64,000 nt of DNA from Pisciglobus halotolerans (lineage in GTDB: Bacteria > Bacillota > Bacilli > Lactobacillales > Carnobacteriaceae). Of this stretch, positions 1-64,000 are shown piece by piece (the first letter of the stretch is position 1; each line of letters begins with the position of its first letter). The DNA is taken from positions 1 to 64,000 of the forward strand of contig NZ_FOQE01000010.1 in NCBI RefSeq assembly GCF_900113675.1, given 5' to 3'. The position numbers and the translations under genes were made by a program. The notes under the pieces were generated by a model. It made no database searches and had not been told where the DNA came from. It worked only from the letters and a program-made list of their open reading frames with translations.

Positions 1-347
1 ATTTAGAAGAATCTAAAAAATATGCTTTACCGAGAAAAGTGAGAACTGTTCTTAAAACGTTTAAAAAACACCTAGAGGACATTAAAAATGCGTTTGTCTA
101 TACGCTTTCCAATGGTCCTATTGAAGGAATGAACAACAAAATCAAGAACATCAAACGATCAGGATATGGCTATCGAAATTTCTATAACCTGCGAGCCCGA
201 CTATTGATTGTTTATCGATTGACTGCTTCTCACTATCAACCTAGAGCTTTGTATTTTAAAGATGAAAAAGCAGCATAAAATAAAAAAGCCAAAGCGATGT
301 AATCGCTCTGACTTTTTTGACCCACCAACACTACTTGTCAAAGAGCC
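1..347 (+). mobile_element. Right part of an ISL3-type insertion sequence
   Basis: The transposase fragment is followed by a terminal sequence that, read inward from 347 on the minus strand, begins GGCTCTTTGACAAGTAGTGT and continues TGGTGGG. That layout is typical of ISL3-family ends. The left end lies outside the window, so the expected 8-bp target duplication (here it would start at 348) cannot be checked. The first 26 bases of this end match the ends of the short dispersed elements in this window at about 17 positions. Confidence 0.75.
3..278 (+). CDS. ISL3-family transposase, C-terminal fragment (cut by window edge)
   Basis: The frame is open from the left edge to a TAA at 276-278, so this is the last 91 or so codons of a gene that starts outside the window. 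The residues NGPIEGMNNKIK followed by the R-G-Y-G-Y segment and the arginine-rich tail are characteristic of the C-terminal part of ISL3-family DDE transposases, where the final catalytic glutamate lies in the EGMNN context. A GTG at 39 is only an internal codon. The stop is followed within 70 bp by a terminal inverted repeat, so the 3' end looks intact. Whether the full gene works cannot be judged from here. Confidence 0.9.
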   Translation, partial: LEESKKYALPRKVRTVLKTFKKHLEDIKNAFVYTLSNGPIEGMNNKIKNIKRSGYGYRNFYNLRARLLIVYRLTASHYQPRALYFKDEKAA

Positions 348-388
348 GTTTTTATTCCGCAACATTAATGATTCAATGATTTTAGCAT

Positions 389-419
389 AAAAAAAGGAGC
401 CCTTTCGGCTCCTTTTTTT
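389..419. terminator. Bidirectional terminator downstream of ackA
   Basis: A 12-13 bp A/G stem with core GGAGCC/GGCTCC closes a 5-nt loop and is flanked by A-runs and T-runs on both sides, so it can end transcription of ackA (minus) and of the IS (plus). A short repeat element lies between it and the ackA stop. Confidence 0.85.
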
Positions 420-422
420 ATA

Positions 423-488
423 GGTTCTTCCTCTTCTAACGTTAGTCAAGAAATGTGTTAAATGACCAACGTTAACTGTTATAGAACC
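423..488. repeat. ISL3-like miniature repeat element, copy 1 (66 bp)
   Basis: It begins GGTTCTTCCTCTTCTAACGT and ends with AACGTTAACTGTTATAGAACC, so the ends form an imperfect inverted repeat shared with three other copies in this window (4241, 8546, 18159). The 8-bp flanks TTTTTATA and TTTCTATT agree at 6 of 8 positions, possibly a decayed target duplication. It has no coding capacity. It lies two bases beyond a terminator T-run. Confidence 0.7.
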
Positions 489-498
489 TTTCTATTCT

Positions 499-1695
499 TT
501 AATTTGATTTGCGTAGACGTTCAATGTCACGAGCAATCATAACTTCTTCGTCTGTTGGGATCAACAAGACTTTGATTTTAGAGTCATCGGTAGAAATGAC
601 ACGTTCTTCACCACGAACATCATTCTTTTCAGGATCGATCTTCATGCCGAACCAGTCCATGCCGTCGATTATGATTTCTCTTGTTTCTTTAGAGTTTTCA
701 CCGATACCAGCAGTAAAGACAATGGCATCTACTCCGTTTAAGATTGCGATATATTGTCCAATATATTTTTGCACACGGTTATAGAAAATATCTAAAGCTG
801 TTTGAGCATTTTCATTGCCTTCTGCAGCTGCTTCTTCGACGTCGCGCATGTCGCTAGAAACGCCAGATAATCCTAATAAACCTGACTTTTTGTTCAAGAT
901 GTTGATCATGTCATTGATATCTGTCAAACCAAGTTTTTCCATTAAGTAAGGCAACAATGAAGCGTCGATATCCCCAGAACGCGTTCCCATCGTTACACCT
1001 GCTAATGGAGTGAATCCCATAGAAGTATCGATTGATTCACCGCCTTTAACAGCTGTGATCGAAGCTCCATTTCCTAAATGGCAAGTAATGATTTTTGTTT
1101 CTGATAATGGTTTGCCGATCATCTTAGCTGCTTTTTCAGAAACATATTTATGAGAAGTTCCGTGAGCACCATATTTACGAGCAGCAAAGTCTTCATAATA
1201 TTCCATTGGAATGCTATATAGGTAATTTTCTTTTGGCATTGTTGTATGGAAAGAAGTATCGAATGAAGCAATACTTGTAATATCAGGCAAGATTTTTCTG
1301 AATGCTCTGATACCTGTAGCATTAGCTGGATTATGCAAAGGAGCTAATTCTGACAAAGATTCGATTTTTTCTAATACATCATCATCGATCAATACTGAAT
1401 CTTTGAAATATTCTCCTCCAGCTACAACACGGTGTCCAACACCAGTGATTTCATCATAACTAGAAATAACATTCAATTCGATCAGTTTATCTAGAACTTT
1501 TTGGATTCCGATTTCGTGATCGTCAATATCTTCAACGACTTTATATTTTTCACCATTGAATTTAGTTGTAAAAATCGAATCCTTTAAGCCGATTCTTTCG
1601 ATGATTCCAGAAGCAATTTCTTTTTCTTCTGGCATTTCAAACAAAGTAAATTTTAAACTAGAGCTTCCTGCATTGATTGCAATTGATTTTGCCAT
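499..1695 (-). CDS. ackA: Acetate kinase
   Basis: It interconverts acetyl phosphate plus ADP with acetate plus ATP, the substrate-level phosphorylation step of overflow metabolism, in the cytoplasm. The 398-residue length is usual for the family. The N-terminal phosphate-binding motif [10 protein letters not shown] (7-16) and [10 protein letters not shown] (85-94), which carries the conserved arginine, are present, as are the HGTSH and GENS segments. The ATG at 1695 follows an AAGGGAG ribosome site. It is the downstream gene of a ytxK-ackA pair, the arrangement seen in many Firmicutes, and ends in the shared terminator at 389-419. Confidence 0.97.
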
Positions 1696-1719
1696 TTTTA
1701 TCGAATCTCCCTTAATTTT

Positions 1720-2727
1720 TTATAGATTTTCTTGTTCCCATTTGTTAACTTCTTGCATAAATTGTACCATTGCAGCTTGATTCTTCAATTCGGGTATTTG
1801 AGCCAATAAAACTTGTTTGGCTTGTTTTGCGTGAGCTCCTTTTTTCTGGACCAGCAGGATAGATTTCCGTGATTGCTCGTTTGCAAAAAGTTCTTTTGGC
1901 AAATGCAGAAAGCCTTGCAAGTATCCTTCATGCTGAATCATTTTCATTAGAGCCGGTGATTCACTGGTCTCGAATAATAGCGATGGGACAAGGAATAAAC
2001 CGAACCCGTCTTCTTTTAAGTAATGAAAACTTTGCTCGATCAGCAAATGATGCACAAATGAATGGCCTTCAGCGGCAGCCGTTTGGAAGTCTTTTGCACG
2101 CTCATCTATAGGGTAGTAACCTACTGGCAGATCACTGAGGACGATGTCTACTGGATCAACTAAAAGATCCTGGACAGCATCTTGATGAGTCAGCTTGATT
2201 TTCTGCTTTTGCAAAAACGATGAAACAGCAGCTAAAGAAATCAACAGGTCATCGTTTTCAATGCCTTCAGCTTCCACTTCTATTTTTTCAGCTATAAGTG
2301 CGTTATAGATCGTTTCTAACAAGTTCCCTGTTCCAACTGCTAAATCAAGTAAGCGTAGTTTTTTCTGACTTTTATCTCTTACTTTATCAAGCAAATAGAC
2401 AAAAAGAAAACCGATTGCATCCGGTGTCAGCTGATGATTCGTTTGCAGTTTATCCTCTTTTGTTCCTTTTAAAAGGGCTAATTGAAAACTTTTTCTGATT
2501 TCTTCCGCCGACATTTTTTCAAGATCAACTTCTTGATAGATCTTCAACAATTTTTCTGCTGATGCTGGTTTCAGTATTTGTGCCAGTTCTTCTGGCAATG
2601 CCTGTTCAATGATGTTTTCACCTGTTTCTGCCAAAGCTTCCAAGTAAGACCAGTCGAGGTTGGATTGGAGGCATTGGACAGATTCATTCAGTTGATGGTA
2701 CAAGTTTTCAATATCTTTTTGGGACAA
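1720..2727 (-). CDS. ytxK: Class I SAM-dependent methyltransferase, YtxK type
   Basis: It resembles the N6-adenine-type methyltransferase domain proteins encoded just upstream of ackA in Bacillus and enterococci; their substrate is not established. Motif I is LDLAVGTGNLLETI, and a DPVDIVLSDLPVGYYP segment supplies the (D/S)PP(Y/F)-like motif in the form SDLPVGYY. I place the start at the TTG at 2727 because AAGAGG lies 8 nt upstream of it; an earlier in-frame TTG at 2769 has no such site. This gives 335 residues. The gap to ackA is 24 bp, so the two are probably co-transcribed from the promoter at 2802-2830. Confidence 0.85.
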   Translation of the reverse strand: MSQKDIENLYHQLNESVQCLQSNLDWSYLEALAETGENIIEQALPEELAQILKPASAEKLLKIYQEVDLEKMSAEEIRKSFQLALLKGTKEDKLQTNHQLTPDAIGFLFVYLLDKVRDKSQKKLRLLDLAVGTGNLLETIYNALIAEKIEVEAEGIENDDLLISLAAVSSFLQKQKIKLTHQDAVQDLLVDPVDIVLSDLPVGYYPIDERAKDFQTAAAEGHSFVHHLLIEQSFHYLKEDGFGLFLVPSLLFETSESPALMKMIQHEGYLQGFLHLPKELFANEQSRKSILLVQKKGAHAKQAKQVLLAQIPELKNQAAMVQFMQEVNKWEQENL

Positions 2728-2801
2728 AAAATCAGCCTCTTTTCTAAAAAGTTTCCTTTTATGTAGCAAAAAAAGGTACTTTACTTTCAGACCACTACAT
2801 T

Positions 2802-2830
2802 ATTTTATCGGAAGGGATGCTGCTTTACAA
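2802..2830 (-). promoter_or_regulatory. Promoter of ytxK-ackA
   Basis: On the minus strand TTGTAA, a 17-bp spacer and TAAAAT lie about 75 bp upstream of the TTG start. An ACTTGTAA octamer is repeated just upstream, overlapping the -35, which may be a regulator site but matches nothing I can name. Confidence 0.65.
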
Positions 2831-2956
2831 GTGATTTGTATGCTTACAAGTTTACATGATTGCCTTTACCATTTTTGGTATTAACTTTTCAAAAGAACTT
2901 TCAAAAAAAATCTTTGGATTCTTTTATCACCAAAAAAAGGACCACATTTTGTTCAT

Positions 2957-2986
2957 AAAAAAAAGCCTGGGACATTCATCCCAGAC
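2957..2986 (-). terminator. Terminator of the rplU-prp-rpmA operon
   Basis: The stem GTCTGGGA/TCCCAGGC (one mismatch) with a 6-nt loop is followed by eight T residues on the minus strand, 20 bp beyond the rpmA stop. Confidence 0.88.
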
Positions 2987-3006
2987 CCATTCGATCAGTT
3001 TTGTTA

Positions 3007-3291
3007 TTATTGAGCAGCAGGATAAACAGATACTTGTTTTTTGTCGCGGCCTTTACGTTCAAAACGTACAACGCCGTCTACTTTTGCAAATAATGTATCG
3101 TCTCCGCCAATTCCTACGTTCACACCTGGGTAAATTTTAGTTCCGCGTTGACGGTATAAAATTGATCCGCCAGTAACTGTTTGACCATCAGCACGTTTAG
3201 CGCCTAAACGTTTTGATTGAGAATCACGACCGTTAGCTGTAGATCCGCCCCCTTTTTTGTGAGCGAAGAATTGTAAATTCATTTTTAACAT
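3007..3291 (-). CDS. rpmA: 50S ribosomal protein L27 (precursor with cleavable N-terminus)
   Basis: L27 sits at the peptidyl transferase centre of the large subunit, and its N-terminus reaches the P-site tRNA. This 94-residue protein starts [17 protein letters not shown]. The nine residues before AHKKGGGS form the extension that Firmicutes must remove, at LQFF|AHKK, to expose the functional end. The processing protease Prp is encoded just upstream in the same operon. The ATG at 3291 follows GGAGGTG with suitable spacing. It is the last gene of the operon. Confidence 0.97.
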
Positions 3292-3312
3292 GTAGATTGC
3301 ACCTCCGTTTAA

Positions 3313-3648
3313 TTAATCATTGATTTGGATATATTCAGCATACTCTTCAGCAATTCCAGTCAATGAGATCAATAGGCTTTCAAGAATAACTTGAGAAATC
3401 TTTAGTTGCTCTTCGCTAAATGCTTTTGAGATTTCAACGTAAAGATAGCCCCCTTCGATTTCATTCGTCTCTTGTATAAAAGGCGTTTTTCCTGTTAATA
3501 CAGAGAGGCTGTTGGTTAATCCAATTGTTAATGCTGAAACAGCAGCACAAACGATATCACTGCCATAAGGTCCTGATTCGGCATGACCAGTAACTTCAAA
3601 GGAAACAATATCTCCTTTGCCGTTCCGTTTAAAAGATGCTTGAATCAT
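3313..3648 (-). CDS. prp: Ribosomal-processing cysteine protease Prp
   Basis: Prp cleaves the N-terminal extension of L27; the family was formerly annotated as YsxB/DUF464. The catalytic dyad is visible: His22 in the VTGHAESG segment and Cys34 in SDIVCAAVSAL, the numbering known for the staphylococcal enzyme. The length of 111 residues is typical. It is placed between rplU and rpmA, 16 bp from the former and 21 bp from the latter, so enzyme and substrate are co-expressed. Confidence 0.95.
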   Translation of the reverse strand: MIQASFKRNGKGDIVSFEVTGHAESGPYGSDIVCAAVSALTIGLTNSLSVLTGKTPFIQETNEIEGGYLYVEISKAFSEEQLKISQVILESLLISLTGIAEEYAEYIQIND

Positions 3649-3664
3649 TTATTCCACCACTTTT

Positions 3665-3973
3665 TTAGGCATTGATCGCATCGATCATGACTTTTGTATA
3701 TGGTTGACGGTGGCCTTGTTTACGGTGACTGTGTTTTTTAGGTTTGTATTTAAAAGTCGTTACTTTCTTTTGACGGCCTTGTTTTTCAACAGTACCTTCA
3801 ACAGTTGCGCCTTCAATAAATGGCGTACCAACTTTTGTTTCATCTCCACCTACTAAGATCACTTCATCAAAGCTTACTTTTTCTCCAGCTTCAACGTTTA
3901 GTTTTTCAACGTAAATCGCTTGGCCAGCTTCAACTTTCACTTGTTTTCCACCAGTTTTAATAATTGCGTACAT
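3665..3973 (-). CDS. rplU: 50S ribosomal protein L21
   Basis: L21 is an early-assembling large-subunit protein that binds 23S rRNA. The 102-residue product begins [14 protein letters not shown] and ends in the basic [19 protein letters not shown] region typical of the family. The frame is open for 16 codons further upstream, but the ATG at 3973 is preceded by AAGGAGGTG and is the usual family start. It is the first gene of the L21-Prp-L27 operon. Confidence 0.97.
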
Positions 3974-4077
3974 TCTATCGCACCTCCTTATTAGACTTAG
4001 ACTCGCCATCATGAGTGCCAAATGGACTTAAAACTCAATTCTGCGCGGTTGTAGTTGTGGTGCTACACATTTACAAC
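3974..4077 (-). ncRNA. 5' leader of rplU (candidate L21 autoregulatory leader)
   Basis: The predicted transcript start near 4077 gives a leader of about 100 nt before rplU. It contains short complementary segments such as GTGTAGCACCACAACTAC. Firmicute rplU operons usually carry a structured L21-binding leader here. The assignment rests on position and length; I did not fold it or match a covariance model. Confidence 0.5.
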
Positions 4078-4083
4078 ATTCAT

Positions 4084-4112
4084 ATCATATCAAATCACTC
4101 AGCTGCCGTCAA
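4084..4112 (-). promoter_or_regulatory. Promoter of rplU-prp-rpmA
   Basis: TTGACG, a 17-bp spacer and TATGAT on the minus strand form a strong sigma-A promoter about 110 bp upstream of the rplU start. Confidence 0.85.
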
Positions 4113-4201
4113 TCTTTTTCTTCATAGAGATCGTGTCAAAGGATGGTTGGAAAATAATTTTTCATGCTTGCATTAGCAATGTTTGCTATTTCTTTATTCC
4201 T

Positions 4202-4240
4202 AAAAAAAGACCAAGCTTGAGTTTATCAGCTTGATCTTTT
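4202..4240 (-). terminator. Terminator of the mre-min operon, displaced by an element
   Basis: AGATCAAGCT pairs with AGCTTGGTCT (one G-U pair) and is followed by seven T residues on the minus strand. The first bases of its 5' arm, AAAAGATC, are also the 8-bp duplication flanking the repeat element at 4241-4523. That element therefore separates the terminator from the minD stop by more than 300 bp. Confidence 0.85.
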
Positions 4241-4523
4241 GGTTCTTCCTCTTTTAACATTGGTAAAGAAATTTCCTCCGGTCGATGGGCTACTGATGGA
4301 AAGCCCTGAGAACACATTGAGCCGAAAATCGTGTCTCAATGCTTGCAAGCTTCAAACTGAGTGTAACGGCTAAAGCCTAACACTAAGTGATTCACATTGC
4401 ATCTTTTTTTCATGGCTATCAGTAGCCCTATGCGCCTCCTGAAATTTCTAGAAATAGGATTCTAACGAGCTTAGCATTAAAAAATTGATTTTTTTACAGA
4501 CCAACGTTAAATTTTGTAGAACC
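4241..4523. mobile_element. ISL3-like miniature element, copy 2 (283 bp), with perfect 8-bp duplication
   Basis: The ends GGTTCTTCCTCTTTTAACAT and (inverted) GGTTCTACAAAATTTAACGT match the other copies. The element is flanked by a perfect 8-bp direct repeat GATCTTTT at 4233-4240 and 4524-4531. Eight-base duplications are the rule for ISL3-family transposition. It is longer than the other copies because of an internal segment (4276-4440) bounded by the octamer GAAATTTC on both sides. No open frame of useful size is present, so it must be mobilised in trans. Confidence 0.85.
4276..4440. repeat. Structured segment nested in the 283-bp element
   Basis: It is bounded by GAAATTTC at 4268-4275 and 4441-4448. 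Its arms pair: GGGCTACTGAT at 4287-4297 with ATCAGTAGCCC at 4418-4428. Between them lie smaller hairpins on the minus strand: CATTGAG/CTCAATG, the self-complementary GCTTGCAAGC, and GGCTTTAGCC inside GTGT/ACAC. The whole could fold as a multi-branched RNA or cruciform. The 100-bp copies at 8546 and 18159 lack it. Confidence 0.65.
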
Positions 4524-4551
4524 GATCTTTTTAGTAAGATAAATAAAATCT

Positions 4552-5346
4552 TTATTTTCTTCTGCCAAACAGCTTTTTCCAAAAGCTTGTTTTTTCTTCT
4601 CTTAACGACATCAAAGGAACAGTCTCCCCTAACATACGACGCGCGATATTACGATAGCCTTGTGAGGCAGGATTCTTAGGATTCAGTACGATTGGATCAC
4701 CATTATTAGAAGAACGGACTACATCATCATCATCAAAAACGATACCAAGCAGATCGATTGAAAGGTGGCGCGTAATTTCATCTACATCCATCACTTCTCC
4801 ATCTTGCATCATTCTTTTTCTGATCCGATTGATGAGCAACTGAGGAGAACCGATTTCAGTTTGCTCCAATAATCCAATAATACGGTCAGCATCACGAATC
4901 GCCGAGATTTCAGGTGTTGTCACCAAAATCGCTTCATCAGCTGCTGCGATAGAATTTTTAAATCCTTGTTCGATCCCAGCCGGACAATCGATCAAAATGT
5001 AATCATAGTCTTCTCTTAAAGAATCAACGATTTCAATCATTTGTGCTTCTGTAACATCATTTTTGTCAGCATGCTGGGCAGCAGGAAGTAGATAAAGATT
5101 GTCATTGAAACGCTTATCTTTGATCAAGGCCTGATGCAGTTTTGCTCGTTCTTCAACAACATCCACGATATCGTAAATGATACGGTTTTCTAATCCCAAA
5201 ATAACATCTAAGTTTCTTAAACCAATATCCATATCGATCAAACATACTTTTTTCCCTTGTAAGGCCAAGGCTGTGCCAATATTTGCTGTAGAGGTCGTTT
5301 TTCCTACGCCGCCTTTACCAGATGTGATGACAATTGCTTTACTCAT
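4552..5346 (-). CDS. minD: Septum site-determining ATPase MinD
   Basis: MinD is a membrane-associated deviant Walker ATPase that carries MinC to the membrane to block FtsZ rings away from mid-cell. The deviant P-loop GKGGVGKTT is at 10-18 of the ATG-initiated protein, followed by IDMDIGLRNLD and IDCPAGIE. The C-terminal KTSFWKKLFGRRK is the amphipathic membrane-targeting helix, so the protein looks complete at 264 residues. The ATG at 5346 overlaps the minC stop (TGATG); a TTG one codon earlier is less likely. The element at 4241-4523 begins 28 bp beyond its stop. Confidence 0.95.
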   Translation of the reverse strand: MSKAIVITSGKGGVGKTTSTANIGTALALQGKKVCLIDMDIGLRNLDVILGLENRIIYDIVDVVEERAKLHQALIKDKRFNDNLYLLPAAQHADKNDVTEAQMIEIVDSLREDYDYILIDCPAGIEQGFKNSIAAADEAILVTTPEISAIRDADRIIGLLEQTEIGSPQLLINRIRKRMMQDGEVMDVDEITRHLSIDLLGIVFDDDDVVRSSNNGDPIVLNPKNPASQGYRNIARRMLGETVPLMSLREEKTSFWKKLFGRRK

Positions 5347-6041
5347 CAATTAAATCCCCCTGTCTTGATCTCTAAACTTGGTCTTATTTTCTTTAACTGG
5401 TCTAATGATTCAAAATTCAACATATGTAAATCATTGACAAAGGCAAATTGGGCTCCATTACTTTGTTCTATACCAGTCATTTCTTCGATCACTTCAACAT
5501 TTTCAGCTATACGGATCTGTGCTTTTGAATGAAAGTCAGCTACGATCACTGCTTTTGTATCACCAGATAGTCCTGCATGTGCTACACCGTGAAGTTCACC
5601 AATAATAAAAATGCTGCCTTTTGCCCGGATCATTCCACCAGGATGAACCTTACCTACTAATAGGATATCTCCAGGAGCTGTAAGAACCTGACCGCTTCGG
5701 ATCGTCTGAGCTTTCATTTGTAAACTAACCTCTTCTTGCCAAGCGGCCGATTCTTCATAAGTTAAAACATTTGCTGCTACTTTTTCGATTCTAAATCGGC
5801 TATTTTCGTGAACCAATGTTGTCAATTTTTCTTGTTGCTTTTCATTCAACAAACGATCACCTGTATAGACTTCTAATTGGATCGTTTCTTTTTGATCTTC
5901 ACTGTCTTTTTCTTGCGTCTTTAAATGTTCCAACAATTTCTCTGTGTCTTTTATGATCTCTTCGTATGATGCGGCTTCATCCAATGTCAACCTAAAGCCT
6001 TCTTTGACTCCTTTTAAAGTAACACTTTGATCCAACGACAT
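5346..6041 (-). CDS. minC: Septum site-determining protein MinC
   Basis: MinC inhibits FtsZ polymerisation and is positioned by MinD. The product has 231 residues: an N-terminal FtsZ-binding domain (about 1-105) and a C-terminal beta-helix domain with GDILLVGKVHPGG, IFIIGELHGVAHAG and DTKAVIVADF, the signature turns of MinC. It is translationally coupled to minD and lies 37 bp after mreD, so it forms part of an mreC-mreD-minC-minD unit. It shows no sign of decay, unlike the neighbouring mreB. Confidence 0.94.
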   Translation of the reverse strand: MSLDQSVTLKGVKEGFRLTLDEAASYEEIIKDTEKLLEHLKTQEKDSEDQKETIQLEVYTGDRLLNEKQQEKLTTLVHENSRFRIEKVAANVLTYEESAAWQEEVSLQMKAQTIRSGQVLTAPGDILLVGKVHPGGMIRAKGSIFIIGELHGVAHAGLSGDTKAVIVADFHSKAQIRIAENVEVIEEMTGIEQSNGAQFAFVNDLHMLNFESLDQLKKIRPSLEIKTGGFN

Positions 6042-6078
6042 CCACCCCCGTTTATACTTGTTAAACCTAATGATGTTA

Positions 6079-6600
6079 TCAGTCTTTTACAATAGCTAGC
6101 GCACTTTTTTTCAGTGGGTAATAAATAATAAAAAATAAAAGCAAATTCAATAATAATGTTGGTCCCAATCTTTTTGCCAAAAATAAGGACATATCCATTG
6201 TCGTTAATTCTAACATATGATAAAAACCATATACTGAGAACTCAAGCATACTGACCATGATAATCGTCAGCATACTAAGTACAATAAAATTGGGATTCAA
6301 AATTTTTTTTAGTTTATCAACAAAGTACACGACTAAAGGAAACAAAGCAACATATATACCAAGAATACCTACATAATAACTATCATAAAGAAGACCAAAT
6401 AAAATGCTGAAAAGAATCATATTCTTCCGTGGCGCATAAAAAGCAAAAACCAATAAGCATAAAAGTATCAACCGCGGAACATATATATCTGTTGCTGTAT
6501 AGAAATGAGCAGAAAAAATGAATGCGAGCGTTCCATCAAGCAACAGAGCAAGAAATAATATCAAAGGAATAAAAACCGAAATCCTGCCTTTTCTTGTCAT
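6079..6600 (-). CDS. mreD: Cell shape/elongation membrane protein MreD
   Basis: MreD is an integral membrane partner of MreC in the peripheral (elongation) peptidoglycan machinery. The 173-residue protein has five or so hydrophobic segments, beginning with ISVFIPLILFLALLLDGTLA and including LLFGLLYDSYYVGILGIYVA, the most conserved stretch of the family. The start codon follows the mreC stop directly (TAAATG), so the two genes are coupled. Cocci of this group keep MreC and MreD even where MreB is absent. Confidence 0.92.
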   Translation of the reverse strand: MTRKGRISVFIPLILFLALLLDGTLAFIFSAHFYTATDIYVPRLILLCLLVFAFYAPRKNMILFSILFGLLYDSYYVGILGIYVALFPLVVYFVDKLKKILNPNFIVLSMLTIIMVSMLEFSVYGFYHMLELTTMDMSLFLAKRLGPTLLLNLLLFFIIYYPLKKSALAIVKD

Positions 6601-7452
6601 TTACTCACCACTCTCAGCATTTCTTTTAACCACTGTCACGAAACGGACATCATCGATATCAGCTGCAGGAGAAATATAAGCTTCTTGTGCAAGACCATGC
6701 GCATCTAATTGTACTTCTTCTATTTCTCCGATGAATAATGAACTCGGTGAAACACCGCCTAAACCTGAAGTCGTGACAGTATCACCTTTTTCCAACTCTG
6801 CATCAACTGTGATTTGATTTAAAATCAATTGATTTTTTTCTGCATCATACCCGCTAATGATGCCATGTACAGGACCTTTGTCTGTCGTGATTTGAGCAGC
6901 GACTCGACTGATGTTTTGATCAGCAGTCGTCACAAGTTGAACTTTGGAACTAGTAGGACTAACTTCAACGATCCGACCGATATAGCCATTGCTACTCATC
7001 ACAGACATATCCATTTCCACACCATTTTGACTGCCTTTGTCGATGAGGAGTTGATCGACCCAGTTATCAGGATTACGGGCAATCACAGTTCCATTGATGC
7101 CGCTGTACTCGCTCAATGTACTTTCCAATTTCAATTGTTCTTTTAATTTTTTATTATCTTCTTTTAAAGCTGCCAGTTCAGCTCCTGATTCATATAGATC
7201 GTCGATTTTTGATTTTAACTGTTGATTTTCTTCATACGTGTTCATTAGATGGTCGACTGATTCGATCGTGTTCATCACAGCATTTGCCGGTTTTGAAAAA
7301 ATTCTCCCCGTCAATGCTGTCACATCATTTGTAAACTGCTGGACGACTGATGCATTCCGATTGCCTGTAATTGAAAAAGCAATCAAACTAAGACAGATGA
7401 TGACACTGATCAACAAAATGATCAATTTTTTATTTGAGAAAAACTGGTTCAA
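6601..7452 (-). CDS. mreC: Cell shape-determining protein MreC
   Basis: MreC is a bitopic scaffold of the elongation machinery that bridges synthases and hydrolases on the outer face of the membrane. The 283-residue product has an N-terminal membrane anchor (about 9-27), a coiled coil (about 65-110) and the double beta-barrel domain with NGTVIARNPDNWVDQLLIDKG. Translation starts at a TTG (7452) 5 bp behind GAGGTGGT. An extended -10 sequence TGGTAAAAT lies at 7485-7493 on the minus strand, so mreCD-minCD can be transcribed independently of the broken mreB. Confidence 0.95.
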   Translation of the reverse strand: MNQFFSNKKLIILLISVIICLSLIAFSITGNRNASVVQQFTNDVTALTGRIFSKPANAVMNTIESVDHLMNTYEENQQLKSKIDDLYESGAELAALKEDNKKLKEQLKLESTLSEYSGINGTVIARNPDNWVDQLLIDKGSQNGVEMDMSVMSSNGYIGRIVEVSPTSSKVQLVTTADQNISRVAAQITTDKGPVHGIISGYDAEKNQLILNQITVDAELEKGDTVTTSGLGGVSPSSLFIGEIEEVQLDAHGLAQEAYISPAADIDDVRFVTVVKRNAESGE

Positions 7453-7484
7453 GCTACCACCTCATTCATCTTTCAACTCTTTTT

Positions 7485-7493
7485 ATTTTACCA
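7485..7493 (-). promoter_or_regulatory. Extended -10 promoter of mreCD-minCD
   Basis: TGGTAAAAT on the minus strand, about 35 bp upstream of the mreC TTG and downstream of the terminator at 7535-7568. No good -35 is visible, which is acceptable for a TGn-type promoter. Confidence 0.5.
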
Positions 7494-7534
7494 TAAGTTC
7501 TTTCATTTGTTTGGTTTTTCCAAAAAACTGCCAT

Positions 7535-7568
7535 GAAAAGAAGCGGGATAAAAAATCTCCCGCTTTCT
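7535..7568 (-). terminator. Terminator between the mreB remnant and mreC
   Basis: AAAGCGGGA pairs with TCCCGCTT across an A/T-rich loop, followed by CTTTTC on the minus strand. It isolates the mreB remnant from mreC. Confidence 0.7.
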
Positions 7569-7602
7569 TGATGTCTTTTTTACTTAAAACAGTACCACAC
7601 AG

Positions 7603-8389
7603 TTATCCTTTTATAGCCCGGTTGCGGTAGACATCAATATGCTGCAAAGATTCGCCTGTGCCAACAGCTACACAATCTAATGGTTCTGACGCTTCAAAGA
7701 CCGGCACACCTGTATCTTTTGCTATCACATCCGCAATGTCTTTCAACAGAGCACCGTCGCCTGTTAAAACAATGCCGTGATCAATGACATCAGCAGAAAT
7801 TTCTGGAGACGTTTCTTCAAGTGTTTCTCTAACTGCGATCACGATTCCTTCGGTCACTTCTTGAATCGCTTCAGCAATGTCAACTGCTGCAATATCGATC
7901 GTTTTTGGTAGACCAGTCAAAAGGTATTGGCCACGTACATCAATCGTGCCATATTCTACAGCTTTTTCAACTGAAGCACAACCAATATCCACTTTAATTT
8001 GTCCAGCCGTTCTTTCTCCGATCAATAAATTATGTTTTTTACGTATAGATTGGATGATCACTTTAACCATACGGTCTCCAACTAAACGAATGGTTCGGCT
8101 GCTTACGATTCCTCCTAATGAAATCGTTGCAACATCTGTTGTACCGCCACCGATATCAATGACCATGCTCCCAGTAGGATCCATTACTGGCAATCCAGCT
8201 CCAATCTCAGCTGCAAAAGGTTCTTCAATGATAAAGACATCTTTTGGTTCCCGACATTCTCGTTGCATCGATCACAGCACGTTTCTCTACTTCTGTGACC
8301 CGGCTAGGCACACATACCATCACATAAGGTTTAGAGGCTTCATTTTCTATCTTTCCTATCATACTGTATTTTACATTTTTATTCAGCAT
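7603..8389 (-). pseudogene. mreB: Remnant of rod-shape actin homologue mreB
   Basis: MreB is the bacterial actin that organises lateral wall synthesis in rods. The last 221 codons (7603-8268) encode recognisable MreB, with [36 protein letters not shown] and LIGERTAGQIK. The piece before it (about 8389-8270) encodes [20 protein letters not shown] and VIDATRMSG in another frame, then runs to a stop. The join reads TCGGGAACCAAAAG where a codon for Ala-Arg is expected, consistent with an 8-bp deletion between CGGGA repeats. Roughly the first 100 residues, including the first phosphate loop, are missing; TAA precedes the ATG at 8389. Conserved glycines are also altered (LTGDGALL). Confidence 0.9.
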
Positions 8390-8545
8390 TTATCTATGTA
8401 TTTTAAATTAAATTTAAAATAATTTTAAGAACTAGAGTCCCTGCTGTTTTAATTTTTTCTATTAATGATATTCATTATTATATTGTCTAAGAACATATTA
8501 ACAACTACTTTTTCGAAATCTGACCGCTTTTGATCTTGATATTTT
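8390..8545. other. Gene-free spacer upstream of the mreB remnant
   Basis: This very AT-rich 156 bp should hold the start of mreB, but I find no trace of the N-terminal MreB coding sequence in any frame. It ends in GATATTTT, the duplication of the element that follows. Confidence 0.5.
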
Positions 8546-8645
8546 GGCTCTTCATCTTCTAACGTTGATAAAAAATGGGATTTTAACAAGTTTAGCAGCT
8601 AAAGAAATGTTTTTTTCTGTGACCCACATTAAATATTATAGAACC
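8546..8645. mobile_element. ISL3-like miniature element, copy 3 (100 bp), with perfect 8-bp duplication
   Basis: It starts GGCTCTTCATCTTCTAACGT and ends AAATATTATAGAACC. The 8-bp repeat GATATTTT flanks it at 8538-8545 and 8646-8653. Length and interior (TTTTAACAAGTTTAGCA) match copy 4 and the outer parts of copy 2. It lies between csp and the mreB remnant. Confidence 0.85.
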
Positions 8646-8713
8646 GATATTTTGAGCGTTCTTTTACATTACAAGTCCTCTCTGTCCTTGGTTCTCTTTC
8701 TGCCAAATGCAAT

Positions 8714-8758
8714 AAAAAAGAGCTGAAACAAAGAGTTTTTCTCTTTGTTTCAGCTCTT
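8714..8758 (-). terminator. Terminator of the first cold-shock gene
   Basis: An 18-bp perfect stem (AAGAGCTGAAACAAAGAG and its complement) closes a 5-nt loop and is followed by six T residues on the minus strand, 27 bp after the stop. Confidence 0.92.
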
Positions 8759-8784
8759 AACTGTTTAAATTGTTTGCTTTAAGA

Positions 8785-8985
8785 TTAAAGTTTTACAACG
8801 TTAGCAGCTTGAGGTCCACGGTTACCTTCTTCAACGTCGAAAGAAACTGCTTGTCCTTCTTCTAAAGTTTTGAAACCTTCGCCTTGGATAGCTGAGAAAT
8901 GTACGAATACATCGTCTGCACCTTCACGTTCGATAAAGCCAAAACCTTTTTCTGCGTTAAACCATTTTACTGTTCCTTGTTCCAT
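8785..8985 (-). CDS. csp: Cold-shock protein, CspA family (first copy)
   Basis: It is a 66-residue single-stranded nucleic acid-binding OB fold that acts as an RNA chaperone. RNP1 KGFGFIE and RNP2 VFVHFSAI are intact. The ATG at 8985 follows GAGGAGG. The leader is about 110 nt and has a GTGCAAAAGGCAC hairpin just before the Shine-Dalgarno sequence. It lies between radC and the mreB remnant, which adjoin each other in many Firmicutes. It differs from the copy at 27749 at about nine positions. Confidence 0.96.
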
Positions 8986-9101
8986 TATAAATTCCTCCTC
9001 GTGCCTTTTGCACTTATTTTAACATTGTTGCTTATGGTACGAATTGGAATGTTTTGAAACAATTCTTAATTCTTTTTTCCACTTAACAAAATGCTAAACA
9101 T

Positions 9102-9130
9102 AGTATAACACGTAAAAAAAACTAACGCAA
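9102..9130 (-). promoter_or_regulatory. Promoter of the first cold-shock gene
   Basis: TTGCGT, a 17-bp spacer and TATACT on the minus strand imply a start near 9095 and a leader of about 110 nt, long for this genome and typical of cold-inducible csp genes. Confidence 0.8.
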
Positions 9131-9202
9131 GCACTGTAGACAGATAAAATAGAAATCTTTATTTTTTTTCTATACTTAACTGCTCAGTCATATCATCCCT
9201 GC

Positions 9203-9895
9203 TTACAATAACCCAAATTCCTTTAAACTGATAAAGCCTGTTTCACCAATGATCAGATGGTCTAACACCTCTATCCCCATCAATTCTCCGCACTCGATCA
9301 TTCGCTTGGTAAATGAAATGTCGGCTTCTGATGGTTCAGGACTGCCGGAAGGATGATTATGACTGACGATCAGCCGAGCAGCTGAATAACGAACAGCGCC
9401 TTTGAAAATCTCTCTCGGATGCGCCACTGAAGAATTTAGGCCACCGATAAAAATGGTTTCTTTTTTGATGACTTCATTCTTCGTATTCAAAAATAGCACA
9501 ATTACATGTTCTTGCTGCAAGTCTTTCATTTCAATGGACAGCATTTCCCCTGCTTGCCGACTTGATGTGATTTGACCTGCTTTGATCTGCGTTGCATTAG
9601 AAACTCGTATCCCCAGCTCAATGGCAGCTTTTACTTCAATCGCTTTTGTTTTGCCAATGCCGCTTACCATCATCAATTCTTCGATTGAAACAGTCTTAAG
9701 GTAATAAAGATCTTTATAAGCATTCAAAACTTGCATCGCAACGGACAATGCATTGGCACCTTTTGTTCCAGTACGCAGCAAAATAGCTAGCAATTCATGG
9801 TTTGCTAACGCTTTTTCTCCATATTGTTCTAATCGTTCTCTCGGACGAGATTGAATGGGTACTTCATTGATCAAACTTGTTCCTTTTGTAACCAA
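9203..9895 (-). CDS. radC: RadC family JAB/MPN-domain protein
   Basis: The 230-residue product has a helix-hairpin-helix region (about 35-100, with VSGIGKTKAIEVKAA) and a C-terminal JAMM-type metal site: His179, His181 and Asp192 in the SHNHPSGSPEPSEAD segment. Despite its name the family has no established role in DNA repair. It sits at the head of the mre-min region as in Bacillus, but with csp and a repeat element between it and mreB. A 100-bp gap separates it from the HAD gene upstream. Confidence 0.94.
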   Translation of the reverse strand: MVTKGTSLINEVPIQSRPRERLEQYGEKALANHELLAILLRTGTKGANALSVAMQVLNAYKDLYYLKTVSIEELMMVSGIGKTKAIEVKAAIELGIRVSNATQIKAGQITSSRQAGEMLSIEMKDLQQEHVIVLFLNTKNEVIKKETIFIGGLNSSVAHPREIFKGAVRYSAARLIVSHNHPSGSPEPSEADISFTKRMIECGELMGIEVLDHLIIGETGFISLKEFGLL

Positions 9896-9997
9896 AGAAA
9901 AACCTCCCTGCTGACCTTATTGATTTTTTGAAAGAGTATTTCCTTCTTTCATTATCGATAAGGTTTGCAAAAAAGGATGTTTTCTGTTTTTATTTTT

Positions 9998-10663
9998 TTA
10001 AAAAGAATAATTCTTATGGATATAATCGATGACTTCACGCAGATTGTCCTTCACAGCTATTGTTTTCTGGGCCGCTTCTTCATTCGGAGCAAATAAATCA
10101 GGCACCATAATAACAGGGATATCTGCCCCATCGGCTGCGCGGATGCCGTTTAGCGAATCTTCTAAAATCAACGTTTCTTCCTTTGTGCCCTGCGTTTTTT
10201 GCCAAGCTTTCTCGAAAATTTCAGGGTCAGGTTTAGCGCGTGCGACTTCATCTCCGCCGATCAAATCATCAAAGTGAGCTGATAAGCCAGATTTTTCTAA
10301 AAAGAACTCAACTAAAGAACGTTCACTGCTGGAAGCAACAACGCACTTTATATCATTTTCTTGTAAGAATGCAAGCAAATCTGATAAACCTTCTTTGATG
10401 AGCAAACCATCTTGTTCAATAGTTTCGAATAAGTAAGTTTTGCTGTCTTTAATAAAACGATCAATCTTTTCATCATCTTGAAAATCTAAATAAAGATTTT
10501 CAAAAAATTCAGCATCCGATACACCAATATACCGAACATAATAATCATATGTGAAGTCTAAACCAATTTCATCAGCCGCTCGTCGATTGGCTTGATAGTA
10601 CATTGTTTCAGTATCAAACATTAAACCATCCATATCAAAAATAACAGCTTTCAATTTATTCAT
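9998..10663 (-). CDS. HAD-superfamily phosphatase, beta-phosphoglucomutase-like
   Basis: The first 16 residues contain the nucleophile motif FDMDGLMFDTE, where the first Asp takes the phosphoryl group and the second acts as acid/base. Motif II is VVASSS, motif III is K in ARAKPDPEIF, and motif IV is LEDSLNGIRAA. The cap is of the alpha-helical subfamily I type. The substrate is unknown; small sugar phosphates are usual. It lies 21 bp downstream of folC and is probably co-transcribed with it. Length 221 residues. Confidence 0.9.
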   Translation of the reverse strand: MNKLKAVIFDMDGLMFDTETMYYQANRRAADEIGLDFTYDYYVRYIGVSDAEFFENLYLDFQDDEKIDRFIKDSKTYLFETIEQDGLLIKEGLSDLLAFLQENDIKCVVASSSERSLVEFFLEKSGLSAHFDDLIGGDEVARAKPDPEIFEKAWQKTQGTKEETLILEDSLNGIRAADGADIPVIMVPDLFAPNEEAAQKTIAVKDNLREVIDYIHKNYSF

Positions 10664-10684
10664 GTTACAAGCCCTGCCTTTTCT

Positions 10685-11974
10685 TTATTTTAGTAATGTT
10701 CTTCTGACTTCAGAAATAAAATACAACGAACCAGTGATCAACAATACACTGTCCTCACCTGCCTGCTTAACTGCTGCTAATAAAGCTTCCTGCCACACTT
10801 CAAAAAACACCATATCCTCTTCTTGACAAATATCTTCAGCCGTAACGGCTCGTTCATGTTCAAAGGAAGTCAGGATCAAGTGAACGTGAGGAACCTTTTT
10901 CAGCATTTGAATCATTTTACTATATTCTTTGTTGCGTAAAGCGGCAAAAAGTATGACTATTTCTTGCTGAGCGAAATCTAGCTTTATTGTTTCTATTAAT
11001 CGTTGGATACCCGGTACGTTATGAGCACCATCCATGACAATCAAGGGAGAGTCTGAGATCTTTTCCATTCTGCCAGGCCAAAATGCTTGTTTCAATCCTA
11101 GTAGCATCTTTTCATGATTTAACAATAACGCTCTTTTTTGGCTGAATACTGCCACAGCTTTAATGGCTGCTGCTGCATTTTCTGTCTGGTGTCGTCCCAA
11201 CATTGAAAGTTGGATCGGTTGCAGCATGATCTGATCATCCTCATATGTGAATTGTTCTCCCCAAGTTGGCAGTGTATGCCATTTAGAAATAACATAATCT
11301 TTTTGGAAAGCATAAAGAGGACTCTGTTGGTTTTGAGCTATTTTTTCGATCACCTCTAAGGCTTCTTTTGGAATATTTCCAGCTACAACAGGCACACCAG
11401 GTTTGATGATCCCAGCTTTTTGTGCTGCGATTTCAGGTAATGTTTTTCCCAATAGTTCCATATGATCCATTCCAATCGTTGTGATCACCGAAACTTCTGG
11501 TGTCAATATATTGGTTGAATCAAGCAAACCGCCGATCCCTACCTCAACCACTGCTACATCCACCTGTCCTGTACCAAAGTAGAGGAACATCATGGCTGTG
11601 ATGACTTCAAATTCGCTTGGACCTCCAAGTTCCGTTTTTTCTAATGCTTCAGCTAACGGATATATCGCATTTGCCAGCGCTAAAAGTTGTTCATTTGAAA
11701 TGGGTTCTCCATTGACACTGATTCGCTCATTGAAGACCTCAATAAATGGAGAAGTAAAAGTTCCGACCACTAATCCCTGCTCTTGGAGCAAATGTCGAAT
11801 AAAGGTTACCGTTGAACCTTTTCCATTTGTCCCCGCTACGTGGATCATAGGTACCTTTTTTTCAGGGTGATCCAGTTTATCCATCATCCACTCCATTCGT
11901 TTTAAACCTGGTTTTTTACCAAATCTTCGTATGCCATGGATCCATTTTAAAGCTTTTTCATAAGTTTCCAGCAT
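10685..11974 (-). CDS. folC: Bifunctional folylpolyglutamate synthase/dihydrofolate synthase
   Basis: It adds glutamate to dihydropteroate and to reduced folates, so that folates are retained in the cell. The ATP-binding loop HVAGTNGKGST is near residue 45, followed by TSPF and the Mur-ligase-like central and C-terminal domains (GRMEKISDSPLIVMDGAHN). At 429 residues it is complete. The ATG at 11974 follows GGCGGGG. In Firmicutes folC usually follows valS, as here; a terminator and a likely -10 (TATAAT, 12013-12018) lie between them. Confidence 0.95.
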   Translation of the reverse strand: MLETYEKALKWIHGIRRFGKKPGLKRMEWMMDKLDHPEKKVPMIHVAGTNGKGSTVTFIRHLLQEQGLVVGTFTSPFIEVFNERISVNGEPISNEQLLALANAIYPLAEALEKTELGGPSEFEVITAMMFLYFGTGQVDVAVVEVGIGGLLDSTNILTPEVSVITTIGMDHMELLGKTLPEIAAQKAGIIKPGVPVVAGNIPKEALEVIEKIAQNQQSPLYAFQKDYVISKWHTLPTWGEQFTYEDDQIMLQPIQLSMLGRHQTENAAAAIKAVAVFSQKRALLLNHEKMLLGLKQAFWPGRMEKISDSPLIVMDGAHNVPGIQRLIETIKLDFAQQEIVILFAALRNKEYSKMIQMLKKVPHVHLILTSFEHERAVTAEDICQEEDMVFFEVWQEALLAAVKQAGEDSVLLITGSLYFISEVRRTLLK

Positions 11975-12012
11975 TTTTTCCCCGCCATTTCTATCACTGC
12001 TACTGTCTTTTT

Positions 12013-12018
12013 ATTATA
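12013..12018 (-). promoter_or_regulatory. Possible -10 of folC
   Basis: Perfect TATAAT on the minus strand about 40 bp upstream of folC, downstream of the valS terminator. The -35 is weak, so this is tentative. Confidence 0.4.
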
Positions 12019-12065
12019 GCCTATTTTGTTCTGCAAAAGGAGTGCTATCCTTTCTGCTTGCTAAT

Positions 12066-12097
12066 AAAAAAGTCAGCACATGCATGCTGACTTTTTT
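12066..12097 (-). terminator. Terminator of valS
   Basis: AAAAAGTCAGCA/TGCTGACTTTTT closes a 6-nt loop, with T-runs on both sides. It begins 13 bp after the valS stop. Confidence 0.9.
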
Positions 12098-12109
12098 ATT
12101 TTTAGCTAT

Positions 12110-14755
12110 TTAGGCTTGTTGATTTAGTTCTTGGATCCTTGCTTGAACAGAAGCTTGTTTTTCAAGGTATTCTGTTTCTTTTTCTTTCTCTGCTTTCACG
12201 ATAGCTTCAGGAGCGTTATTGACAAATTTTTCATTAGCCAATTTACCTTGTACTCGCTTCACTTCTTTGTTCCATTTATCCAACTCTTTTTCTAAACGAT
12301 CAATCTCTTCATCAATGTTGATCAGTCCTGCTAATGGCAAGTAAACTTCTGCGCCGCTAATCACAGCGGTCATTGCTTTTTCAGGCACATCAATGGCATG
12401 ACCGATTTCTAAGGTTTCTGGGTTACAAAAACGTTCGATATAAGAGGTATTGTGATTTAAAAATGCTTCGATCGTTTCATCATTCGTTTTGATCAATAAG
12501 TCGATCGGTTTTGATAGAGGTGTGTTGACTTCTGAACGAATATTACGGACGGCACGAATCAGTTCCATCAACACATCCATTCCTTTCGTTGCTGCTTCAT
12601 CGGACAAGCTTTCGTCAACCGTTGGATAATCTGCAGATACGATAGAATCTCCTTGATGCGGAATATTTTGCCAAATTTCTTCTGTCACAAACGGCATCGT
12701 TGGGTGAAGCAAACGTAAAATCTGGTCCAGCACATGTGTCAAAATGCTGCGTGTTGTCTTTTGCGCTTCTTTATCGTCGCCAAATAAGATTTCTTTACTC
12801 ATTTCAATGTACCAATCACAAAAATCATCCCAAATAAAGTGATACAATTGACGACCTGCTTCACCAATTTCAAAGTGATCATATAAATCTGTCACTTTTT
12901 CGATCGTTTCATTCAACTTTGTCAAAATCCATCTATCTGCTACCGTTTTCTTTCCAGAAAGATCAATATCTTCATATGAAAATTCTTCGAGATTCATCAA
13001 TACAAAACGGCTAGCGTTCCATATTTTATTGATGAAGTTCCAAGCTGCATCCATCTTATCATAACTGAAACGGACATCCTGACCAGGCGCAGAACCAGTG
13101 GATAGGAACCAGCGCAAAGCATCCGCACCATATTGATCGATTATGTCCATTGGATCGATCCCGTTGCCTAATGACTTACTCATCTTACGTCCTTGTTCAT
13201 CACGAATCAAGCCATGGATCAATACATTTTCAAATGGGCGTTGGCCAGTAAATTGAATGCTTTGGAAAATCATTCGGCTTACCCAGAAAAAGATGATATC
13301 ATAACCGGTTACTAATGTGCTCGTTGGGAAGTAGCGTTTGTAATCTTCTACTTCTTCGTTTGGCCAACCTAGTGTTGAAAACGGCCATAATGCTGAACTA
13401 AACCAGGTGTCCAACACGTCAGGATCTTGTGTCCAATTGTCTGCGTCTTCTGGTGCTGTCATTCCAACGTATAATTCGCCAGTTTGGTTATGATACCAAG
13501 CTGGAATGCGATGTCCCCACCATAATTGTCTAGAAATGACCCAGTCATGAACATTTTCCATCCATTGCGTATAAGTCTTTTCAAAACGTTCAGGAATATA
13601 ATGAACTTTATCATCTGTTTTTTGATGATCTAAAGCTGCTTGTGCCAGTGGATCCATTTTCACGAACCATTGAGTGGATAAACGCGGTTCGACCATCACA
13701 CCAGTTCGTTCTGAATGACCAACACTATGCACGATTTTTTCAACTTTCACAAGGCGTCCAGCTGCTTCCAGATCTTTCACTACTGCTTTACGTGCTTGGA
13801 AACGGTCCATCCCTGCATAGTTTCCAGCAGCATCGTTCATTGTTCCATCATCATTCATCACATTCAAGCGTGGCAAGTCATGACGATTCCCTACTTCGAA
13901 GTCATTTGGATCATGGTCTGGTGTGATTTTTACAACACCTGTTCCAAATTCCATTTCAACATATTCGTCAGCAATGACAGGAATTTCACGGTTCATTAAA
14001 GGTAAGATAACAGTCTTACCAACTAAGTCTTTATAACGCTCATCTTCTGGGTGCACAGCCACAGCTGTATCTCCTAGCATCGTTTCAGGTCGAGTCGTTG
14101 CGATCTCTACTTCGCCGCTGCCATCTGCCAATAGATAGGTCATATGATAAAAAGCACCATCAACATCTTTGTGTTCCACTTCAATATCAGATAAAGCAGT
14201 ACGGGCTTTTGGATCCCAGTTGATGATATACTCACCACGATAAATCAAATCTTTTTCGTACATTTTAACAAATACCGTTCGAACCGCTTCTGAAAGTCCT
14301 TCGTCCATTGTGAAACGTTCTCGGCTATAATCAACAGAAATGCCCATTTTTTCCCATTGTGCTCGAATAACAGAAGCATAGTCTTCTTTCCATTCCCACA
14401 CTTTTTCAATAAACTTTTCACGACCTAAGTCATAGCGCGAAATGCCTTCTTCTGCTAATTTTGCTTCAACTTTTGCTTGAGTCGCAATTCCTGCATGGTC
14501 CATACCAGGCAGCCATAAAGTATCATAGCCTTGCATTCTTTTTTGACGGATTAAAATATCTTGCAATGTCACATCCCAAGCATGTCCTAAGTGCAATTTC
14601 CCTGTTACATTGGGAGGCGGGATTACGACAGAATAAGGTTTTGCTGTCTTATCTTCGCTTGGTTTGAATAATCCCTCTTCGACCCATTCTTGATAACGTC
14701 CTTTTTCAACTTCTGTTGGTTGATACTTAGGGGGCATGTTGATCTCTTTTGCCAT
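12110..14755 (-). CDS. valS: Valyl-tRNA synthetase
   Basis: A class I aminoacyl-tRNA synthetase that charges tRNA-Val and edits threonine. The HIGH-type motif is [14 protein letters not shown] near residue 45, and the KMSKS loop appears in [14 protein letters not shown]. The insertion (CP1) editing domain and a C-terminal coiled coil ([20 protein letters not shown]) are present. The frame is open for ten more codons upstream, but the ATG at 14755 has GGAG 8 nt before it and gives the usual 881 residues. Expression is governed by the T-box leader directly upstream. Confidence 0.97.
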
Positions 14756-14784
14756 GTCACCATCTCCTTTATTCTTTTTGAGCA

Positions 14785-15042
14785 TAAAAAAAGAGCACCC
14801 ATCCTATTAATATCATAGGACGAATGCTTTACATTCGCGGTACCACCTAATTTGTTTGCTCTTTTTATAAGCAAACCACCTCATAAACGCTTTTAACGGC
14901 ACGTTACTCCGGGCAGACTTACTCTTTTCACTCTGCCAGCTCCCAAGCTACCTTCATTTTACATAGACTAAGAACTCTCACCATTTGTTCTTTTCTCTTT
15001 GAATCCTCTGCAAAATTACTCCTCTTGATCTTCGCTTTGTTC
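14785..15042 (-). promoter_or_regulatory. T-box riboswitch leader of valS
   Basis: The T-box core AGGTGGTACCGCG lies at 14836-14848 on the minus strand and can pair with uncharged tRNA 3' ends. It is followed by an intrinsic terminator (AGCATTCGTCCTA pairing with TAGGATGGGTGCT, then seven T residues, 14785-14828). The leader upstream is about 200 nt, as expected for stem I to III. I did not assign the specifier codon; valine is inferred from the downstream gene. Confidence 0.93.
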
Positions 15043-15048
15043 AGAAAT

Positions 15049-15077
15049 ATAGTAGCATGATTAAAAACAAATTACAA
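15049..15077 (-). promoter_or_regulatory. Promoter of the valS T-box transcript
   Basis: TTGTAA, a 17-bp spacer and TACTAT on the minus strand, just upstream of the T-box leader and 14 bp clear of the tpx stop at 15091. Confidence 0.65.
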
Positions 15078-15090
15078 ACACGAATTTATC

Positions 15091-15582
15091 TTATTTGGTA
15101 TCTTTTGCCGCCGTTATCGCAGCTTGATAATCAGGCTCCTCTGTCATTTCAGGTACGATCTCTTGGTAAACCAGTTGACCAGAGCCATCCACGACAAATA
15201 CGGACCGTGCTAGTTTTTTCATTTCTGGCATATAAATACCATAAGCACGAGCGAAATCTAAAGCTGTATCATGCAACATTTCCATATTGATCCCTTCAGC
15301 AGCACACCAACTTTTTTGCTGTTCTTTCTGGTTATTTGAAATGGTTACAAGTTGTATGCCCTCTAATTCGCTGGCTGTTTGATTGAACTGTTTCGTCTGG
15401 AGTGAACAGACGCGTGTATCAATATCAGGAATAACGCTTATGATCAAGGTTTGTCCTTCAAAGTCTTTCAACGTTTTGGATTCATCTTCTAAGTTCTTTA
15501 CATGAAAATCCGGTGCCGGCATTCCTGTCTTCGGTTGGACTCCTTCCAAATGATAGGTTACGCCTCTTTTAGTAATGTGCAT
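15091..15582 (-). CDS. tpx: Thiol peroxidase (atypical 2-Cys peroxiredoxin)
   Basis: It reduces hydroperoxides using thioredoxin. The 163-residue protein has the Tpx arrangement: peroxidatic Cys59 in DIDTRVCSLQTKQF and resolving Cys93 in KSWCAAEG. The conserved Arg in YGIYMPEMKKLARSVFVVD is also present. The ATG at 15582 follows AGGAGAGGGG. It lies between thiI and valS on the same strand; it is probably its own unit or reads on from thiI, since I see no terminator between thiI and tpx. Confidence 0.95.
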   Translation of the reverse strand: MHITKRGVTYHLEGVQPKTGMPAPDFHVKNLEDESKTLKDFEGQTLIISVIPDIDTRVCSLQTKQFNQTASELEGIQLVTISNNQKEQQKSWCAAEGINMEMLHDTALDFARAYGIYMPEMKKLARSVFVVDGSGQLVYQEIVPEMTEEPDYQAAITAAKDTK

Positions 15583-15636
15583 GTTACAGCCCCTCTCCTA
15601 ATCGTTTCTTGTCTCTAGCTTAAAGTTGTTTAGTCA

Positions 15637-16854
15637 TTAAAGCAAGTCAGAATATATTTCTTTTTGCTGTTCTTCAAGTGTTTGTCCAACATTGATTTTA
15701 GAAACACTTAAATTTGCCATGGCTCGTTCTATCAACCCTTCAATATCTAAGCGAGACTCATACTCACGCGCCTTATCAAGATCCGGCTTCGTTTTCGGTG
15801 AAGGCGGAGCAAAAATTGTACAACAATCTTCAAAAGGTTGAATAGACAATTCAAACGTATCGATCGTTTTCGCAATTTCAATAATTTCATTTTTATCCAT
15901 TGAAATAACAGGACGTAAAACAGGCGTCGTCGTCACATCATTGATGGCAATCATACTGTGCATCGTTTGGGATGCGACTTGTCCTAAAGATTCTCCATTA
16001 AAAATAGCCAATCCCTTACGCTGTTCACGAATTTTATCTGTTAAACGCATCATCATTCTTCTCGTAACAGTCATTAAATAGCCTTCTGGAACACTTTTTT
16101 TGATTTCTTCTTGAATTTCTGTAAATGGAACTTCAATGAATTGAATCGTGCCAGAAAAAGCAGCAATTTTGGCAGTCAGGTCTTTGGCTTTTTGAAGAGC
16201 TCTCGGACTTGTATAAGGCGGACTATGAAAATGCACAGCTTCTACTTCTACACCGCGTTTCATAGCCAAATAACCCGCAACTGGTGAGTCGATCCCACCT
16301 GACAACATGAGCATCCCTTTACCACTTGTTCCAACTGGCAACCCGCCTGCACCTTGGACCGTCTGACAGGACAGGAAGATGCCATTCAATCGAACTTCTA
16401 CTCTTAAATTGATGTCTGGTTTTTTTACTTGAACTTTGATTCCTTCAATATTTTTCAGTACTTCACCGCCAAGCAACTGGTTCATTTCGTTTGTATCTAA
16501 CTCAAAGTCATGATCTGCTCGTCGGGTAGAAATTTTGAACGTCTTTCCTTCACTGTATTGTTCACGTACCATTTCTACAGCTGTTTTTTTCACTATTTCC
16601 ATGTCTCGCTCCAAACGCATCACTGGAGAAAAATTTTGAATCCCAAAAATAAATGTTAAACGTTCCATTACAACATCACTATCTGCTCCGTTTAAAATCA
16701 AATGCATCCGATCACGATCTGCATGGACTTTAATTTCTTCAAAATCGTGTAAAGCAGCTTTTACATTTTGAGCTAAGCGATTAATGAACGCTTTTTTGTT
16801 TTTTCCTTTCGTTGATAATTCTCCATAACGAATCATCACTTCGTTGTATAACAT
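15637..16854 (-). CDS. thiI: tRNA 4-thiouridine synthase ThiI
   Basis: It transfers sulfur to U8 of tRNA and contributes to thiamine thiazole synthesis in some bacteria. The 405-residue protein has a ferredoxin-like/THUMP region (about 1-165) and a PP-loop pyrophosphatase domain with [15 protein letters not shown]. There is no C-terminal rhodanese domain, which is normal in Firmicutes. The gene starts 22 bp after the nifS-like cysteine desulfurase, its sulfur donor, the pairing found in Bacillus and lactic acid bacteria. Confidence 0.96.
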
Positions 16855-16876
16855 ATCCTTTTTCCTTTCTCTTTAA

Positions 16877-18013
16877 CTAAATGGCTTTAAATTGTTCATA
16901 TAATTGATCAAATGCTTTTAGGAATTGATCAGCCTCTTCTAGCGTATTTGTATCTGTCAAACTCACCCTAACAGCCCCAGTTGCGATTTTGTCTGGAATG
17001 TTCATAGCTGCCAAGGTGCTGGAACTTGCACCGCTTCGACTTGAACAGGCACTCGTCGTTGAAATATAGATATTTTCATTTTCAAAAGCATGAACACTGA
17101 CTTCGCCGCGAATACCTGACAAAGCAAAGCAGACGATATGTGGTGCTCCTGTTTTTGAAGAAAAAACTTTTACTTTCGGATATTGCGCTAGCGTATCAAG
17201 AATATGATCACGAATGGCTCTTTGTTTAGCAACTTTTTCTTCTTTGTGGTCAAACAGCAAGCGTAAAGCTTTTGCCATCGCTGCGATTCCTGCTACATTT
17301 TCTGTACCGCTGCGATAACCTCTTTCTTGACCGCCGCCATTCAACAAAGGCGCAATCTTGCGTCCATGTCGAATAAACATAAATCCTGTTCCTTTTAACG
17401 CATGAAATTTATGTCCTGAAAAAGTTGCTAGATCGATGCGGGAATGTTCTCCTAAATCGAATGGGATTTTGCCTACTGCTTGTACAGCATCAACATGAAA
17501 ATGAATCGTTGGGTATTTTTTGAGAATTTCACCGATTTCATGAATCGGCTGAATACTGCCCACTTCGTTGTTGACAGCCATAACAGAAACCAAAATCGTA
17601 TCAGGACGAATAGCCTTTGTTAAAGCTTCAACTGACACCACACCTTGCTCATCGACAGGCAAATAGGTAATATCAAAGCCAAGAGATGCTAATTGTGCCA
17701 TCGTTTGTTTTACGGCAGGATGTTCTACACTAGTCGTGATCAAATGTTTACCATAGCGCCTTTTTTCAATCGCTGTTCCCTTGATCGCCCAATTGTCTCC
17801 TTCAGTACCACTACTCGTAAAGTAGATTTCAGCATCTTTGGTTCCCATCACTTCAGCGATCTGTCGTCTAGATTGCTGAAGCAGGCCATCTGCTTTATCT
17901 CCTAATCGATGCAAGCTGGAAGGATTTCCATTTAATTGTTGACTAACTTTCACGAATGTTTCCAGCACACTTTCTTCTACTTGAGTCGTTGCGCTGTTAT
18001 CAAAATAAATCAC
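16877..18013 (-). CDS. Cysteine desulfurase (NifS/IscS-like, ThiI partner)
   Basis: A PLP enzyme that takes sulfur from cysteine as a persulfide for ThiI. PLP-binding Lys202 lies in ATFSGHKFHALKG and the active cysteine, Cys323, in ISTTSACSSRSGAS. HVDAVQAVGK carries the aspartate that contacts the PLP nitrogen. The length of 378 residues is usual. The start is a GTG at 18013 behind AAAGTGAG. An extended -10 (TGTTATAAT) lies at 18091-18099. Bacillus NifZ is the closest functional parallel. Confidence 0.93.
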   Translation of the reverse strand: MIYFDNSATTQVEESVLETFVKVSQQLNGNPSSLHRLGDKADGLLQQSRRQIAEVMGTKDAEIYFTSSGTEGDNWAIKGTAIEKRRYGKHLITTSVEHPAVKQTMAQLASLGFDITYLPVDEQGVVSVEALTKAIRPDTILVSVMAVNNEVGSIQPIHEIGEILKKYPTIHFHVDAVQAVGKIPFDLGEHSRIDLATFSGHKFHALKGTGFMFIRHGRKIAPLLNGGGQERGYRSGTENVAGIAAMAKALRLLFDHKEEKVAKQRAIRDHILDTLAQYPKVKVFSSKTGAPHIVCFALSGIRGEVSVHAFENENIYISTTSACSSRSGASSSTLAAMNIPDKIATGAVRVSLTDTNTLEEADQFLKAFDQLYEQFKAI

Positions 18014-18090
18014 TTATCTCACTTTCTTTCATTACAAAGCTATTTTTTATTTATATTTCAACCTTTTATACCACTAAAATGGCCTTCATT

Positions 18091-18099
18091 ATTATAACA
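18091..18099 (-). promoter_or_regulatory. Extended -10 promoter of the desulfurase-thiI operon
   Basis: TGTTATAAT on the minus strand about 80 bp upstream of the GTG start. A TTGACT hexamer is only 10 bp away and is too close to serve as its -35. Confidence 0.6.
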
Positions 18100-18158
18100 G
18101 AAAAAAAGTCAATGTGAAGAAGCACCTTTTCAAATTAGATGAGCGGGAACAGTGAAAA

Positions 18159-18258
18159 GGATGATCATTATCTAAGATTGGTCAGTAAAAATCATTTCTT
18201 TTTCACACTAAACTCGTTAGAAACCTATTTTTTCACCAACGTTAGAAGATAAAGAACC
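18159..18258. repeat. ISL3-like miniature element, copy 4 (100 bp, one end decayed)
   Basis: Read on the minus strand it starts GGTTCTTTATCTTCTAACGT and continues TGGTGAAAA, then TTTCTAACGAGTTTAG, closely matching copies 2 and 3. Its far end (GGATGATCATT at 18159) is degenerate. The flanks AGTGAAAA and AACAAAAA agree at only 5 of 8 positions, so the duplication has probably eroded. It abuts the ezrA terminator. Confidence 0.75.
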
Positions 18259-18261
18259 AAC

Positions 18262-18295
18262 AAAAAAAGCTGAGATTACAGTCTCAGCTTTTTTT
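18262..18295 (-). terminator. Terminator of ezrA
   Basis: AAAAAAAGCTGAGA and TCTCAGCTTTTTTT form a perfect stem around TTACAG, with T-runs on both strands, about 65 bp after the ezrA stop. The end of repeat copy 4 lies four bases away. Confidence 0.9.
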
Positions 18296-18358
18296 GATAT
18301 TATTTTTCAATAAAGAGTGTTAAAACAATTGTTTTCTATACGTTCTCAGCGTAACAAC

Positions 18359-20071
18359 TTATGCGTTACCGCCTTGTTTATCTTCATAGTATTCACTTTC
18401 AACTTTTTTAAAAGCGCCAGGCTCAGCATTTTCTAAAGCTGTTGAAATGATTTCCAAAGCTTCGCGATATTGATATTCTTTATAGAATGCATCCATTCCT
18501 TTTTGGACAGCAGATGCTACTTGAGGATTGGTTTGACGGTAACGATTAGCGTATTGCACCATGTATTCTGTCAATAGTGCACTGTCCACCATCTCATCTG
18601 TTTTATCCATTAATAAATCAATATCTTCTTCGCACAACTCTGCCATTTTTTTGATTTCATCGATATTGATTTTCAAACGCCCAACTTCTTTTGACAATGT
18701 TTCGATACGATCACTGACAGAGAAGAACAAGTCTACATACTCAGGCGGCAATCCTGGAAGGTGCTGTTTCTCTATATACCGTTTCATGCCGCGCATATTG
18801 AGCTCGAACTGATCGATTTGTTCTTTGATCTTCAACTCTTCTTGACGAAGTTCTTTTAGAGCTGCAGTAATATTTTTTTGTTTTTCTTCTATTGCTGCCA
18901 GTTTTTTGGCATCTTCTTTAAAGCCGGTTTCGATTTCCGAATAAACAGCTGTTTGTTCTTGAATATGATCATCATAGTAAACAAAACGTTGTTCGATCTT
19001 CTCTAATTGGTCTTTCAATGTCTTCGTTTGTTCTAATTCATCATGATTCAGTTGATAGCTTTGTGAAACGCGATCGATCTCAATCAATAGTTTTTCATTT
19101 TGATTGGTTAAGTACTCGATATATTCAGCCAACGTTTGATAATTTTTCTTCACGTATTGGTAAGCATCAATTTCGCCTTCCATCGTACTGTACAAGCGAT
19201 CAATTTCCTTTTCTAACACAGGCAATTGCTCTTGAGCGGTCGTAATGTCAAGCTTGCTAGCTTCTTGTATCGCTTGCTTTCTTTGTTCATTTATTTTTTC
19301 TGTGTCTTCTAAGATGCGATCATCTGGAAAATGATAATGTTGATCTCGTAACTTTTGATAGCCTGTTTTGATTTCTTCCAATTGAGCTGGATATTCCTCT
19401 GTCAATTCTTTCAAAATATCAGGAATAACAGCAACCTTTTCTCTTAAATCTTGTGTTTTTGTTTCAACATTCTCCAAAACTTTTTTGGCTTCCATATGGT
19501 CGCCTTGAGAAGTGATCTCAGAAAAAGACGCGACTTCGGTTTCTAAAGCTGTCAATTCATTTTCTAAAGCATCTAAAGCAGGACCAAAAGAGAAACTTTG
19601 TGTTAATAAATTCTTGCGGATCTTCTGGTATTGGCTTTTGATTTGATTCAATCTTGATTGGTTATTTCCCTCAATCTTGAGCAAACCTTTCAATGCTTGT
19701 TGGATTTCTGTTAAAGCCGTCTTGGTTTCTCTCATCTTTTGTCTTGCTTTATCTTCGGCGGTATTGGCTTTTTTCAGTTTCAATTGGTCAATCGCCTGTT
19801 TTGCATCAAATAATTCATTTTCGATTGATGGAAAAGAAACGCGTTCTATTTGTTCCCATTGCTTTTTCCACTTTTTAAAAGTCGTTTCAGTTTCCCCCGT
19901 TAGTTTTAAGTCATCAGCTTCGTGTAAATCATCAACAACTGGCATATTCAATAATTGTGTTTTTTGTCTTTCCAGATCGCTAATGATTTGATAATGTCTT
20001 TTTCGCATCATATAACTTGCGACATACGCAGCTATCACGAGTACTATGATAACGATTAAAGCAATTTTCAT
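18359..20071 (-). CDS. ezrA: Septation ring formation regulator EzrA
   Basis: EzrA is a membrane-anchored spectrin-like protein that bundles at the division site, binds FtsZ and coordinates septal with peripheral wall synthesis in cocci. The 570-residue protein has one N-terminal membrane segment (about 2-20, followed by basic MRKRHYQ) and is otherwise almost all charged coiled coil (about 70-520). It is complete. It forms a single-gene unit divergent from msrC, with an extended -10 at 20169-20177 and its own terminator. Confidence 0.95.
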   Translation of the reverse strand: MKIALIVIIVLVIAAYVASYMMRKRHYQIISDLERQKTQLLNMPVVDDLHEADDLKLTGETETTFKKWKKQWEQIERVSFPSIENELFDAKQAIDQLKLKKANTAEDKARQKMRETKTALTEIQQALKGLLKIEGNNQSRLNQIKSQYQKIRKNLLTQSFSFGPALDALENELTALETEVASFSEITSQGDHMEAKKVLENVETKTQDLREKVAVIPDILKELTEEYPAQLEEIKTGYQKLRDQHYHFPDDRILEDTEKINEQRKQAIQEASKLDITTAQEQLPVLEKEIDRLYSTMEGEIDAYQYVKKNYQTLAEYIEYLTNQNEKLLIEIDRVSQSYQLNHDELEQTKTLKDQLEKIEQRFVYYDDHIQEQTAVYSEIETGFKEDAKKLAAIEEKQKNITAALKELRQEELKIKEQIDQFELNMRGMKRYIEKQHLPGLPPEYVDLFFSVSDRIETLSKEVGRLKINIDEIKKMAELCEEDIDLLMDKTDEMVDSALLTEYMVQYANRYRQTNPQVASAVQKGMDAFYKEYQYREALEIISTALENAEPGAFKKVESEYYEDKQGGNA

Positions 20072-20168
20072 GTTCCCTTAACCTCCAGTTGCATTCAAGC
20101 AAATTGATTCATTTTTATTTCCAAATATAGATTTCTTTAATCATTTCTTGTAAAATTACCTATTAGTT

Positions 20169-20177
20169 AGTATACCA
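20169..20177 (-). promoter_or_regulatory. Extended -10 promoter of ezrA
   Basis: TGGTATACT on the minus strand, about 98 bp upstream of the ezrA ATG, with no clear -35. Confidence 0.55.
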
Positions 20178-20252
20178 TATTGATTACGTTCTAACAGTAC
20201 AAAAGATAAAAAATCTTAGCAACTAAAATAAATTTACGTGAGGTCTGAGAAA

Positions 20253-20732
20253 ATGTCCAAAGAAAAATCTTATCGTCTAATGAATGCACAACTTGAAGCC
20301 ATCTTAACAGGCGAAACAAATGTGATCGCTAATTTAAGCAATGCTGCTGCTCTGTTATACACTTCTATGCCTTCCATCAATTGGGCCGGCTTTTATTTTT
20401 ATGATGTTGAAGCAGATAACTTAGCCCTCGGACCATTTCAAGGAAAAGTTGCTTGTGTACGGATCCCTATCGGCAAAGGTGTTTGCGGCACCGCTTATGA
20501 AACAAACCAGACGCATGTAGTCAAAGACGTCAATCGTTTTGCAGGACACATTGCCTGCGACTCAGCTAGCCAATCTGAAATCGTTGTTCCCTTTCAAATA
20601 TCTGAAACCTTAAAAGGCGTCTTAGATATCGATGCTCCAGTAACAGAGCGTTTTGATGACATCGATCGACAATATCTAGAAGAATTTGTACAAATCCTCG
20701 TTCAGCATACGGGAGACCGAAAGAATAGTTGA
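20253..20732 (+). CDS. msrC: Free methionine-(R)-sulfoxide reductase (GAF domain)
   Basis: It reduces free R-methionine sulfoxide with thioredoxin. The 159-residue protein is a single GAF domain with the three family cysteines: Cys68 (VACVRIPIG), Cys78 (GKGVCGTAY) and Cys102 (HIACDSAS). The ATG at 20253 lies behind GAGGTCTGAG; the in-frame GTG at 20238 is itself part of that ribosome-binding region. Its stop codon overlaps the -35 of the rpsD promoter, so the two genes are tightly packed. Confidence 0.94.
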   Translation: MSKEKSYRLMNAQLEAILTGETNVIANLSNAAALLYTSMPSINWAGFYFYDVEADNLALGPFQGKVACVRIPIGKGVCGTAYETNQTHVVKDVNRFAGHIACDSASQSEIVVPFQISETLKGVLDIDAPVTERFDDIDRQYLEEFVQILVQHTGDRKNS

Positions 20733-20757
20733 CCAGCTCTTACAAATAAGGTATAAT
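20729..20757 (+). promoter_or_regulatory. Promoter of rpsD
   Basis: TTGACC, a 17-bp spacer and TATAAT; the -35 overlaps the msrC stop codon. The predicted start is near 20764. Confidence 0.85.
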
Positions 20758-20763
20758 GCTCTT

Positions 20764-20950
20764 TGTGTAAAATAATGCAGCAGAAAAGTGGTAAGCGCGT
20801 CAACAGTTTGTTACCTGTAGGACTAGTCTCTTACAGCATAGTGCAATTGTGTAACCTGCGGCTGCATAGGTGAAGATTGAAAAACAAACTGCACGTCTAC
20901 TGAGCTTTTTAGTTAATTATTTTACTCCAAAAAAATTATTGGAGGAATTT
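20764..20950 (+). ncRNA. 5' leader of rpsD (candidate S4 autoregulatory leader)
   Basis: About 190 nt lie between the predicted start and the rpsD ATG, with several pairing segments, such as GCAG near the start against CTGC near 20860, and GTTACCTGTAGGACTAG near the middle. S4 represses its own mRNA through such a leader in Bacillus. The call rests on position and length only. Confidence 0.55.
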
Positions 20951-20954
20951 TATT

Positions 20955-21560
20955 ATGTCACGTTTTACAGGCCCAAGTTGGAAAAGATCTCGTCGTTTAG
21001 GCATTTCTCTTTCTGGTACAGGAAAAGAAATCGAACGCCGTCCATACGCACCAGGTGAACACGGTCCTAACAGCCGTAAAAAATTATCTGAATATGGATT
21101 GCAATTACAAGAAAAACAAAAATTACGCTATATGTATGGTGTAAACGAGCGTCAATTCTACAACTTATTCTTAAAAGCTTCAAAAATCAAAGAAGGTCGT
21201 CAAGGGGATAACTTTATGATCCTTTTGGAACAACGCTTAGATAATGTTGTTTACCGCTTAGGTCTTGCAACTACTCGTCGCCAAGCACGCCAATTGGTAA
21301 ACCATGGACATATCCTTGTTGATGGCAAACGCGTAGACATTCCATCTTACAGCGTTCAACCTGAACAAGTTGTTTCAGTTCGTGAAAAATCTAAAAACAT
21401 GGAAATCATCAAAGCGGCTGTTGAATCCGTATTTGGTCGTCCAGACTTCATCAGTTTTGATGATGAAAAATTAGAAGGTTCATTGACTCGTCTTCCATTA
21501 CGTGAAGAATTGAGTGCTGAAATCGACGAAACGCTTATCGTTGAGTACTACTCAAGATAA
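20955..21560 (+). CDS. rpsD: 30S ribosomal protein S4
   Basis: S4 nucleates assembly of the 16S rRNA 5' domain and often controls its own synthesis. The 201-residue protein starts [19 protein letters not shown], a typical Firmicute form without the zinc-binding cysteines. The S4 RNA-binding domain is at about 91-155 ([20 protein letters not shown]). The ATG at 20955 follows TGGAGGAA. It is a stand-alone gene with its own promoter, leader and terminator. Confidence 0.98.
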
Positions 21561-21584
21561 TAAATAGTCGTTCAAACAGACTTT

Positions 21585-21630
21585 TTAAAAAGCTTGGAAC
21601 TCTTATTAAATTAAGGTTCCAAGCTTTTTT
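21585..21630 (+). terminator. Terminator of rpsD
   Basis: AAAAAGCTTGGAAC and GTTCCAAGCTTTTT form a 14-bp stem with a T-run, 25 bp after the stop. Confidence 0.92.
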
Positions 21631-22028
21631 ATTTTATTTGTTCAAGTATGCCAATTTGGGAAAATTTTGGGAGAGTTGTTTAGAAAATAATGTTTTGTAA
21701 AAAATACAAGGTGAACTATTTAATGTTCGTTATCTCATCATAAGTTCCCCTATTCTTCTTTAAGATCTGAATATATTTTTTAGTTTTCTTTCAAAATGAG
21801 CAAACTTGATTTAAATACAGTTGCTGTCCATTTTACATAAACAAATACATACAAAAAAGTCAATAGATCAAAAAATCTAAAATACCTAGATTCTTCTTTT
21901 CATCTGATGATTTGATTGTTAACCAAGTGATTTCTTCTATTTATAAAAGGTCTCTTTCCAACGCAATCGCACTATAGAATATTCTACAAAAATTAAACTT
22001 TGACTATTTTTAGAGGTCAGTACCCTAC
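21631..22028. other. Gene-free AT-rich spacer
   Basis: About 400 bp between rpsD and the DUF1054 gene. I found no start with a ribosome site, no RNA motif I know and no strong terminator; a weak AATCT/AGATT pairing near 21875 is the only structure seen. A degraded element or an unrecognised small RNA cannot be excluded. Confidence 0.5.
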
Positions 22029-22697
22029 TTATCCTTTCAAACCTTTTTGCTCTTTTTCTAACAGCTGAATAGACAATGACGACTGATAAAAAGGAAGCAA
22101 ATAGTCGAACGTTTCTAACATAAAAGTTGCTAATTTTTGGTTATCCTCTACTCTTTCATCTCCTGCCTCCAATAATCGACCAATCATCCATTCTCCTTTT
22201 TTGACATCCCGAAAGCGAATAAGACTTTTGTTTACATCTGCATCATGCAGGAAAACATACTTTTCTTTAGTATGGTCTAAAGAAATAACATATGAATCAG
22301 GTAAACTGTACAGTTGATCGATTTCATTGATCAACGAATCAGCGATTGCTTCTTTATGTTCAGGATGATCGATAAAAGCTAACCAAAAAGCTACATATTC
22401 TCTATTGATGGCGATTTGAAAATGCGGATATTTCTTGTATCCCCTTTTGTCTCCGCCAATTGCTGCCCAAGTGCTTTCAGGAGCATATTTTGTGCGGCGA
22501 AGATGTTTTGCAACGTGAACAGGGAAAGAAATAGTATCCACTTTAGCTGTTAAAAATTCAGCTGCTGTCTCTCCCAATGCGTAGAGACGAGGTTGAATCG
22601 ACGCACGAATAGCTGTCATACGGGGATCAAGCCCTTCTATCGAAAAGATAGAAAATTCATTTTCTGAAAAACTCATTTGTTTGTCTGATTCTATCAC
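22029..22697 (-). CDS. yktB: DUF1054 (YktB/UPF0637) family protein
   Basis: The function is unknown. The 222-residue protein matches the YktB family by its N-terminal FSENEFSIFSIEGLDPRMTAI, central HVAKHLRRTKYAPESTWAAIG and HFQIAINREYVAFWLAFIDHP segments. A GTG at 22697 is the likely start because AGAAGAG lies about 8 nt upstream. An ATG at 22676 would shorten the protein by seven residues but has no ribosome site. It is a single gene, transcribed divergently from yueI. Confidence 0.88.
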   Translation of the reverse strand: MIESDKQMSFSENEFSIFSIEGLDPRMTAIRASIQPRLYALGETAAEFLTAKVDTISFPVHVAKHLRRTKYAPESTWAAIGGDKRGYKKYPHFQIAINREYVAFWLAFIDHPEHKEAIADSLINEIDQLYSLPDSYVISLDHTKEKYVFLHDADVNKSLIRFRDVKKGEWMIGRLLEAGDERVEDNQKLATFMLETFDYLLPFYQSSLSIQLLEKEQKGLKG

Positions 22698-22869
22698 GAT
22701 TCATTCTCTTCTTTCTTTGTTTTTAATGTCCATTTATTAAAGACTTTTGTCTCAATCTTACGTCATTCTATGGTAAACTAGAATAGTAGATTCATAGATT
22801 TTTCGATCTTTAGAAGCATTCGATAGCTGCGCTTCTTCCCCCATTTATTTAATAGAGAGGAGCTTGTAT

Positions 22870-23307
22870 ATGTCAAAAGACCCTAATGAGTATCTGCAAA
22901 AAGGAATGTATGGTGCCAAAAAAACCTTGATCGATGAACGCAGACACTATTTGGGCAGTTTACGAGAACGCGTTTATTTAACGATTTCTCCTGAACAGCT
23001 ACAAAATGATTATTTTTTAAAGGCTTTTGAAAAAGAAATCAAACAACATCCAAACGGAAAACTACTGTTGAATGGAAAATATGATTTATCTGATTTCGAA
23101 ATGTTTATTCAAGTAGCGCAAAAAAATAAACTAGCCTTTACGCTGGTTTCAAACGAATATTCTGAAACCAGTCCAGTTGCATTGATTTACACTGCTACTG
23201 ATGCGGTTAACGAACCGACGATTGATGTCGCGGAAAAATACCCAGTTGAAAAAGAAACTGAAAAAACTGAAAAGAAACCTTCACTATTCAAACGTTTCTT
23301 TTCTTAA
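22870..23307 (+). CDS. yueI: YueI family protein (DUF1694)
   Basis: A conserved cytoplasmic Firmicute protein without known function. The 145 residues start MSKDPNEYLQKGMYGAKKT, and the central LGSLRERVYLTISPEQ and HPNGKLLLNGKYDL segments are family hallmarks. The tail is a lysine/glutamate linker ending in SLFKRFFS, a short amphipathic stretch. The ATG at 22870 is preceded by AGAGGAG; a TTG at 22864 is closer than a start should be. Confidence 0.88.
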   Translation: MSKDPNEYLQKGMYGAKKTLIDERRHYLGSLRERVYLTISPEQLQNDYFLKAFEKEIKQHPNGKLLLNGKYDLSDFEMFIQVAQKNKLAFTLVSNEYSETSPVALIYTATDAVNEPTIDVAEKYPVEKETEKTEKKPSLFKRFFS

Positions 23308-23381
23308 GTAGTTATTTTCATTCACTCCACAAGAAAGCACTGATGCATCATTCAACAACTCTTTTTCAGTCGAAAAGAGCC

Positions 23382-23425
23382 AAAAGCCGAAAAATGGAGA
23401 GCCCCTCTCCTCGTTTCGGCTTTTT
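23382..23425. terminator. Bidirectional terminator between yueI and mtnN
   Basis: AAAAGCCGAAA and TTTCGGCTTTTT pair, with a smaller GGAGAG/CTCTCC hairpin inside the loop. It has T-rich tails on both strands and serves the convergent yueI and mtnN units. Confidence 0.85.
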
Positions 23426-23522
23426 CATATTGTATGTTCGTCAAAGTTCTTGTGTTATTGAGCATGTCTCATTTTTTTATAGAGTTGAAAAATAGCCTCA
23501 ATCATGCATTCGTTTCTGTCGC

Positions 23523-24215
23523 TTACTTAAGTTTTTCAAGAATGTGGCACACCATCATAGCAGAGTTTTTTCCAGCTTTTATGATGAATGTATCAAAGCT
23601 GACATTTGCTTCATTATCTGCTGTATCAGAAACGGCTCTAACGATGACAAACGGAATTTGAAATTGATAGCACGTTTGAGCAACTGCTGCTCCTTCCATT
23701 TCTGACACTAGTGCATCTGGAAAATGAAACTTGATCTCTTTGACACGTTTTGAATCAGCAATAAAAGAATCACTTGTCACGATCAACCCTTTTACAGGTG
23801 ATAAGCCAACTTCTGTGATTGCCTCAGCTGTAACATCCAATAGTCGGTCATCGGCCGTATAACGAGCTGGCATTTGTGGTATTTGTCCATAAACATAACC
23901 AAAGGCCGTTGCATCAGCGCTATGATAAGCTAATGCTGTGGAAACGACCACATCTCCTATCTTTAATGATTCATCTATTGCTCCTGCTGATCCTGTGTTG
24001 ATCACTGCTTCTACCTGGTATTTGCTGATCAACAAAGTTGCAGCTAGAGCAGCGTTCACTTTTCCGATTCCTGATTTCACAAGAACGACTTGATGTCCAT
24101 ATAGCTCTCCACTAGAAAAAGCTGCGTTTGCTTCTTGCCAATCTTCACGGTTTTCCATTTTTTCTTTTAACACAATGATCTCTTCGTCCATTGCACCTAT
24201 GATTCCTATTTTCAA
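23523..24215 (-). CDS. mtnN: 5'-Methylthioadenosine/S-adenosylhomocysteine nucleosidase
   Basis: It cleaves adenine from methylthioadenosine and S-adenosylhomocysteine, recycling the products of SAM-using reactions and supplying the precursor of AI-2 if LuxS is present. The 230-residue protein starts MKIGIIGAMDEEI and contains INTGSAGAID, VSEMEGAAVAQTC (substrate-ribose Glu) and VRAVSDTADNEA (catalytic Asp). It is the last gene of a nudF-small membrane protein-mtnN unit, a common Firmicute order. Confidence 0.96.
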   Translation of the reverse strand: MKIGIIGAMDEEIIVLKEKMENREDWQEANAAFSSGELYGHQVVLVKSGIGKVNAALAATLLISKYQVEAVINTGSAGAIDESLKIGDVVVSTALAYHSADATAFGYVYGQIPQMPARYTADDRLLDVTAEAITEVGLSPVKGLIVTSDSFIADSKRVKEIKFHFPDALVSEMEGAAVAQTCYQFQIPFVIVRAVSDTADNEANVSFDTFIIKAGKNSAMMVCHILEKLK

Positions 24216-24231
24216 ATTTCTATTCCTTTCT

Positions 24232-24489
24232 TTATACCAGAAAAATAATCAGCAGCAATCCTACAAGAAGAACGGACAACACTAAAATGATCAAATTTAG
24301 TTTTTTATCCGTTTGCCGTATCTTATCATTTTCTCTTTTTCGAGTAGAAGTAGCAATTCCTTGTTTTTCTAAAGATTTGCGGTATTTTCTTTCAGTCTTT
24401 TTTCTTTCTTTTTCTCGTTTCTTTTGTTCTACACGTTCTTTTTCTCTACGCTGTTTTTCTTCTTGGCGAAAATTCTGATCCATGCTCAA
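24232..24489 (-). CDS. Small membrane protein of unknown function
   Basis: The 85 residues consist of a very charged Lys/Glu/Arg helix (about 8-65, with repeated REKERVEQKKREKERKK-like stretches) and a C-terminal membrane segment LNLIILVLSVLLVGLLLIIF. That predicts a tail-anchored protein with a cytoplasmic coil. I do not recognise a family. Its start overlaps the nudF stop by four bases and its stop lies 16 bp before mtnN, so it is translated as part of that operon and is very likely real. Confidence 0.75.
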   Translation of the reverse strand: MSMDQNFRQEEKQRREKERVEQKKREKERKKTERKYRKSLEKQGIATSTRKRENDKIRQTDKKLNLIILVLSVLLVGLLLIIFLV

Positions 24490-25049
24490 TCTTCCTTTTT
24501 ATTTAATGACAAACGTTCTATTTTCCAATACAGAAGGGCAATGATCGTTTTACCGTCAATAATTCTTTTTTCTTCAAAAGCAGCCCAAGCTTCTTCAAAA
24601 GTCAGTGTCTTGATTTCAATGAATTCATCCTCATCCCCTGCCCGCGGTTTTGCAATTTTCTTTAAACCTTCTGCGCGATATAGATAAATGTATTCGTTAG
24701 AAAAGCCAGGTGTTGTGTAAAAAGGCGTGATCAATTCAAATTTTTCTGGATAGAAGCCTGTTTCTTCTTCCAATTCTCTTATTCCTGTCTCTCGAGGATC
24801 AGAGTCCGTTAAATCGATTTTACCTGCTGGAATTTCAAGGATAGCTTTTTCTAAAGGTTTACGGAATTGTTCCACAAAAATCATTTTTCCTTCTGATGTA
24901 AAAGGCATGATCGCTACTGCACCAGGATGTTCAACTATTTCACGCGATGCCGTTTCACCATTGGGCAATCGCACTTGTTTAACGACATAATCGATTAGAC
25001 GCCCATCATAGATCGTTTTACTAGAAATCGTTTCTTCTTCAAATTTCAT
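24486..25049 (-). CDS. nudF: ADP-ribose pyrophosphatase (Nudix hydrolase)
   Basis: It hydrolyses ADP-ribose and similar nucleoside diphosphate sugars. The 187-residue protein contains the Nudix box from Gly in PAGKIDL through RETGIRELEEETGF, with the metal-binding glutamates intact, and the EHPGAVAIMPF segment typical of ADP-ribose hydrolases. It is the first gene of the nudF-mtnN unit and is divergent from xpaC. Confidence 0.93.
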   Translation of the reverse strand: MKFEEETISSKTIYDGRLIDYVVKQVRLPNGETASREIVEHPGAVAIMPFTSEGKMIFVEQFRKPLEKAILEIPAGKIDLTDSDPRETGIRELEEETGFYPEKFELITPFYTTPGFSNEYIYLYRAEGLKKIAKPRAGDEDEFIEIKTLTFEEAWAAFEEKRIIDGKTIIALLYWKIERLSLNKKED

Positions 25050-25118
25050 ACCGCATCCTCCTCCGACGATTCTTTATCTATGATAACCGTGCAAGAAAAA
25101 AAACACAAGGACGTTCAG

Positions 25119-25148
25119 TCGAAATTCCAGCCTTCTTTCTAGTATAAT
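25119..25148 (+). promoter_or_regulatory. Promoter of xpaC-telA
   Basis: TCGAAA, an 18-bp spacer and TATAAT. The leader is about 140 nt before the ATG at 25296. Confidence 0.6.
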
Positions 25149-25295
25149 AGAATTAAGAAGGTATTCGTTTACGCCATTATCTTAAGACAAAAAGAAATCA
25201 TGCTAAAGACGGATAGTTGTCTGTCAGCAATGTGTGCTAAAATAAAAGAGAATTGGAATACAACATTGAACCAAAAAATATATGAGGTGAATATA

Positions 25296-26000
25296 ATGGA
25301 TAAACTGTTGAAAAATTTAAAGGATATCATCAGTTATACTTTTACTAGTGTCACGACCATTTTGATTTTTTTAATTTTGCTTTTTTTATTCAGTTTCGAC
25401 TTCTGGGTGTCTCTAATCATTAGTTTAGGTATAGGCAGCTTTCTTTTCTATAAAAATGAGCAGAAACAAACGGTAAGAAAAGGGCAACGTTTAGGAAAAG
25501 TATCATCTGAAAAAGAAGCTTTTTATAAATCTAAAGGCTTATCTAAAGAAGAAACGAAATTTTTTAGAGAAACGATGCAAACGGCAAAAATCAATATTCT
25601 TCAGTTAGAGAAAAACATGCACGCTTCAACAAAACTGACAGCGATCGAAAAACGGAACAATACGATTCATTTGGCAAAAGAATTGTTTAAAGCGATCGTT
25701 TCTGAACCTAATCGTCTGCATGAAGTCGATAAATTCCTATATGTCCACTTGCCTTCTTTAAGAGACTTGACCAGTAAATATATTGAAGTTGATCAACATG
25801 AAGTTAAACAAAAATCAACATTCGATGTCTTAAATAAAAGTGCTCAAACTATCGATGAAATGTGCAACCAGATTGCACAAGATTACGTTTCCTTCAAATC
25901 AGATGAAGTTGAAGATATGGAATTAGAAGTAGAACTTGCAAAGAAAATGATGACAAGAGATAATGGAGACAGTAACGAAATTCAACAGGAGGAACTATAA
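25296..26000 (+). CDS. xpaC: XpaC-like membrane protein
   Basis: It belongs to the family annotated as 5-bromo-4-chloroindolyl phosphate hydrolysis protein, whose real function is unknown. The 234-residue protein has two N-terminal membrane segments (about 15-55) followed by a helical cytoplasmic domain (LSKEETKFFRETMQTAK, ERNNTIHLAKELFKAI-like text). The frame is open 32 codons further upstream, but the ATG at 25296 follows GAGGTG with good spacing. It lies 24 bp before telA; the pair is conserved in Firmicutes, which suggests joint action at the envelope. Confidence 0.85.
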   Translation: MDKLLKNLKDIISYTFTSVTTILIFLILLFLFSFDFWVSLIISLGIGSFLFYKNEQKQTVRKGQRLGKVSSEKEAFYKSKGLSKEETKFFRETMQTAKINILQLEKNMHASTKLTAIEKRNNTIHLAKELFKAIVSEPNRLHEVDKFLYVHLPSLRDLTSKYIEVDQHEVKQKSTFDVLNKSAQTIDEMCNQIAQDYVSFKSDEVEDMELEVELAKKMMTRDNGDSNEIQQEEL

Positions 26001-26024
26001 TTTCAAAGGAGTTGGGAATCGCTT

Positions 26025-27260
26025 ATGGATAATAATAAATACGAAGACCTTGAAGCTAATGCACCAGACATGAAACAAACAAATGTAAAAAATGTAAATG
26101 AAGAACTAGAAAGCTTAATGCAGAATCCTTTCGATACAGCATCAGCACCCGCTGCACCTACTGCTGGTCCGCTTTCCACATCAGCTGCGAAAGAACAGAC
26201 ACCTGATCGCCTTGTAGACAAGCTTTCCAAGGAACGCCGACAACAAGCTCAGTCTTTAGCAGAACAGATAGATGAAACAAGCATTGAATCGGTGATGTCT
26301 TATGGCGCAGCGGCACAACAAAAATTGGGAGAATTTTCTCATCACATGTTGGATCATGTTCAAAATCAGGACACCGGTGAAATCGGCAGTACGCTTAATG
26401 ATTTAATGTATCGCTTGAACGAAGCAGACCCGGAAGATTTGAACGCAGATAATCAAAATGTATTTAAACGTTTATTTGGGAAAGTCAACCGATCTATTTA
26501 CGAGGTAACGGCAAAATATCAAAAAATTGGTGCCCAAATCGATAAAATCGCTTTGAAGCTAGATAAAGAAAAAGGTTTATTGTTAAGAGACAACGCCATG
26601 CTTGAACAGTTATACGCTAAAAACTTAGATTACTTTGAAGCCTTGAATATTTATATTGCAGCTGGAGAGCTTAAACAAGAGGAACTGTTAACAAAACTGA
26701 TTCCTGCTGCAGTCGAGAAAGCTGAAAAGAGTACGGATCAAATGGATGTTCAAAAGGTCAATGATTTGAATCAATTCTTGGATCGCTTGGAAAAACGGAC
26801 CCATGACTTAAAATTGGCCCGTCAAATGACGATCCAACAAGCACCTCAGATTCGTTTGATCCAAAACACAAACCAAGCGCTATCTGAAAAAATTCAATCT
26901 TCGATCAATACGGCTATTCCTTTATGGAAAAACCAAATCGCTATCGCTTTGACATTATTAAGACAGAAAGATGCTGTCAGTGCGCAACGCCAAGTTTCTG
27001 AGACTACAAATGACTTGCTGAAGAAAAATTCAGAAATGCTGAAGACTTCTGCTATTGAAACAGCAAAAGAAAATGAACGAGGGATTATTGACATTGAGAC
27101 CCTTCAACAAACTCAAACTGATTTGATTGAAACCTTACAGCAAACCCTTGATATTCAAGAAGAAGGTCGTATCAAACGGAAAGAAGCTGAACGCGAACTT
27201 TCAACGATGGAATCTGATTTACGTAACCAACTGTTAGAATTAACCAATAAACATCACTGA
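26025..27260 (+). CDS. telA: TelA-like toxic anion resistance family protein
   Basis: Family members are linked to tellurite and cell-wall-antimicrobial tolerance, but the mechanism is not known. The 411-residue protein is mostly helical and soluble, with a disordered N-terminus (about 1-70), then [18 protein letters not shown] and the family core [14 protein letters not shown] and [18 protein letters not shown]. The ATG at 26025 follows AAAGGAG. It is the second gene of the xpaC-telA pair. No terminator follows before the GlsB-like gene. Confidence 0.92.
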
Positions 27261-27377
27261 TCTCTTTACTCTTTCCATTCTTTTATGACGAATGAGCATA
27301 TTAATTGAATTGTGTCCAAAATGTGTATATAGTAAAGCATGTAGAAAGAAAATATTTTGTATTGGAGAGTGAAAGTA

Positions 27378-27626
27378 ATGATAGGATTTATTTGGTCTCT
27401 TATCGTTGGTGGCATCTTAGGTGCTATTGCTGGTATGATCGTAGGTAAAGACGTACCAGGAGGAATTATTGGAAATATCATCGTAGGTTTTATTGGTTCA
27501 TGGATTGGTACTTCCTTACTTGGTGGTTGGGGCTGGGAAGTAGGCGGATTTTACGTCTTTCCTGCTTTGATCGGAGCAATCGTTCTGATCTTCATCTTCT
27601 CATTGATTGTGGGTAGAAGAAGATAA
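27378..27626 (+). CDS. GlsB/YeaQ/YmgE-type stress membrane protein
   Basis: The 82-residue protein has three membrane segments built on glycine-rich turns: IWSLIVGGILGAIAGMIVG, GGIIGNIIVGFIGSWIG and FPALIGAIVLIFIFSLIVG. These are hallmarks of the transglycosylase-associated (GlsB-like) family, which is induced by general stress in enterococci; its biochemical role is unknown. The ATG at 27378 lies behind GGAGAGTG. It may be read from telA or from its own promoter. Confidence 0.88.
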   Translation: MIGFIWSLIVGGILGAIAGMIVGKDVPGGIIGNIIVGFIGSWIGTSLLGGWGWEVGGFYVFPALIGAIVLIFIFSLIVGRRR

Positions 27627-27640
27627 TACATTAATGAAAC

Positions 27641-27678
27641 AAAAAAAGAAGCTGGTTTTTTCCCAGCTTCTTTTTTTG
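27641..27678. terminator. Terminator downstream of the GlsB-like gene
   Basis: AAAAAGAAGCTGG pairs with CCAGCTTCTTTTT around a short T-rich loop, 14 bp after the stop; it is usable in both directions. Confidence 0.9.
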
Positions 27679-27696
27679 TTTCTATTGAACATAATG

Positions 27697-27735
27697 AAAA
27701 AAGAGATAAAAACATTTCTGTTTCTATCTCTTTTG
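27697..27735 (-). terminator. Terminator of the second cold-shock gene
   Basis: AAAGAGATAGAAAC and the complementary GTTTTTATCTCTTT pair on the minus strand and are followed by T residues, 14 bp after the csp stop. Confidence 0.8.
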
Positions 27736-27748
27736 AGTAAGTTAAGTA

Positions 27749-27949
27749 TTATAGTTTAACAACGTTAGCTGCTTGAGGACCACGGTTTCCTTCAACAATT
27801 TCGAATTCAACAGGTTGGCCTTCTTCTAAAGTTTTGAAACCTTCACCAGTAATTGCGCTGAAGTGTACGAATACATCGTCTCCACCTTCAACTTCGATAA
27901 AACCAAAACCTTTTTCAGCGTTGAACCATTTTACTGTTCCTTTTTCCAT
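27749..27949 (-). CDS. csp: Cold-shock protein, CspA family (second copy)
   Basis: It is a 66-residue RNA chaperone with RNP1 KGFGFIE and RNP2 VFVHFSAI. The true start is the ATG at 27949 behind GGAGG; the frame is open 11 codons upstream. It differs from the copy at 8785 mainly in the last third ([12 protein letters not shown] against [12 protein letters not shown]) and has a longer leader (about 165 nt), so the two copies may respond differently to temperature. Confidence 0.96.
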
Positions 27950-28112
27950 CTTACCTAAACCTCCATTTTTTACATTTTGCAACAGATTCTTTTTTCAATA
28001 GAGGCAAAATCATTGTTCCAAAATCCTAGACTTTATATTTCAAACACATACATGAAAAATTGTAAGCTGGTCTGAAAAAACTTTGTTCTCTTTAAAAAAG
28101 TAAATCTATCAC
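27950..28112 (-). promoter_or_regulatory. Long 5' leader of the second csp gene
   Basis: About 165 nt lie between the predicted transcript start and the ATG. Such leaders act as temperature-responsive folds in other csp genes. I see no sequence shared with the leader of the other copy beyond the ribosome site. Confidence 0.45.
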
Positions 28113-28120
28113 TTAAGGAC

Positions 28121-28149
28121 ATTATAACGCAGCCTGTTTTATTAAGCAA
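28121..28149 (-). promoter_or_regulatory. Promoter of the second csp gene
   Basis: TTGCTT, a 17-bp spacer and a perfect TATAAT on the minus strand. Confidence 0.85.
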
Positions 28150-28345
28150 GGGTTTTCATAAACTTAAAAGCTCTTTTTGTTCAATATTTTAAGAAGCTGT
28201 TCAGAGTTGTGATTCCTTGCATTTGCTTTTTATTTTTATTATACGGAACCTGCTTACTTTTCATTTAAACATCCATTGTAGCACCATCGTTCCGAATAAA
28301 TGTCGTGACCAATGTTTGAAAGTTGAAGAACCTATTTTCTTTGTT

Positions 28346-28390
28346 AAAAAAGCCAACCAAATCTTATATCACAAGAATTTGGTTGGCTTT
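28346..28390 (-). terminator. Terminator of ileS
   Basis: AAAGCCAACCAAAT and ATTTGGTTGGCTTT form a 14-bp stem, with a T-run on the minus strand, 30 bp after the ileS stop. The 190 bp between it and the csp promoter hold nothing I can identify. Confidence 0.92.
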
Positions 28391-28419
28391 ATGATTTTTC
28401 AGAACAGAAAGAATAATTT

Positions 28420-31203
28420 TTATTCCATTTCAGCAGTTAAAGCTTCAGGATAATGTTCTTCCAAGATTGCGTGGCATCTTCCGCAAATAGTAGGCGCATC
28501 TTCAAATGTTCCTACTTCTTCGCTGATGATTCGGCATCTTTCACATGTTTCACCATGAGCGTGAGTAACTTCTACGGCTAAATCGTCAAACTTCATAGCT
28601 GAATCTGGTGTTTGAGTTGGATCAGCTATTTTTAGATCAGAAACGATCAGCAACTGTCCAATATTTGCACCAAGTTTTTCTAAGTTCTCTTTAACGGATG
28701 AAGTTGGATAAAGTGTAACTTCTGCTTCAAAAGATTTACCAATAATTTTTTCATTTCTCGCAACTTCTAAAGCTTTCAATACTTTATCTCTTGTTTCCAT
28801 AAAGGTTCTCCAGTCTGCCAAGATCTCATCTTGGTGCTCGAAGTTTTCAACTTCTGGGAACTCAGACAATTGAACAAATGCTTCTTCTTCAGTTAGATAA
28901 TTCCAAACTTCTTCGCAAGTATGTGGAAGAATCGGCGTTAACAACTTCGTCAACTTAACAGCAATATCGTAGAAAACAGTTTGCATCGCGCGTCGATCGT
29001 GACCATTTGGCGCATCAATATAAACAATATCTTTAGCGATATCCAAATAAAATTGCGACAGATCAACCGTTACAAAATTCATAACGGTTTGATAAATGGA
29101 AGAAAAGTCATACGCTTCGTAATCTTCTCTTATTTTCTTCACGATTTGATTAAAGCGAATGGTCATATATTGATCTAAACCATTCAAATCTTCAAATGCA
29201 ACGCTATGTTGTTTTGGATCAAAATCAGAGGTATTGGCTAACAAGAAACGAATCGTGTTACGAATCTTACGATAAGATTCAGAGATCTGTTGTAAAATTT
29301 CTGTTGAAACTCGTACGTCATACTCATAATCTACACTAGCAGTCCACAAACGAATGATATCTGCACCCATTTGTTTGATAACTTTTTCAGGAAGAATGGT
29401 ATTACCCAACGACTTACTCATTTTCTTTCCTTCGCCATCCATAACAAATCCCTGTGAAAGAACATTTTTATAAGGGGCTTGATCATTAACGGCAACGGAT
29501 GTCGTTAAGCTTGAATTAAACCAACCGCGATATTGGTCAGAACCTTCTAAATACATATCTGCTGGGAATGATAATTCCGGACGTGTTCTTAATACACCAG
29601 CATGAGAAGAGCCGGAGTCAAACCAAACATCCATAATGTCCGTTTCTTTTGTAAATTGTTGGTTTGGGCTGCCTGGATGAGTAAATCCTTCCGGCAACAA
29701 GTCCTTCGCTTCGCGTTCAAACCAGACATTAGAGCCATGCTCACCGACTAATGTAGCAACATGATTAATCGTCTCCGGTGTAATGATCGGTTCGCCATTT
29801 TCTGCGTAAAAGATTGGAAGTGGCACACCCCATACACGTTGACGAGAAATAACCCAATCTCCACGGTCACGCACCATGTTATAAATACGTGTTTTGCCAG
29901 ATGGATGCCACCATTTAACATCCTGTTCGATCACGTCTAATATTTCTTGACGGAATTGATCAATAGAAGCAAACCACTGCGGCGTTGCTCGGAAAATAAC
30001 TGGTTTTTTCGTTCTCCAGTCATGCGGGTAACTATGAGTAAAGAAGCTTAACTTCAATAGTTGTCCATTTTTTTCCAGCCATTCTGTGATCACTTTGTTT
30101 GCTTTATCATAGTACATTCCTTCTAAACCAGGTGCTTCTGTTGTAAAGCAACCTTTATCATCGATTGGAGATAATGGTTCAAGGTGGTATTTTTTCCCTA
30201 CCATATAGTCGTCTTCCCCATGCCCAGGAGCAGTATGAACCAAGCCTGTACCAGCATCTAAAGTTACATGGTCTCCAAGAATCAGCATAGAGGTACGATC
30301 ATAGAAAGGATGTTGAGCTGTCATATACTCTAAGTCTTTTCCTTTGAACTCATCTAATACTTCTACTTCGTCCCAACCTAATTCAGAAGATACATTGGAT
30401 AGCAAATCACGAGCAACAACGTATTTTTTCTCTCCTGCTTTTACTAAAACATAATCAAAATCAGGATGAACGGTAATGGCCAAATTAGAAGGCAATGTCC
30501 AAGGTGTCGTAGTCCAGATAATGAAAGATGTGGCATCATCTAACTTCCCTTTTCCATCAACCACATCAAAAGCTACATAGATACTTGGAGACTTGACATC
30601 TTTATATTCAATCTCAGCTTCAGCTAAAGAAGATTCACTAGATGGAGACCAATAGATCGGTTTTAGTCCTTTATAGATATAACCTTTTTCAGCCATTTTA
30701 CCGAACAAACGAATTTGTTGTTCTTCATAGACTGGATCTAATGTGACATAAGGATGGTCCCACTCGCCAGCAACGCCTAACCGTTTAAAGTCTTCCCTTT
30801 GTTTGTTGACCTGTTTCCAAGCATATTCCTCACAAATTTTTCTAAAAGCTGCTACTGTCAATTTTTTACGGTCTACGCCGCTATTCGTAACAGCTTGCTC
30901 AATCGGTAATCCATGTGTATCCCATCCTGGTACATATGGAGCACGATAGCCTGACATACTCTTTTGACGGATGATGATATCTTTACTGATTTTATTTAGC
31001 GCATGTCCCATATGAATATCGCCGTTCGCATATGGAGGACCATCATGCAAAATAAAGGACGGCTTATTTTCATTTATTTTTTGACGTTGGTGATAAACAT
31101 CTGCTTCTTCCCATTCTTTTTGCCATTCTGCTTCTCGAACGGGCAAGTTCCCACGCATCTTGAATTTTGTTTTTCCAAGATTCAATGTATCTTTCATTTT
31201 CAT
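28420..31203 (-). CDS. ileS: Isoleucyl-tRNA synthetase
   Basis: It charges tRNA-Ile and edits valine. The 927-residue protein has the HIGH motif in [17 protein letters not shown], the KMSKS loop in [12 protein letters not shown], and a C-terminal zinc-binding knuckle CERCR...CGRCH, which marks the bacterial eukaryote-unlike (mupirocin-sensitive type) class. An ATG at 31212 is too close to the ribosome site GTGAGG, so I use the ATG at 31203; the next ATG (31197) is also possible. It is controlled by the T-box leader upstream. Confidence 0.97.
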
Positions 31204-31375
31204 TATGATCATTCCTCACCTTTCTTTTTTCTCATCACGTTAAAATCATTTATTTGTTTTTCACACATGTTCCTGCTAAGACATCCAGTTGCTGTATGCC
31301 TAAAAAAAATAATAAAGAAGTGCAAGACCGCTTTAATTCATGTACATTGATCAAACCTACCGATCAAAAAAATGA

Positions 31376-31610
31376 TGAAAAAAAAGACTTCCCCCTGAAT
31401 AGGGACGAAGTCTTCGCGGTACCACCCAAAATTTAAGAAAAAGAAATACTTTTTCTACTTTTGTAATTGTTAACGCTCATTAAGCGGCAGATTTTACTGT
31501 TTTTTCAAATCCGCACTCATGGATGATCTTACGATAAAAGGAACTTGTTAGACTTCCACCATTCTCTAACTCGCTGAAAAGTATTCTATCGTTTTCTGTT
31601 CCACTCTTAG
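31376..31610 (-). promoter_or_regulatory. T-box riboswitch leader of ileS
   Basis: The T-box core GGGTGGTACCGCG lies at 31414-31426 on the minus strand. It is followed by a terminator, AAGACTT pairing with AAGTCTT around GTCCCTATTCAGGGGG, then eight T residues. An ATC triplet about 115 nt upstream, in CGTAAGATCATCC, is a candidate isoleucine specifier, but I did not fold stem I. The leader is about 230 nt. Confidence 0.92.
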
Positions 31611-31638
31611 TTTTTATTTGTTTAATTTGGTAGTTCAA
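31611..31638 (-). promoter_or_regulatory. Possible promoter of the ileS T-box transcript
   Basis: TTGAAC, a 16-bp spacer and TAAAAA on the minus strand; the -35 lies inside the 3' end of divIVA. The -10 is weak, and read-through from the dcw operon is an alternative. Confidence 0.35.
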
Positions 31639-32308
31639 TAGCTGGTGTTGATCCCTCTTCATGCATCATTTGATCACCATCAGAAGCATCTTCTTCTAGA
31701 TCGATTTCAGTCGCTAAACCAACTTCTATTTCAGAAACATCTTCCGCTTCATTTTCAGAAATAGATCCTGCAGTCATTTCTTCTTTTTGTTCTATTTGTT
31801 GAATGACTTCTTTCACGGTTGATAAATCAAGTGTATCATCCAGTTCAGGCTTCAAAAGCTCTTCCCACTCTTCATTTTTTACCATTTCCAACTGGGATTC
31901 GATCATTAATTGCAGACGCTGCTTAAAAATACGACTCTGCTTTCTAAGCTCTTCTGTTTCAGAAGTGATTTTTCGAGCTTTAGCAACAGCTTCATTTAAT
32001 AAACGATCTGCATTATTTTCTGCCTCTAAATGAATGATTTCTGCTTCTTTATTAGCATTTTCTTTCAAACGATCTGCCGCTTCTTGCGCAACGATGATCG
32101 ACTTATTAAGAGCTTCCTGCATATTATTAAAGTGCTCAACTTTTTCTCCAGCGAACTTTAATTCTTTTTCAATTTCACGTTTTTCTTTTAAGAGCGTTTC
32201 GTAATCACGAATAATCTGTTCAAGATAATCATTCACTTCATCTTGATCATACCCTCTCATTTTTACAGGAAATTCTTTATTATGTATATCCAAGGGAGTT
32301 AAAACCAT
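31622..32308 (-). CDS. divIVA: Cell division protein DivIVA
   Basis: DivIVA is a coiled-coil protein that senses negative membrane curvature and recruits partners to septa and poles. The 228-residue protein starts with the lipid-binding domain LTPLDIHNKEFPVKMRGYDQDEVNDYLEQI (quoted in part: IHNKEFPVKMRGYDQDEVND), followed by coiled coil to about 165 and an acidic, probably disordered tail. It is the last gene of the dcw cluster, directly upstream of ileS as in many Firmicutes. With MinD present it could link poles to the Min system, but I see no MinJ in the window. Confidence 0.95.
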   Translation of the reverse strand: MVLTPLDIHNKEFPVKMRGYDQDEVNDYLEQIIRDYETLLKEKREIEKELKFAGEKVEHFNNMQEALNKSIIVAQEAADRLKENANKEAEIIHLEAENNADRLLNEAVAKARKITSETEELRKQSRIFKQRLQLMIESQLEMVKNEEWEELLKPELDDTLDLSTVKEVIQQIEQKEEMTAGSISENEAEDVSEIEVGLATEIDLEEDASDGDQMMHEEGSTPAIELPN

Positions 32309-32375
32309 AGAAGTACCTCCATAAATAAATTTTTGTTTTAAAAGTACATACTTATCTGTTGTTTATTGTGTAAAT

Positions 32376-33158
32376 TTATTTATACAAAACGCCTAATTTC
32401 AGTTTCCATTTATCTTTTTTACTTTTTCCTTCGATTTCTTGAATCTGTAGCCGTCCATATCCTCTTACTGAAACGATATCCAGCAAATCCAACAGAAAGT
32501 CGGAACGATCCATTTGGGTCCAGTTGACCTTAACTTTACCTGATTCTATCATTTGTTTTGCTCGTTGTCTAGAAACATTGAACACCGAAGACAACAATGT
32601 ATCAACACGCATGGATGATACGGTATCATTGATGATTGTCCAACTATCTTTAGGGACTAACAAACCTGTATACATTTTTTCTTCAATTCTAACAGAAATG
32701 TGTCCAATTTTGTTAACTTGGCTCGTCACATAATTCCCCATTGTTTCATCAACAAAAAATTGCCAACTTTCCCCATCAGAAATAATATCTCCAAAGTATG
32801 TCCTTTTCAGACCAGATGATAGTAAAGTACCTAGGATTTTTCCATGAGACAAAGTAGCAAATTTTGTTGGATAATGGATCTCATACAAAGAAATTTCAAA
32901 ATCTTCTTGTCTAGGTTCGAAATAGGCAGGACAAACAAAAGCCCTTTTTCGTTCTGCCGCTTCGTACCCACCATAAGAAAAAAGATGAATTTCATTGCTT
33001 TTCCCTACTAATGTTTCTAAAATATAAAACTGCCTAGGGTCTAAAAAAGGAGTCAGTACGGGTGTGTACTGATCTTCGCACTGCTTGATCCAGTCTGTCG
33101 CCATATCGATAAAAGGGGCTTCTTCTTTTCTAAAATGCTGATAGACATTCTCAATCAC
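32376..33158 (-). CDS. ylmH: YlmH, S4-domain RNA-binding protein
   Basis: The 260-residue cytoplasmic protein has a C-terminal S4 RNA-binding domain (MRVDTLLSSVFNVSRQRAKQ, then GKVKVNWTQMD), which in YlmH homologues binds stalled or peptidyl-tRNA-bearing large subunits. The N-terminal half (YQHFRKEEAPFIDMATDWI, FLDPRQFYILETLVG) is typical of the family. It stands between yggT and divIVA as in Bacillus and streptococci. Confidence 0.93.
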   Translation of the reverse strand: MIENVYQHFRKEEAPFIDMATDWIKQCEDQYTPVLTPFLDPRQFYILETLVGKSNEIHLFSYGGYEAAERKRAFVCPAYFEPRQEDFEISLYEIHYPTKFATLSHGKILGTLLSSGLKRTYFGDIISDGESWQFFVDETMGNYVTSQVNKIGHISVRIEEKMYTGLLVPKDSWTIINDTVSSMRVDTLLSSVFNVSRQRAKQMIESGKVKVNWTQMDRSDFLLDLLDIVSVRGYGRLQIQEIEGKSKKDKWKLKLGVLYK

Positions 33159-33179
33159 TTTTCAGACCTCCGTTTAGTT

Positions 33180-33467
33180 TCAAATCAGTAATCTAAATAA
33201 TAGGGTGAACAACGCACTCAATCCATATCGTGCAAGGTTTAAGACGATCAATGCTACGATCCCAGAGAAACTGATCATTCCGATCGGGGGAATGATTCTC
33301 CTAAAAACTGCGAGATAAGGCTCGCAAATCGTGGTCAATAATCGTCCAAATGTAGAATCATAAGCTGTAGGGAACCAAGACATTAAAATATAAATGATCA
33401 ATAGAACTGAATAAATCTCAAGCGCCCCTGAAAGGATTTTATAAAGCATCATCAATAATTGAGCCAA
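33180..33467 (-). CDS. yggT: YggT family membrane protein
   Basis: A 95-residue protein with two hydrophobic hairpin segments and the conserved LMSWFP and CEPYLAVFRRIIPP motifs; its role is in cell division or osmotic balance, not settled. Translation probably begins at a TTG (33467), 12 bp behind GGGAGG. It lies between sepF and ylmH with gaps of about 20 bp. Confidence 0.92.
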   Translation of the reverse strand: MAQLLMMLYKILSGALEIYSVLLIIYILMSWFPTAYDSTFGRLLTTICEPYLAVFRRIIPPIGMISFSGIVALIVLNLARYGLSALFTLLFRLLI

Positions 33468-33485
33468 TTAAAAGAAATTCCTCCC

Positions 33486-33980
33486 TTAATAAAATTTAAG
33501 ATCTTTAAAACTGCCATTTTTTTCTAGTACGCCATCGATCTCCACATTTTTTGGTGTACATAGAAAAATTTCATTTCCAACTCGCTGCATGTCCCCATCT
33601 ATTGCATAAATAGTACCCATTAAAAAATCAACCGTTTTCTTTGCTTGATCTTTTTCCATATGTTTAAAGTTGAGCACCACTGCTTGTTGTTTCAACAAAA
33701 TATCCGCAATTTCTTTTACTTCTGAATAAACGCGTGGTTCCATAATAATGATTTTGCCTTGTTGGGCCGTTTGATGCATGGAGACAACATTAGGGGTTCT
33801 TCTTTGCTCTTTTCTCATATTCACAGCAGCTGGATCCGTTCTATTTGTAGTCGTTTGTTTATTCATTTGTGGTTTCCTTAACTCCGGTTCTTCGTCGTAG
33901 TTTCCGCCGATTGCCTCATCCATAGCTAATTCTTCATCATTTAATCTAAAAAATTCATTGAATCGATTCATCATTCCCAT
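33486..33980 (-). CDS. sepF: Cell division protein SepF
   Basis: SepF anchors FtsZ to the membrane and bundles its filaments. The 164-residue protein has an N-terminal amphipathic membrane-binding helix (MMNRFNEFFRLN), a variable linker, and the globular domain at about 75-155 (IMEPRVYSEVKEIADILLKQ, DFLMGTIYAIDGDMQRVG). The ATG at 33980 follows GAGGAGAG. It is placed between yggS and yggT as in other Firmicutes. Confidence 0.95.
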   Translation of the reverse strand: MGMMNRFNEFFRLNDEELAMDEAIGGNYDEEPELRKPQMNKQTTTNRTDPAAVNMRKEQRRTPNVVSMHQTAQQGKIIIMEPRVYSEVKEIADILLKQQAVVLNFKHMEKDQAKKTVDFLMGTIYAIDGDMQRVGNEIFLCTPKNVEIDGVLEKNGSFKDLKFY

Positions 33981-34008
33981 GACAAACTCTCCTCACTTGG
34001 AACTATTT

Positions 34009-34686
34009 TTATTCTTCAAAAAAAGCTGTTCCAATTCGCACAAATGTTGCGCCTTCTTCAATAGCGATTGGATAATCTTGACTCATCCCCATACTTAATT
34101 CTGTACAAGGTGCATTTGAAAAAGCTTTTTGTTTCAATGTTTCCTGCAATTGCTTCAACGATCGAAACGTTTTGTGCAACGCTTCTTCGTCCGCTTCTTT
34201 GGGAGCCATCGTCATTAAGCCAATGACTTCAATATTGTTAAATGACTGAAGATCAGAAAGAAACTGCTCAGTTTCTTCTGGTCTTAGTCCGCTTTTAGAT
34301 TCTTCTCCAGTGACATTGACTTGTAAGAAGCAACGAATGACATGATCTGCTCTTTTTTCGATTTCTTTTGCTAAAGACCATCTATCTAAAGAATGTAAAT
34401 AATCGATCTTATTAATGACTTGTTTGACTTTACGCGTTTGCAAAGAACCAATGTAGTGCCACACAATAGCAGGATCAGTAACTGCCTCTTGCTTTAATTG
34501 TAACCCTTCAGGACGGTTTTCAGCAAGATGATGATACCCTAAAGCTGCAATAGCTTGGGTATCATCGACTGAAACACTTTTAGTCACTACAATGATCTGC
34601 ACTTCTGATTTCTGGCGATTTGCTTTGATCAATGATTGTGCTACTTGCTTTTCGACCGCCTCTGCATTTTTCTTTATTCTTTGCAT
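34009..34686 (-). CDS. yggS: PLP homeostasis protein YggS
   Basis: A PLP-binding protein that buffers pyridoxal phosphate; it has no known catalytic activity. In the 225-residue protein the PLP lysine is in IIVVTKSVSVDD, which departs slightly from the usual VSKTV pattern but keeps Lys. The AENRPEGLQ, WHYIGSLQTRKVKQV and ELSMGMSQDYPIAIEEGATFVRIGT (quoted in part: SMGMSQDYPIAIEEG) motifs are conserved. It follows ftsZ by two bases. Confidence 0.94.
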   Translation of the reverse strand: MQRIKKNAEAVEKQVAQSLIKANRQKSEVQIIVVTKSVSVDDTQAIAALGYHHLAENRPEGLQLKQEAVTDPAIVWHYIGSLQTRKVKQVINKIDYLHSLDRWSLAKEIEKRADHVIRCFLQVNVTGEESKSGLRPEETEQFLSDLQSFNNIEVIGLMTMAPKEADEEALHKTFRSLKQLQETLKQKAFSNAPCTELSMGMSQDYPIAIEEGATFVRIGTAFFEE

Positions 34687-34688
34687 GT

Positions 34689-35948
34689 TTATTTGCGCCT
34701 TCTTCTAAAGAACGGTGGTGTATCCAAATGATCTGTTTCTTCTTTCTCAGCATGATCTTCGCGATTCAAAGCATCTACGTTTGGTTTTTCTTCATCGTTT
34801 ACGACACTTTCACCTGGTTTGTAAACTTTACGATCTCTCACACTTGGTTCACGTCGGATATCCCAGTCAGCAAAAGGATCGTTGCCTTTCGTTTCTGGTG
34901 CTTGTTCAGATTGTACAGCACGTTTCTTTTCTGTACCGACTGATTGTGAACGTGTATTTCTGTTTCTTGTGTTTCGATTATTTTCAATAGCTGTAGTGTC
35001 GATTCCAGTAGCAATAACCGTTACGACTACTTCGTCTCCTAGATCTTCATTGATCGAAGTACCAAAAATAATATTAACTTCTGTTGTTGAAGCTGCAGAA
35101 ACGATATCAGATGCATCTTGTGCTTCAAATAGCGTTAAGTCTGAGCCACCGGTGATATTCAATAGAACCGATTCAGCGCCATCAATTGAAACTTCTAATA
35201 ATGGTGATGAAATTGCCTTTTTCGTAGCTTCAGCTGTACGGTTCTCACCGCTTGCTGTACCGATTCCCATCAAAGCAGAACCTTGGTTTTCCATAACCGT
35301 TTTTACGTCCGCGAAATCTAAGTTGACATATCCTGGTGAAGTGATCAAGTCAGAAATCCCTTGTACTCCTTGGCGTAATACGTTATCTGCTTCACGGAAT
35401 GCTTCTAACATAGGAGTTTTCTTGTCCACGATCTCAAGCAAGCGATTGTTTGAAATCGTTACAAGTGTATCAACATGTTCTTTCATTTTAGCAAGGCCTT
35501 CAGCTGCAAAACGTCCGCGTTTCGGTCCTTCAAATGAAAATGGTCTTGTGATCACACCAACTGTCAAAGCTCCTTGCTCTTTTGCAATACGAGCAACGAT
35601 TGGAGCAGCACCTGTTCCAGTTCCGCCGCCCATACCAGCTGTAACAAAAATCATATCTGCGCCGCTTAAGGCTTCTGCAATTTGCTCTTCACTTTCTTCT
35701 GCTGCTTTCAATCCGATATTCGGGTTTGCTCCAGCACCTAAACCGCGTGTTAATTTTGGTCCCAATTGAATTTTGGTTTCAGCATTTGAACTGGCTAATG
35801 CTTGCAAGTCAGTGTTGGCAACGATAAACTCAACACCTTGAACATCTTCTTCGATCATTCGATTGACAGCGTTGTTTCCTGCTCCACCGACACCGATGAC
35901 TTTAATAATTGCTCCATTTACTGGAGTTGTATCGAATTCTAAATCCAT
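34689..35948 (-). CDS. ftsZ: Cell division GTPase FtsZ
   Basis: The tubulin-like protein that forms the division ring. The 419-residue protein has the tubulin signature GGGTGTG at 107-113, the NxDxQAL-type T2 loop (NTDLQAL) and a synergy-loop segment ([11 protein letters not shown]). A variable charged linker (about 318-405) leads to the C-terminal peptide [11 protein letters not shown], which binds FtsA, SepF and EzrA. It is co-transcribed with ftsA (52-bp gap). Confidence 0.98.
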
Positions 35949-36000
35949 TTTTTATCCCCCTACTGTCTCTTTCTGTTCTGTTTTACTTATTATCCTACTT

Positions 36001-37329
36001 TTAATCAAAAAAATGATTGAAGAAACTTTTGAGCTTGTTTGTAATCGAATCTTCATCTCTTTTTTCAGCTTTTGCTGGACGTTCTCTGATTGCATCATCT
36101 TCCTCTGTATAATACTTTTGACTCCGCATCATTTGATCATCAGTAACTGACCCACTTCTATATTGGATGCCAACTGTACTTTGGTTAGCTAAGCGTTGGA
36201 TATCGTCCAATGTTTCTTCATATTCAATTAAACCGATAGCGGTTGTAAATGAAGGATAACGCATACCCATTTGATCAGGAATGTAAAGCTTAACATTTAC
36301 TTCAAATATTTCTTTAGCTAATTCTAGTACTCCAGGCATAGAAGCAACACCGCCAGTCATAATAATGCCACCTGGCAACTCTCTAGCACCAGTCGTATCC
36401 AACTCTTCTTTGACGGTTTCAAAAATTTGTGCAATTCGCGCTTCAATGATTTCGGATAAATACAGTTCATCAATATTAACCAGTTCTGACTGTCCCACCA
36501 CTTCTACCGGAATTTGTTCATCTGGGGAAGCATCTGGTGAATAGGCATATCCAAAATCGCGTTTCAACTGCTCGGCGTTTTCAATAGATGTATTCAATAC
36601 GATTGAAATATCTTTTGTTACAAATTCGCCGCCTTCTTGATCAACAAATGCAAATTTCAACTGATCATCGTGAATAACAGCAGCTGTTGTTTGTCCGCCG
36701 CCCATATCGATCAAGATCGTACCAAAATCTCTTTCTCCACTCGACATAGCCACTTTACTAGCAGCTAAAGGTTGCAGAACAATATTTTGGATTTGCAACC
36801 CTGCTTTTTCAACGCAGCGTTTGATATTATGCACGATCGTCTTAGGTCCGGTGATCATCGTAGCATGCATTTCCAATCGTACTCCGATCATGCCACGCGG
36901 ATCTTTGATTCCATCAAATCCATCAACGATAAATTCTTCTGGCAGCACAGCAAGGATATCTCTTTCAGGAGGCACCGATTTTACCATGGCTGCTGCAATG
37001 GTATTTTGCACATCTCCGTCAGTTATTTCATGATCATCGCTTTTTACTGCGATCATCCCATGACAAGGCTCGATATCAACTGAGTTGCTTTGCACACCTA
37101 CAATAACGCTTTTTATATCGACTCCAGCTTTTTGTTCTGCTTGCGAAATAGCCTTTTTTATTGATTCAACTGTTCGATCAATGTCTACAATGATTCCACG
37201 ACTTAAACCTTGTGATTTTTCGTTTCCGACTCCAATAATGTTCATTTGTCCATTCAAGTACTCTGCTACAACTACTTTTATTGAAGTGGTTCCAATATCT
37301 AAACTGACATACATTTCATTGCTCCTCAT
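36001..37329 (-). CDS. ftsA: Cell division protein FtsA
   Basis: An actin-like ATPase that tethers FtsZ to the membrane and recruits the divisome. The 442-residue protein begins MYVSLDIGTTSIKVVVAEY after a six-residue start and carries DMGGGQTTAAV (phosphate 2) and GGIIMTGGVASMPG (adenosine). The C-terminal ITNKLKSFFNHFFD is the amphipathic membrane helix. The ATG at 37329 has AGGAGG 9 nt upstream. It has its own promoter at 37402-37430. Confidence 0.96.
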   Translation of the reverse strand: MRSNEMYVSLDIGTTSIKVVVAEYLNGQMNIIGVGNEKSQGLSRGIIVDIDRTVESIKKAISQAEQKAGVDIKSVIVGVQSNSVDIEPCHGMIAVKSDDHEITDGDVQNTIAAAMVKSVPPERDILAVLPEEFIVDGFDGIKDPRGMIGVRLEMHATMITGPKTIVHNIKRCVEKAGLQIQNIVLQPLAASKVAMSSGERDFGTILIDMGGGQTTAAVIHDDQLKFAFVDQEGGEFVTKDISIVLNTSIENAEQLKRDFGYAYSPDASPDEQIPVEVVGQSELVNIDELYLSEIIEARIAQIFETVKEELDTTGARELPGGIIMTGGVASMPGVLELAKEIFEVNVKLYIPDQMGMRYPSFTTAIGLIEYEETLDDIQRLANQSTVGIQYRSGSVTDDQMMRSQKYYTEEDDAIRERPAKAEKRDEDSITNKLKSFFNHFFD

Positions 37330-37401
37330 GCATTGAAACCTCCTACTTGTTTTTCTCAGTTTTTAATTTTGATTTTTAGTGAGAAAACCTAGCTATGGTT
37401 C

Positions 37402-37430
37402 ATTTTACCATAACCTTTTCTGAATTTCGA
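37402..37430 (-). promoter_or_regulatory. Promoter of ftsA-ftsZ
   Basis: TCGAAA, a 17-bp spacer and TAAAAT with an upstream TGG (extended -10) on the minus strand, 70 bp before the ftsA ATG. Confidence 0.7.
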
Positions 37431-37459
37431 AGATATTCGAAGATATTCCAAAATATTCC
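37429..37459. repeat. Tandem 10-bp repeats over the ftsA promoter
   Basis: GAAGATATTC occurs twice head to tail (37429-37438, 37439-37448), followed by a weaker CAAAATATTCC. The array touches the -35 of the ftsA promoter, the place where a regulator would bind. No known regulator site matches. Confidence 0.6.
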
Positions 37460-37484
37460 TTGATTTTTTTCTTTATTTATTCAT

Positions 37485-38390
37485 TCATTCCGTTTCTTCA
37501 TTAAAATTTTCTTCATCTTCTTCATCAAAGTCTTCTTCATCTGGTTCTTTTTGTTCAAATGGTTCAAAGTATCCGCCTATTTCAATATTGATCGTTCCTT
37601 TGCGGTTACCAATTTTCTTAACCATATCTGGGTAGTAATTCATTTTTTCTGCAAAAGTAGGAATCGACGCAATCACTTGTTTCCCATCATTCATATAAAG
37701 ACGAATCAAATAAGGATCGTTTTTAGATGGTACAGCTTCTATTTCTGAAATAGCATTCTGAATAGAAGGTGACAATAAAGCATATTGTTTGATCAGCAAC
37801 TTTAGCGCTTTTCCTTCTTTAAAACTTTTAAAAACAGGATCGTTTCCTATTGAAACTGTTCTGCTTTCATCTACAATTTTCCCATTTTCCAGTATCGTAT
37901 AGTAGTGAGGTCCTTCATGAAGATAACCCACTGTTTTAAATTCATCGATGGTTAACTGAAAATCGTTTAGTCCATTAAGGGTCAGAGAAGCTCCACGAAC
38001 TTGCGGAATATTATCTATGATTTTCTTTTCTGTTTTTTTCTTTGAAAAGTAAGCGGGCCACAAAGATTCATGCGTCTTAAGCGAGCTAACATTGATGACT
38101 TCCTGATCCGTAATGCTTGAAGTACCACTTACTGAGATCTCATCAATTTTACTTAAAGGCGATATAAAGTAAATGACGACTAAAATTGCAAATGAAAACA
38201 GTAAGAGCAACGGAATCAAACGATGGATCATTTTTTTGTGGCGTTGCTCTTTTAACTTTGGTAAATAATCTTCAATATTTTTTTTACGACCAAACGCGAC
38301 TGTTTTCTTATCTTTTTTACTTGATGGAGAGGACAAATCTGTTGCATGTCCCGTTGGCTTCATTTTTCTTCTGCTATAAAAATCAGACAT
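37485..38390 (-). CDS. divIB: Cell division protein DivIB (FtsQ)
   Basis: A bitopic divisome protein that stabilises FtsL and DivIC. The 301-residue protein has a basic cytoplasmic N-terminus (about 1-55), one membrane segment (LIPLLLLFSFAILVVIYFI), then a POTRA domain (about 85-155, KIDEISVSGTSSITDQEVI) and a beta domain. The acidic tail DEEDFDEEDEENFNEETE is probably disordered. It lies 22 bp after murG; a 155-bp gap with a new promoter separates it from ftsA. Confidence 0.93.
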   Translation of the reverse strand: MSDFYSRRKMKPTGHATDLSSPSSKKDKKTVAFGRKKNIEDYLPKLKEQRHKKMIHRLIPLLLLFSFAILVVIYFISPLSKIDEISVSGTSSITDQEVINVSSLKTHESLWPAYFSKKKTEKKIIDNIPQVRGASLTLNGLNDFQLTIDEFKTVGYLHEGPHYYTILENGKIVDESRTVSIGNDPVFKSFKEGKALKLLIKQYALLSPSIQNAISEIEAVPSKNDPYLIRLYMNDGKQVIASIPTFAEKMNYYPDMVKKIGNRKGTINIEIGGYFEPFEQKEPDEEDFDEEDEENFNEETE

Positions 38391-38412
38391 TTTTGTCCTC
38401 CTCTCTGATTGT

Positions 38413-39501
38413 TTACTGTAGTTCTTTAATCAAGCCAATCAATCGATCAGCAGCGTCAGGAACGCCCATTTCCTTTGCCTGAACAGCCATTTCAGCACGA
38501 TTCGCTTCATTTAACATCAACTCGTCTATGGCTGAAACAAAAGTGTTTGGTGTCAATTCTTTTTCCGTGATCATTTTTGCTGCGCCTTTTTTCACTAAAC
38601 TTTCTGCATTTCTTGTTTGATGATCATTTGTGACATAAGGACTTGGAATTAATATACTTGGAAGCCCTAGAGCCGTTAACTCTGCTAACGTCGTTGCACC
38701 GCTTCTAGAAACAACTAAAGATACATTCGCAAAAACTTCAGGCATATTTGAAATGTAAGGAACAACTGAAATATTTTTTGCTGTGTCTCCGATCTCACTT
38801 TTTATTTTCTCAAAATGAACTTCTCCTGTAGCATATAAAACTTGATAATGTTTCTCGTTTAACTGAGATAAAGCCTCAATAAAAGCTTGGTTGATCGGCT
38901 TAGCTCCTCGGCTGCCGCCAAAAATCAAGACAGTAGGGATAGCGGGATCTAATTGATATTCCGCTAAGACAGAAGAAGTGGCAATACCTGCGACTTCTTG
39001 AGCACGTGGGTTTCCGGTATAAACGACTTTCTCTTCATAAGACGAAAAAGCATGTTTGGCTTCTTCGAAACAGATCGCGATTTTATCCGTATACCGCGCT
39101 AAAAACTTATTCGTAACCCCTGCCACACTATTTTGTTCATGAACGATCGTCGGAATGTGTTGTTTAGCAGCAGCGTAAACAACCGGTGCACAAACATATC
39201 CTCCCGTTCCAATCACAACATCTGGCTGAAAAGATTGGATGATTTTTTTAGATTCCTTGATCGCTTTTATAAAGAGCAGAATCGTCTGAACATTATCCCA
39301 AGATAAAGAACGCTTGAACCCTTCTACTTTTACAGCTTTAAAAGCTACCCCTGCTTCTGGAACGATGCGACTTTCTAGTCCTCGTTCTGTTCCAACATAT
39401 AAAAACTCGGCAGTAGGATCTTCTTTCTTAATTTGTCTAAGAAGCGCCAATGCTGGATAAATATGTCCTCCTGTACCGCCGCCTGATAATAATACTTTCA
39501 T
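38413..39501 (-). CDS. murG: UDP-GlcNAc:lipid I GlcNAc transferase MurG
   Basis: It converts lipid I to lipid II at the inner face of the membrane. The 362-residue protein has the first glycine loop LLSGGGTGGHIYPA, the second IFGGSRGAKPINQAF, and SRSGATTLAELTALGLPSIL (nucleotide-sugar binding). The ATG at 39501 is preceded by TAGG; the in-frame TTG at 39507 is less likely. A 7-bp inverted repeat, CTAGACG/CGTCTAG, spans the murD stop and the murG ribosome site. Confidence 0.96.
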   Translation of the reverse strand: MKVLLSGGGTGGHIYPALALLRQIKKEDPTAEFLYVGTERGLESRIVPEAGVAFKAVKVEGFKRSLSWDNVQTILLFIKAIKESKKIIQSFQPDVVIGTGGYVCAPVVYAAAKQHIPTIVHEQNSVAGVTNKFLARYTDKIAICFEEAKHAFSSYEEKVVYTGNPRAQEVAGIATSSVLAEYQLDPAIPTVLIFGGSRGAKPINQAFIEALSQLNEKHYQVLYATGEVHFEKIKSEIGDTAKNISVVPYISNMPEVFANVSLVVSRSGATTLAELTALGLPSILIPSPYVTNDHQTRNAESLVKKGAAKMITEKELTPNTFVSAIDELMLNEANRAEMAVQAKEMGVPDAADRLIGLIKELQ

Positions 39502-39524
39502 AATCAACCTAGACGAAAATGCGT

Positions 39525-40904
39525 CTAGTCCTCCTCTTCCAATTTTTGAATCGTTTTTTCTATTGCACCAATAAAAGCATCTCCGCGTACTTCAAAACTG
39601 CGGTATTGGTCCCAGCTTGCGCATGCTGGCGATAAGAGAATAATATCTCCCTTCTCACTCAGTTCGTAGCTGACTGGAACAGCTGCTTCTACATTTTGTA
39701 CCGTTACAATAGACTTGACATCAGCTTTTCGTCCAGCATCCGCTACTTTAGCAGCTGTTTCTCCAAAAACGATCAGTGCTTTAACATATTTCATATAGGG
39801 AACCAAATCATCAAAATCATTTCCGCGGTCTAATCCACCTGCCAGCAAAATGACCGGTGCATCAAATCCTTTTAATGCATTGATCGTTGCCAATGTATTG
39901 GTTGCTTTAGAATCATTATAAAATTTACGTTCCCGATAACTGCGCACATATTGTGTCCGATGTTTAACGCCTGCAAAACCAGTGAATGTTTTTTGAATTG
40001 CTGAACTAGTTTTTCCATATAGCTTAGCCACACAAATTGCAGCTAGAGCATTTTCTAAGTTGTGATCTCCAGGAACTAAAATATCCTGACGATTCATGAT
40101 GCGTGTCTCTGCAAAATAAATATCACCATCTTTTACATAGGCGCCATCTTCAATTTTTTGCTTTCTCGAAAAAGGAATAATGGTTGCTTTGCTTTTTTTA
40201 GACCATTCGCGTAATTCTGGCAAATCCCAGTTTACAATCAAATAATCCTCTTCTGTTTGATTTTCCGTAATACGCATTTTAGCTGCCACATATTCTTCTC
40301 TCGTTCCATGATAATCGAGATGAGCTGAAAAAATATTTGTGATGACCGCAATGTGTGGTCGAAAAGAAGTTGTACCCATTAATTGAAAACTGGACAGTTC
40401 CATCACAATATCATCGTTAGAAGAAGCTTGACTTGCTACAAGGCTAGCAGGTGTGCCGATATTTCCAGCTGCATAAGCTTTCCCGGATCGACGATCGGTA
40501 TTTAAAAGTTCCGTAATCATCGTAGTTGTCGTTGTTTTCCCATTCGTCCCTGTAATACCGATAATCGGGCTTTCTGCTACTTCATAAGCCAATTGGACTT
40601 CAGTGATAACAGGAATCTTTTTTTCGATTGCTTTCACAACAATAGGATTATGATACATGATGCCTGGATTTTTAACGACGAATTCAAAGTCTTCATCCAA
40701 CAACTCTACAGGATGACCACCCGTAACAACGCGAATCCCATCTTCCAGTAATTCTTGTGCTTCTGGATTTTCTTCAAAGCTCTTGTAATCATTCACTGTC
40801 ACAAGTGCTCCTAAAGAATGAAGCAGCTTGGCTGCATTCACACCGCTTAACGCTAATCCCAAGACCAAAACTTTTTTATTTTTATAAATGGTTACTTCCT
40901 TCAT
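39525..40904 (-). CDS. murD: UDP-MurNAc-L-Ala:D-Glu ligase MurD
   Basis: It adds D-glutamate to UDP-MurNAc-L-alanine. The 459-residue protein shows the Mur ligase features: ATP loop IIGITGTNGKTTTTTM, NIFSAHLDYHGT and HRTQYV, then YNDSKATNTLAT. The order mraY-murD-murG matches other Gram-positive dcw clusters. The gap from mraY is 34 bp. Confidence 0.97.
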   Translation of the reverse strand: MKEVTIYKNKKVLVLGLALSGVNAAKLLHSLGALVTVNDYKSFEENPEAQELLEDGIRVVTGGHPVELLDEDFEFVVKNPGIMYHNPIVVKAIEKKIPVITEVQLAYEVAESPIIGITGTNGKTTTTTMITELLNTDRRSGKAYAAGNIGTPASLVASQASSNDDIVMELSSFQLMGTTSFRPHIAVITNIFSAHLDYHGTREEYVAAKMRITENQTEEDYLIVNWDLPELREWSKKSKATIIPFSRKQKIEDGAYVKDGDIYFAETRIMNRQDILVPGDHNLENALAAICVAKLYGKTSSAIQKTFTGFAGVKHRTQYVRSYRERKFYNDSKATNTLATINALKGFDAPVILLAGGLDRGNDFDDLVPYMKYVKALIVFGETAAKVADAGRKADVKSIVTVQNVEAAVPVSYELSEKGDIILLSPACASWDQYRSFEVRGDAFIGAIEKTIQKLEEED

Positions 40905-40938
40905 AATCTTCCCTCTTCCACAACAAAGTATATAATCG

Positions 40939-41904
40939 TTACAGAATGATACCTAATTCAATAGCTGAAAAAATAGCTGTTAACAGCCAAAATACCAGCA
41001 CGATTTTCCATTCACTCCACCCGCTCATTTCAAAATGATGATGGATAGGCGCCATTTTAAAGATCCTTTTTCCTCTTAATTTAAAAGAACCGACTTGCAG
41101 CATAACTGAAAGAGTTTCAATAATAAAAATCAAGCCGATCAATAGTAGACTCCACTCTTGTTTTAAGATGATCGATACCCCTGCCAATCCGCCGCCAAGT
41201 GCCAAAGAACCAACATCTCCCATGAAAATCTTTGCCGGTTTTTTATTGAAGAAAAAGAATCCGATCAAACCGCCGATGATTGCCAAACAAAATATCAACA
41301 CATCAGTTTGTCCTTGATACCAAGCAATGATCGCATAAGCGCTGTAGGCAATGATACTTGTGCCGGTTGCCAAACCGTCTAGACCATCTGTTAAATTGAC
41401 AGCATTTGAAAAACCAACGAGCCAAAAAACAACAAACAATCCATACAGCCAACCAATATCGATCGTGCCAAAAAGCGGGATAAAGAGCGCAGTCGACAAT
41501 CCTTCTATACGGTAAACCACAAAAAATAGTGCCCCGCCGATCACTTGCCCAAGAAACTTTTGAGCAGATGTCAAGCCAAGATTTCTTTTCATCATGAGTT
41601 TGATAAAGTCATCTAAGAAGCCTAACAGTCCATACAACATAAGAATAAATAGCAAGATTCCCATGCTCAAAGACAAAGCATTCTGCCAAACAGCTACCCA
41701 GATAGCTGTCAAAAGACCCGCAACTAGGAAAACGGTTCCGCCCATAGTGGGTGTTCCTGTTTTGACTTCATGCCATTTTGGTCCTTCTTCTCTAGTTGTC
41801 TGTCCTAGCTGTTTTGCTCTAAAGTAGCCAATGACTAATGGCATCGCCATAATGGTGATGGCAAAACTGCTTACTAATGGTATCAATATTTCTGTCCAAT
41901 GCAT
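40939..41904 (-). CDS. mraY: Phospho-MurNAc-pentapeptide transferase MraY
   Basis: The integral membrane enzyme that makes lipid I from UDP-MurNAc-pentapeptide and undecaprenyl phosphate. The 321-residue protein has about ten membrane segments with catalytic motifs GLLGFLDDFIK (Asp-Asp), NLTDGLDGLATG and APIHHHFE. The ATG at 41904 follows TAGGAGA; the frame is open 41 codons upstream but overlaps murE. The gap to murE is 19 bp. Confidence 0.97.
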   Translation of the reverse strand: MHWTEILIPLVSSFAITIMAMPLVIGYFRAKQLGQTTREEGPKWHEVKTGTPTMGGTVFLVAGLLTAIWVAVWQNALSLSMGILLFILMLYGLLGFLDDFIKLMMKRNLGLTSAQKFLGQVIGGALFFVVYRIEGLSTALFIPLFGTIDIGWLYGLFVVFWLVGFSNAVNLTDGLDGLATGTSIIAYSAYAIIAWYQGQTDVLIFCLAIIGGLIGFFFFNKKPAKIFMGDVGSLALGGGLAGVSIILKQEWSLLLIGLIFIIETLSVMLQVGSFKLRGKRIFKMAPIHHHFEMSGWSEWKIVLVFWLLTAIFSAIELGIIL

Positions 41905-41923
41905 ATTTCTATCTCCTAATTTT

Positions 41924-43396
41924 TTACTCTTTAATGGCTTTGATGGCTGCCTGTGCTTCTTCAACATCATCAAAATGGTGTTTAGTCGTGCCGATGATTT
42001 GGTAATCTTCATGTCCTTTTCCAGCAATCAATACGATATCCCCAGTTTCTGCTTTTTGAACGGCCTCTTGAATAGCTTTTCGGCGATCAGTAATGCGTGT
42101 GTAAGTTCCGCTCTCTAAGTGACCCGTCATCTGATCCAAAATCGCATCAGGATCTTCTGTTCTTGGATTATCTGAAGTAAAGATGGAAACATCAGCTAAA
42201 CTCATTGATGTATCAGCCATTACGGAACGTTTAGACGGATCACGATCCCCGCCGCATCCAACTACGCAAATTACGCGTTTGCTTTTAATTTCATTCGCTG
42301 CATTCAACACATTTTCTAGTCCATCTGGTGTATGAGCATAATCAACGATCACTGAAAAATCGACATCTGCAGGAACGAGTTCAAAGCGTCCGCGCACTCC
42401 TGACACTTTTTCGATCGAAGTTAAAATATCTTCAAGCGGCATTCCTGCAGCATAAGCTCCAGCGATGGCAGCCAATGCATTCATGACATTGAATTTACCT
42501 ACGAGATTCATTTGTACTTTGTATTCTTCTCCTTGAAAAACAAGGGTAAAGCCAGTTCCGCGTTTGCCGATCTGTAAGTTTTCAGCTTTAAAATCGGCTG
42601 ATTGTTCCATACTATATGTCAAAATTGGTGCTGCGATCTTTTCAAAGAAACTTCTGCCATAAGGATCATCTGCATTGATAACGGCATATTTTGGTTTACT
42701 CGGATCGTAACTGTTGCCTAACTGCGAAAATAACAAAGCCTTCGCTTCAGCATATTCATGCATTGTATGGTGATACTCCAAATGATCTTGGCTTAAATTG
42801 GTAAAAATAGCTACATCAAAATCTAATCCCCATACTCTTCCTTGTACTAAAGCATGTGAGGAAACTTCCATCGAACAAGTCGAGACACCTGCTGAGATCA
42901 TTTCATCTAAAGTCTTTTGTGTCGTAAGAATATCAGGTGTTGTGTTCTTTGTTTCCAGCACTTGATCAACGATCCTACGATACATCGTGCCTATAACACC
43001 TGTTTTCTCGTGATGATCCCTAAAGATCTGATCTAGAAGTAAAGTCGTCGTTGTTTTACCGTTTGTCCCTGTTACACCGATCATCTTCATTTTGCGGCTA
43101 GGGTGTTGATAAAAGGTTCCTCCAACCTGTGCCATAGCTTTTACTGTATCTTTTACATAAATCACCGGCACAGAAACCTGGATCGGTTCACTGGCGATCA
43201 CGGCAACAGCACCTTTTTCAACAGCTTCTTGTACAACATCATGCCCATTTACATTAAAGCCGCGGATACAAATAAAAAGAGTTTGTCCTGTTACTTGTCT
43301 TGTGTCTTGGACAACTTGTTGGATGTCTAAATCCATTGGGATATCTGTTAATGCATTTGTTGTGATAAGAGGTTTTACCAATTCTTCTAATTTCAT
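41924..43396 (-). CDS. murE: UDP-MurNAc-tripeptide synthetase MurE (DNPR type)
   Basis: It adds the third stem-peptide residue. The 490-residue protein has the ATP loop VTGTNGKTTT (about 108-117), FTNLSQDHLEYHHT, VDYAHTPDGL and GKGHEDYQ. The amino-acid specificity motif is DNPR (409-412) in FTSDNPRTEDP, the form that in E. coli and Bacillus MurE binds meso-diaminopimelate; lysine-specific enzymes typically carry other residues there. The ATG at 43396 follows AAGGTGG; a GTG at 43405 lies inside that site. It sits between the penicillin-binding protein and mraY, as in Bacillus. Confidence 0.95.
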   Translation of the reverse strand: MKLEELVKPLITTNALTDIPMDLDIQQVVQDTRQVTGQTLFICIRGFNVNGHDVVQEAVEKGAVAVIASEPIQVSVPVIYVKDTVKAMAQVGGTFYQHPSRKMKMIGVTGTNGKTTTTLLLDQIFRDHHEKTGVIGTMYRRIVDQVLETKNTTPDILTTQKTLDEMISAGVSTCSMEVSSHALVQGRVWGLDFDVAIFTNLSQDHLEYHHTMHEYAEAKALLFSQLGNSYDPSKPKYAVINADDPYGRSFFEKIAAPILTYSMEQSADFKAENLQIGKRGTGFTLVFQGEEYKVQMNLVGKFNVMNALAAIAGAYAAGMPLEDILTSIEKVSGVRGRFELVPADVDFSVIVDYAHTPDGLENVLNAANEIKSKRVICVVGCGGDRDPSKRSVMADTSMSLADVSIFTSDNPRTEDPDAILDQMTGHLESGTYTRITDRRKAIQEAVQKAETGDIVLIAGKGHEDYQIIGTTKHHFDDVEEAQAAIKAIKE

Positions 43397-43411
43397 TTTT
43401 TCCACCTTTTC

Positions 43412-45580
43412 TTAATCTTCAGCAGATTTTGGCTGTAGTTCGATTTTGATTTGTTCATCGCCGCTTAGCAACGCTTCAGGAGGCAAGCTTTGTGAAGATA
43501 CGTACCCTTCTCCATCAAAAACAAATTCAATACCTGTTATTTCAGAAACTTTTAAAACATCATTTTTTGACCAACCTGACATATCAGGCATCGTCATGGC
43601 GCCATTTGTCATTAAAACAACTTTTTGGTTTTCAATCAATTTTTCTTGCGGCAATGGCAACTGCTGGACCACTTTATCCCCATTTCCAATAATGGTAATA
43701 TCTAAAGGTGTTTCTTCTAATAAGGATAAGGCATCTTCTTTTGAATGACCTGTTACTTCTGGCATATCTACTTGGTTTTCATTGGCATTTTCTTCTTCGT
43801 TCACATGAGAATATTCAAGTGCTCTTTTCATTACAGGATTGAATACTTCAGCGACCACATCTCCTCCAGATATAGAGCCATCTGTGATCTCAGGTTGTTG
43901 AACAGTGATATACAAGATATATTCTGGATCATCTGCGGGAGCCATACCTACGACTGAATACAAATAATTGTTTCCACCGCTGTAATAGCTTTTTGTTTCA
44001 GGGTTGACGATTTGAGCGGTTCCTGTTTTAGCCGCGATCTCGTATCCATCAATCTGATACCGTCGACCCGTACCGTGTTCGCCATAAACTACGCTCTTTA
44101 AATATTCACGAGTCTGGCGAGCCGTTTCTTCCGAAATCGGCTTTCCGACGATTTCAGGCTCAATGATTTTTTCTTCCCCCGTATTCGGATCAACTGTTTT
44201 GCTAATATACTGAGGCTTCATCATATTTCCGTTATTGGCAACAGCTGAAAAAGCCTGCATCATTTGAAAGACAGTGACTGTTAGACCTTGCCCAAAAGAA
44301 GTTGTAGCCTTTTCAGCAGCATATTTGTAAGTATTGCTGCCTTTTTGTTCGTTTAGTAGACCTGACTGCGTCGATTTTCCAATACCAAATTGGTCTAAGT
44401 AATTTTTCCAAACATCCATGTTCATTTTTTCAGCTAAGTTAACAAATGCAACGTTACTTGACCGTTCTAATCCCTCTAAGTAGGTGATCGTTCCCCACCC
44501 ATTGCGATTGACGTCTCTGATTACTCGGTCGGCCACTTTTACAGAGCCAGACTTATACCATTCATCTGGATTGAACACACCTTCATTGATAGATGCTGCT
44601 AAAGTCAAGACTTTGAAGGTTGAGCCAGGTTCATAAGTGTTTTCAACCAATAAATTTTGCCACAATTGGTTGATTCCTTCTTTCGTCGTTCCATTAAAGG
44701 TAGGACGTTGTGAAGCAGCAACGATGGCACCCGTTTTAGGATCCATCAAAGTCGCTGTCATGGCTTTTGGTTCATATTTGTCGTACACGTCACTCATAAC
44801 ACTTTCTAAGTAGACTTGCATTCTTTTGTCTAGTGTGAGATAGATATCCGAACCATCTTTTGGTTCTGTTGTCTTCACTTTTGAATTAGGCAAGACATAA
44901 CCAAAACTGTCCTTCTGATATTCTTTTCCGCCATCTTTTCCTGTTAATAAGTCGTTATATACTTTTTCGATCCCCATAATACCAGTCAGTTCTGTTCCTT
45001 TTTTAGCTTCACCGTTTTTATCAGTTGGCATTTGTGCCACTCCGACTAAGTGAGAGGCAAAAACACCATTCGGATAGAGCCGAACCGGCGTATTTGTAAA
45101 TTCGATTCCCGGAAGTTTTTCATTTTCAATATTCTTTTTAATCTCATAAGACAGATTTTTTCCAGCAGTCCCAAATTCAACTTGATCCTGATCTTGATTA
45201 AGCCGATTTAAGATCTCCTCTTCACTCATAGCAATATATTGTGCTAGGACTTTTGCTGTTTTTTCTTTGTCTACGACATACTGAGGTTTAGACGCTTTAC
45301 TCGACCACTTATCTGTCAACACAGCATATAATGAATAAGAAGTAGCATCCATTGCTACCGGGTCCCCTCCCACATCATAAATGGTTCCACGGTTAGCCTC
45401 TAGGACGCTACTTCTCGTATAAAGATTGTTGACATTTTTGGCCAAATTTTCCCCGTTTACTTCCCCTTTGATCATGATATATGAAAAACGTCCTGCGAAA
45501 ATAACGTAAATGATCAACGCAGCAAAAAACAATAAAACCGACATTTTTTTTCTATTCTTCAAGGGGTTTTTTGTTTTCAT
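43412..45580 (-). CDS. Class B penicillin-binding protein with PASTA domains (FtsI/PBP2x type)
   Basis: The division-specific transpeptidase. The 722-residue protein has a cytoplasmic N-terminus, one membrane segment (about 13-35), a pedestal domain, and a transpeptidase domain with catalytic Ser320 in STFK (320-323), SSN (374-376) and KTG (518-520). Two PASTA domains (about 605-720, MPEVTGHSKEDALSLLEE and MPDMSGWSKNDVLKVSEI) follow. It overlaps ftsL by four bases. By position it corresponds to pbpC (ftsI/pbpB) of other dcw clusters. Confidence 0.95.
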   Translation of the reverse strand: MKTKNPLKNRKKMSVLLFFAALIIYVIFAGRFSYIMIKGEVNGENLAKNVNNLYTRSSVLEANRGTIYDVGGDPVAMDATSYSLYAVLTDKWSSKASKPQYVVDKEKTAKVLAQYIAMSEEEILNRLNQDQDQVEFGTAGKNLSYEIKKNIENEKLPGIEFTNTPVRLYPNGVFASHLVGVAQMPTDKNGEAKKGTELTGIMGIEKVYNDLLTGKDGGKEYQKDSFGYVLPNSKVKTTEPKDGSDIYLTLDKRMQVYLESVMSDVYDKYEPKAMTATLMDPKTGAIVAASQRPTFNGTTKEGINQLWQNLLVENTYEPGSTFKVLTLAASINEGVFNPDEWYKSGSVKVADRVIRDVNRNGWGTITYLEGLERSSNVAFVNLAEKMNMDVWKNYLDQFGIGKSTQSGLLNEQKGSNTYKYAAEKATTSFGQGLTVTVFQMMQAFSAVANNGNMMKPQYISKTVDPNTGEEKIIEPEIVGKPISEETARQTREYLKSVVYGEHGTGRRYQIDGYEIAAKTGTAQIVNPETKSYYSGGNNYLYSVVGMAPADDPEYILYITVQQPEITDGSISGGDVVAEVFNPVMKRALEYSHVNEEENANENQVDMPEVTGHSKEDALSLLEETPLDITIIGNGDKVVQQLPLPQEKLIENQKVVLMTNGAMTMPDMSGWSKNDVLKVSEITGIEFVFDGEGYVSSQSLPPEALLSGDEQIKIELQPKSAED

Positions 45581-45957
45581 TTGGTTACATTCCTTACATT
45601 TTCTTCATTCATCTCTAAGCCATGTGCTTTAGCAATAGCATATACACGATCATAACGAGAAAGCTCTTGAACTTCTTGTTCTAGGTTTTTATTGATTATC
45701 GTTGCTTCAGCGATTTCCCTACTTGTATCCTGAACAGCACGATTCGTACTCGCAATCTTTACTTCAAAAGAAATCACCGCAAAAATCAGCAGAAAGATAA
45801 TGGCACCTGCAATGATCATGAGCGTTTTCTCAAAAAGAAAAGGTTTCTTTTTCTTATGTACTTTTGTTCCGCCAGCTGGTTTATCTGGCGTCTGTTGAGG
45901 AACATAGGAAGGAATTTGTTCTGAAATATTTTGTGCTAGATTGTTCTCTAATGCCAT
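45577..45957 (-). CDS. ftsL: Cell division protein FtsL
   Basis: A small bitopic protein that forms a complex with DivIB and DivIC to activate septal synthesis. The 126-residue protein has a basic cytoplasmic region (about 1-50), a membrane segment (TLMIIAGAIIFLLIFAVISF) and an extracytoplasmic leucine-zipper-like coil (AEATIINKNLEQEVQELSRY). The ATG at 45957 lies behind AAAGGA; the frame is open ten codons upstream. Confidence 0.9.
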   Translation of the reverse strand: MALENNLAQNISEQIPSYVPQQTPDKPAGGTKVHKKKKPFLFEKTLMIIAGAIIFLLIFAVISFEVKIASTNRAVQDTSREIAEATIINKNLEQEVQELSRYDRVYAIAKAHGLEMNEENVRNVTK

Positions 45958-45990
45958 AAATTTACGTCCTTTCTTTTCTAGTGTCAAGCA

Positions 45991-46956
45991 CTAAACAACT
46001 GTTTCTTTTTGTTTTTCAGCAATTCTTAATCTTGAACTTCTTGCTCTATGATTTCGTTCGATTTCTTCTTCAGAAGGAACGATCGGTTTACGAGTGATGA
46101 TTTTCAATTCCGCTTGGTATTGTTCTGGCAGCACAGGAAGACCTGGCGGCAACTCTGGACCTCTAGCACGGCTTTTGTAAATCGCTTGAACGATTCGATC
46201 CTCCAACGAATGGAAAGTGATCACACTGATTCGTCCACCAACATGCAATAAATCGAGTGCATCTTCCAAAGACGTTTCGATGGCGCCCAACTCGTCATTT
46301 ACAGCGATCCGAATCGCTTGGAAAGTTCTTTTTGCAGGATGACCGCCTTTTCTTCTAGCTGGTGCTGGTATAGCGTCTTTGATCAATTCAACTAGTTCTC
46401 CAGTGGTTTCAATCGTTTTCTGTTCTCTAGCCTTTTCAATTTTCCGTGCAATTTGCTTAGAAAACTTTTCTTCTCCATAACGATAAAAGATTTTGACCAG
46501 TTTTTCATATGGCCATTGGTTTACAATTTCTTTTGCTGTTAAAGAGGCATCGGTATCCATTCTCATATCTAAAGGTGCATCTTGGTGATAACTAAATCCT
46601 CTTTCTGCCTGATCTAATTGAGGAGAAGAAACGCCCAAGTCATATAAAATACCATCTACATGATGAATATTTCTATCATAAAGCTCTTTTTTTATTTCTC
46701 TAAAATTAGCTTTTATGAACGTTACCATGCCTTTTTCAATATAAGACGCCAACTTGTCTTGTGCATGTTGGATGGCTCGTTCGTCTTGATCGAATGCATA
46801 AAGATGCCCTTTCTCGTTCAATTGAGATAAGAGATACTCACTATGCCCTGCCCCTCCGAGAGTACAATCCACATATATCCCTTCAGGAAAAATGGAAAGC
46901 CCATCTACTGTTTCGTGCAGCAAAACTGTTTCGTGATTAAATTCAGGCACCTTCAT
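45991..46956 (-). CDS. rsmH: 16S rRNA m4C1402 methyltransferase RsmH
   Basis: It methylates N4 of C1402 in the 30S decoding centre. The 321-residue protein starts with [15 protein letters not shown], followed by the SAM motif [14 protein letters not shown] and [19 protein letters not shown]. Its place between mraZ and ftsL is the standard dcw order. The gap to mraZ is 20 bp. Confidence 0.97.
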
Positions 46957-46976
46957 CTTCCTTCCTCAATGTAAAA

Positions 46977-47408
46977 TCAAAATCCAAAATCAATCATATC
47001 TTCTGCAATCTCATCAAATGATTCTTCAGCTTCTTCAGAAAACTGCAGCCATTTCTCTTCGCTCCAGATTTCAATACGTTCAGAAACACCAATGATGTAA
47101 CAAACTTTTTCAAGTACTGCATGTTTTCTTAGTGTTTGCGGGATGTTGATTCTACCTTGTTTATCAATCTCGCATTCTGTTGCAGCAGAATAAAAAAAGC
47201 GGGTAAAAGCACGAGCTTCTTTTTTAGCTAAAGGAAGTTGTTTCAGTTTCTCTTCTAACTCTTCCCACTGCTTTTGTGGATAACCAAACAGACAGCCATC
47301 AAGTCCTCTTGTCAGGATGAATTTCTCGCCTAGATCTTCTCTAAATTTAGCAGGCATGATCAAACGCCCTTTTGCATCAATATTGTGCTTAAATTCACCC
47401 ATTAGCAT
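46977..47408 (-). CDS. mraZ: Transcriptional regulator MraZ
   Basis: An AbrB-like DNA-binding protein that represses the dcw operon in other bacteria. The 143-residue protein contains two SpoVT/AbrB-type repeats, [20 protein letters not shown] and [20 protein letters not shown]. The ATG at 47408 follows AGGGGTGA; the frame is open eight codons upstream. Three 10-bp-spaced GTGG motifs lie 42-66 bp upstream and are a likely binding site. It is the first gene of the cluster. Confidence 0.96.
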
Positions 47409-47449
47409 GTCTATAGTCACCCCTATCATCACTAATTATCTCCAGTCTA

Positions 47450-47474
47450 CCACAACGCCCCACATTACACCACC
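47450..47474 (-). promoter_or_regulatory. Candidate MraZ operator (three GTGG repeats at 10-bp spacing)
   Basis: CCAC occurs at 47450, 47460 and 47470, exactly one helical turn apart, so GTGG is repeated three times on the minus strand just upstream of mraZ. Known MraZ boxes are three or four short G-rich repeats with 10-bp periodicity in this position. Confidence 0.65.
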
Positions 47475-47870
47475 TGAAATCTATTTTTTTTATGTCTGTC
47501 TTCTTTTTGTAAAAAAAGGACCATCTATCGTTATGACAGCTGGTTTAGATAGTGGGGAGCTGTCCCAAAAAAACAAGAAAATCATGCCATTTTTCCCCTA
47601 AATTTCACCCGATTTTTTGTACCAAATGAATTTTATTCATGGCTTTACCCCTTTTCAAAACATTCAAGTTTTTTCACTTGTCTGGCTCCTACTTTTCTTA
47701 CCACTGTTTCAAGATAAATTTGTTTGATATGAACAAACTTTTGATCTCTTTTGATCCAACAAAACACAGAGCTTTCTCAAAAAAAAATGAATAGGAGAAA
47801 ATATTTTTTTACAAATAGGTTTCAGCCAAAGCCAATCTACGCCTCTAATGAAATTTTGCTGAAAATAAGC
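47475..47870. other. Gene-free spacer upstream of mraZ
   Basis: About 400 bp between the mraZ operator and the DUF3397 terminator. It holds a possible pseudoknot-forming segment (47521-47564). An 81-codon frame on the minus strand (47709-47954) runs through the terminator and has no ribosome site, so I do not call it a gene. No clear promoter for mraZ was found. Confidence 0.5.
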
Positions 47871-47916
47871 AAAAAAATAGCAGCCAACTCTGAGAACAAA
47901 GTTGGCTACTATTTTA
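47871..47916 (-). terminator. Terminator downstream of the DUF3397 gene
   Basis: AGCCAACT and AGTTGGCT pair, extended by ATAG/CTAT after one mismatch, with A- and T-runs at both ends; about 80 bp after the stop. Confidence 0.85.
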
Positions 47917-47997
47917 AAACGAAATAATTTTTTCAGTTTTTCTCTAGTAAGCAAGCTGCCTTACATCCGTGAAGAAGACAATGATGTTGTTTCATCA

Positions 47998-48372
47998 TTA
48001 GATTGAAACAACAAAATGTGCAATCACTAAACCATAGTAAGTAGTCATCGCACTTAAAAAAACAAATCGCCACCAGCTTTTAAAAAACGAGCGATATAAT
48101 ATTTCTCCTTTTTTAAAAGCAAAATAAAACAGCAGCCCAATGGCTAGACTGAAAATAAAAATAAGAAAATAAGGAAATATGGTGAAATGAAAAGCTAGCT
48201 GGCTCAGAATATGTATCCCTACGAGTAAATAGGGAACCATAAGATCAGCTAGTTTAATCCGCGTGTGGTTTTTTTTAAAATGACGGTCAATGGATTTGCG
48301 AAAGAAAAAAAAGACCATCAATGGCAATAAATACAATACGATGATTGCAGGGGTAATGGTTTGCGGTTCCAT
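47998..48372 (-). CDS. DUF3397 family membrane protein
   Basis: A small membrane protein of unknown function that is often encoded just before mraZ in lactobacilli and enterococci. The 124 residues have four hydrophobic segments (from IIVLYLLPLMVFFFF to AMTTYYGLVIAHFVVSI) with the family HxRIKLADLMVPYLLVGIHIL segment (quoted from KLADLMVPYLLVGIHIL). I chose the ATG at 48372, 11 nt behind AAAAGGAG; the frame is open 17 codons further. No signal ties it to the dcw operon other than position. Confidence 0.85.
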   Translation of the reverse strand: MEPQTITPAIIVLYLLPLMVFFFFRKSIDRHFKKNHTRIKLADLMVPYLLVGIHILSQLAFHFTIFPYFLIFIFSLAIGLLFYFAFKKGEILYRSFFKSWWRFVFLSAMTTYYGLVIAHFVVSI

Positions 48373-48524
48373 GATCGTATAAGCTCCTTTTCGTTGAATC
48401 AATATTTTTTTTGCAGTTAACATCAGATATTAATGCGTAGATTTGTTGCATTTTTTAATCATTGAAGAACCGCTCGTCTAATAGAATCATAATCTATTAT
48501 ACCTGTTTTCAGCAAAAAATTCAT

Positions 48525-48566
48525 TAAAAAAAACACTTTTGAGGCCATGGTCCTCAAAAGTGTTTC
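48525..48566 (-). terminator. Terminator of rpmF
   Basis: AAACACTTTTGAGG and CCTCAAAAGTGTTT form a perfect 14-bp stem around CCATGGT, followed by T residues on the minus strand, 10 bp after the rpmF stop. Confidence 0.93.
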
Positions 48567-48575
48567 TTGAAAAGG

Positions 48576-48755
48576 TTAAGCTTCTTTGCTTACAACCTCT
48601 TTTCCATCGTAATGTCCGCATGATGAGCAAACGTGATGGCTTTTTTTCAATTCGCCGCAGTTAGGGCATGCGTTCATACCTGGCACTTCTAATTTGAAGT
48701 GTGTACGACGTCTCGCTTTTTTAGCTTTTGATGTTCTTCTAGCTGGTACTGCCAT
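48576..48755 (-). CDS. rpmF: 50S ribosomal protein L32
   Basis: The 59-residue protein starts [20 protein letters not shown] and has a zinc ribbon with CPNC (30-33) and CSSC (43-46), so it is the zinc-containing form of L32. The ATG at 48755 follows AAGGAGG. It lies 68 bp after yceD, which is the usual partner, and ends in a strong terminator. Confidence 0.96.
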
Positions 48756-48823
48756 TCTCTACACCTCCTTAAAAGATTGCTCTTGCTTTCTATTCCATTG
48801 AAAAATAGAAAATGCTGTTTTTG

Positions 48824-49387
48824 TTATTCTTCACTAGAATCGTCTTTAAAGAAATCTTTCAATCCCGCTAGACGCGGATCAATCGTTTCAGACGAATCTG
48901 GCTTTTCAGAAGAAAAGTAATCTTCTTCTGAAATCACAGTCCAGTTCTCACCACTAGGCATTTCCTGACGTTCTTTTTCTTCTTCTGTAAAAACTTGCAG
49001 AGGAAGATGAAGCAAAACAGAATCTTCAATGCTTTCTGTCAAATCGATCCAGTCATGTTCTAACTTGATCACGACCTCGTCTTCATTGTCTTCTTTGATA
49101 TCGCCAGCTGTTCGAGGAATATAGATCTCATCGATCGTAAAAGCCATCGGATAATTTACTGGTTCTAATGATCTTGCAGAAGGGAGTGTCAATTCCAATG
49201 AAACGTTCATATGAAGAATCAACTCTTCTTCATCTATTGCAAGTATTCCATCAAAATGAATAGGAGAAGCATCTAAAATTTCGTTATCTCTTTTCATCAG
49301 CGATTCTTTTAAGTCAATCGTGTCTGAAAAATTAAACGGCTCTTCTCGATACTTATATAATTCGTTAAGTGACCACTTCATTTTCAA
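48824..49387 (-). CDS. yceD: YceD family (DUF177) protein
   Basis: A protein needed for normal 23S rRNA accumulation in the families studied, encoded next to rpmF in most bacteria. The 187-residue protein has the DUF177 core (FDGILAIDEEELILHMNVSL, then TIDEIYIPR) and an acidic tail ending DPRLAGLKDFFKDD. The start is probably the TTG at 49387, 9 nt behind AGGAG; an ATG two codons in has poor spacing. It has a consensus promoter upstream. Confidence 0.92.
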   Translation of the reverse strand: MKMKWSLNELYKYREEPFNFSDTIDLKESLMKRDNEILDASPIHFDGILAIDEEELILHMNVSLELTLPSARSLEPVNYPMAFTIDEIYIPRTAGDIKEDNEDEVVIKLEHDWIDLTESIEDSVLLHLPLQVFTEEEKERQEMPSGENWTVISEEDYFSSEKPDSSETIDPRLAGLKDFFKDDSSEE

Positions 49388-49416
49388 CTTTTTTCACTCC
49401 TAAAGCAACAAGAATT

Positions 49417-49445
49417 ATTATACTAGCGAACAAATGGGTTGTCAA
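49417..49445 (-). promoter_or_regulatory. Consensus promoter of yceD-rpmF
   Basis: TTGACA, a 17-bp spacer and TATAAT on the minus strand: a perfect sigma-A promoter 30 bp from the yceD start. Confidence 0.93.
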
Positions 49446-49503
49446 GAAAATTTACCTTACAGGCTATCTTCTAGTTTTTCGCTGATCTTGTTGGAAATAT
49501 GAT

Positions 49504-50679
49504 TTATTTTTGAATCGGAACCCTTCCGTAATCTTGCTCTCTTATCTTTTCATTTGCTAATGCATAGATTCTGCCTGCTTTGATGTCACTATACCACAAC
49601 TCATTATTTTTTTGATGAATGCGAGTCAATAATGGCACTGAAAAACTCTTTTTCTTTTCACTCAAGTAAGCTTGCCCTCTCTTATTGAAACCTAGAAGAT
49701 GAGCAATAGGGGGCTCTGATAAAGCTTTTTTCACTTCATTTTCTTTTAATTGCAATAAAATATAAACGCATAACCGTTGAAGACGTACCCACGAAAAGCG
49801 CTTTGTCTTAACTTCAGAAACAAATGCAGAAAAAGAGTCTGCATTTAAAACCTTTTGTTTTAGCCGGTACTCTATGCCTTCAGTCATTTGATAGATTTCT
49901 CGCAACTGTTCAGGTGACTGAACGAGGATCTGGTATTTTAATAATGGCCAAAACGACTGCCAGTCTACCTCTACATGCTGTTCCAATTCACGGATACTGG
50001 AAAGCGGCAGCACCTCTTCCAGCTCGCTTAATTCGCTTTTTTTGTTCCGTAAGGCCTTTCGGATCGCTGTAGCACTAGCAAATGAACCTGAAGCAATGGT
50101 GTGGTCATGATACTGAGCACCTCTTCGTTGGATTGGAACCAATTGCATCGGTTCTAAGTACCGAGCATTTTCTTTTGCGTAAGCCAATCCTAAAATAGTG
50201 TTTGGAGAATGAACATCTATTGTCAGATCAGCCGTTATTTTCTCTATTACATGACTCATTTGTGCGGCATAAGTCGAACCATCATTTTTTTCTTCTTGAA
50301 AAACTTGTTGCAAATGTTTATTATTTGCATGCCACCGTTTAGCAAACAGTTCGTAATCTTCAGCAGTGCCGCTTTCTGTTCCAAAACAAATAGCTTCGCA
50401 TTTTAACCCTTGCAATAAAGAAATACCGCCTTTTGCAAAGTAATCAGCAGGCTGAACACTGAAGAGGACCGGCAACTCCACAACCAAGTCAGCTCCACCT
50501 GCTAAAGCCATTGCAGCACGTGCCCATTTATCTACAATTGCCGGTTCTCCTCGCTGTAAAAAGTTCCCGCTCATTACTGCGATCACTACGTCAGCTTGCG
50601 TTTGTTCACGTGCTTGCTGCAAATGATAGAGATGCCCATTGTGAAAAGGATTATATTCAACAATGACGCCTACAGCTTT
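49504..50679 (-). CDS. tmcAL: tRNA(Met) cytidine acetate ligase TmcAL (YlbM)
   Basis: It makes N4-acetylcytidine at the wobble position of elongator tRNA-Met from acetate and ATP. The 391-residue protein begins MKAVGVIVEYNPFHNGHLYH with the nucleotidyltransferase HxGH motif, followed by VIAVMSGNFLQRGEPAI and the tRNA-binding C-terminal half. The ATG at 50679 has GAGC 8 nt upstream; an ATG two codons earlier is possible. It follows a methyltransferase gene by 38 bp. The source of acetate could be the AckA pathway. Confidence 0.93.
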   Translation of the reverse strand, partial: KAVGVIVEYNPFHNGHLYHLQQAREQTQADVVIAVMSGNFLQRGEPAIVDKWARAAMALAGGADLVVELPVLFSVQPADYFAKGGISLLQGLKCEAICFGTESGTAEDYELFAKRWHANNKHLQQVFQEEKNDGSTYAAQMSHVIEKITADLTIDVHSPNTILGLAYAKENARYLEPMQLVPIQRRGAQYHDHTIASGSFASATAIRKALRNKKSELSELEEVLPLSSIRELEQHVEVDWQSFWPLLKYQILVQSPEQLREIYQMTEGIEYRLKQKVLNADSFSAFVSEVKTKRFSWVRLQRLCVYILLQLKENEVKKALSEPPIAHLLGFNKRGQAYLSEKKKSFSVPLLTRIHQKNNELWYSDIKAGRIYALANEKIREQDYGRVPIQK

Positions 50680-50717
50680 CATCTTCATCAGCTCTTTCTT
50701 TTTACTCAACGTTCTTT

Positions 50718-51449
50718 TTATTTTCGACAAGCAAAAAACCAGCGTTGGCTATCCTTTTTAATGTCCTGGTCAAAGTCAGCTGTGATATGGATAGAAGTAA
50801 ATCCAGCTTCTCTTAACAGTTGCTGATAGGTTTCGATGGGGTATGTTCGTTCTTTATGTGTTTCTTCAATCCGATGATATAATCCTGAATCCTCTTGTCG
50901 CACAAAAAAGGTTAGGTCATGTTCGATTGAATGCGGATGTTCTCCAACATAGCTTTTCCAAAGAAAACTAACCTCTTCATTTTGATCATTGAATGTATAT
51001 CCAGGAAAAATCTCATCTATCTGATATATCGAATGCACATCAAAAAGAAAAATACCTGTCTCCGTTAAATGGGCTGCAACTTCTTGAAAGACTTTTCCTA
51101 CTGCTTTTTCGTCTGGTAAATAGCAGAGAGAGTCGCAGTAACAAGTAATGATATCATACTGACCAATGTCTCCCAAATCTAACATATTTCCTTGTATCAA
51201 GGGCAAGTAGACATCAGCTGCGACTGCTTTTTGGAAGGCGAGCTCTAACATCTCATGAGATAAGTCAAGGCCGGTCACACGGTAGCCTTCTTGAGCCAAA
51301 CGAACGGCCAGTACGCCTGAACCACAAGCTAGATCCAACAGCTCTCCATCCGATTCATCCAAGTATCGGCTCGTATAAGTTAACCAGCGATCATATAACT
51401 GGTCATCCATCAACTCATCATAAACTTCGGCGAAGGTTTCATAATTCAT
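50718..51449 (-). CDS. Class I SAM-dependent methyltransferase
   Basis: The 243-residue protein has motif I LLDLACGSGVLAVRLAQEG, motif post-I VTGLDLSHEML and DIITCYCDSLCYL. It resembles the YqeM-type methyltransferase found between rsfS and ylbM in Bacillus and lactic acid bacteria, whose substrate is unknown. It overlaps rsfS by four bases, so the two are translationally coupled. Confidence 0.9.
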   Translation of the reverse strand: MNYETFAEVYDELMDDQLYDRWLTYTSRYLDESDGELLDLACGSGVLAVRLAQEGYRVTGLDLSHEMLELAFQKAVAADVYLPLIQGNMLDLGDIGQYDIITCYCDSLCYLPDEKAVGKVFQEVAAHLTETGIFLFDVHSIYQIDEIFPGYTFNDQNEEVSFLWKSYVGEHPHSIEHDLTFFVRQEDSGLYHRIEETHKERTYPIETYQQLLREAGFTSIHITADFDQDIKKDSQRWFFACRK

Positions 51450-51808
51450 TCCGCTATCCAGCCGGAAATGTCTACTAAAGGTGCATCACTCCACAATTTT
51501 TCTAAATTATAAAATGAACGCTCTGAGTAATAGAAAACATGTACCACAACGTCCCCTAGATCGATCAATACCCATTGGGAAGCATTTCGGCCTTCCACAT
51601 GTTTTACTTCATATCCTGCTTTTTCAGCTTCTTCGATGATCCCTTCTGCAATAGCTCCTACTTGTTTTTCGTTATTCCCGTGCATCACAACAAAATAATC
51701 AGCCAGCAGGGAAATAGACTGTACATCAAGCGCCAAAATATCCTCTGCTCGTTTGTCATCTGCAGCCTTAACGACTGTTTTTAGTAATGCTTCGCTCGTA
51801 TTATTCAT
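51446..51808 (-). CDS. rsfS: Ribosomal silencing factor RsfS
   Basis: It binds L14 on the large subunit and blocks subunit joining during starvation. The 120-residue protein has the family segments DYFVVMHGNNEKQVGAIAEG, GRNASQWVLIDLGDVVVHVF and RSFYNLEKLW. Gene order nadD-yqeK-rsfS-methyltransferase is conserved across Firmicutes. It begins 14 bp after yqeK. Confidence 0.96.
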   Translation of the reverse strand: MNNTSEALLKTVVKAADDKRAEDILALDVQSISLLADYFVVMHGNNEKQVGAIAEGIIEEAEKAGYEVKHVEGRNASQWVLIDLGDVVVHVFYYSERSFYNLEKLWSDAPLVDISGWIAE

Positions 51809-51822
51809 TTATTCACTCCTAT

Positions 51823-52425
51823 TTATTTGGCTGTCCATGCGTTATATGTTTCTATGGCTTTAGGATAGACAGCTTTTCTGTTTTCGATCAAATAACTCAA
51901 TGTATGGTGGGTTTCATAAGCTACCACTTTTTCTAAACTATCAAATGCTAGTGCGCGTGCTTCTTCCACTCCAGGAAAATCCCTAGCCTCTTCAATGTAA
52001 TCAGCTACATAAATAACTTGTTCCAATAAAGACATTTTTGGTGCGCCGATCGTATGATGGCGGATCGCATTTAAAATATCTTCATCTGTTATTCCTAACT
52101 CTTTTTGAACCATCACTGCCCCGCATGGTCCATGCCAAATATTATTTCCAAAAGGGATCATGTCGCTGTCCAATTTTTCTGTTTCAATCAAGTGTTTCAT
52201 TTTCTGATCATCTTGCTCTTTGGCATAGTCATGAGTCAAAGCTGCAATACTCGCTTTTTCCAGTGAGACTTGATAACGTTCTGCTAAAGCGAGCGCAGCT
52301 TGTTCTACACGCAAAACATGCTCAAAACGTTTGGGTCCCATTTGTTTTCTCACTTGGTCTATAAGTGCGTCTCTCGATAAAGCAAAATAATCTCCGGAGT
52401 AGACGATGGATGGATTAGTTTTCAT
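51823..52425 (-). CDS. yqeK: HD-domain hydrolase YqeK (diadenosine tetraphosphatase type)
   Basis: Family members cleave Ap4A symmetrically into two ADP. The metal ligands of the HD domain are visible: His in KRFEHVLRVEQ, His-Asp in ALTHDYAKEQ, and His in IWHGPCGAV and IRHHTIGAP. I start at the ATG at 52425 behind AAGGA, inside the end of nadD (11-bp overlap), giving 200 residues; the frame is open far upstream within nadD. Confidence 0.93.
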   Translation of the reverse strand: MKTNPSIVYSGDYFALSRDALIDQVRKQMGPKRFEHVLRVEQAALALAERYQVSLEKASIAALTHDYAKEQDDQKMKHLIETEKLDSDMIPFGNNIWHGPCGAVMVQKELGITDEDILNAIRHHTIGAPKMSLLEQVIYVADYIEEARDFPGVEEARALAFDSLEKVVAYETHHTLSYLIENRKAVYPKAIETYNAWTAK

Positions 52426-53059
52426 TTTTGTACAGTCCTTCCCGGTTGATATATTGCATAACTGCATCAGGAACCAAATATTGTACAGTACAGCCACGGG
52501 AGATTTTGTTTCGCAAAGAAGTAGAACTAACATCGATTTGCGGCACATCTACCCACAATAGTGGATAGCGGCTCTCCACAGGAAATCCTGGGCGTCTGAT
52601 CCCGACAAATTGAGTTAAGTTGGTCAATTCATCGATGCGATACCAGTTCGGCAGATCATTGACCATGTCGCCGCCGATAATAAAATAATATTCTGTGTCG
52701 GGATGAAGTTGTGTCAGCTGTTTCATCGTGTCAAATGTATAGCTCTTTCCACCGCGCTCGATTTCGATTTTTTCAATATCAAACATTTGGTTTTCTTTGA
52801 TTGCTTCTTCTACCATTCGGACACGATGATGAGCTGCAATGGTTTTCTTCTCATCAGCATGCGGCGGAAGGTAGGTCGGCATAAAACAAATTTTGTCTAG
52901 CCCCAATTGCTGACAAACTTGATCTGCCATCACTAAGTGAGCAATATGAGGCGGATTAAACGTTCCGCCTAGAATCCCTATCCTTTTTTTTTCAGATAAT
53001 TCGGTCGCCATTTCACTTGAAATTTGTGTATGGTCCATTGTTTTAACTGATCGTGTCAT
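52415..53059 (-). CDS. nadD: Nicotinate-nucleotide adenylyltransferase
   Basis: It makes deamido-NAD from nicotinate mononucleotide and ATP. The 214-residue protein has the nucleotidyltransferase motif IGILGGTFNPPHIAHL after an N-terminal extension of about 25 residues, and DVSSTSLRNKI (ISSTxIR-like motif). The ATG at 53059 follows AAGGAAGAG, so the extension is probably translated. It is followed by overlapping yqeK. Confidence 0.96.
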   Translation of the reverse strand: MTRSVKTMDHTQISSEMATELSEKKRIGILGGTFNPPHIAHLVMADQVCQQLGLDKICFMPTYLPPHADEKKTIAAHHRVRMVEEAIKENQMFDIEKIEIERGGKSYTFDTMKQLTQLHPDTEYYFIIGGDMVNDLPNWYRIDELTNLTQFVGIRRPGFPVESRYPLLWVDVPQIDVSSTSLRNKISRGCTVQYLVPDAVMQYINREGLYKNEN

Positions 53060-53087
53060 GTCTGATCTCTTCCTTTGCTAAAGACGT

Positions 53088-53408
53088 CTACTCTTTTTTT
53101 GCAGCAGGCAGTTGTGATGAAATCCGTTGATATTTCTCTTGACTAGAAGGTTTGAACAAAACGATCACTCTGCCGATTATTTGTACTGCTTTGGCATCGA
53201 TCGTTTCTTCAACTGCTGAAGCCACGTCTGCTGCTTCTTCGTCTGTGTTCTGTAATAAACTGATTTTGATCAATTCTCTTTTTTCTAAAGCTTCCCCGAT
53301 TTGTTTTAGCAGTTCATCATTTATGCCATTTTTTCCAATTTGAAAAATGGGATGTAGATGGTGTGCCTTACTTCTCAAAAAGCTTTTTTGTTTACCCGTT
53401 AACTTCAT
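53088..53408 (-). CDS. yhbY: YhbY family RNA-binding (CRM domain) protein
   Basis: A small ribosome-assembly-associated protein. The 106 residues begin MKLTGKQKSFLRSKAHHLHP and contain the CRM-domain motif IFQIGKNGIND; GRVIVLFKPS closes the fold. The ATG at 53408 lies behind TGGAG. It sits between yqeH and nadD, as in Bacillus (yqeH-aroE-yhbY-nadD without aroE). Confidence 0.95.
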   Translation of the reverse strand: MKLTGKQKSFLRSKAHHLHPIFQIGKNGINDELLKQIGEALEKRELIKISLLQNTDEEAADVASAVEETIDAKAVQIIGRVIVLFKPSSQEKYQRISSQLPAAKKE

Positions 53409-53435
53409 TTTTATGCTCCATTCTCTTTTCAATTC

Positions 53436-54569
53436 TTATACGATCGACTTGCGAATGACGACATCGATCCCTTCAGGAGCCCATCCAGCAACAATTGCGC
53501 CTGGTTTTTGGACTGTCACCCATCCTAATCCGGAAAATACGATATCTGATTTTTCTTTGATTGAAAATTCATGGCGCACCAATGGAGGAAATCCTTCTTT
53601 TTCATCAAGACGAGGAGGCTGCAATAAATCTCCAACCTGGCGTAAATACAAGTCATCCGCATTTTCAAGTTTTGTTCGATGAATGTTCAAGTCATTAGAC
53701 ATAAAACAAGTAAAAGCATGTTCCTCACCTTCAATGAAGTCAAATCGTGCTATACCGCCAAAAAACAGAGTCTGTTTCGATTTCAGCTGATAAACTTTTG
53801 GTTTGATCTCTTTTTTAGGTGAAATCAATTTTAAGTCTTTCTCGCCTAAAACGTGGGCCATCTGATTTCGATGAATGATCCCTGGCGTATCGATAATAGC
53901 TTTTCCATCATCTAAAGGAATCTCGATTTGATCCAAAGTCGTCCCCGGGAATTGAGAAGTCGTGATCAAGTCTTTGATGCCGGCTGAGTTTTGAATAATA
54001 GCGTTGATGATACTTGATTTTCCAACATTCGTTACGCCAACGACATACACATCCTTGCCGTCTCGATACTTTTCGATCGTCTGTTTCAGTTGTTCTATTT
54101 CATGCTGTTTGACAGCACTGGTCAGCATCACATCAATTGGACGCAAACCAGCTTCATGCGCTCTTTCACGCAGCCATTGTGTCATTTTGCTCTTCTTCAT
54201 GGATTTAGGCAAGAGATCTACTTTATTCCCCACTAGCAATATCGGATTCTTTCCGACAAATCTTTGAAGACCTGCGATTAAACTGCCATTGAAATCAAAG
54301 ATATCAATCACATTAACGATCAATGCATCTTTAGTTCCAATTTTATTTAACAATTTTAAGAAATCATCGTCTGTTAGAGAAACGTCTTGGATCTCGTTAT
54401 AGTTTCTAAGCCTAAAACATCTTTGACAATATACTTCTCCTTTTTCAAGTCCTTTCTTAAGGGCACCAGAAGGAGTATAACCTATTTTCTCCTTATCTGA
54501 AATCTGTATGACTGCACCACAACCAACACAATGGATTACTTCTTCCTCACTTAATTGCGTTTCTGTCAT
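53436..54569 (-). CDS. yqeH: Ribosome biogenesis GTPase YqeH
   Basis: A circularly permuted GTPase needed for 30S assembly. The 377-residue protein has an N-terminal zinc finger (CVGCG and CQRCF), then G4 LVGNKVDLLPKS, and only afterwards G1 VVGVTNVGKSSIINAI and G3 IIDTPGI: the permuted G4-G5-G1-G2-G3 order. The ATG at 54569 is better spaced behind GGAGG than the ATG at 54578. It overlaps the end of yqeG by 23 bp. Confidence 0.95.
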   Translation of the reverse strand: MTETQLSEEEVIHCVGCGAVIQISDKEKIGYTPSGALKKGLEKGEVYCQRCFRLRNYNEIQDVSLTDDDFLKLLNKIGTKDALIVNVIDIFDFNGSLIAGLQRFVGKNPILLVGNKVDLLPKSMKKSKMTQWLRERAHEAGLRPIDVMLTSAVKQHEIEQLKQTIEKYRDGKDVYVVGVTNVGKSSIINAIIQNSAGIKDLITTSQFPGTTLDQIEIPLDDGKAIIDTPGIIHRNQMAHVLGEKDLKLISPKKEIKPKVYQLKSKQTLFFGGIARFDFIEGEEHAFTCFMSNDLNIHRTKLENADDLYLRQVGDLLQPPRLDEKEGFPPLVRHEFSIKEKSDIVFSGLGWVTVQKPGAIVAGWAPEGIDVVIRKSIV

Positions 54570-55092
54570 GTATCCCATTCCTCCATTTCATGTCTGGATC
54601 GTTTTTTATTAATGCTCTCATGATATGCAATTCAAAAAAACGGTTGATTTTGGTGTTCCAAGCATCGGAATCAATGATGGGACGCACGAGAACACTTCTG
54701 ATTCCTGACCGGTTCGCTCCCCAAATATCTGTCATGATTTGATCGCCAACCATCAATATTTCATGTTTTTCTAACTGCAGCTGCTTCGATGCTTCGGTAA
54801 ATCCTTTTTTAAACGGCTTTAATGCACGAGGGATATACCTCAGCTTTAACAACTCAGCTACACGTTTGATTCTATCATCACTGTTATTGGATAAAATGAT
54901 CACTGGGATATCAGCCAACTTCATTCGGTCGATCCATTCAATCAGTTCTTCTGTTCCATCAGGATTATTCCAAGCGATCAATGTATTATCAAGATCTGTC
55001 AAAACAGCTTTGACACCTTGTTCTCTTAATTGATCTGGCGTGATCTGGTAGATTGCTTCTACCATCCATGTCGGTTTAAATTGTGTAAACAT
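54547..55092 (-). CDS. yqeG: YqeG family HAD phosphatase
   Basis: The 181-residue protein has the HAD nucleophile motif VLTDLDNTLIAWN, motif II VIILSNNS, a lysine in RALKPFKKGF and motif IV VGDQIMTDIWGANR. The family resembles mitochondrial phosphatidylglycerophosphate phosphatase (PTPMT1-like GEP4), but its bacterial role is not settled. It heads the yqeG-yqeH-yhbY-nadD-yqeK-rsfS operon, with a promoter at 55157-55184. Confidence 0.92.
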   Translation of the reverse strand: MFTQFKPTWMVEAIYQITPDQLREQGVKAVLTDLDNTLIAWNNPDGTEELIEWIDRMKLADIPVIILSNNSDDRIKRVAELLKLRYIPRALKPFKKGFTEASKQLQLEKHEILMVGDQIMTDIWGANRSGIRSVLVRPIIDSDAWNTKINRFFELHIMRALIKNDPDMKWRNGIHDRNAIK

Positions 55093-55156
55093 ACCTTACT
55101 CCTGCTCATTAAAATAGGAGCACCTGAAACAGTACTCCTTTGTCTTCTTATTTTTT

Positions 55157-55184
55157 ATTATACGCAAAAACACAGAAATATCAA
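55157..55184 (-). promoter_or_regulatory. Promoter of the yqeG-yqeH-nadD operon
   Basis: TTGATA, a 16-bp spacer and TATAAT on the minus strand. An AGGAG/CTCCT inverted repeat lies in the leader before yqeG. Confidence 0.75.
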
Positions 55185-55200
55185 TTCTCTCAAAGGTTGC

Positions 55201-56394
55201 TCAATGTAAGAATACGGTGTGTAATGTATTCACAGCCTTTTTAAGATTCTTTCCATCAATCAAGACCCAAATCGTAGTATAGCTGTCAGAAGTTTGATAG
55301 AAAGGAATGCCTTCCAGATTCAAAGCAGAAACGATTTTAGCCATTACTCCTGGGACACCAGTGATTCCTGCCCCGACAATAGCCACTTTGGAACAATCTA
55401 ATCGTTCATCAAAGTCACATTGGTGAGCAGTAAAAATTTCTTTTGCAGCCGCTTCATGATGTGCTTTGACTGTAAAAACCGCTGAATCAGTGAATAGGTT
55501 GATAAAGTCCAAGCTGATCCCAGCACTTGCTAACGCTGAAAATACTTTTTCCTGCTGCTGATTGTCAGCGTGAAGGGTGAACTGAATCAAGTCTTTTACA
55601 TGAGCGATCCCTGTTACCAAACGATAATGTTCAATCTGACTTTCCACATGAGTAACCAGTGTACCCAACACATCAACCGGCTGATAGGTAGAACGGATAC
55701 GTAAAGGAATGCCAGCTTGTAGAGCAATTTCGACTGCTCTTGGATCAATAACTTTTGCGCCTTCATGCGCCATGTTACTAACTTCATAGTAACTGACAGT
55801 GTCTAAAAAATGAGCACTTTCTACCAAACGAGGGTCAGCTGTCATCAAGCCGGAAACATCCGTAAAAATATCGATTCTTGCTGCTTGGAACGCAGCACCT
55901 AAAAAGGCTGCGGTGGTGTCGCTGCCGCCTCTTCCGATCGTTGTGATGTGTCCATTTTCTGAAACACCTTGAAAACCGGCCACAACAACAACATCATTGG
56001 TTTTAAAGTAATGATTGATAAGATCTGTATTGATTTCTTTTACCTTTGCATTTCCATAATCATCACTTGTTAAAACACCAGCATCTTGACCGGTCAACCC
56101 TACTGCAGAAAGACCGCTTTTTTTCAATAGATGAGTAAAAACGGCTGTGGAGATCGTTTCTCCCACTGAGAGAAGCATATCTTTTTCTCGTGGATCTAAA
56201 AAGCTGTGATAGCCTTCTACCATGTCCAATAAAGAATCCGTTGCATATGGATCACCTTTTCGTCCGATCGCAGAAACAACAACGATCACTTTATAACCTT
56301 CTGAAACAGCATGTTCAACATGTTTTTTTGCTGCTGTGCGGCTTTCTTCATCTTTAACAGACGTTCCGCCAAATTTTTGTACTAAAATCTTCAT
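55201..56394 (-). CDS. Aspartate kinase
   Basis: It phosphorylates aspartate, the entry to lysine, threonine, methionine and diaminopimelate synthesis. The 397-residue protein starts MKILVQKFGGTSVKD, has GRGGSDTTAAFLGAAF in the kinase domain and two C-terminal ACT domains (about 260-397), so it should be feedback-regulated. The ATG at 56394 follows AAAAGGATGG. It stands alone here, with a 110-nt leader. If the organism makes diaminopimelate this gene would feed the murE in this window, but the rest of the pathway is not visible. Confidence 0.93.
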   Translation of the reverse strand: MKILVQKFGGTSVKDEESRTAAKKHVEHAVSEGYKVIVVVSAIGRKGDPYATDSLLDMVEGYHSFLDPREKDMLLSVGETISTAVFTHLLKKSGLSAVGLTGQDAGVLTSDDYGNAKVKEINTDLINHYFKTNDVVVVAGFQGVSENGHITTIGRGGSDTTAAFLGAAFQAARIDIFTDVSGLMTADPRLVESAHFLDTVSYYEVSNMAHEGAKVIDPRAVEIALQAGIPLRIRSTYQPVDVLGTLVTHVESQIEHYRLVTGIAHVKDLIQFTLHADNQQQEKVFSALASAGISLDFINLFTDSAVFTVKAHHEAAAKEIFTAHQCDFDERLDCSKVAIVGAGITGVPGVMAKIVSALNLEGIPFYQTSDSYTTIWVLIDGKNLKKAVNTLHTVFLH

Positions 56395-56510
56395 TTTTTC
56401 CATCCTTTTAAAAAAGAAGAGCTGGTTTTTCATTTGTTGACAAACAGAAGACCCTACTCCTCGCGATTTAGTTGATTTAAACCCTCTCTACTTTAACACC
56501 ATTTGGTTCA

Positions 56511-56539
56511 ATTTTAAATGGTCTATCTTTAACTTGTAA
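56511..56539 (-). promoter_or_regulatory. Promoter of the aspartokinase gene
   Basis: TTACAA, a 17-bp spacer and TAAAAT on the minus strand; the leader to the ATG is about 110 nt and includes an ACCATTT/AAATGGT inverted repeat at its start. Confidence 0.6.
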
Positions 56540-56581
56540 GATCTTTTCAACTTTTAAAAAATGGGTTTGTCCTTTTGATAT

Positions 56582-56621
56582 AAAAAAGGAATCGAACATA
56601 TCCGCTCAATTCCTTTTTTTA
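56582..56621 (-). terminator. Terminator of the ykuJ-like gene
   Basis: AAAAAAAGGAAT and ATTCCTTTTTT pair around a 16-nt loop, followed by T residues on the minus strand, 33 bp after the stop. Confidence 0.85.
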
Positions 56622-56653
56622 TTCGTTTGTGTGTAAAAAAGCTAATGAAAAAA

Positions 56654-56887
56654 TTAGTCTTGTAGCAATTCATAAATTTCAATAGCGATCAAATCGATAT
56701 CATCGAATTTATACACTTGATTTGTTTCATGTTCTTCTAATTCGAACGTTTCAGCTTTTGTATCGTAGGTAATCAGACAACGTTCTTCTCCATTTTTTTC
56801 AAAACGGCGAACTTGCACTTCGTTATCTTTATCTTCAACCATTGCTTCCAAACGACGAATAATGGCTGTTAGTTGTGAAGATTTCAT
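56654..56887 (-). CDS. ykuJ: YkuJ-like protein (DUF1797)
   Basis: A small conserved Firmicute protein of unknown function. The 77 residues start MKSSQLTAIIRRLEAMVED and contain EVQVRRFEKNGEERCLITYD and FDDIDLIAIEIYELL, the full length of the family. The ATG at 56887 follows AAAGGGG; an extended -10 TGTTAAAAT lies at 56922-56930. It is a single-gene unit. Confidence 0.88.
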   Translation of the reverse strand: MKSSQLTAIIRRLEAMVEDKDNEVQVRRFEKNGEERCLITYDTKAETFELEEHETNQVYKFDDIDLIAIEIYELLQD

Positions 56888-57022
56888 ACTTTGTGCCCCT
56901 TTCAAGTCTTAACTCAGTATCATTTTAACAGATTTCTTTTCAAATAACATTAAACTACACTATTTTTTTGAAAAAAACGTTTCTCTTATGAAAAAAAATG
57001 GTTGTGTTTCCTTTTATCTCAT

Positions 57023-57058
57023 AAAAAAAGACGGGACAACAACCCCGTCTTTTTTTTA
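57023..57058 (-). terminator. Terminator of the beta-hydroxyacid dehydrogenase gene
   Basis: AAAAAGACGGGG and CCCGTCTTTTT with a 7-nt loop; T-runs flank it on both strands, about 20 bp after the stop. Confidence 0.92.
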
Positions 57059-57076
57059 ATGAATCAGTTTGATTTA

Positions 57077-57943
57077 TTAATCGTTCCACCATAGCTTGAT
57101 CAAAGCTTGTGTCCCATCATTGCCGTGTCCATTATCTTCTAATTTTTCATACAATTTTTCTGCCAAAGCAGTTGCTGGCAAATCAATTCCCATCTTTTTA
57201 GCTTCGTCCAAAGCTATTTTCAAATCTTTGACAAAGTGTTTAACAAAGAAACCTGGAGAATAATCTTCCTTTAAAATACGCGGAGCATAATTAGACAATG
57301 ACCAGTTCTGAGCACTGCCTCCTCCAACTGTATCTAATACCTTTTCTAGATTCAACCCCGCTTTATCAGCATAAACCAACAGTTCGGTCATTCCGGTCAT
57401 CGTTCCGGCAATCATGATTTGATTCGCCATTTTTGTATGTTGGCCACTTCCTGCAGGGCCTTGAAGATTAACTTTGCTAGAAAAAACATCAAAAAGAGGT
57501 TTAATATGATCGAAAGCATCTTGCTCTCCTCCAACCATTGTCGTCAATGTTCCTTTTTTAGCACCTAAGTCTCCACCTGAGACTGGCGCATCCAAGACAG
57601 CTATCCCCTTTTCTTTCCCTTGATCAAATATTTTCTTTGCCAAAGTAGGTGTGCTGGTTGTCATGTCGATCAATATTTGGTCGTTATGAGCAGCCAAAAA
57701 AATGCCTTGGTCACCAAAATAAATTTCTTCTACGTCTGTTGGATAGCCCACGATTGAAAAGACAGCTTCTGAAGCTGCAGTGACTTCCGCTGGTGTATCG
57801 TGCCAAACCGCACCCATTTCAACCAGTTCATCTGTTTTGCTTTTGGTACGGTTGAACACATGCATTTCATATCCTGCATGGAGAAGGTGTTTAACAATTG
57901 AAGCGCCCATTACACCTGTTCCAATGAACCCTATTTTATTCAT
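57077..57943 (-). CDS. Beta-hydroxyacid dehydrogenase (3-hydroxyisobutyrate dehydrogenase family)
   Basis: An NAD(P)-dependent oxidoreductase. The 288-residue protein has the Rossmann motif IGFIGTGVMGASIVKHL at the start, the substrate-binding DAPVSGGDLGAKKGTL and catalytic Lys in GSGQHTKMANQIMIAG. The natural substrate (tartronate semialdehyde, succinate semialdehyde or other) cannot be read from the sequence. The ATG at 57943 follows AGGAGTGG, with an extended -10 TGTTATACT at 57978-57986. It is a single-gene unit. Confidence 0.92.
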   Translation of the reverse strand: MNKIGFIGTGVMGASIVKHLLHAGYEMHVFNRTKSKTDELVEMGAVWHDTPAEVTAASEAVFSIVGYPTDVEEIYFGDQGIFLAAHNDQILIDMTTSTPTLAKKIFDQGKEKGIAVLDAPVSGGDLGAKKGTLTTMVGGEQDAFDHIKPLFDVFSSKVNLQGPAGSGQHTKMANQIMIAGTMTGMTELLVYADKAGLNLEKVLDTVGGGSAQNWSLSNYAPRILKEDYSPGFFVKHFVKDLKIALDEAKKMGIDLPATALAEKLYEKLEDNGHGNDGTQALIKLWWND

Positions 57944-57996
57944 ATTATTCCACTCCTTTTCTTCATCTTCTTTTTTTAGTATAACATAACGCACAT

Positions 57997-58044
57997 AAAA
58001 AAAATGAACCTCAACTTCGAAAACAACGTGTTGATGTTCATTTT
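57997..58044 (-). terminator. Terminator downstream of the glycosyltransferase pair
   Basis: AAAATGAAC and GTTCATTTT pair, extended inward by GTTGA/TCAAC, with T-runs on the minus strand; about 14 bp after the stop. Confidence 0.8.
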
Positions 58045-58057
58045 ATTCGCTCTATTT

Positions 58058-59116
58058 TTAAACCAAGTCACTGTGACTCTTTTGCTGTTCTTTTTGATAA
58101 ACTGCTAATTGCTGTTGGTAAAATATTTTCCATAACTCTGCCGTTTTTTCTTCAGCATAGAAGCGATTCCCAGCAATTGCTTTTTTCTTTACATTCTGTA
58201 AATCAATCGGATTGTTTTTTAATTGAACTATTTTTTCTGCCATTTCTTTCTGGTCAGCAGCTGGTTCATAATACCCTTCTAGAACCGGCTTATACAAAAA
58301 AAGATCTCTCAGCATAACAGGCGTTTCACATGCAAAAGCTTCTAGTATACACATCGGAAACAATTCCTCGTAAGAAGGCAATAAAAACAAATCAGCCAGT
58401 TGATAATAGTCACGCATATCTTCTCGTTGAATGATTCCCGTAAACAATAAGTTTTTGGGTGGATGCTCCATAGCATACTTATATTTTTCGTATCCATCTG
58501 TTATTTTTCCAAACGAAAAGCCACCGGCCCAAATAAATTGAATGTCAGGCATAGCCTCAGCCAGTTGAATAAAATCAAATACCCCTTTTCGCTCCTGTAC
58601 CTGTCCTGCTCCAAATACAACGAATCGGTCTTGCGCCAATCCTTTTTTCGCTCGCAATGCATTGATTTCTTGATCTGTATTAGGGAAAAATTGATCATTA
58701 GATACAACATTTGGAATATAAGTAATGTGTTCTCTAGGGATGCCCACTTTCACTAGTTCTTCTATAAAAACTGGATTAACGACTACCAAATGATCCATCC
58801 GCTTATAAAAAGAAATGACATATCGATAGAGTATTTTTTCAATGATTTTAGGTAAATGAAGGCTGCCCTTTAAAGTAGATGGCAGAAAATGGACATAGCC
58901 AATCCTTCTGCCAAATCTTTTCCTAAAAAAAGTTGTGATGTAAAAGGGTATATCAATGGTATGATAATGGCTCAATTGCGTTCGGCGATACTGATTGATA
59001 TTGATTTGGATCTCATCTGAATGGTACTTTTTTAATAGTCGAATCAACTCTGAATAAGCACTGCCCACTCCTTGGCCTTGCACTTTTTCAGCTGAAGAAA
59101 ACATGGTCACTTGCAT
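58058..59116 (-). CDS. GT4 glycosyltransferase, second step of glycolipid synthesis
   Basis: The 352-residue protein begins MQVTMFSSAEKVQGQGVGSA and has the GT-B C-terminal motif EELFPMCILEAFACETPVM. Together with the gene upstream it matches the enterococcal pair (BgsA with BgsB; LafB with LafA elsewhere) that builds diglycosyl-diacylglycerol, the lipid anchor of lipoteichoic acid. I place the start at the ATG at 59116 behind GAGAGGAG; the frame is open 79 codons further, inside the upstream gene. The role is inferred from pairing and similarity. Confidence 0.85.
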   Translation of the reverse strand: MQVTMFSSAEKVQGQGVGSAYSELIRLLKKYHSDEIQININQYRRTQLSHYHTIDIPFYITTFFRKRFGRRIGYVHFLPSTLKGSLHLPKIIEKILYRYVISFYKRMDHLVVVNPVFIEELVKVGIPREHITYIPNVVSNDQFFPNTDQEINALRAKKGLAQDRFVVFGAGQVQERKGVFDFIQLAEAMPDIQFIWAGGFSFGKITDGYEKYKYAMEHPPKNLLFTGIIQREDMRDYYQLADLFLLPSYEELFPMCILEAFACETPVMLRDLFLYKPVLEGYYEPAADQKEMAEKIVQLKNNPIDLQNVKKKAIAGNRFYAEEKTAELWKIFYQQQLAVYQKEQQKSHSDLV

Positions 59117-59150
59117 CTCATCATCTCCTCTCAATGGGATTTTGATTTTA

Positions 59151-60317
59151 TTAAGAGGAAAATTCTTTATCCCATGTATAAGTGTCAAGAACAGTCTCAT
59201 AAAAATCCATGACTTCTTCTGCAAAAACCTCTGATGAGATAGCTTGCAGCAGGTGTTTGCGTTCAATCGCCTCTTGATTTTCTGAATGACTTTTTTCAAG
59301 ATATTGAATAACGGTTTGTGCCAGCTCTTTGTCAGTATGGTACGTAGCGCCAAAATCGCCGCTATAAATCAGCATATTCGTATATGAACAATCTTTAGCA
59401 ATAATGGCTGTTCCTGCCGCAATGGCTTCAATATAAGTCAATCCCTGTGTCTCGCTACTCGAAGCATTGACATAAAGATCAGCAGCTTGATAATAGGCAT
59501 TCACTTCGCTGCTTTTGACTTCTCCGACGAAATACAATGCTTCTTTTAGCGACAAATCTTCAGATAATTGTTCAAGCGCCATTCTATTTGGTCCGTCACC
59601 AACTACAAGCATTTTTGCTGAAGGATAGCGTCTTAAAATTTCCGGCATTGCATGCAACAATGCTTCAATATTTTTTTCTTCTGCTAATCGGCTTAAAGAA
59701 AGCAGCACAATATTATGCGCAGAAATATTTAATTCGCAACGAATATCTCGATCAGATTTTGCACTCAGTTTTTTCAAGTTGACACCAGTCGGGATTACAG
59801 CTATTTTTTGGCTAACACCATAGCTCAGTAAAATCTGTTTTGTTTTCTCACTGGGTACAATGATACCATCTGTTTGATTACAAAAATATTTTGACATGAT
59901 TTTGACATGACTAGGACGTAAAATTTTCCCCTTAGCAACATAATGAAGGTATCTTTCGTATAAAGTGTGATAGGTATGGACACAAGGGATACGCATTTGT
60001 TCTGCTACATATTTACCCGTCAAACCCAAACTGAACTCTGTTTGCGTATGGATCATTTCTAACCCTAATTGACGAGCCATCTTCAATGCTTGATGTTTTC
60101 CTCCAATTGCAACACGTCGGTCTTTAAAAGAAAAAAATGGAATACTCGTGAACCGGACAATGTCTTTTTCTTCTTCTTCATTGGCATGTGGATCAGTTGT
60201 AGTAAATATCGTAACTTCGTGTCCATTATCCTCAAGTTCTTCCTTAAGTGTCTGGATAGAAGTGGCCACACCGCTTACTTGAGGAAAATAGGTGTCGGTG
60301 AAAATCCCTATCTTCAT
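59151..60317 (-). CDS. 1,2-Diacylglycerol 3-glucosyltransferase-like GT4 enzyme
   Basis: It probably transfers glucose to diacylglycerol at the membrane, the first glycolipid step. The 388-residue protein starts MKIGIFTDTYFPQVSGVATS, with HTQTEFSLGLTGKYVAEQM, AVIPTGVNLKKL and the donor-binding SSSETQGLTYIEAIAAGTAI. The ATG at 60317 lies 9 nt behind GGAG; the ATG two codons earlier is too close. It is followed after 34 bp by the second glycosyltransferase. Confidence 0.88.
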   Translation of the reverse strand: MKIGIFTDTYFPQVSGVATSIQTLKEELEDNGHEVTIFTTTDPHANEEEEKDIVRFTSIPFFSFKDRRVAIGGKHQALKMARQLGLEMIHTQTEFSLGLTGKYVAEQMRIPCVHTYHTLYERYLHYVAKGKILRPSHVKIMSKYFCNQTDGIIVPSEKTKQILLSYGVSQKIAVIPTGVNLKKLSAKSDRDIRCELNISAHNIVLLSLSRLAEEKNIEALLHAMPEILRRYPSAKMLVVGDGPNRMALEQLSEDLSLKEALYFVGEVKSSEVNAYYQAADLYVNASSSETQGLTYIEAIAAGTAIIAKDCSYTNMLIYSGDFGATYHTDKELAQTVIQYLEKSHSENQEAIERKHLLQAISSEVFAEEVMDFYETVLDTYTWDKEFSS

Positions 60318-60640
60318 TCCCATTCACTCCTTTACAACATTATGCGCTGTTTTTATTTTTTTAGAAACTAAGATGTATCATTTTACTTTCCATCACTGTT
60401 ATTTTAGCAAATAAAACGAGCATCTGCATCCAACTTGAGCTGTAATATTTGATTCGACCAATTTTTTTATTTTTTACATCTGTTGTGACTGTCCTTATAT
60501 CTTGGAATCGAGAAATTCTTTTCCTTTTTTTGTAATGAAATAGGCTTGATTAGGAAGAGACATGTTGTATATCTTTCATTTTTTATACGATCAGTATGTA
60601 TACAAATAGTGGTGATCATATGAATAAAGGATAAAACCAT
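60318..60640. other. Gene-free spacer upstream of the glycosyltransferase pair
   Basis: About 320 bp of AT-rich DNA between the glycosyltransferase operon and the ptsI terminator. It must hold the promoter of the pair, but the best candidate (TTGCTA with TAAAAT at 19 bp) is weak. I see no RNA motif or repeat. Confidence 0.45.
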
Positions 60641-60681
60641 AAAAAGAGGATGACTTCAGTTTAGAGCTGAAGCCATCCTCT
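60641..60681 (-). terminator. Terminator of ptsHI
   Basis: GAGGATGGCTTCAG and CTGAAGTCATCCTC (one mismatch) pair around a 6-nt loop, followed by TTTTTA on the minus strand, about 30 bp after the ptsI stop. Confidence 0.9.
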
Positions 60682-60709
60682 CTATGGTAAAACAATGAAA
60701 AATCTTGTT

Positions 60710-62431
60710 TTACTTTGTATATTCCTCAACTAAAGCTACAACTTCATCAGCAGTGTCGCATTCATTGATTGCTTTATCTGCTAACTCAGCCATATCTTTT
60801 GTGCTTAGACGTTTCATCAAGCTGCGTGTTTTCAAGATGCTTGAAGCACTCATAGAAAACTCGTCTAGTCCTAAACCAAGCAATAATGGAACAGCTGTTT
60901 GATCGCCGGCCATTTCTCCACACATTCCAGCCCATTTTCCTTCATGGTGAGCAGCGTCAATGACGTTTTTCACTAAACGTAAGATGGATGGATTGTATGG
61001 TTGGTAAAGGTAAGATACTTGCTGATTCATACGGTCTGCTGCCATGGTGTATTGAATCAAATCATTTGTTCCAATACTGAAGAAGTCAACTTCCTTAGCA
61101 AATTTATCTGCCAAGACAGCTGCTGCTGGAATTTCGATCATGATCCCAATTTGAAGGTCTTCAGAAACTTCTACACCTTCATTGACCAATTTTTCTTTTT
61201 CTTCCATTAGCATAGCTTTCGCTTCGCGGAATTCTTTTAACGTAGCGATCATTGGGAACATGATCCGCAACGTACCATATGCAGAAGCACGTAACAATGC
61301 CCGCAATTGGGTTCTGAACATATCAGGTTCTGCTAAGCAGATACGAATAGCACGGTAACCTAAGAAAGGATTCATTTCTTTAGGAAGATCCAAATAAGGT
61401 AATTCTTTGTCCCCACCGATATCCATTGTCCGAACAACAACTGGACGATCGCCCATTCCTTCTAAAACAGCTTTGTAAGCTTGGAATTGGTCTTCTTCGG
61501 TCGGGAATTCATTTGAATCCATATAAAGAAACTCTGTCCGATACAAACCAACTGCTTCGGCACCGTTATTGTTTACACCATCTAAATCTTTTGGTGTACC
61601 AATATTTGCTGCCAACTCAACATGTTTGCCATCAGCCGTAACTGTTTCTTCATTTTTTAATTTATCCCATTCAGCTCTTTGATCAGCGAAAGTTTTCGCT
61701 TTTTGTTCATATTTTTGAACATCATTTTCATCGGGTTGAATAAGTACATCTCCTTCTAAGCCGTCTACAATGACCATTTCGTCATTTTTAACACTTGAAG
61801 TGATGTTTTTTGATCCGACGATAGCCGGAATTTCTAAAGATCTTGCCATAATAGCAGAGTGAGAAGTTCTTCCGCCGATGTCTGTTACAAATCCTTTGAC
61901 ATAATCACGGTTTAACTGAGCTGTATCACTAGGAGTCAAGTCATGCGCAATAATAACCACTTCTTCGTCGATCGTTGAAGGGTTTGGCAATTTTACTCCT
62001 AGTAAGTGACTGATTACGCGTTTACGAACATCTCTGATATCAGCTGCTCGTTCTTGCATGTAAGGATTGTCTTCCATGGCTTCAAAAATACCGATAAACA
62101 TATCGGTTGCTTCCTGCAAGGCACTTTCAGCGTTGACCTTATTGTCTTTAATATTGCTTTCAATTGTTTGGATCAACTCTGGATCAGATAGAACCATCGC
62201 ATGTGCATCAAAAACTTGCGCTGCTTCTTCTCCCAAAGTTTTAACAGCATTCGCACGGATACTTTCCAGTTCATCTTTTGCGTTGCTGATTGCTTCTTGT
62301 AGACGAGCAACTTCAGATTCTGAATCTTCAACTGATTCTTTGGTAAAAGATAAATCTGGTTCAACGAGCATATAGGCTTTCGCGATTGCTATTCCGTCAC
62401 TTGCTGCGATCCCAGTTAATTTTTCTACCAT
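60710..62431 (-). CDS. ptsI: Phosphoenolpyruvate-protein phosphotransferase (PTS enzyme I)
   Basis: It takes phosphate from PEP and passes it to HPr, driving all PTS sugar uptake. The 573-residue protein has the active-site His191 in [13 protein letters not shown] and PEP-binding segments [18 protein letters not shown] and [15 protein letters not shown]. Its ATG overlaps the ptsH stop (TAATG), so EI and HPr are coupled. Confidence 0.98.
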
Positions 62432-62697
62432 TACTCAGCTAATCCTTCTTTCTTCATTGTTTCTTCAACGCCTGAGATAGCTTCAGCTTCATCAGCGCCT
62501 TCTGCAGTGATGGTTACGTCAGAACCTTGACCTACGCCAAGAGACATAACGCCCATGATAGATTTCAAGTTAACAGATTTGCCTTTGTATTCAAGGTTGA
62601 TATCTGAGTTGTATTTGCTAGCAGATTGCACCAATAATGTAGCAGGACGTGCGTGGATCCCTGTTTCAGCTATAATATGAAATTCGCGTTTTTCCAT
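62431..62697 (-). CDS. ptsH: Phosphocarrier protein HPr
   Basis: The 88-residue protein has the catalytic His15 in [10 protein letters not shown] and the regulatory Ser46 in [11 protein letters not shown], the site of HPr kinase/phosphorylase. It therefore serves both sugar transport and CcpA-dependent catabolite control. The ATG at 62697 follows AAAGGAG. The leader is AT-rich with no clear promoter beyond a TTGTTA/TGTAAT pair at 18 bp. Confidence 0.98.
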
Positions 62698-62850
62698 AGT
62701 CGAAAATCTCCTTTATGTTTCAATATTTTTTTATAGAATTACATCCATTCATTTTAAGAAATAACAAGCTTTTCTTAAAATAAACTATATAACCCTTTCA
62801 ACTTCTAAGATTACCATTTTTTTGACTTTTCCACAACTATTTTTCTCGAT

Positions 62851-63057
62851 CTATTCCAGTTTTGACTCATTTTCATGAGGTTGGAAATGGTATTCGACAT
62901 CCCCACCACGTTTTGCGTAACCAACAATGGCTTTTTTCTGTGGATGTTTTATCCAACATTCCCGAAAAATCAAAAAATCTTCCTTATGTATCGTCAATTC
63001 TTCAATTTCTCCACTTATAAGAGCATCTAATTGTTTTTCTATTTCTTCTTTTCCCAT
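62851..63057 (-). CDS. Small conserved protein of unknown function
   Basis: The 68-residue protein starts MGKEEIEKQLDALISGEIEE and ends in an acidic tail; the middle, LIFRECWIKHPQKKAIVGYA, is the most protein-like part. It has no membrane segment. The ATG at 63057 follows AAGGG, and the frame is open 13 codons further. It stands between ptsH and clpE, an arrangement I recall from other enterococci, which supports it being real. I do not recognise a family. Confidence 0.7.
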   Translation of the reverse strand: MGKEEIEKQLDALISGEIEELTIHKEDFLIFRECWIKHPQKKAIVGYAKRGGDVEYHFQPHENESKLE

Positions 63058-63160
63058 AGTATTTCCCTTCTTTTGTCCCCATGATGATCGCTTCATTAAC
63101 TATTCTTTTTTTATCCTACACTTTTTGTTTACTTTTTTCTATCTTTTCACAGTAAAATAC

Positions 63161-63189
63161 TTGAAAGTCAAAGTTGGTCAGTGTATAAT
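63161..63189 (+). promoter_or_regulatory. Promoter of clpE
   Basis: TTGAAA, a 17-bp spacer and TATAAT. The spacer and the start region are covered by CtsR-type heptads. Confidence 0.85.
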
Positions 63190-63228
63190 AGTCACATAAG
63201 GTCAGAAAAGGTCAAACGAATATTGACC
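63166..63228 (+). promoter_or_regulatory. CtsR operators of clpE
   Basis: Box 1 (63166-63182) reads AGTCAAAGTTGGTCAGT, a variant, and lies between -35 and -10. Box 2 (63200-63216) reads GGTCAGAAAAGGTCAAA, matching the direct heptad repeat bound by the class III heat-shock repressor CtsR. An inverted half-site TTGACC follows at 63223-63228. Repression of clpE would be released by heat or protein stress. Confidence 0.88.
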
Positions 63229-63276
63229 TTAGAATATGAAACCTGATTTAAGAACTAAGAAAGGTTGTGACAATAG

Positions 63277-64000
63277 ATGTTATGTCAAAACTGTAAACAA
63301 AATGAAGCGACTATCCATCTATATACAAGTGTGAACGGCCGCAAAACTCAAGTTGACTTATGTCAAAATTGCTATCAAAAATTAAAAAACAATCATGAAT
63401 ATGGAATGAATGGAAATCGTAACCCTCAAGATCCATTCGGTTTTGGCGGCTTTGATGATCTATTCCGCTCTTTCCAAGGAAATGCAGGAAGATCCGATGC
63501 TTTCGATCAAACACCTCCTACACAAGGCGGAAGATTTGGTGGCGGACAACAACCTCCTCGTAACAACAAAGGCGGTTTGTTAGATGAATACGGAACTAAC
63601 CTAACCGATCTAGCTCGGACTGGTGCGATCGATCCTGTCATTGGAAGAGACAGAGAAATTGAACGCGTCATTGAGATCCTCAATCGCCGAACTAAAAATA
63701 ATCCTGTGTTGACTGGTGAACCTGGTGTCGGAAAAACAGCAGTTGTTGAAGGTTTAGCACAAAGAATCGTTGATGGAGACGTTCCGCAAAAATTAATGGA
63801 CAAACAAGTGATCCGTTTGGATGTAGTTTCTCTAGTACAAGGGACAGGTATCCGGGGACAATTTGAAGAACGTATGCAACAACTGATGAATGAAGTCAAA
63901 GCCTCCCCTTCCATCATCTTATTTATTGATGAGATTCATGAAATTGTCGGTGCTGGTAGCGCAGAAGGCAGCATGGATGCTGGCAATATCTTGAAACCTG
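63277..64000 (+). CDS. clpE: ATP-dependent Clp unfoldase ClpE, N-terminal part (cut by window edge)
   Basis: A Hsp100 ATPase that feeds proteins to ClpP during stress. The first 241 residues are present: an N-terminal zinc finger (Cys3, Cys6, Cys29, Cys32), a glycine-rich linker (about 55-100), and the first AAA+ domain with Walker A GEPGVGKT (147-154) and Walker [10 protein letters not shown]. The zinc finger distinguishes ClpE from ClpC. ATG at 63277 with AAAGG about 12 nt upstream. The remainder lies outside the window. Confidence 0.96.

Follow-up and report, generated by a model that had tools for sequence, protein, structure and literature searches.

The segment at 4268-4448 of the window (the whole 64,000-nucleotide stretch of Pisciglobus halotolerans DNA that was analysed) is a real and well-bounded module of ISL3 elements and their MITEs that has so far gone uncatalogued. 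It is probably the folded and conserved core of a MITE that derives from ISL3, inherited from the parent element, selected as DNA and likely to act as an accessory site for mobility or replication. The features of the locus are the following.

4204 to 4239, minus strand: terminator-like hairpin downstream of minD, from the sequence
4233 to 4240, no strand: left 8-bp target site duplication, GATCTTTT, from the sequence and from the same 8-bp pattern in other copies
4241 to 4523, plus strand: whole MITE with ISL3-type ends, 283 bp, from an alignment of 30 genomic copies with their flanks
4241 to 4265, plus strand: left terminal repeat, GGTTCTTCCTCTTTTAACATTGGTA, equivalent to the transposase-distal (3') end of ISL3 elements
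4268 to 4448, plus strand: conserved folded module (covariance-model match at 4277-4438, 137.5 bits)
4268 to 4275, plus strand: octamer GAAATTTC, 5' foot of the outermost stem
4287 to 4297, plus strand: 5' arm of the long outer stem, GGGCTACTGAT, pairing with 4418-4428
4315 to 4341, plus strand: hairpin with the conserved GAGCC...GTCTC and covarying pairs (stem 4315-4321/4335-4341)
4344 to 4401, plus strand: third arm, a TGCAA/TTGCA stem enclosing a two-part hairpin (outer pair 4344-4348/4397-4401)
4418 to 4428, plus strand: 3' arm of the long outer stem, ATCAGTAGCCC, 100% complementary to the 5' arm
4441 to 4448, plus strand: octamer GAAATTTC, 3' foot of the outermost stem
4499 to 4523, plus strand: right terminal repeat, read from the outside in as GGTTCTACAAAATTTAACGTTGGTC, equivalent to the transposase-proximal (5') end of ISL3 elements
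4524 to 4531, no strand: right 8-bp target site duplication, GATCTTTT, a perfect match to the left one

The earlier note had described a 165-bp segment bounded by octamers, with long pairing arms around smaller hairpins, and this description holds: exactly 165 bases separate the two copies of GAAATTTC, and the arms and inner hairpins lie where it placed them. It had also remarked that the octamer is its own complement. This is correct, and since the two copies pair with each other as AGAAATTTC/GAAATTTCT, they form the foot of the outermost stem and are not a duplication. The two-part hairpin of the third arm consists of 4356-4363/4381-4388 and 4368-4370/4375-4377, and the unpaired stretches GCTTCAAA and (T/G)ATTCACAT of this arm are near-invariant. 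Folding of both strands, which the note had proposed, gives -66.5 kcal/mol for the plus strand and -68.2 kcal/mol for the minus strand (z-scores of -6.2 and -5.9), about six standard deviations better than shuffled sequences on each strand, with none of 200 shuffles as good. Coding in the segment was considered and rejected, the frame created by an extra T in this copy being absent elsewhere and indels in the core being out of frame.

The insertion site of the MITE separates the end of minD (minus strand, 4552-5349) from the terminator-like hairpin and lies upstream of the rplU leader, which a Rfam scan of the window identifies as the L21 leader at 3989-4060. It is short (283 bp) and transposase-free, with no ORF of at least 60 amino acids within 4241-4523. 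Terminal inverted repeats (GGTTCTTC...AACGTTGGT and ACCAACGTTA...GTAGAACC) are present in all aligned copies, and the target duplication has a fixed length of 8 bp (for example GATCTTTT, CTTTATTG and CAAAAAAA). The window also holds three further copies of the element, every one of them without the segment, and the end of a resident IS.

1 to 347, plus strand: 3' end of a resident ISL3-family IS (transposase C-terminus, end ...CACCAACACTACTTGTCAAAGAGCC), no module
423 to 488, plus strand: short MITE copy without the module
8546 to 8645, plus strand: MITE copy of about 100 bp without the module, GATATTTT at both flanks, from the right-end search
about 18170 to 18259, minus strand: degenerate MITE copy without the module

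The element is multicopy in the home genome. A query of 251 bases around the segment matches at least 40 places there, nearly all full-length and with 92-97% identity. Aligned with their flanks, the copies have sharp ends, GGTTCTTCCTCTTTTAACGTTGGTA...GACCAACGTTAAATATTGTAGAACC, each with its own 8-bp duplication, and nearly all recent copies have both the target duplication and paired ends. The covariance model identifies 52 cores in the 2.44 Mb, and the right end of the MITE occurs 82 times, as against none in a reversed control; about 30 copies have no recognisable core. All 30 copies checked lie outside ORFs, and relative to co-directional neighbour genes 10 are sense and 10 antisense, with no preference. 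Membership in the MITE class and descent from ISL3 are well supported.

The copies occur as a full form of about 282 bp, a 202-bp form with a partial core, a 137-bp form with a 31-bp core remnant and a coreless 99-bp form, and in one further form the core remnant is inverted. It had been asked earlier whether the shorter copies lost the segment or never had it. The long form is kept across genera and the shorter copies share remnants of 31 bp and 97 bp, so the copies without the segment are deletion derivatives of a longer element. The 12 copies of the 137-bp type sit in complete MITEs from which most of the core is missing. Eleven share one junction and the twelfth has the inverted remnant; none of the 12 has the junction predicted from slippage between the octamers, and they are no more similar to each other than to full-length copies. 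The inverted 31-bp remnant (L247/L403, G000:C45:50997-51057) lies between palindromic octamers, which suggests a hairpin-linked inversion.

The origin of the core is indicated by two families in which it lies directly downstream of the transposase gene, within full-length ISL3 elements. In one genome (G103) about eight ISL3 elements, intact or nearly so, have the core just past the transposase. In one of these (L371) the transposase is an intact protein of 450 amino acids, and the core lies 28 bp past the stop codon, within the ISL3 ends; ends and target duplications (TTAAAACG and CGGATTTT) are clear in both elements examined. A second genome (G328) has the same layout in a full element (L329), and also an intermediate (L334) in which an internal deletion has left a transposase remnant, with the duplication AATTAAAC, so that the series runs from full elements through an internally deleted one to the MITEs. 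The two MITE ends match the two unequal ends of ISL3 elements, the duplication being 8 bp long: the right end corresponds to the transposase-proximal end of the elements in these two genomes (GGTTCTATAC..., GGTTGTATAA...) and the left end to their distal end (GGCTCTT...), and relative to these ends the core is oriented alike in MITEs and full elements. Since the core is found within full ISL3 elements beside the transposase, the MITEs appear to have inherited it from them, and the earlier suggestion that the structure came from an ancestral element is upheld by this location and by the long form common to several genera.

ISL3-family IS (DDE_Tnp_ISL3, PF01610) in general resemble these MITEs in their terminal repeats and 8-bp duplications. 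Most of those examined differ in lacking the module, which is physically within the element beside the transposase in the two genomes above and marks only some lineages. It is absent from the 2 elements checked, of 17, in a genome with abundant ISL3 elements (G009) and from the ISL3 fragments resident in the home genome, which do have related ends. The ISL3 transposase matches in the home genome are all partial and most are at contig ends; a complete resident mobiliser may lie in the assembly gaps.

The home genome is the sole member of its genus in the genome collection, and its nearest named relatives by MinD are Desemzia and Carnobacterium. Element DNA matches 11 of 18 genomes of the home family, in several cases over the core and its immediate flanks only; aligned copies from these relatives have the same architecture and diverged ends. 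Related cores (model R1) were found in 33 of 295 sampled Lactobacillales genomes from six families, many of which have at least 7-9 copies; Aerococcus is among the genera. In a further survey, which covered the family of E. faecalis, the core is present in 7 of 105 genomes, with as many as 27 copies. Among 398 genomes sampled from the whole phylum the home genome is the sole match, and the core therefore seems confined to the order Lactobacillales. No core close in sequence to the window copy was found in plasmids or phages, and no viral contig matched when searched by end or core pattern. A distant, partly deleted relative is carried by enterococcal resistance plasmids between lnu(B) and a resolvase gene; it lies in a multidrug-resistance cluster at 4012-4141 of L324 (CP006623.1, E. 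faecium plasmid p3) and in about 70 related plasmids.

Some loci have two or three cores in tandem, often in the same orientation and about 230-315 bp apart (L299, L293, L288, L316, L141, L143, L150, L155). In others (L181, L190 and L215, in G007 and G016) a longer unrelated sequence is apparently in place of the third arm, so inserts or alternative arms may be tolerated in the core.

Covariation among genomic copies, which the earlier note had named as a check, was measured on 38 diverse cores with 41 proposed pairs, five measures and 500 shuffles. Across the proposed pairs 92% of cells contain a Watson-Crick or G-U combination, and 28 of the 41 pairs show changes on both sides. No shuffle reaches any of the five measures, and the signal is lost when the partner columns are slid by one to three. 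A chance inverted repeat, the outcome that the note had tied to an absence of copies and of covarying pairs, is thus rejected, since there are 52 cores and most of the pairs covary. Conservation across families is higher outside the stems, where 24 of 53 unpaired columns reach 90% conservation or more, as against 17 of 81 paired ones; recurrent motifs are GCCATGGnACCG, GAGCC-loop-GTCTC, AGCnTCAAA and TAATTCaCATnG.

Individual copies behave differently from lineages. In 42 recent resident copies the level of substitution is 2.75% for stems, 3.1% for loops and 4.2% for sequence beyond the core. Of the 133 pair changes in these copies, 132 are uncompensated and 1 is compensated; seven older copies have 98 single and 8 compensated changes. 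Inserted copies decay nearly neutrally and have no detectable conserved job. Because this decay is uncompensated and the copies show neither location in ORFs nor a preferred orientation, the structure must be maintained in spreading lineages, and the selection is on these mobile lineages and not on individual host sites.

Functional RNAs tolerate G-U pairs on one strand. Single copies have 42 G-U and 49 A-C pairs in one set and 59 and 89 in another, and recent copies have 53 and 48. Since private decay of copies explains most of these counts, the test was redone on lineage consensuses. The consensuses of 12 lineages contain 429 Watson-Crick, 4 G-U and 3 A-C pairs, with no wobble excess on either strand, whereas 18 tRNAs from the same loci, counted over their acceptor and T stems, have 167, 19 and 7, the comparison being a statistical one with a small tRNA control (193 pairs). 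As consensus G-U pairs are nearly absent relative to this control, the pairing is kept as DNA, or through a mutational process at the DNA level, and DNA-level selection on the core is probable.

This result bears on the earlier proposal of a structured RNA carried by the ancestral element, of which the ancestral structure stands and the RNA is disfavoured, the pairing being almost purely Watson-Crick. Such an RNA might be a structure in the 3' UTR of the transposase, or an antisense or small RNA regulating it. Both strands fold strongly, covariation is strong, the conserved unpaired motifs are like those of functional RNAs, and in full elements the module is directly downstream of the transposase. 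However, fixed G-U pairs are less than 1% of consensus pairs and no commoner than A-C (19 against 7 in the tRNAs), and the orientation relative to neighbouring genes is unbiased. The module also belongs to no Rfam family: the only matches in the window are two T-boxes and the L21 leader, and ten cores at a permissive threshold give nothing convincing over the core. (The T-box leaders, RF00230, are at 14813-15041 and 31398-31617 of the window, minus strand.) We consider an RNA role unlikely. Alternatively, the pairing could be kept mainly by mutation, with template switching during replication correcting imperfect palindromes and no selection on the fold. Pairing that is Watson-Crick only and without strand bias would follow, and the inverted remnant between octamers points to hairpin-linked rearrangement, but this process cannot explain motifs in unpaired bases that are conserved above the stems across families, and the single paired change among 133 in resident copies indicates that correction is infrequent; it is a distinctly improbable account.

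The module could also serve the host as a terminator, regulator or chromosome-structuring repeat, like the roles proposed for BOX and REP. Many copies do lie near gene ends, here between minD and the terminator-like hairpin, but their near-neutral decay, their lack of orientation preference and the absence of any core from the matching minD region in seven relatives make this very improbable. The same can be said even more strongly of a second element nested in the MITE, as the earlier note had suggested, with the identical octamers on both sides as its target duplication. The octamers are self-complementary and pair as the stem foot, four genera of the family share the core as an ancestral trait, it is also present in MITEs of several families and in ISL3 elements without inner duplications, the short forms keep core remnants, and no empty inner site with a single octamer was found by gap pattern in the 12-42 bp range. 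This reading can practically be set aside.

The preferred reading, a folded DNA core inherited from ISL3, may be put together as follows. The core would derive from the non-coding 3' end of an ISL3 element, in the stretch that separates the stop codon of the transposase from the terminal repeat. Both ends and the core are retained in the MITEs, whose movement presumably depends on a transposase acting in trans. The core is probably selected as folded DNA, either in hairpin form where single strands are exposed or in cruciform, and its unpaired, sequence-specific motifs could be read by a protein. Most likely it serves the element's own cycle of transposition or replication as an accessory site, and candidate steps are initiation of the complementary strand, assembly of the transposition complex and target choice; after insertion, a copy would have no detectable conserved job and decay. 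The more specific version, in which a host or element protein reads the ISL3 site as a single-stranded hairpin or cruciform, is a tentative possibility; the site might then be used, for instance, in starting synthesis of the complementary strand, in aiding assembly of the transposition complex or in selecting replicating targets. To our knowledge, no folded-DNA role of this kind has been described for DDE insertion sequences. The main weakness of the proposal is the coreless forms: if these had a single origin and spread, the core is dispensable in cis for transposition, or at least not strictly required; if repeated deletion produced them, the core could be needed in cis.

REP sequences with their RAYT (single-strand transposase) partners and integron attC sites are conserved DNA hairpins with sequence-specific unpaired bases, and their general logic is like that proposed here. 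They use single-strand recombinases, whereas the ends and 8-bp duplications here indicate a DDE transposase. The EFAR repeats of Enterococcus faecalis, whose host is in a related family, are miniature elements of variable length with two stem-loops, and are alike in description alone. The pneumococcal BOX, RUP and SPRITE repeats are modular, folded, interspersed, rich at gene ends and thought to be moved in trans (PMC3049150), and the present elements resemble them in these traits, by description and not by sequence; the present module can be followed back into full-length ISL3 elements, and the text of that paper does not mention ISL3 for those repeats. Bacterial MITEs in general are short, non-coding, intergenic, multicopy and strongly folded, with terminal repeats and target duplications (PMC10969869), and the present ones differ in an internal core that is conserved in six families, with sequence-specific loops and covariation, where the internal part is otherwise an arbitrary deletion leftover. 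MITEs are already known; the conserved folded ISL3 module is not in Rfam, and a literature search of open-licence papers found no description of such a module.

The non-coding parts of IS are usually treated as filler. Here a folded core of 160-180 bases is conserved over six families, outlives the loss of the transposase gene and evolves as Watson-Crick-paired DNA. The covariance model allows annotation of hundreds of unrecognised mobile repeats in Lactobacillales, and such repeats should not be called small RNAs. If the core is a true working site, it would be a new component of ISL3 transposition and would explain why these MITEs are so alike.
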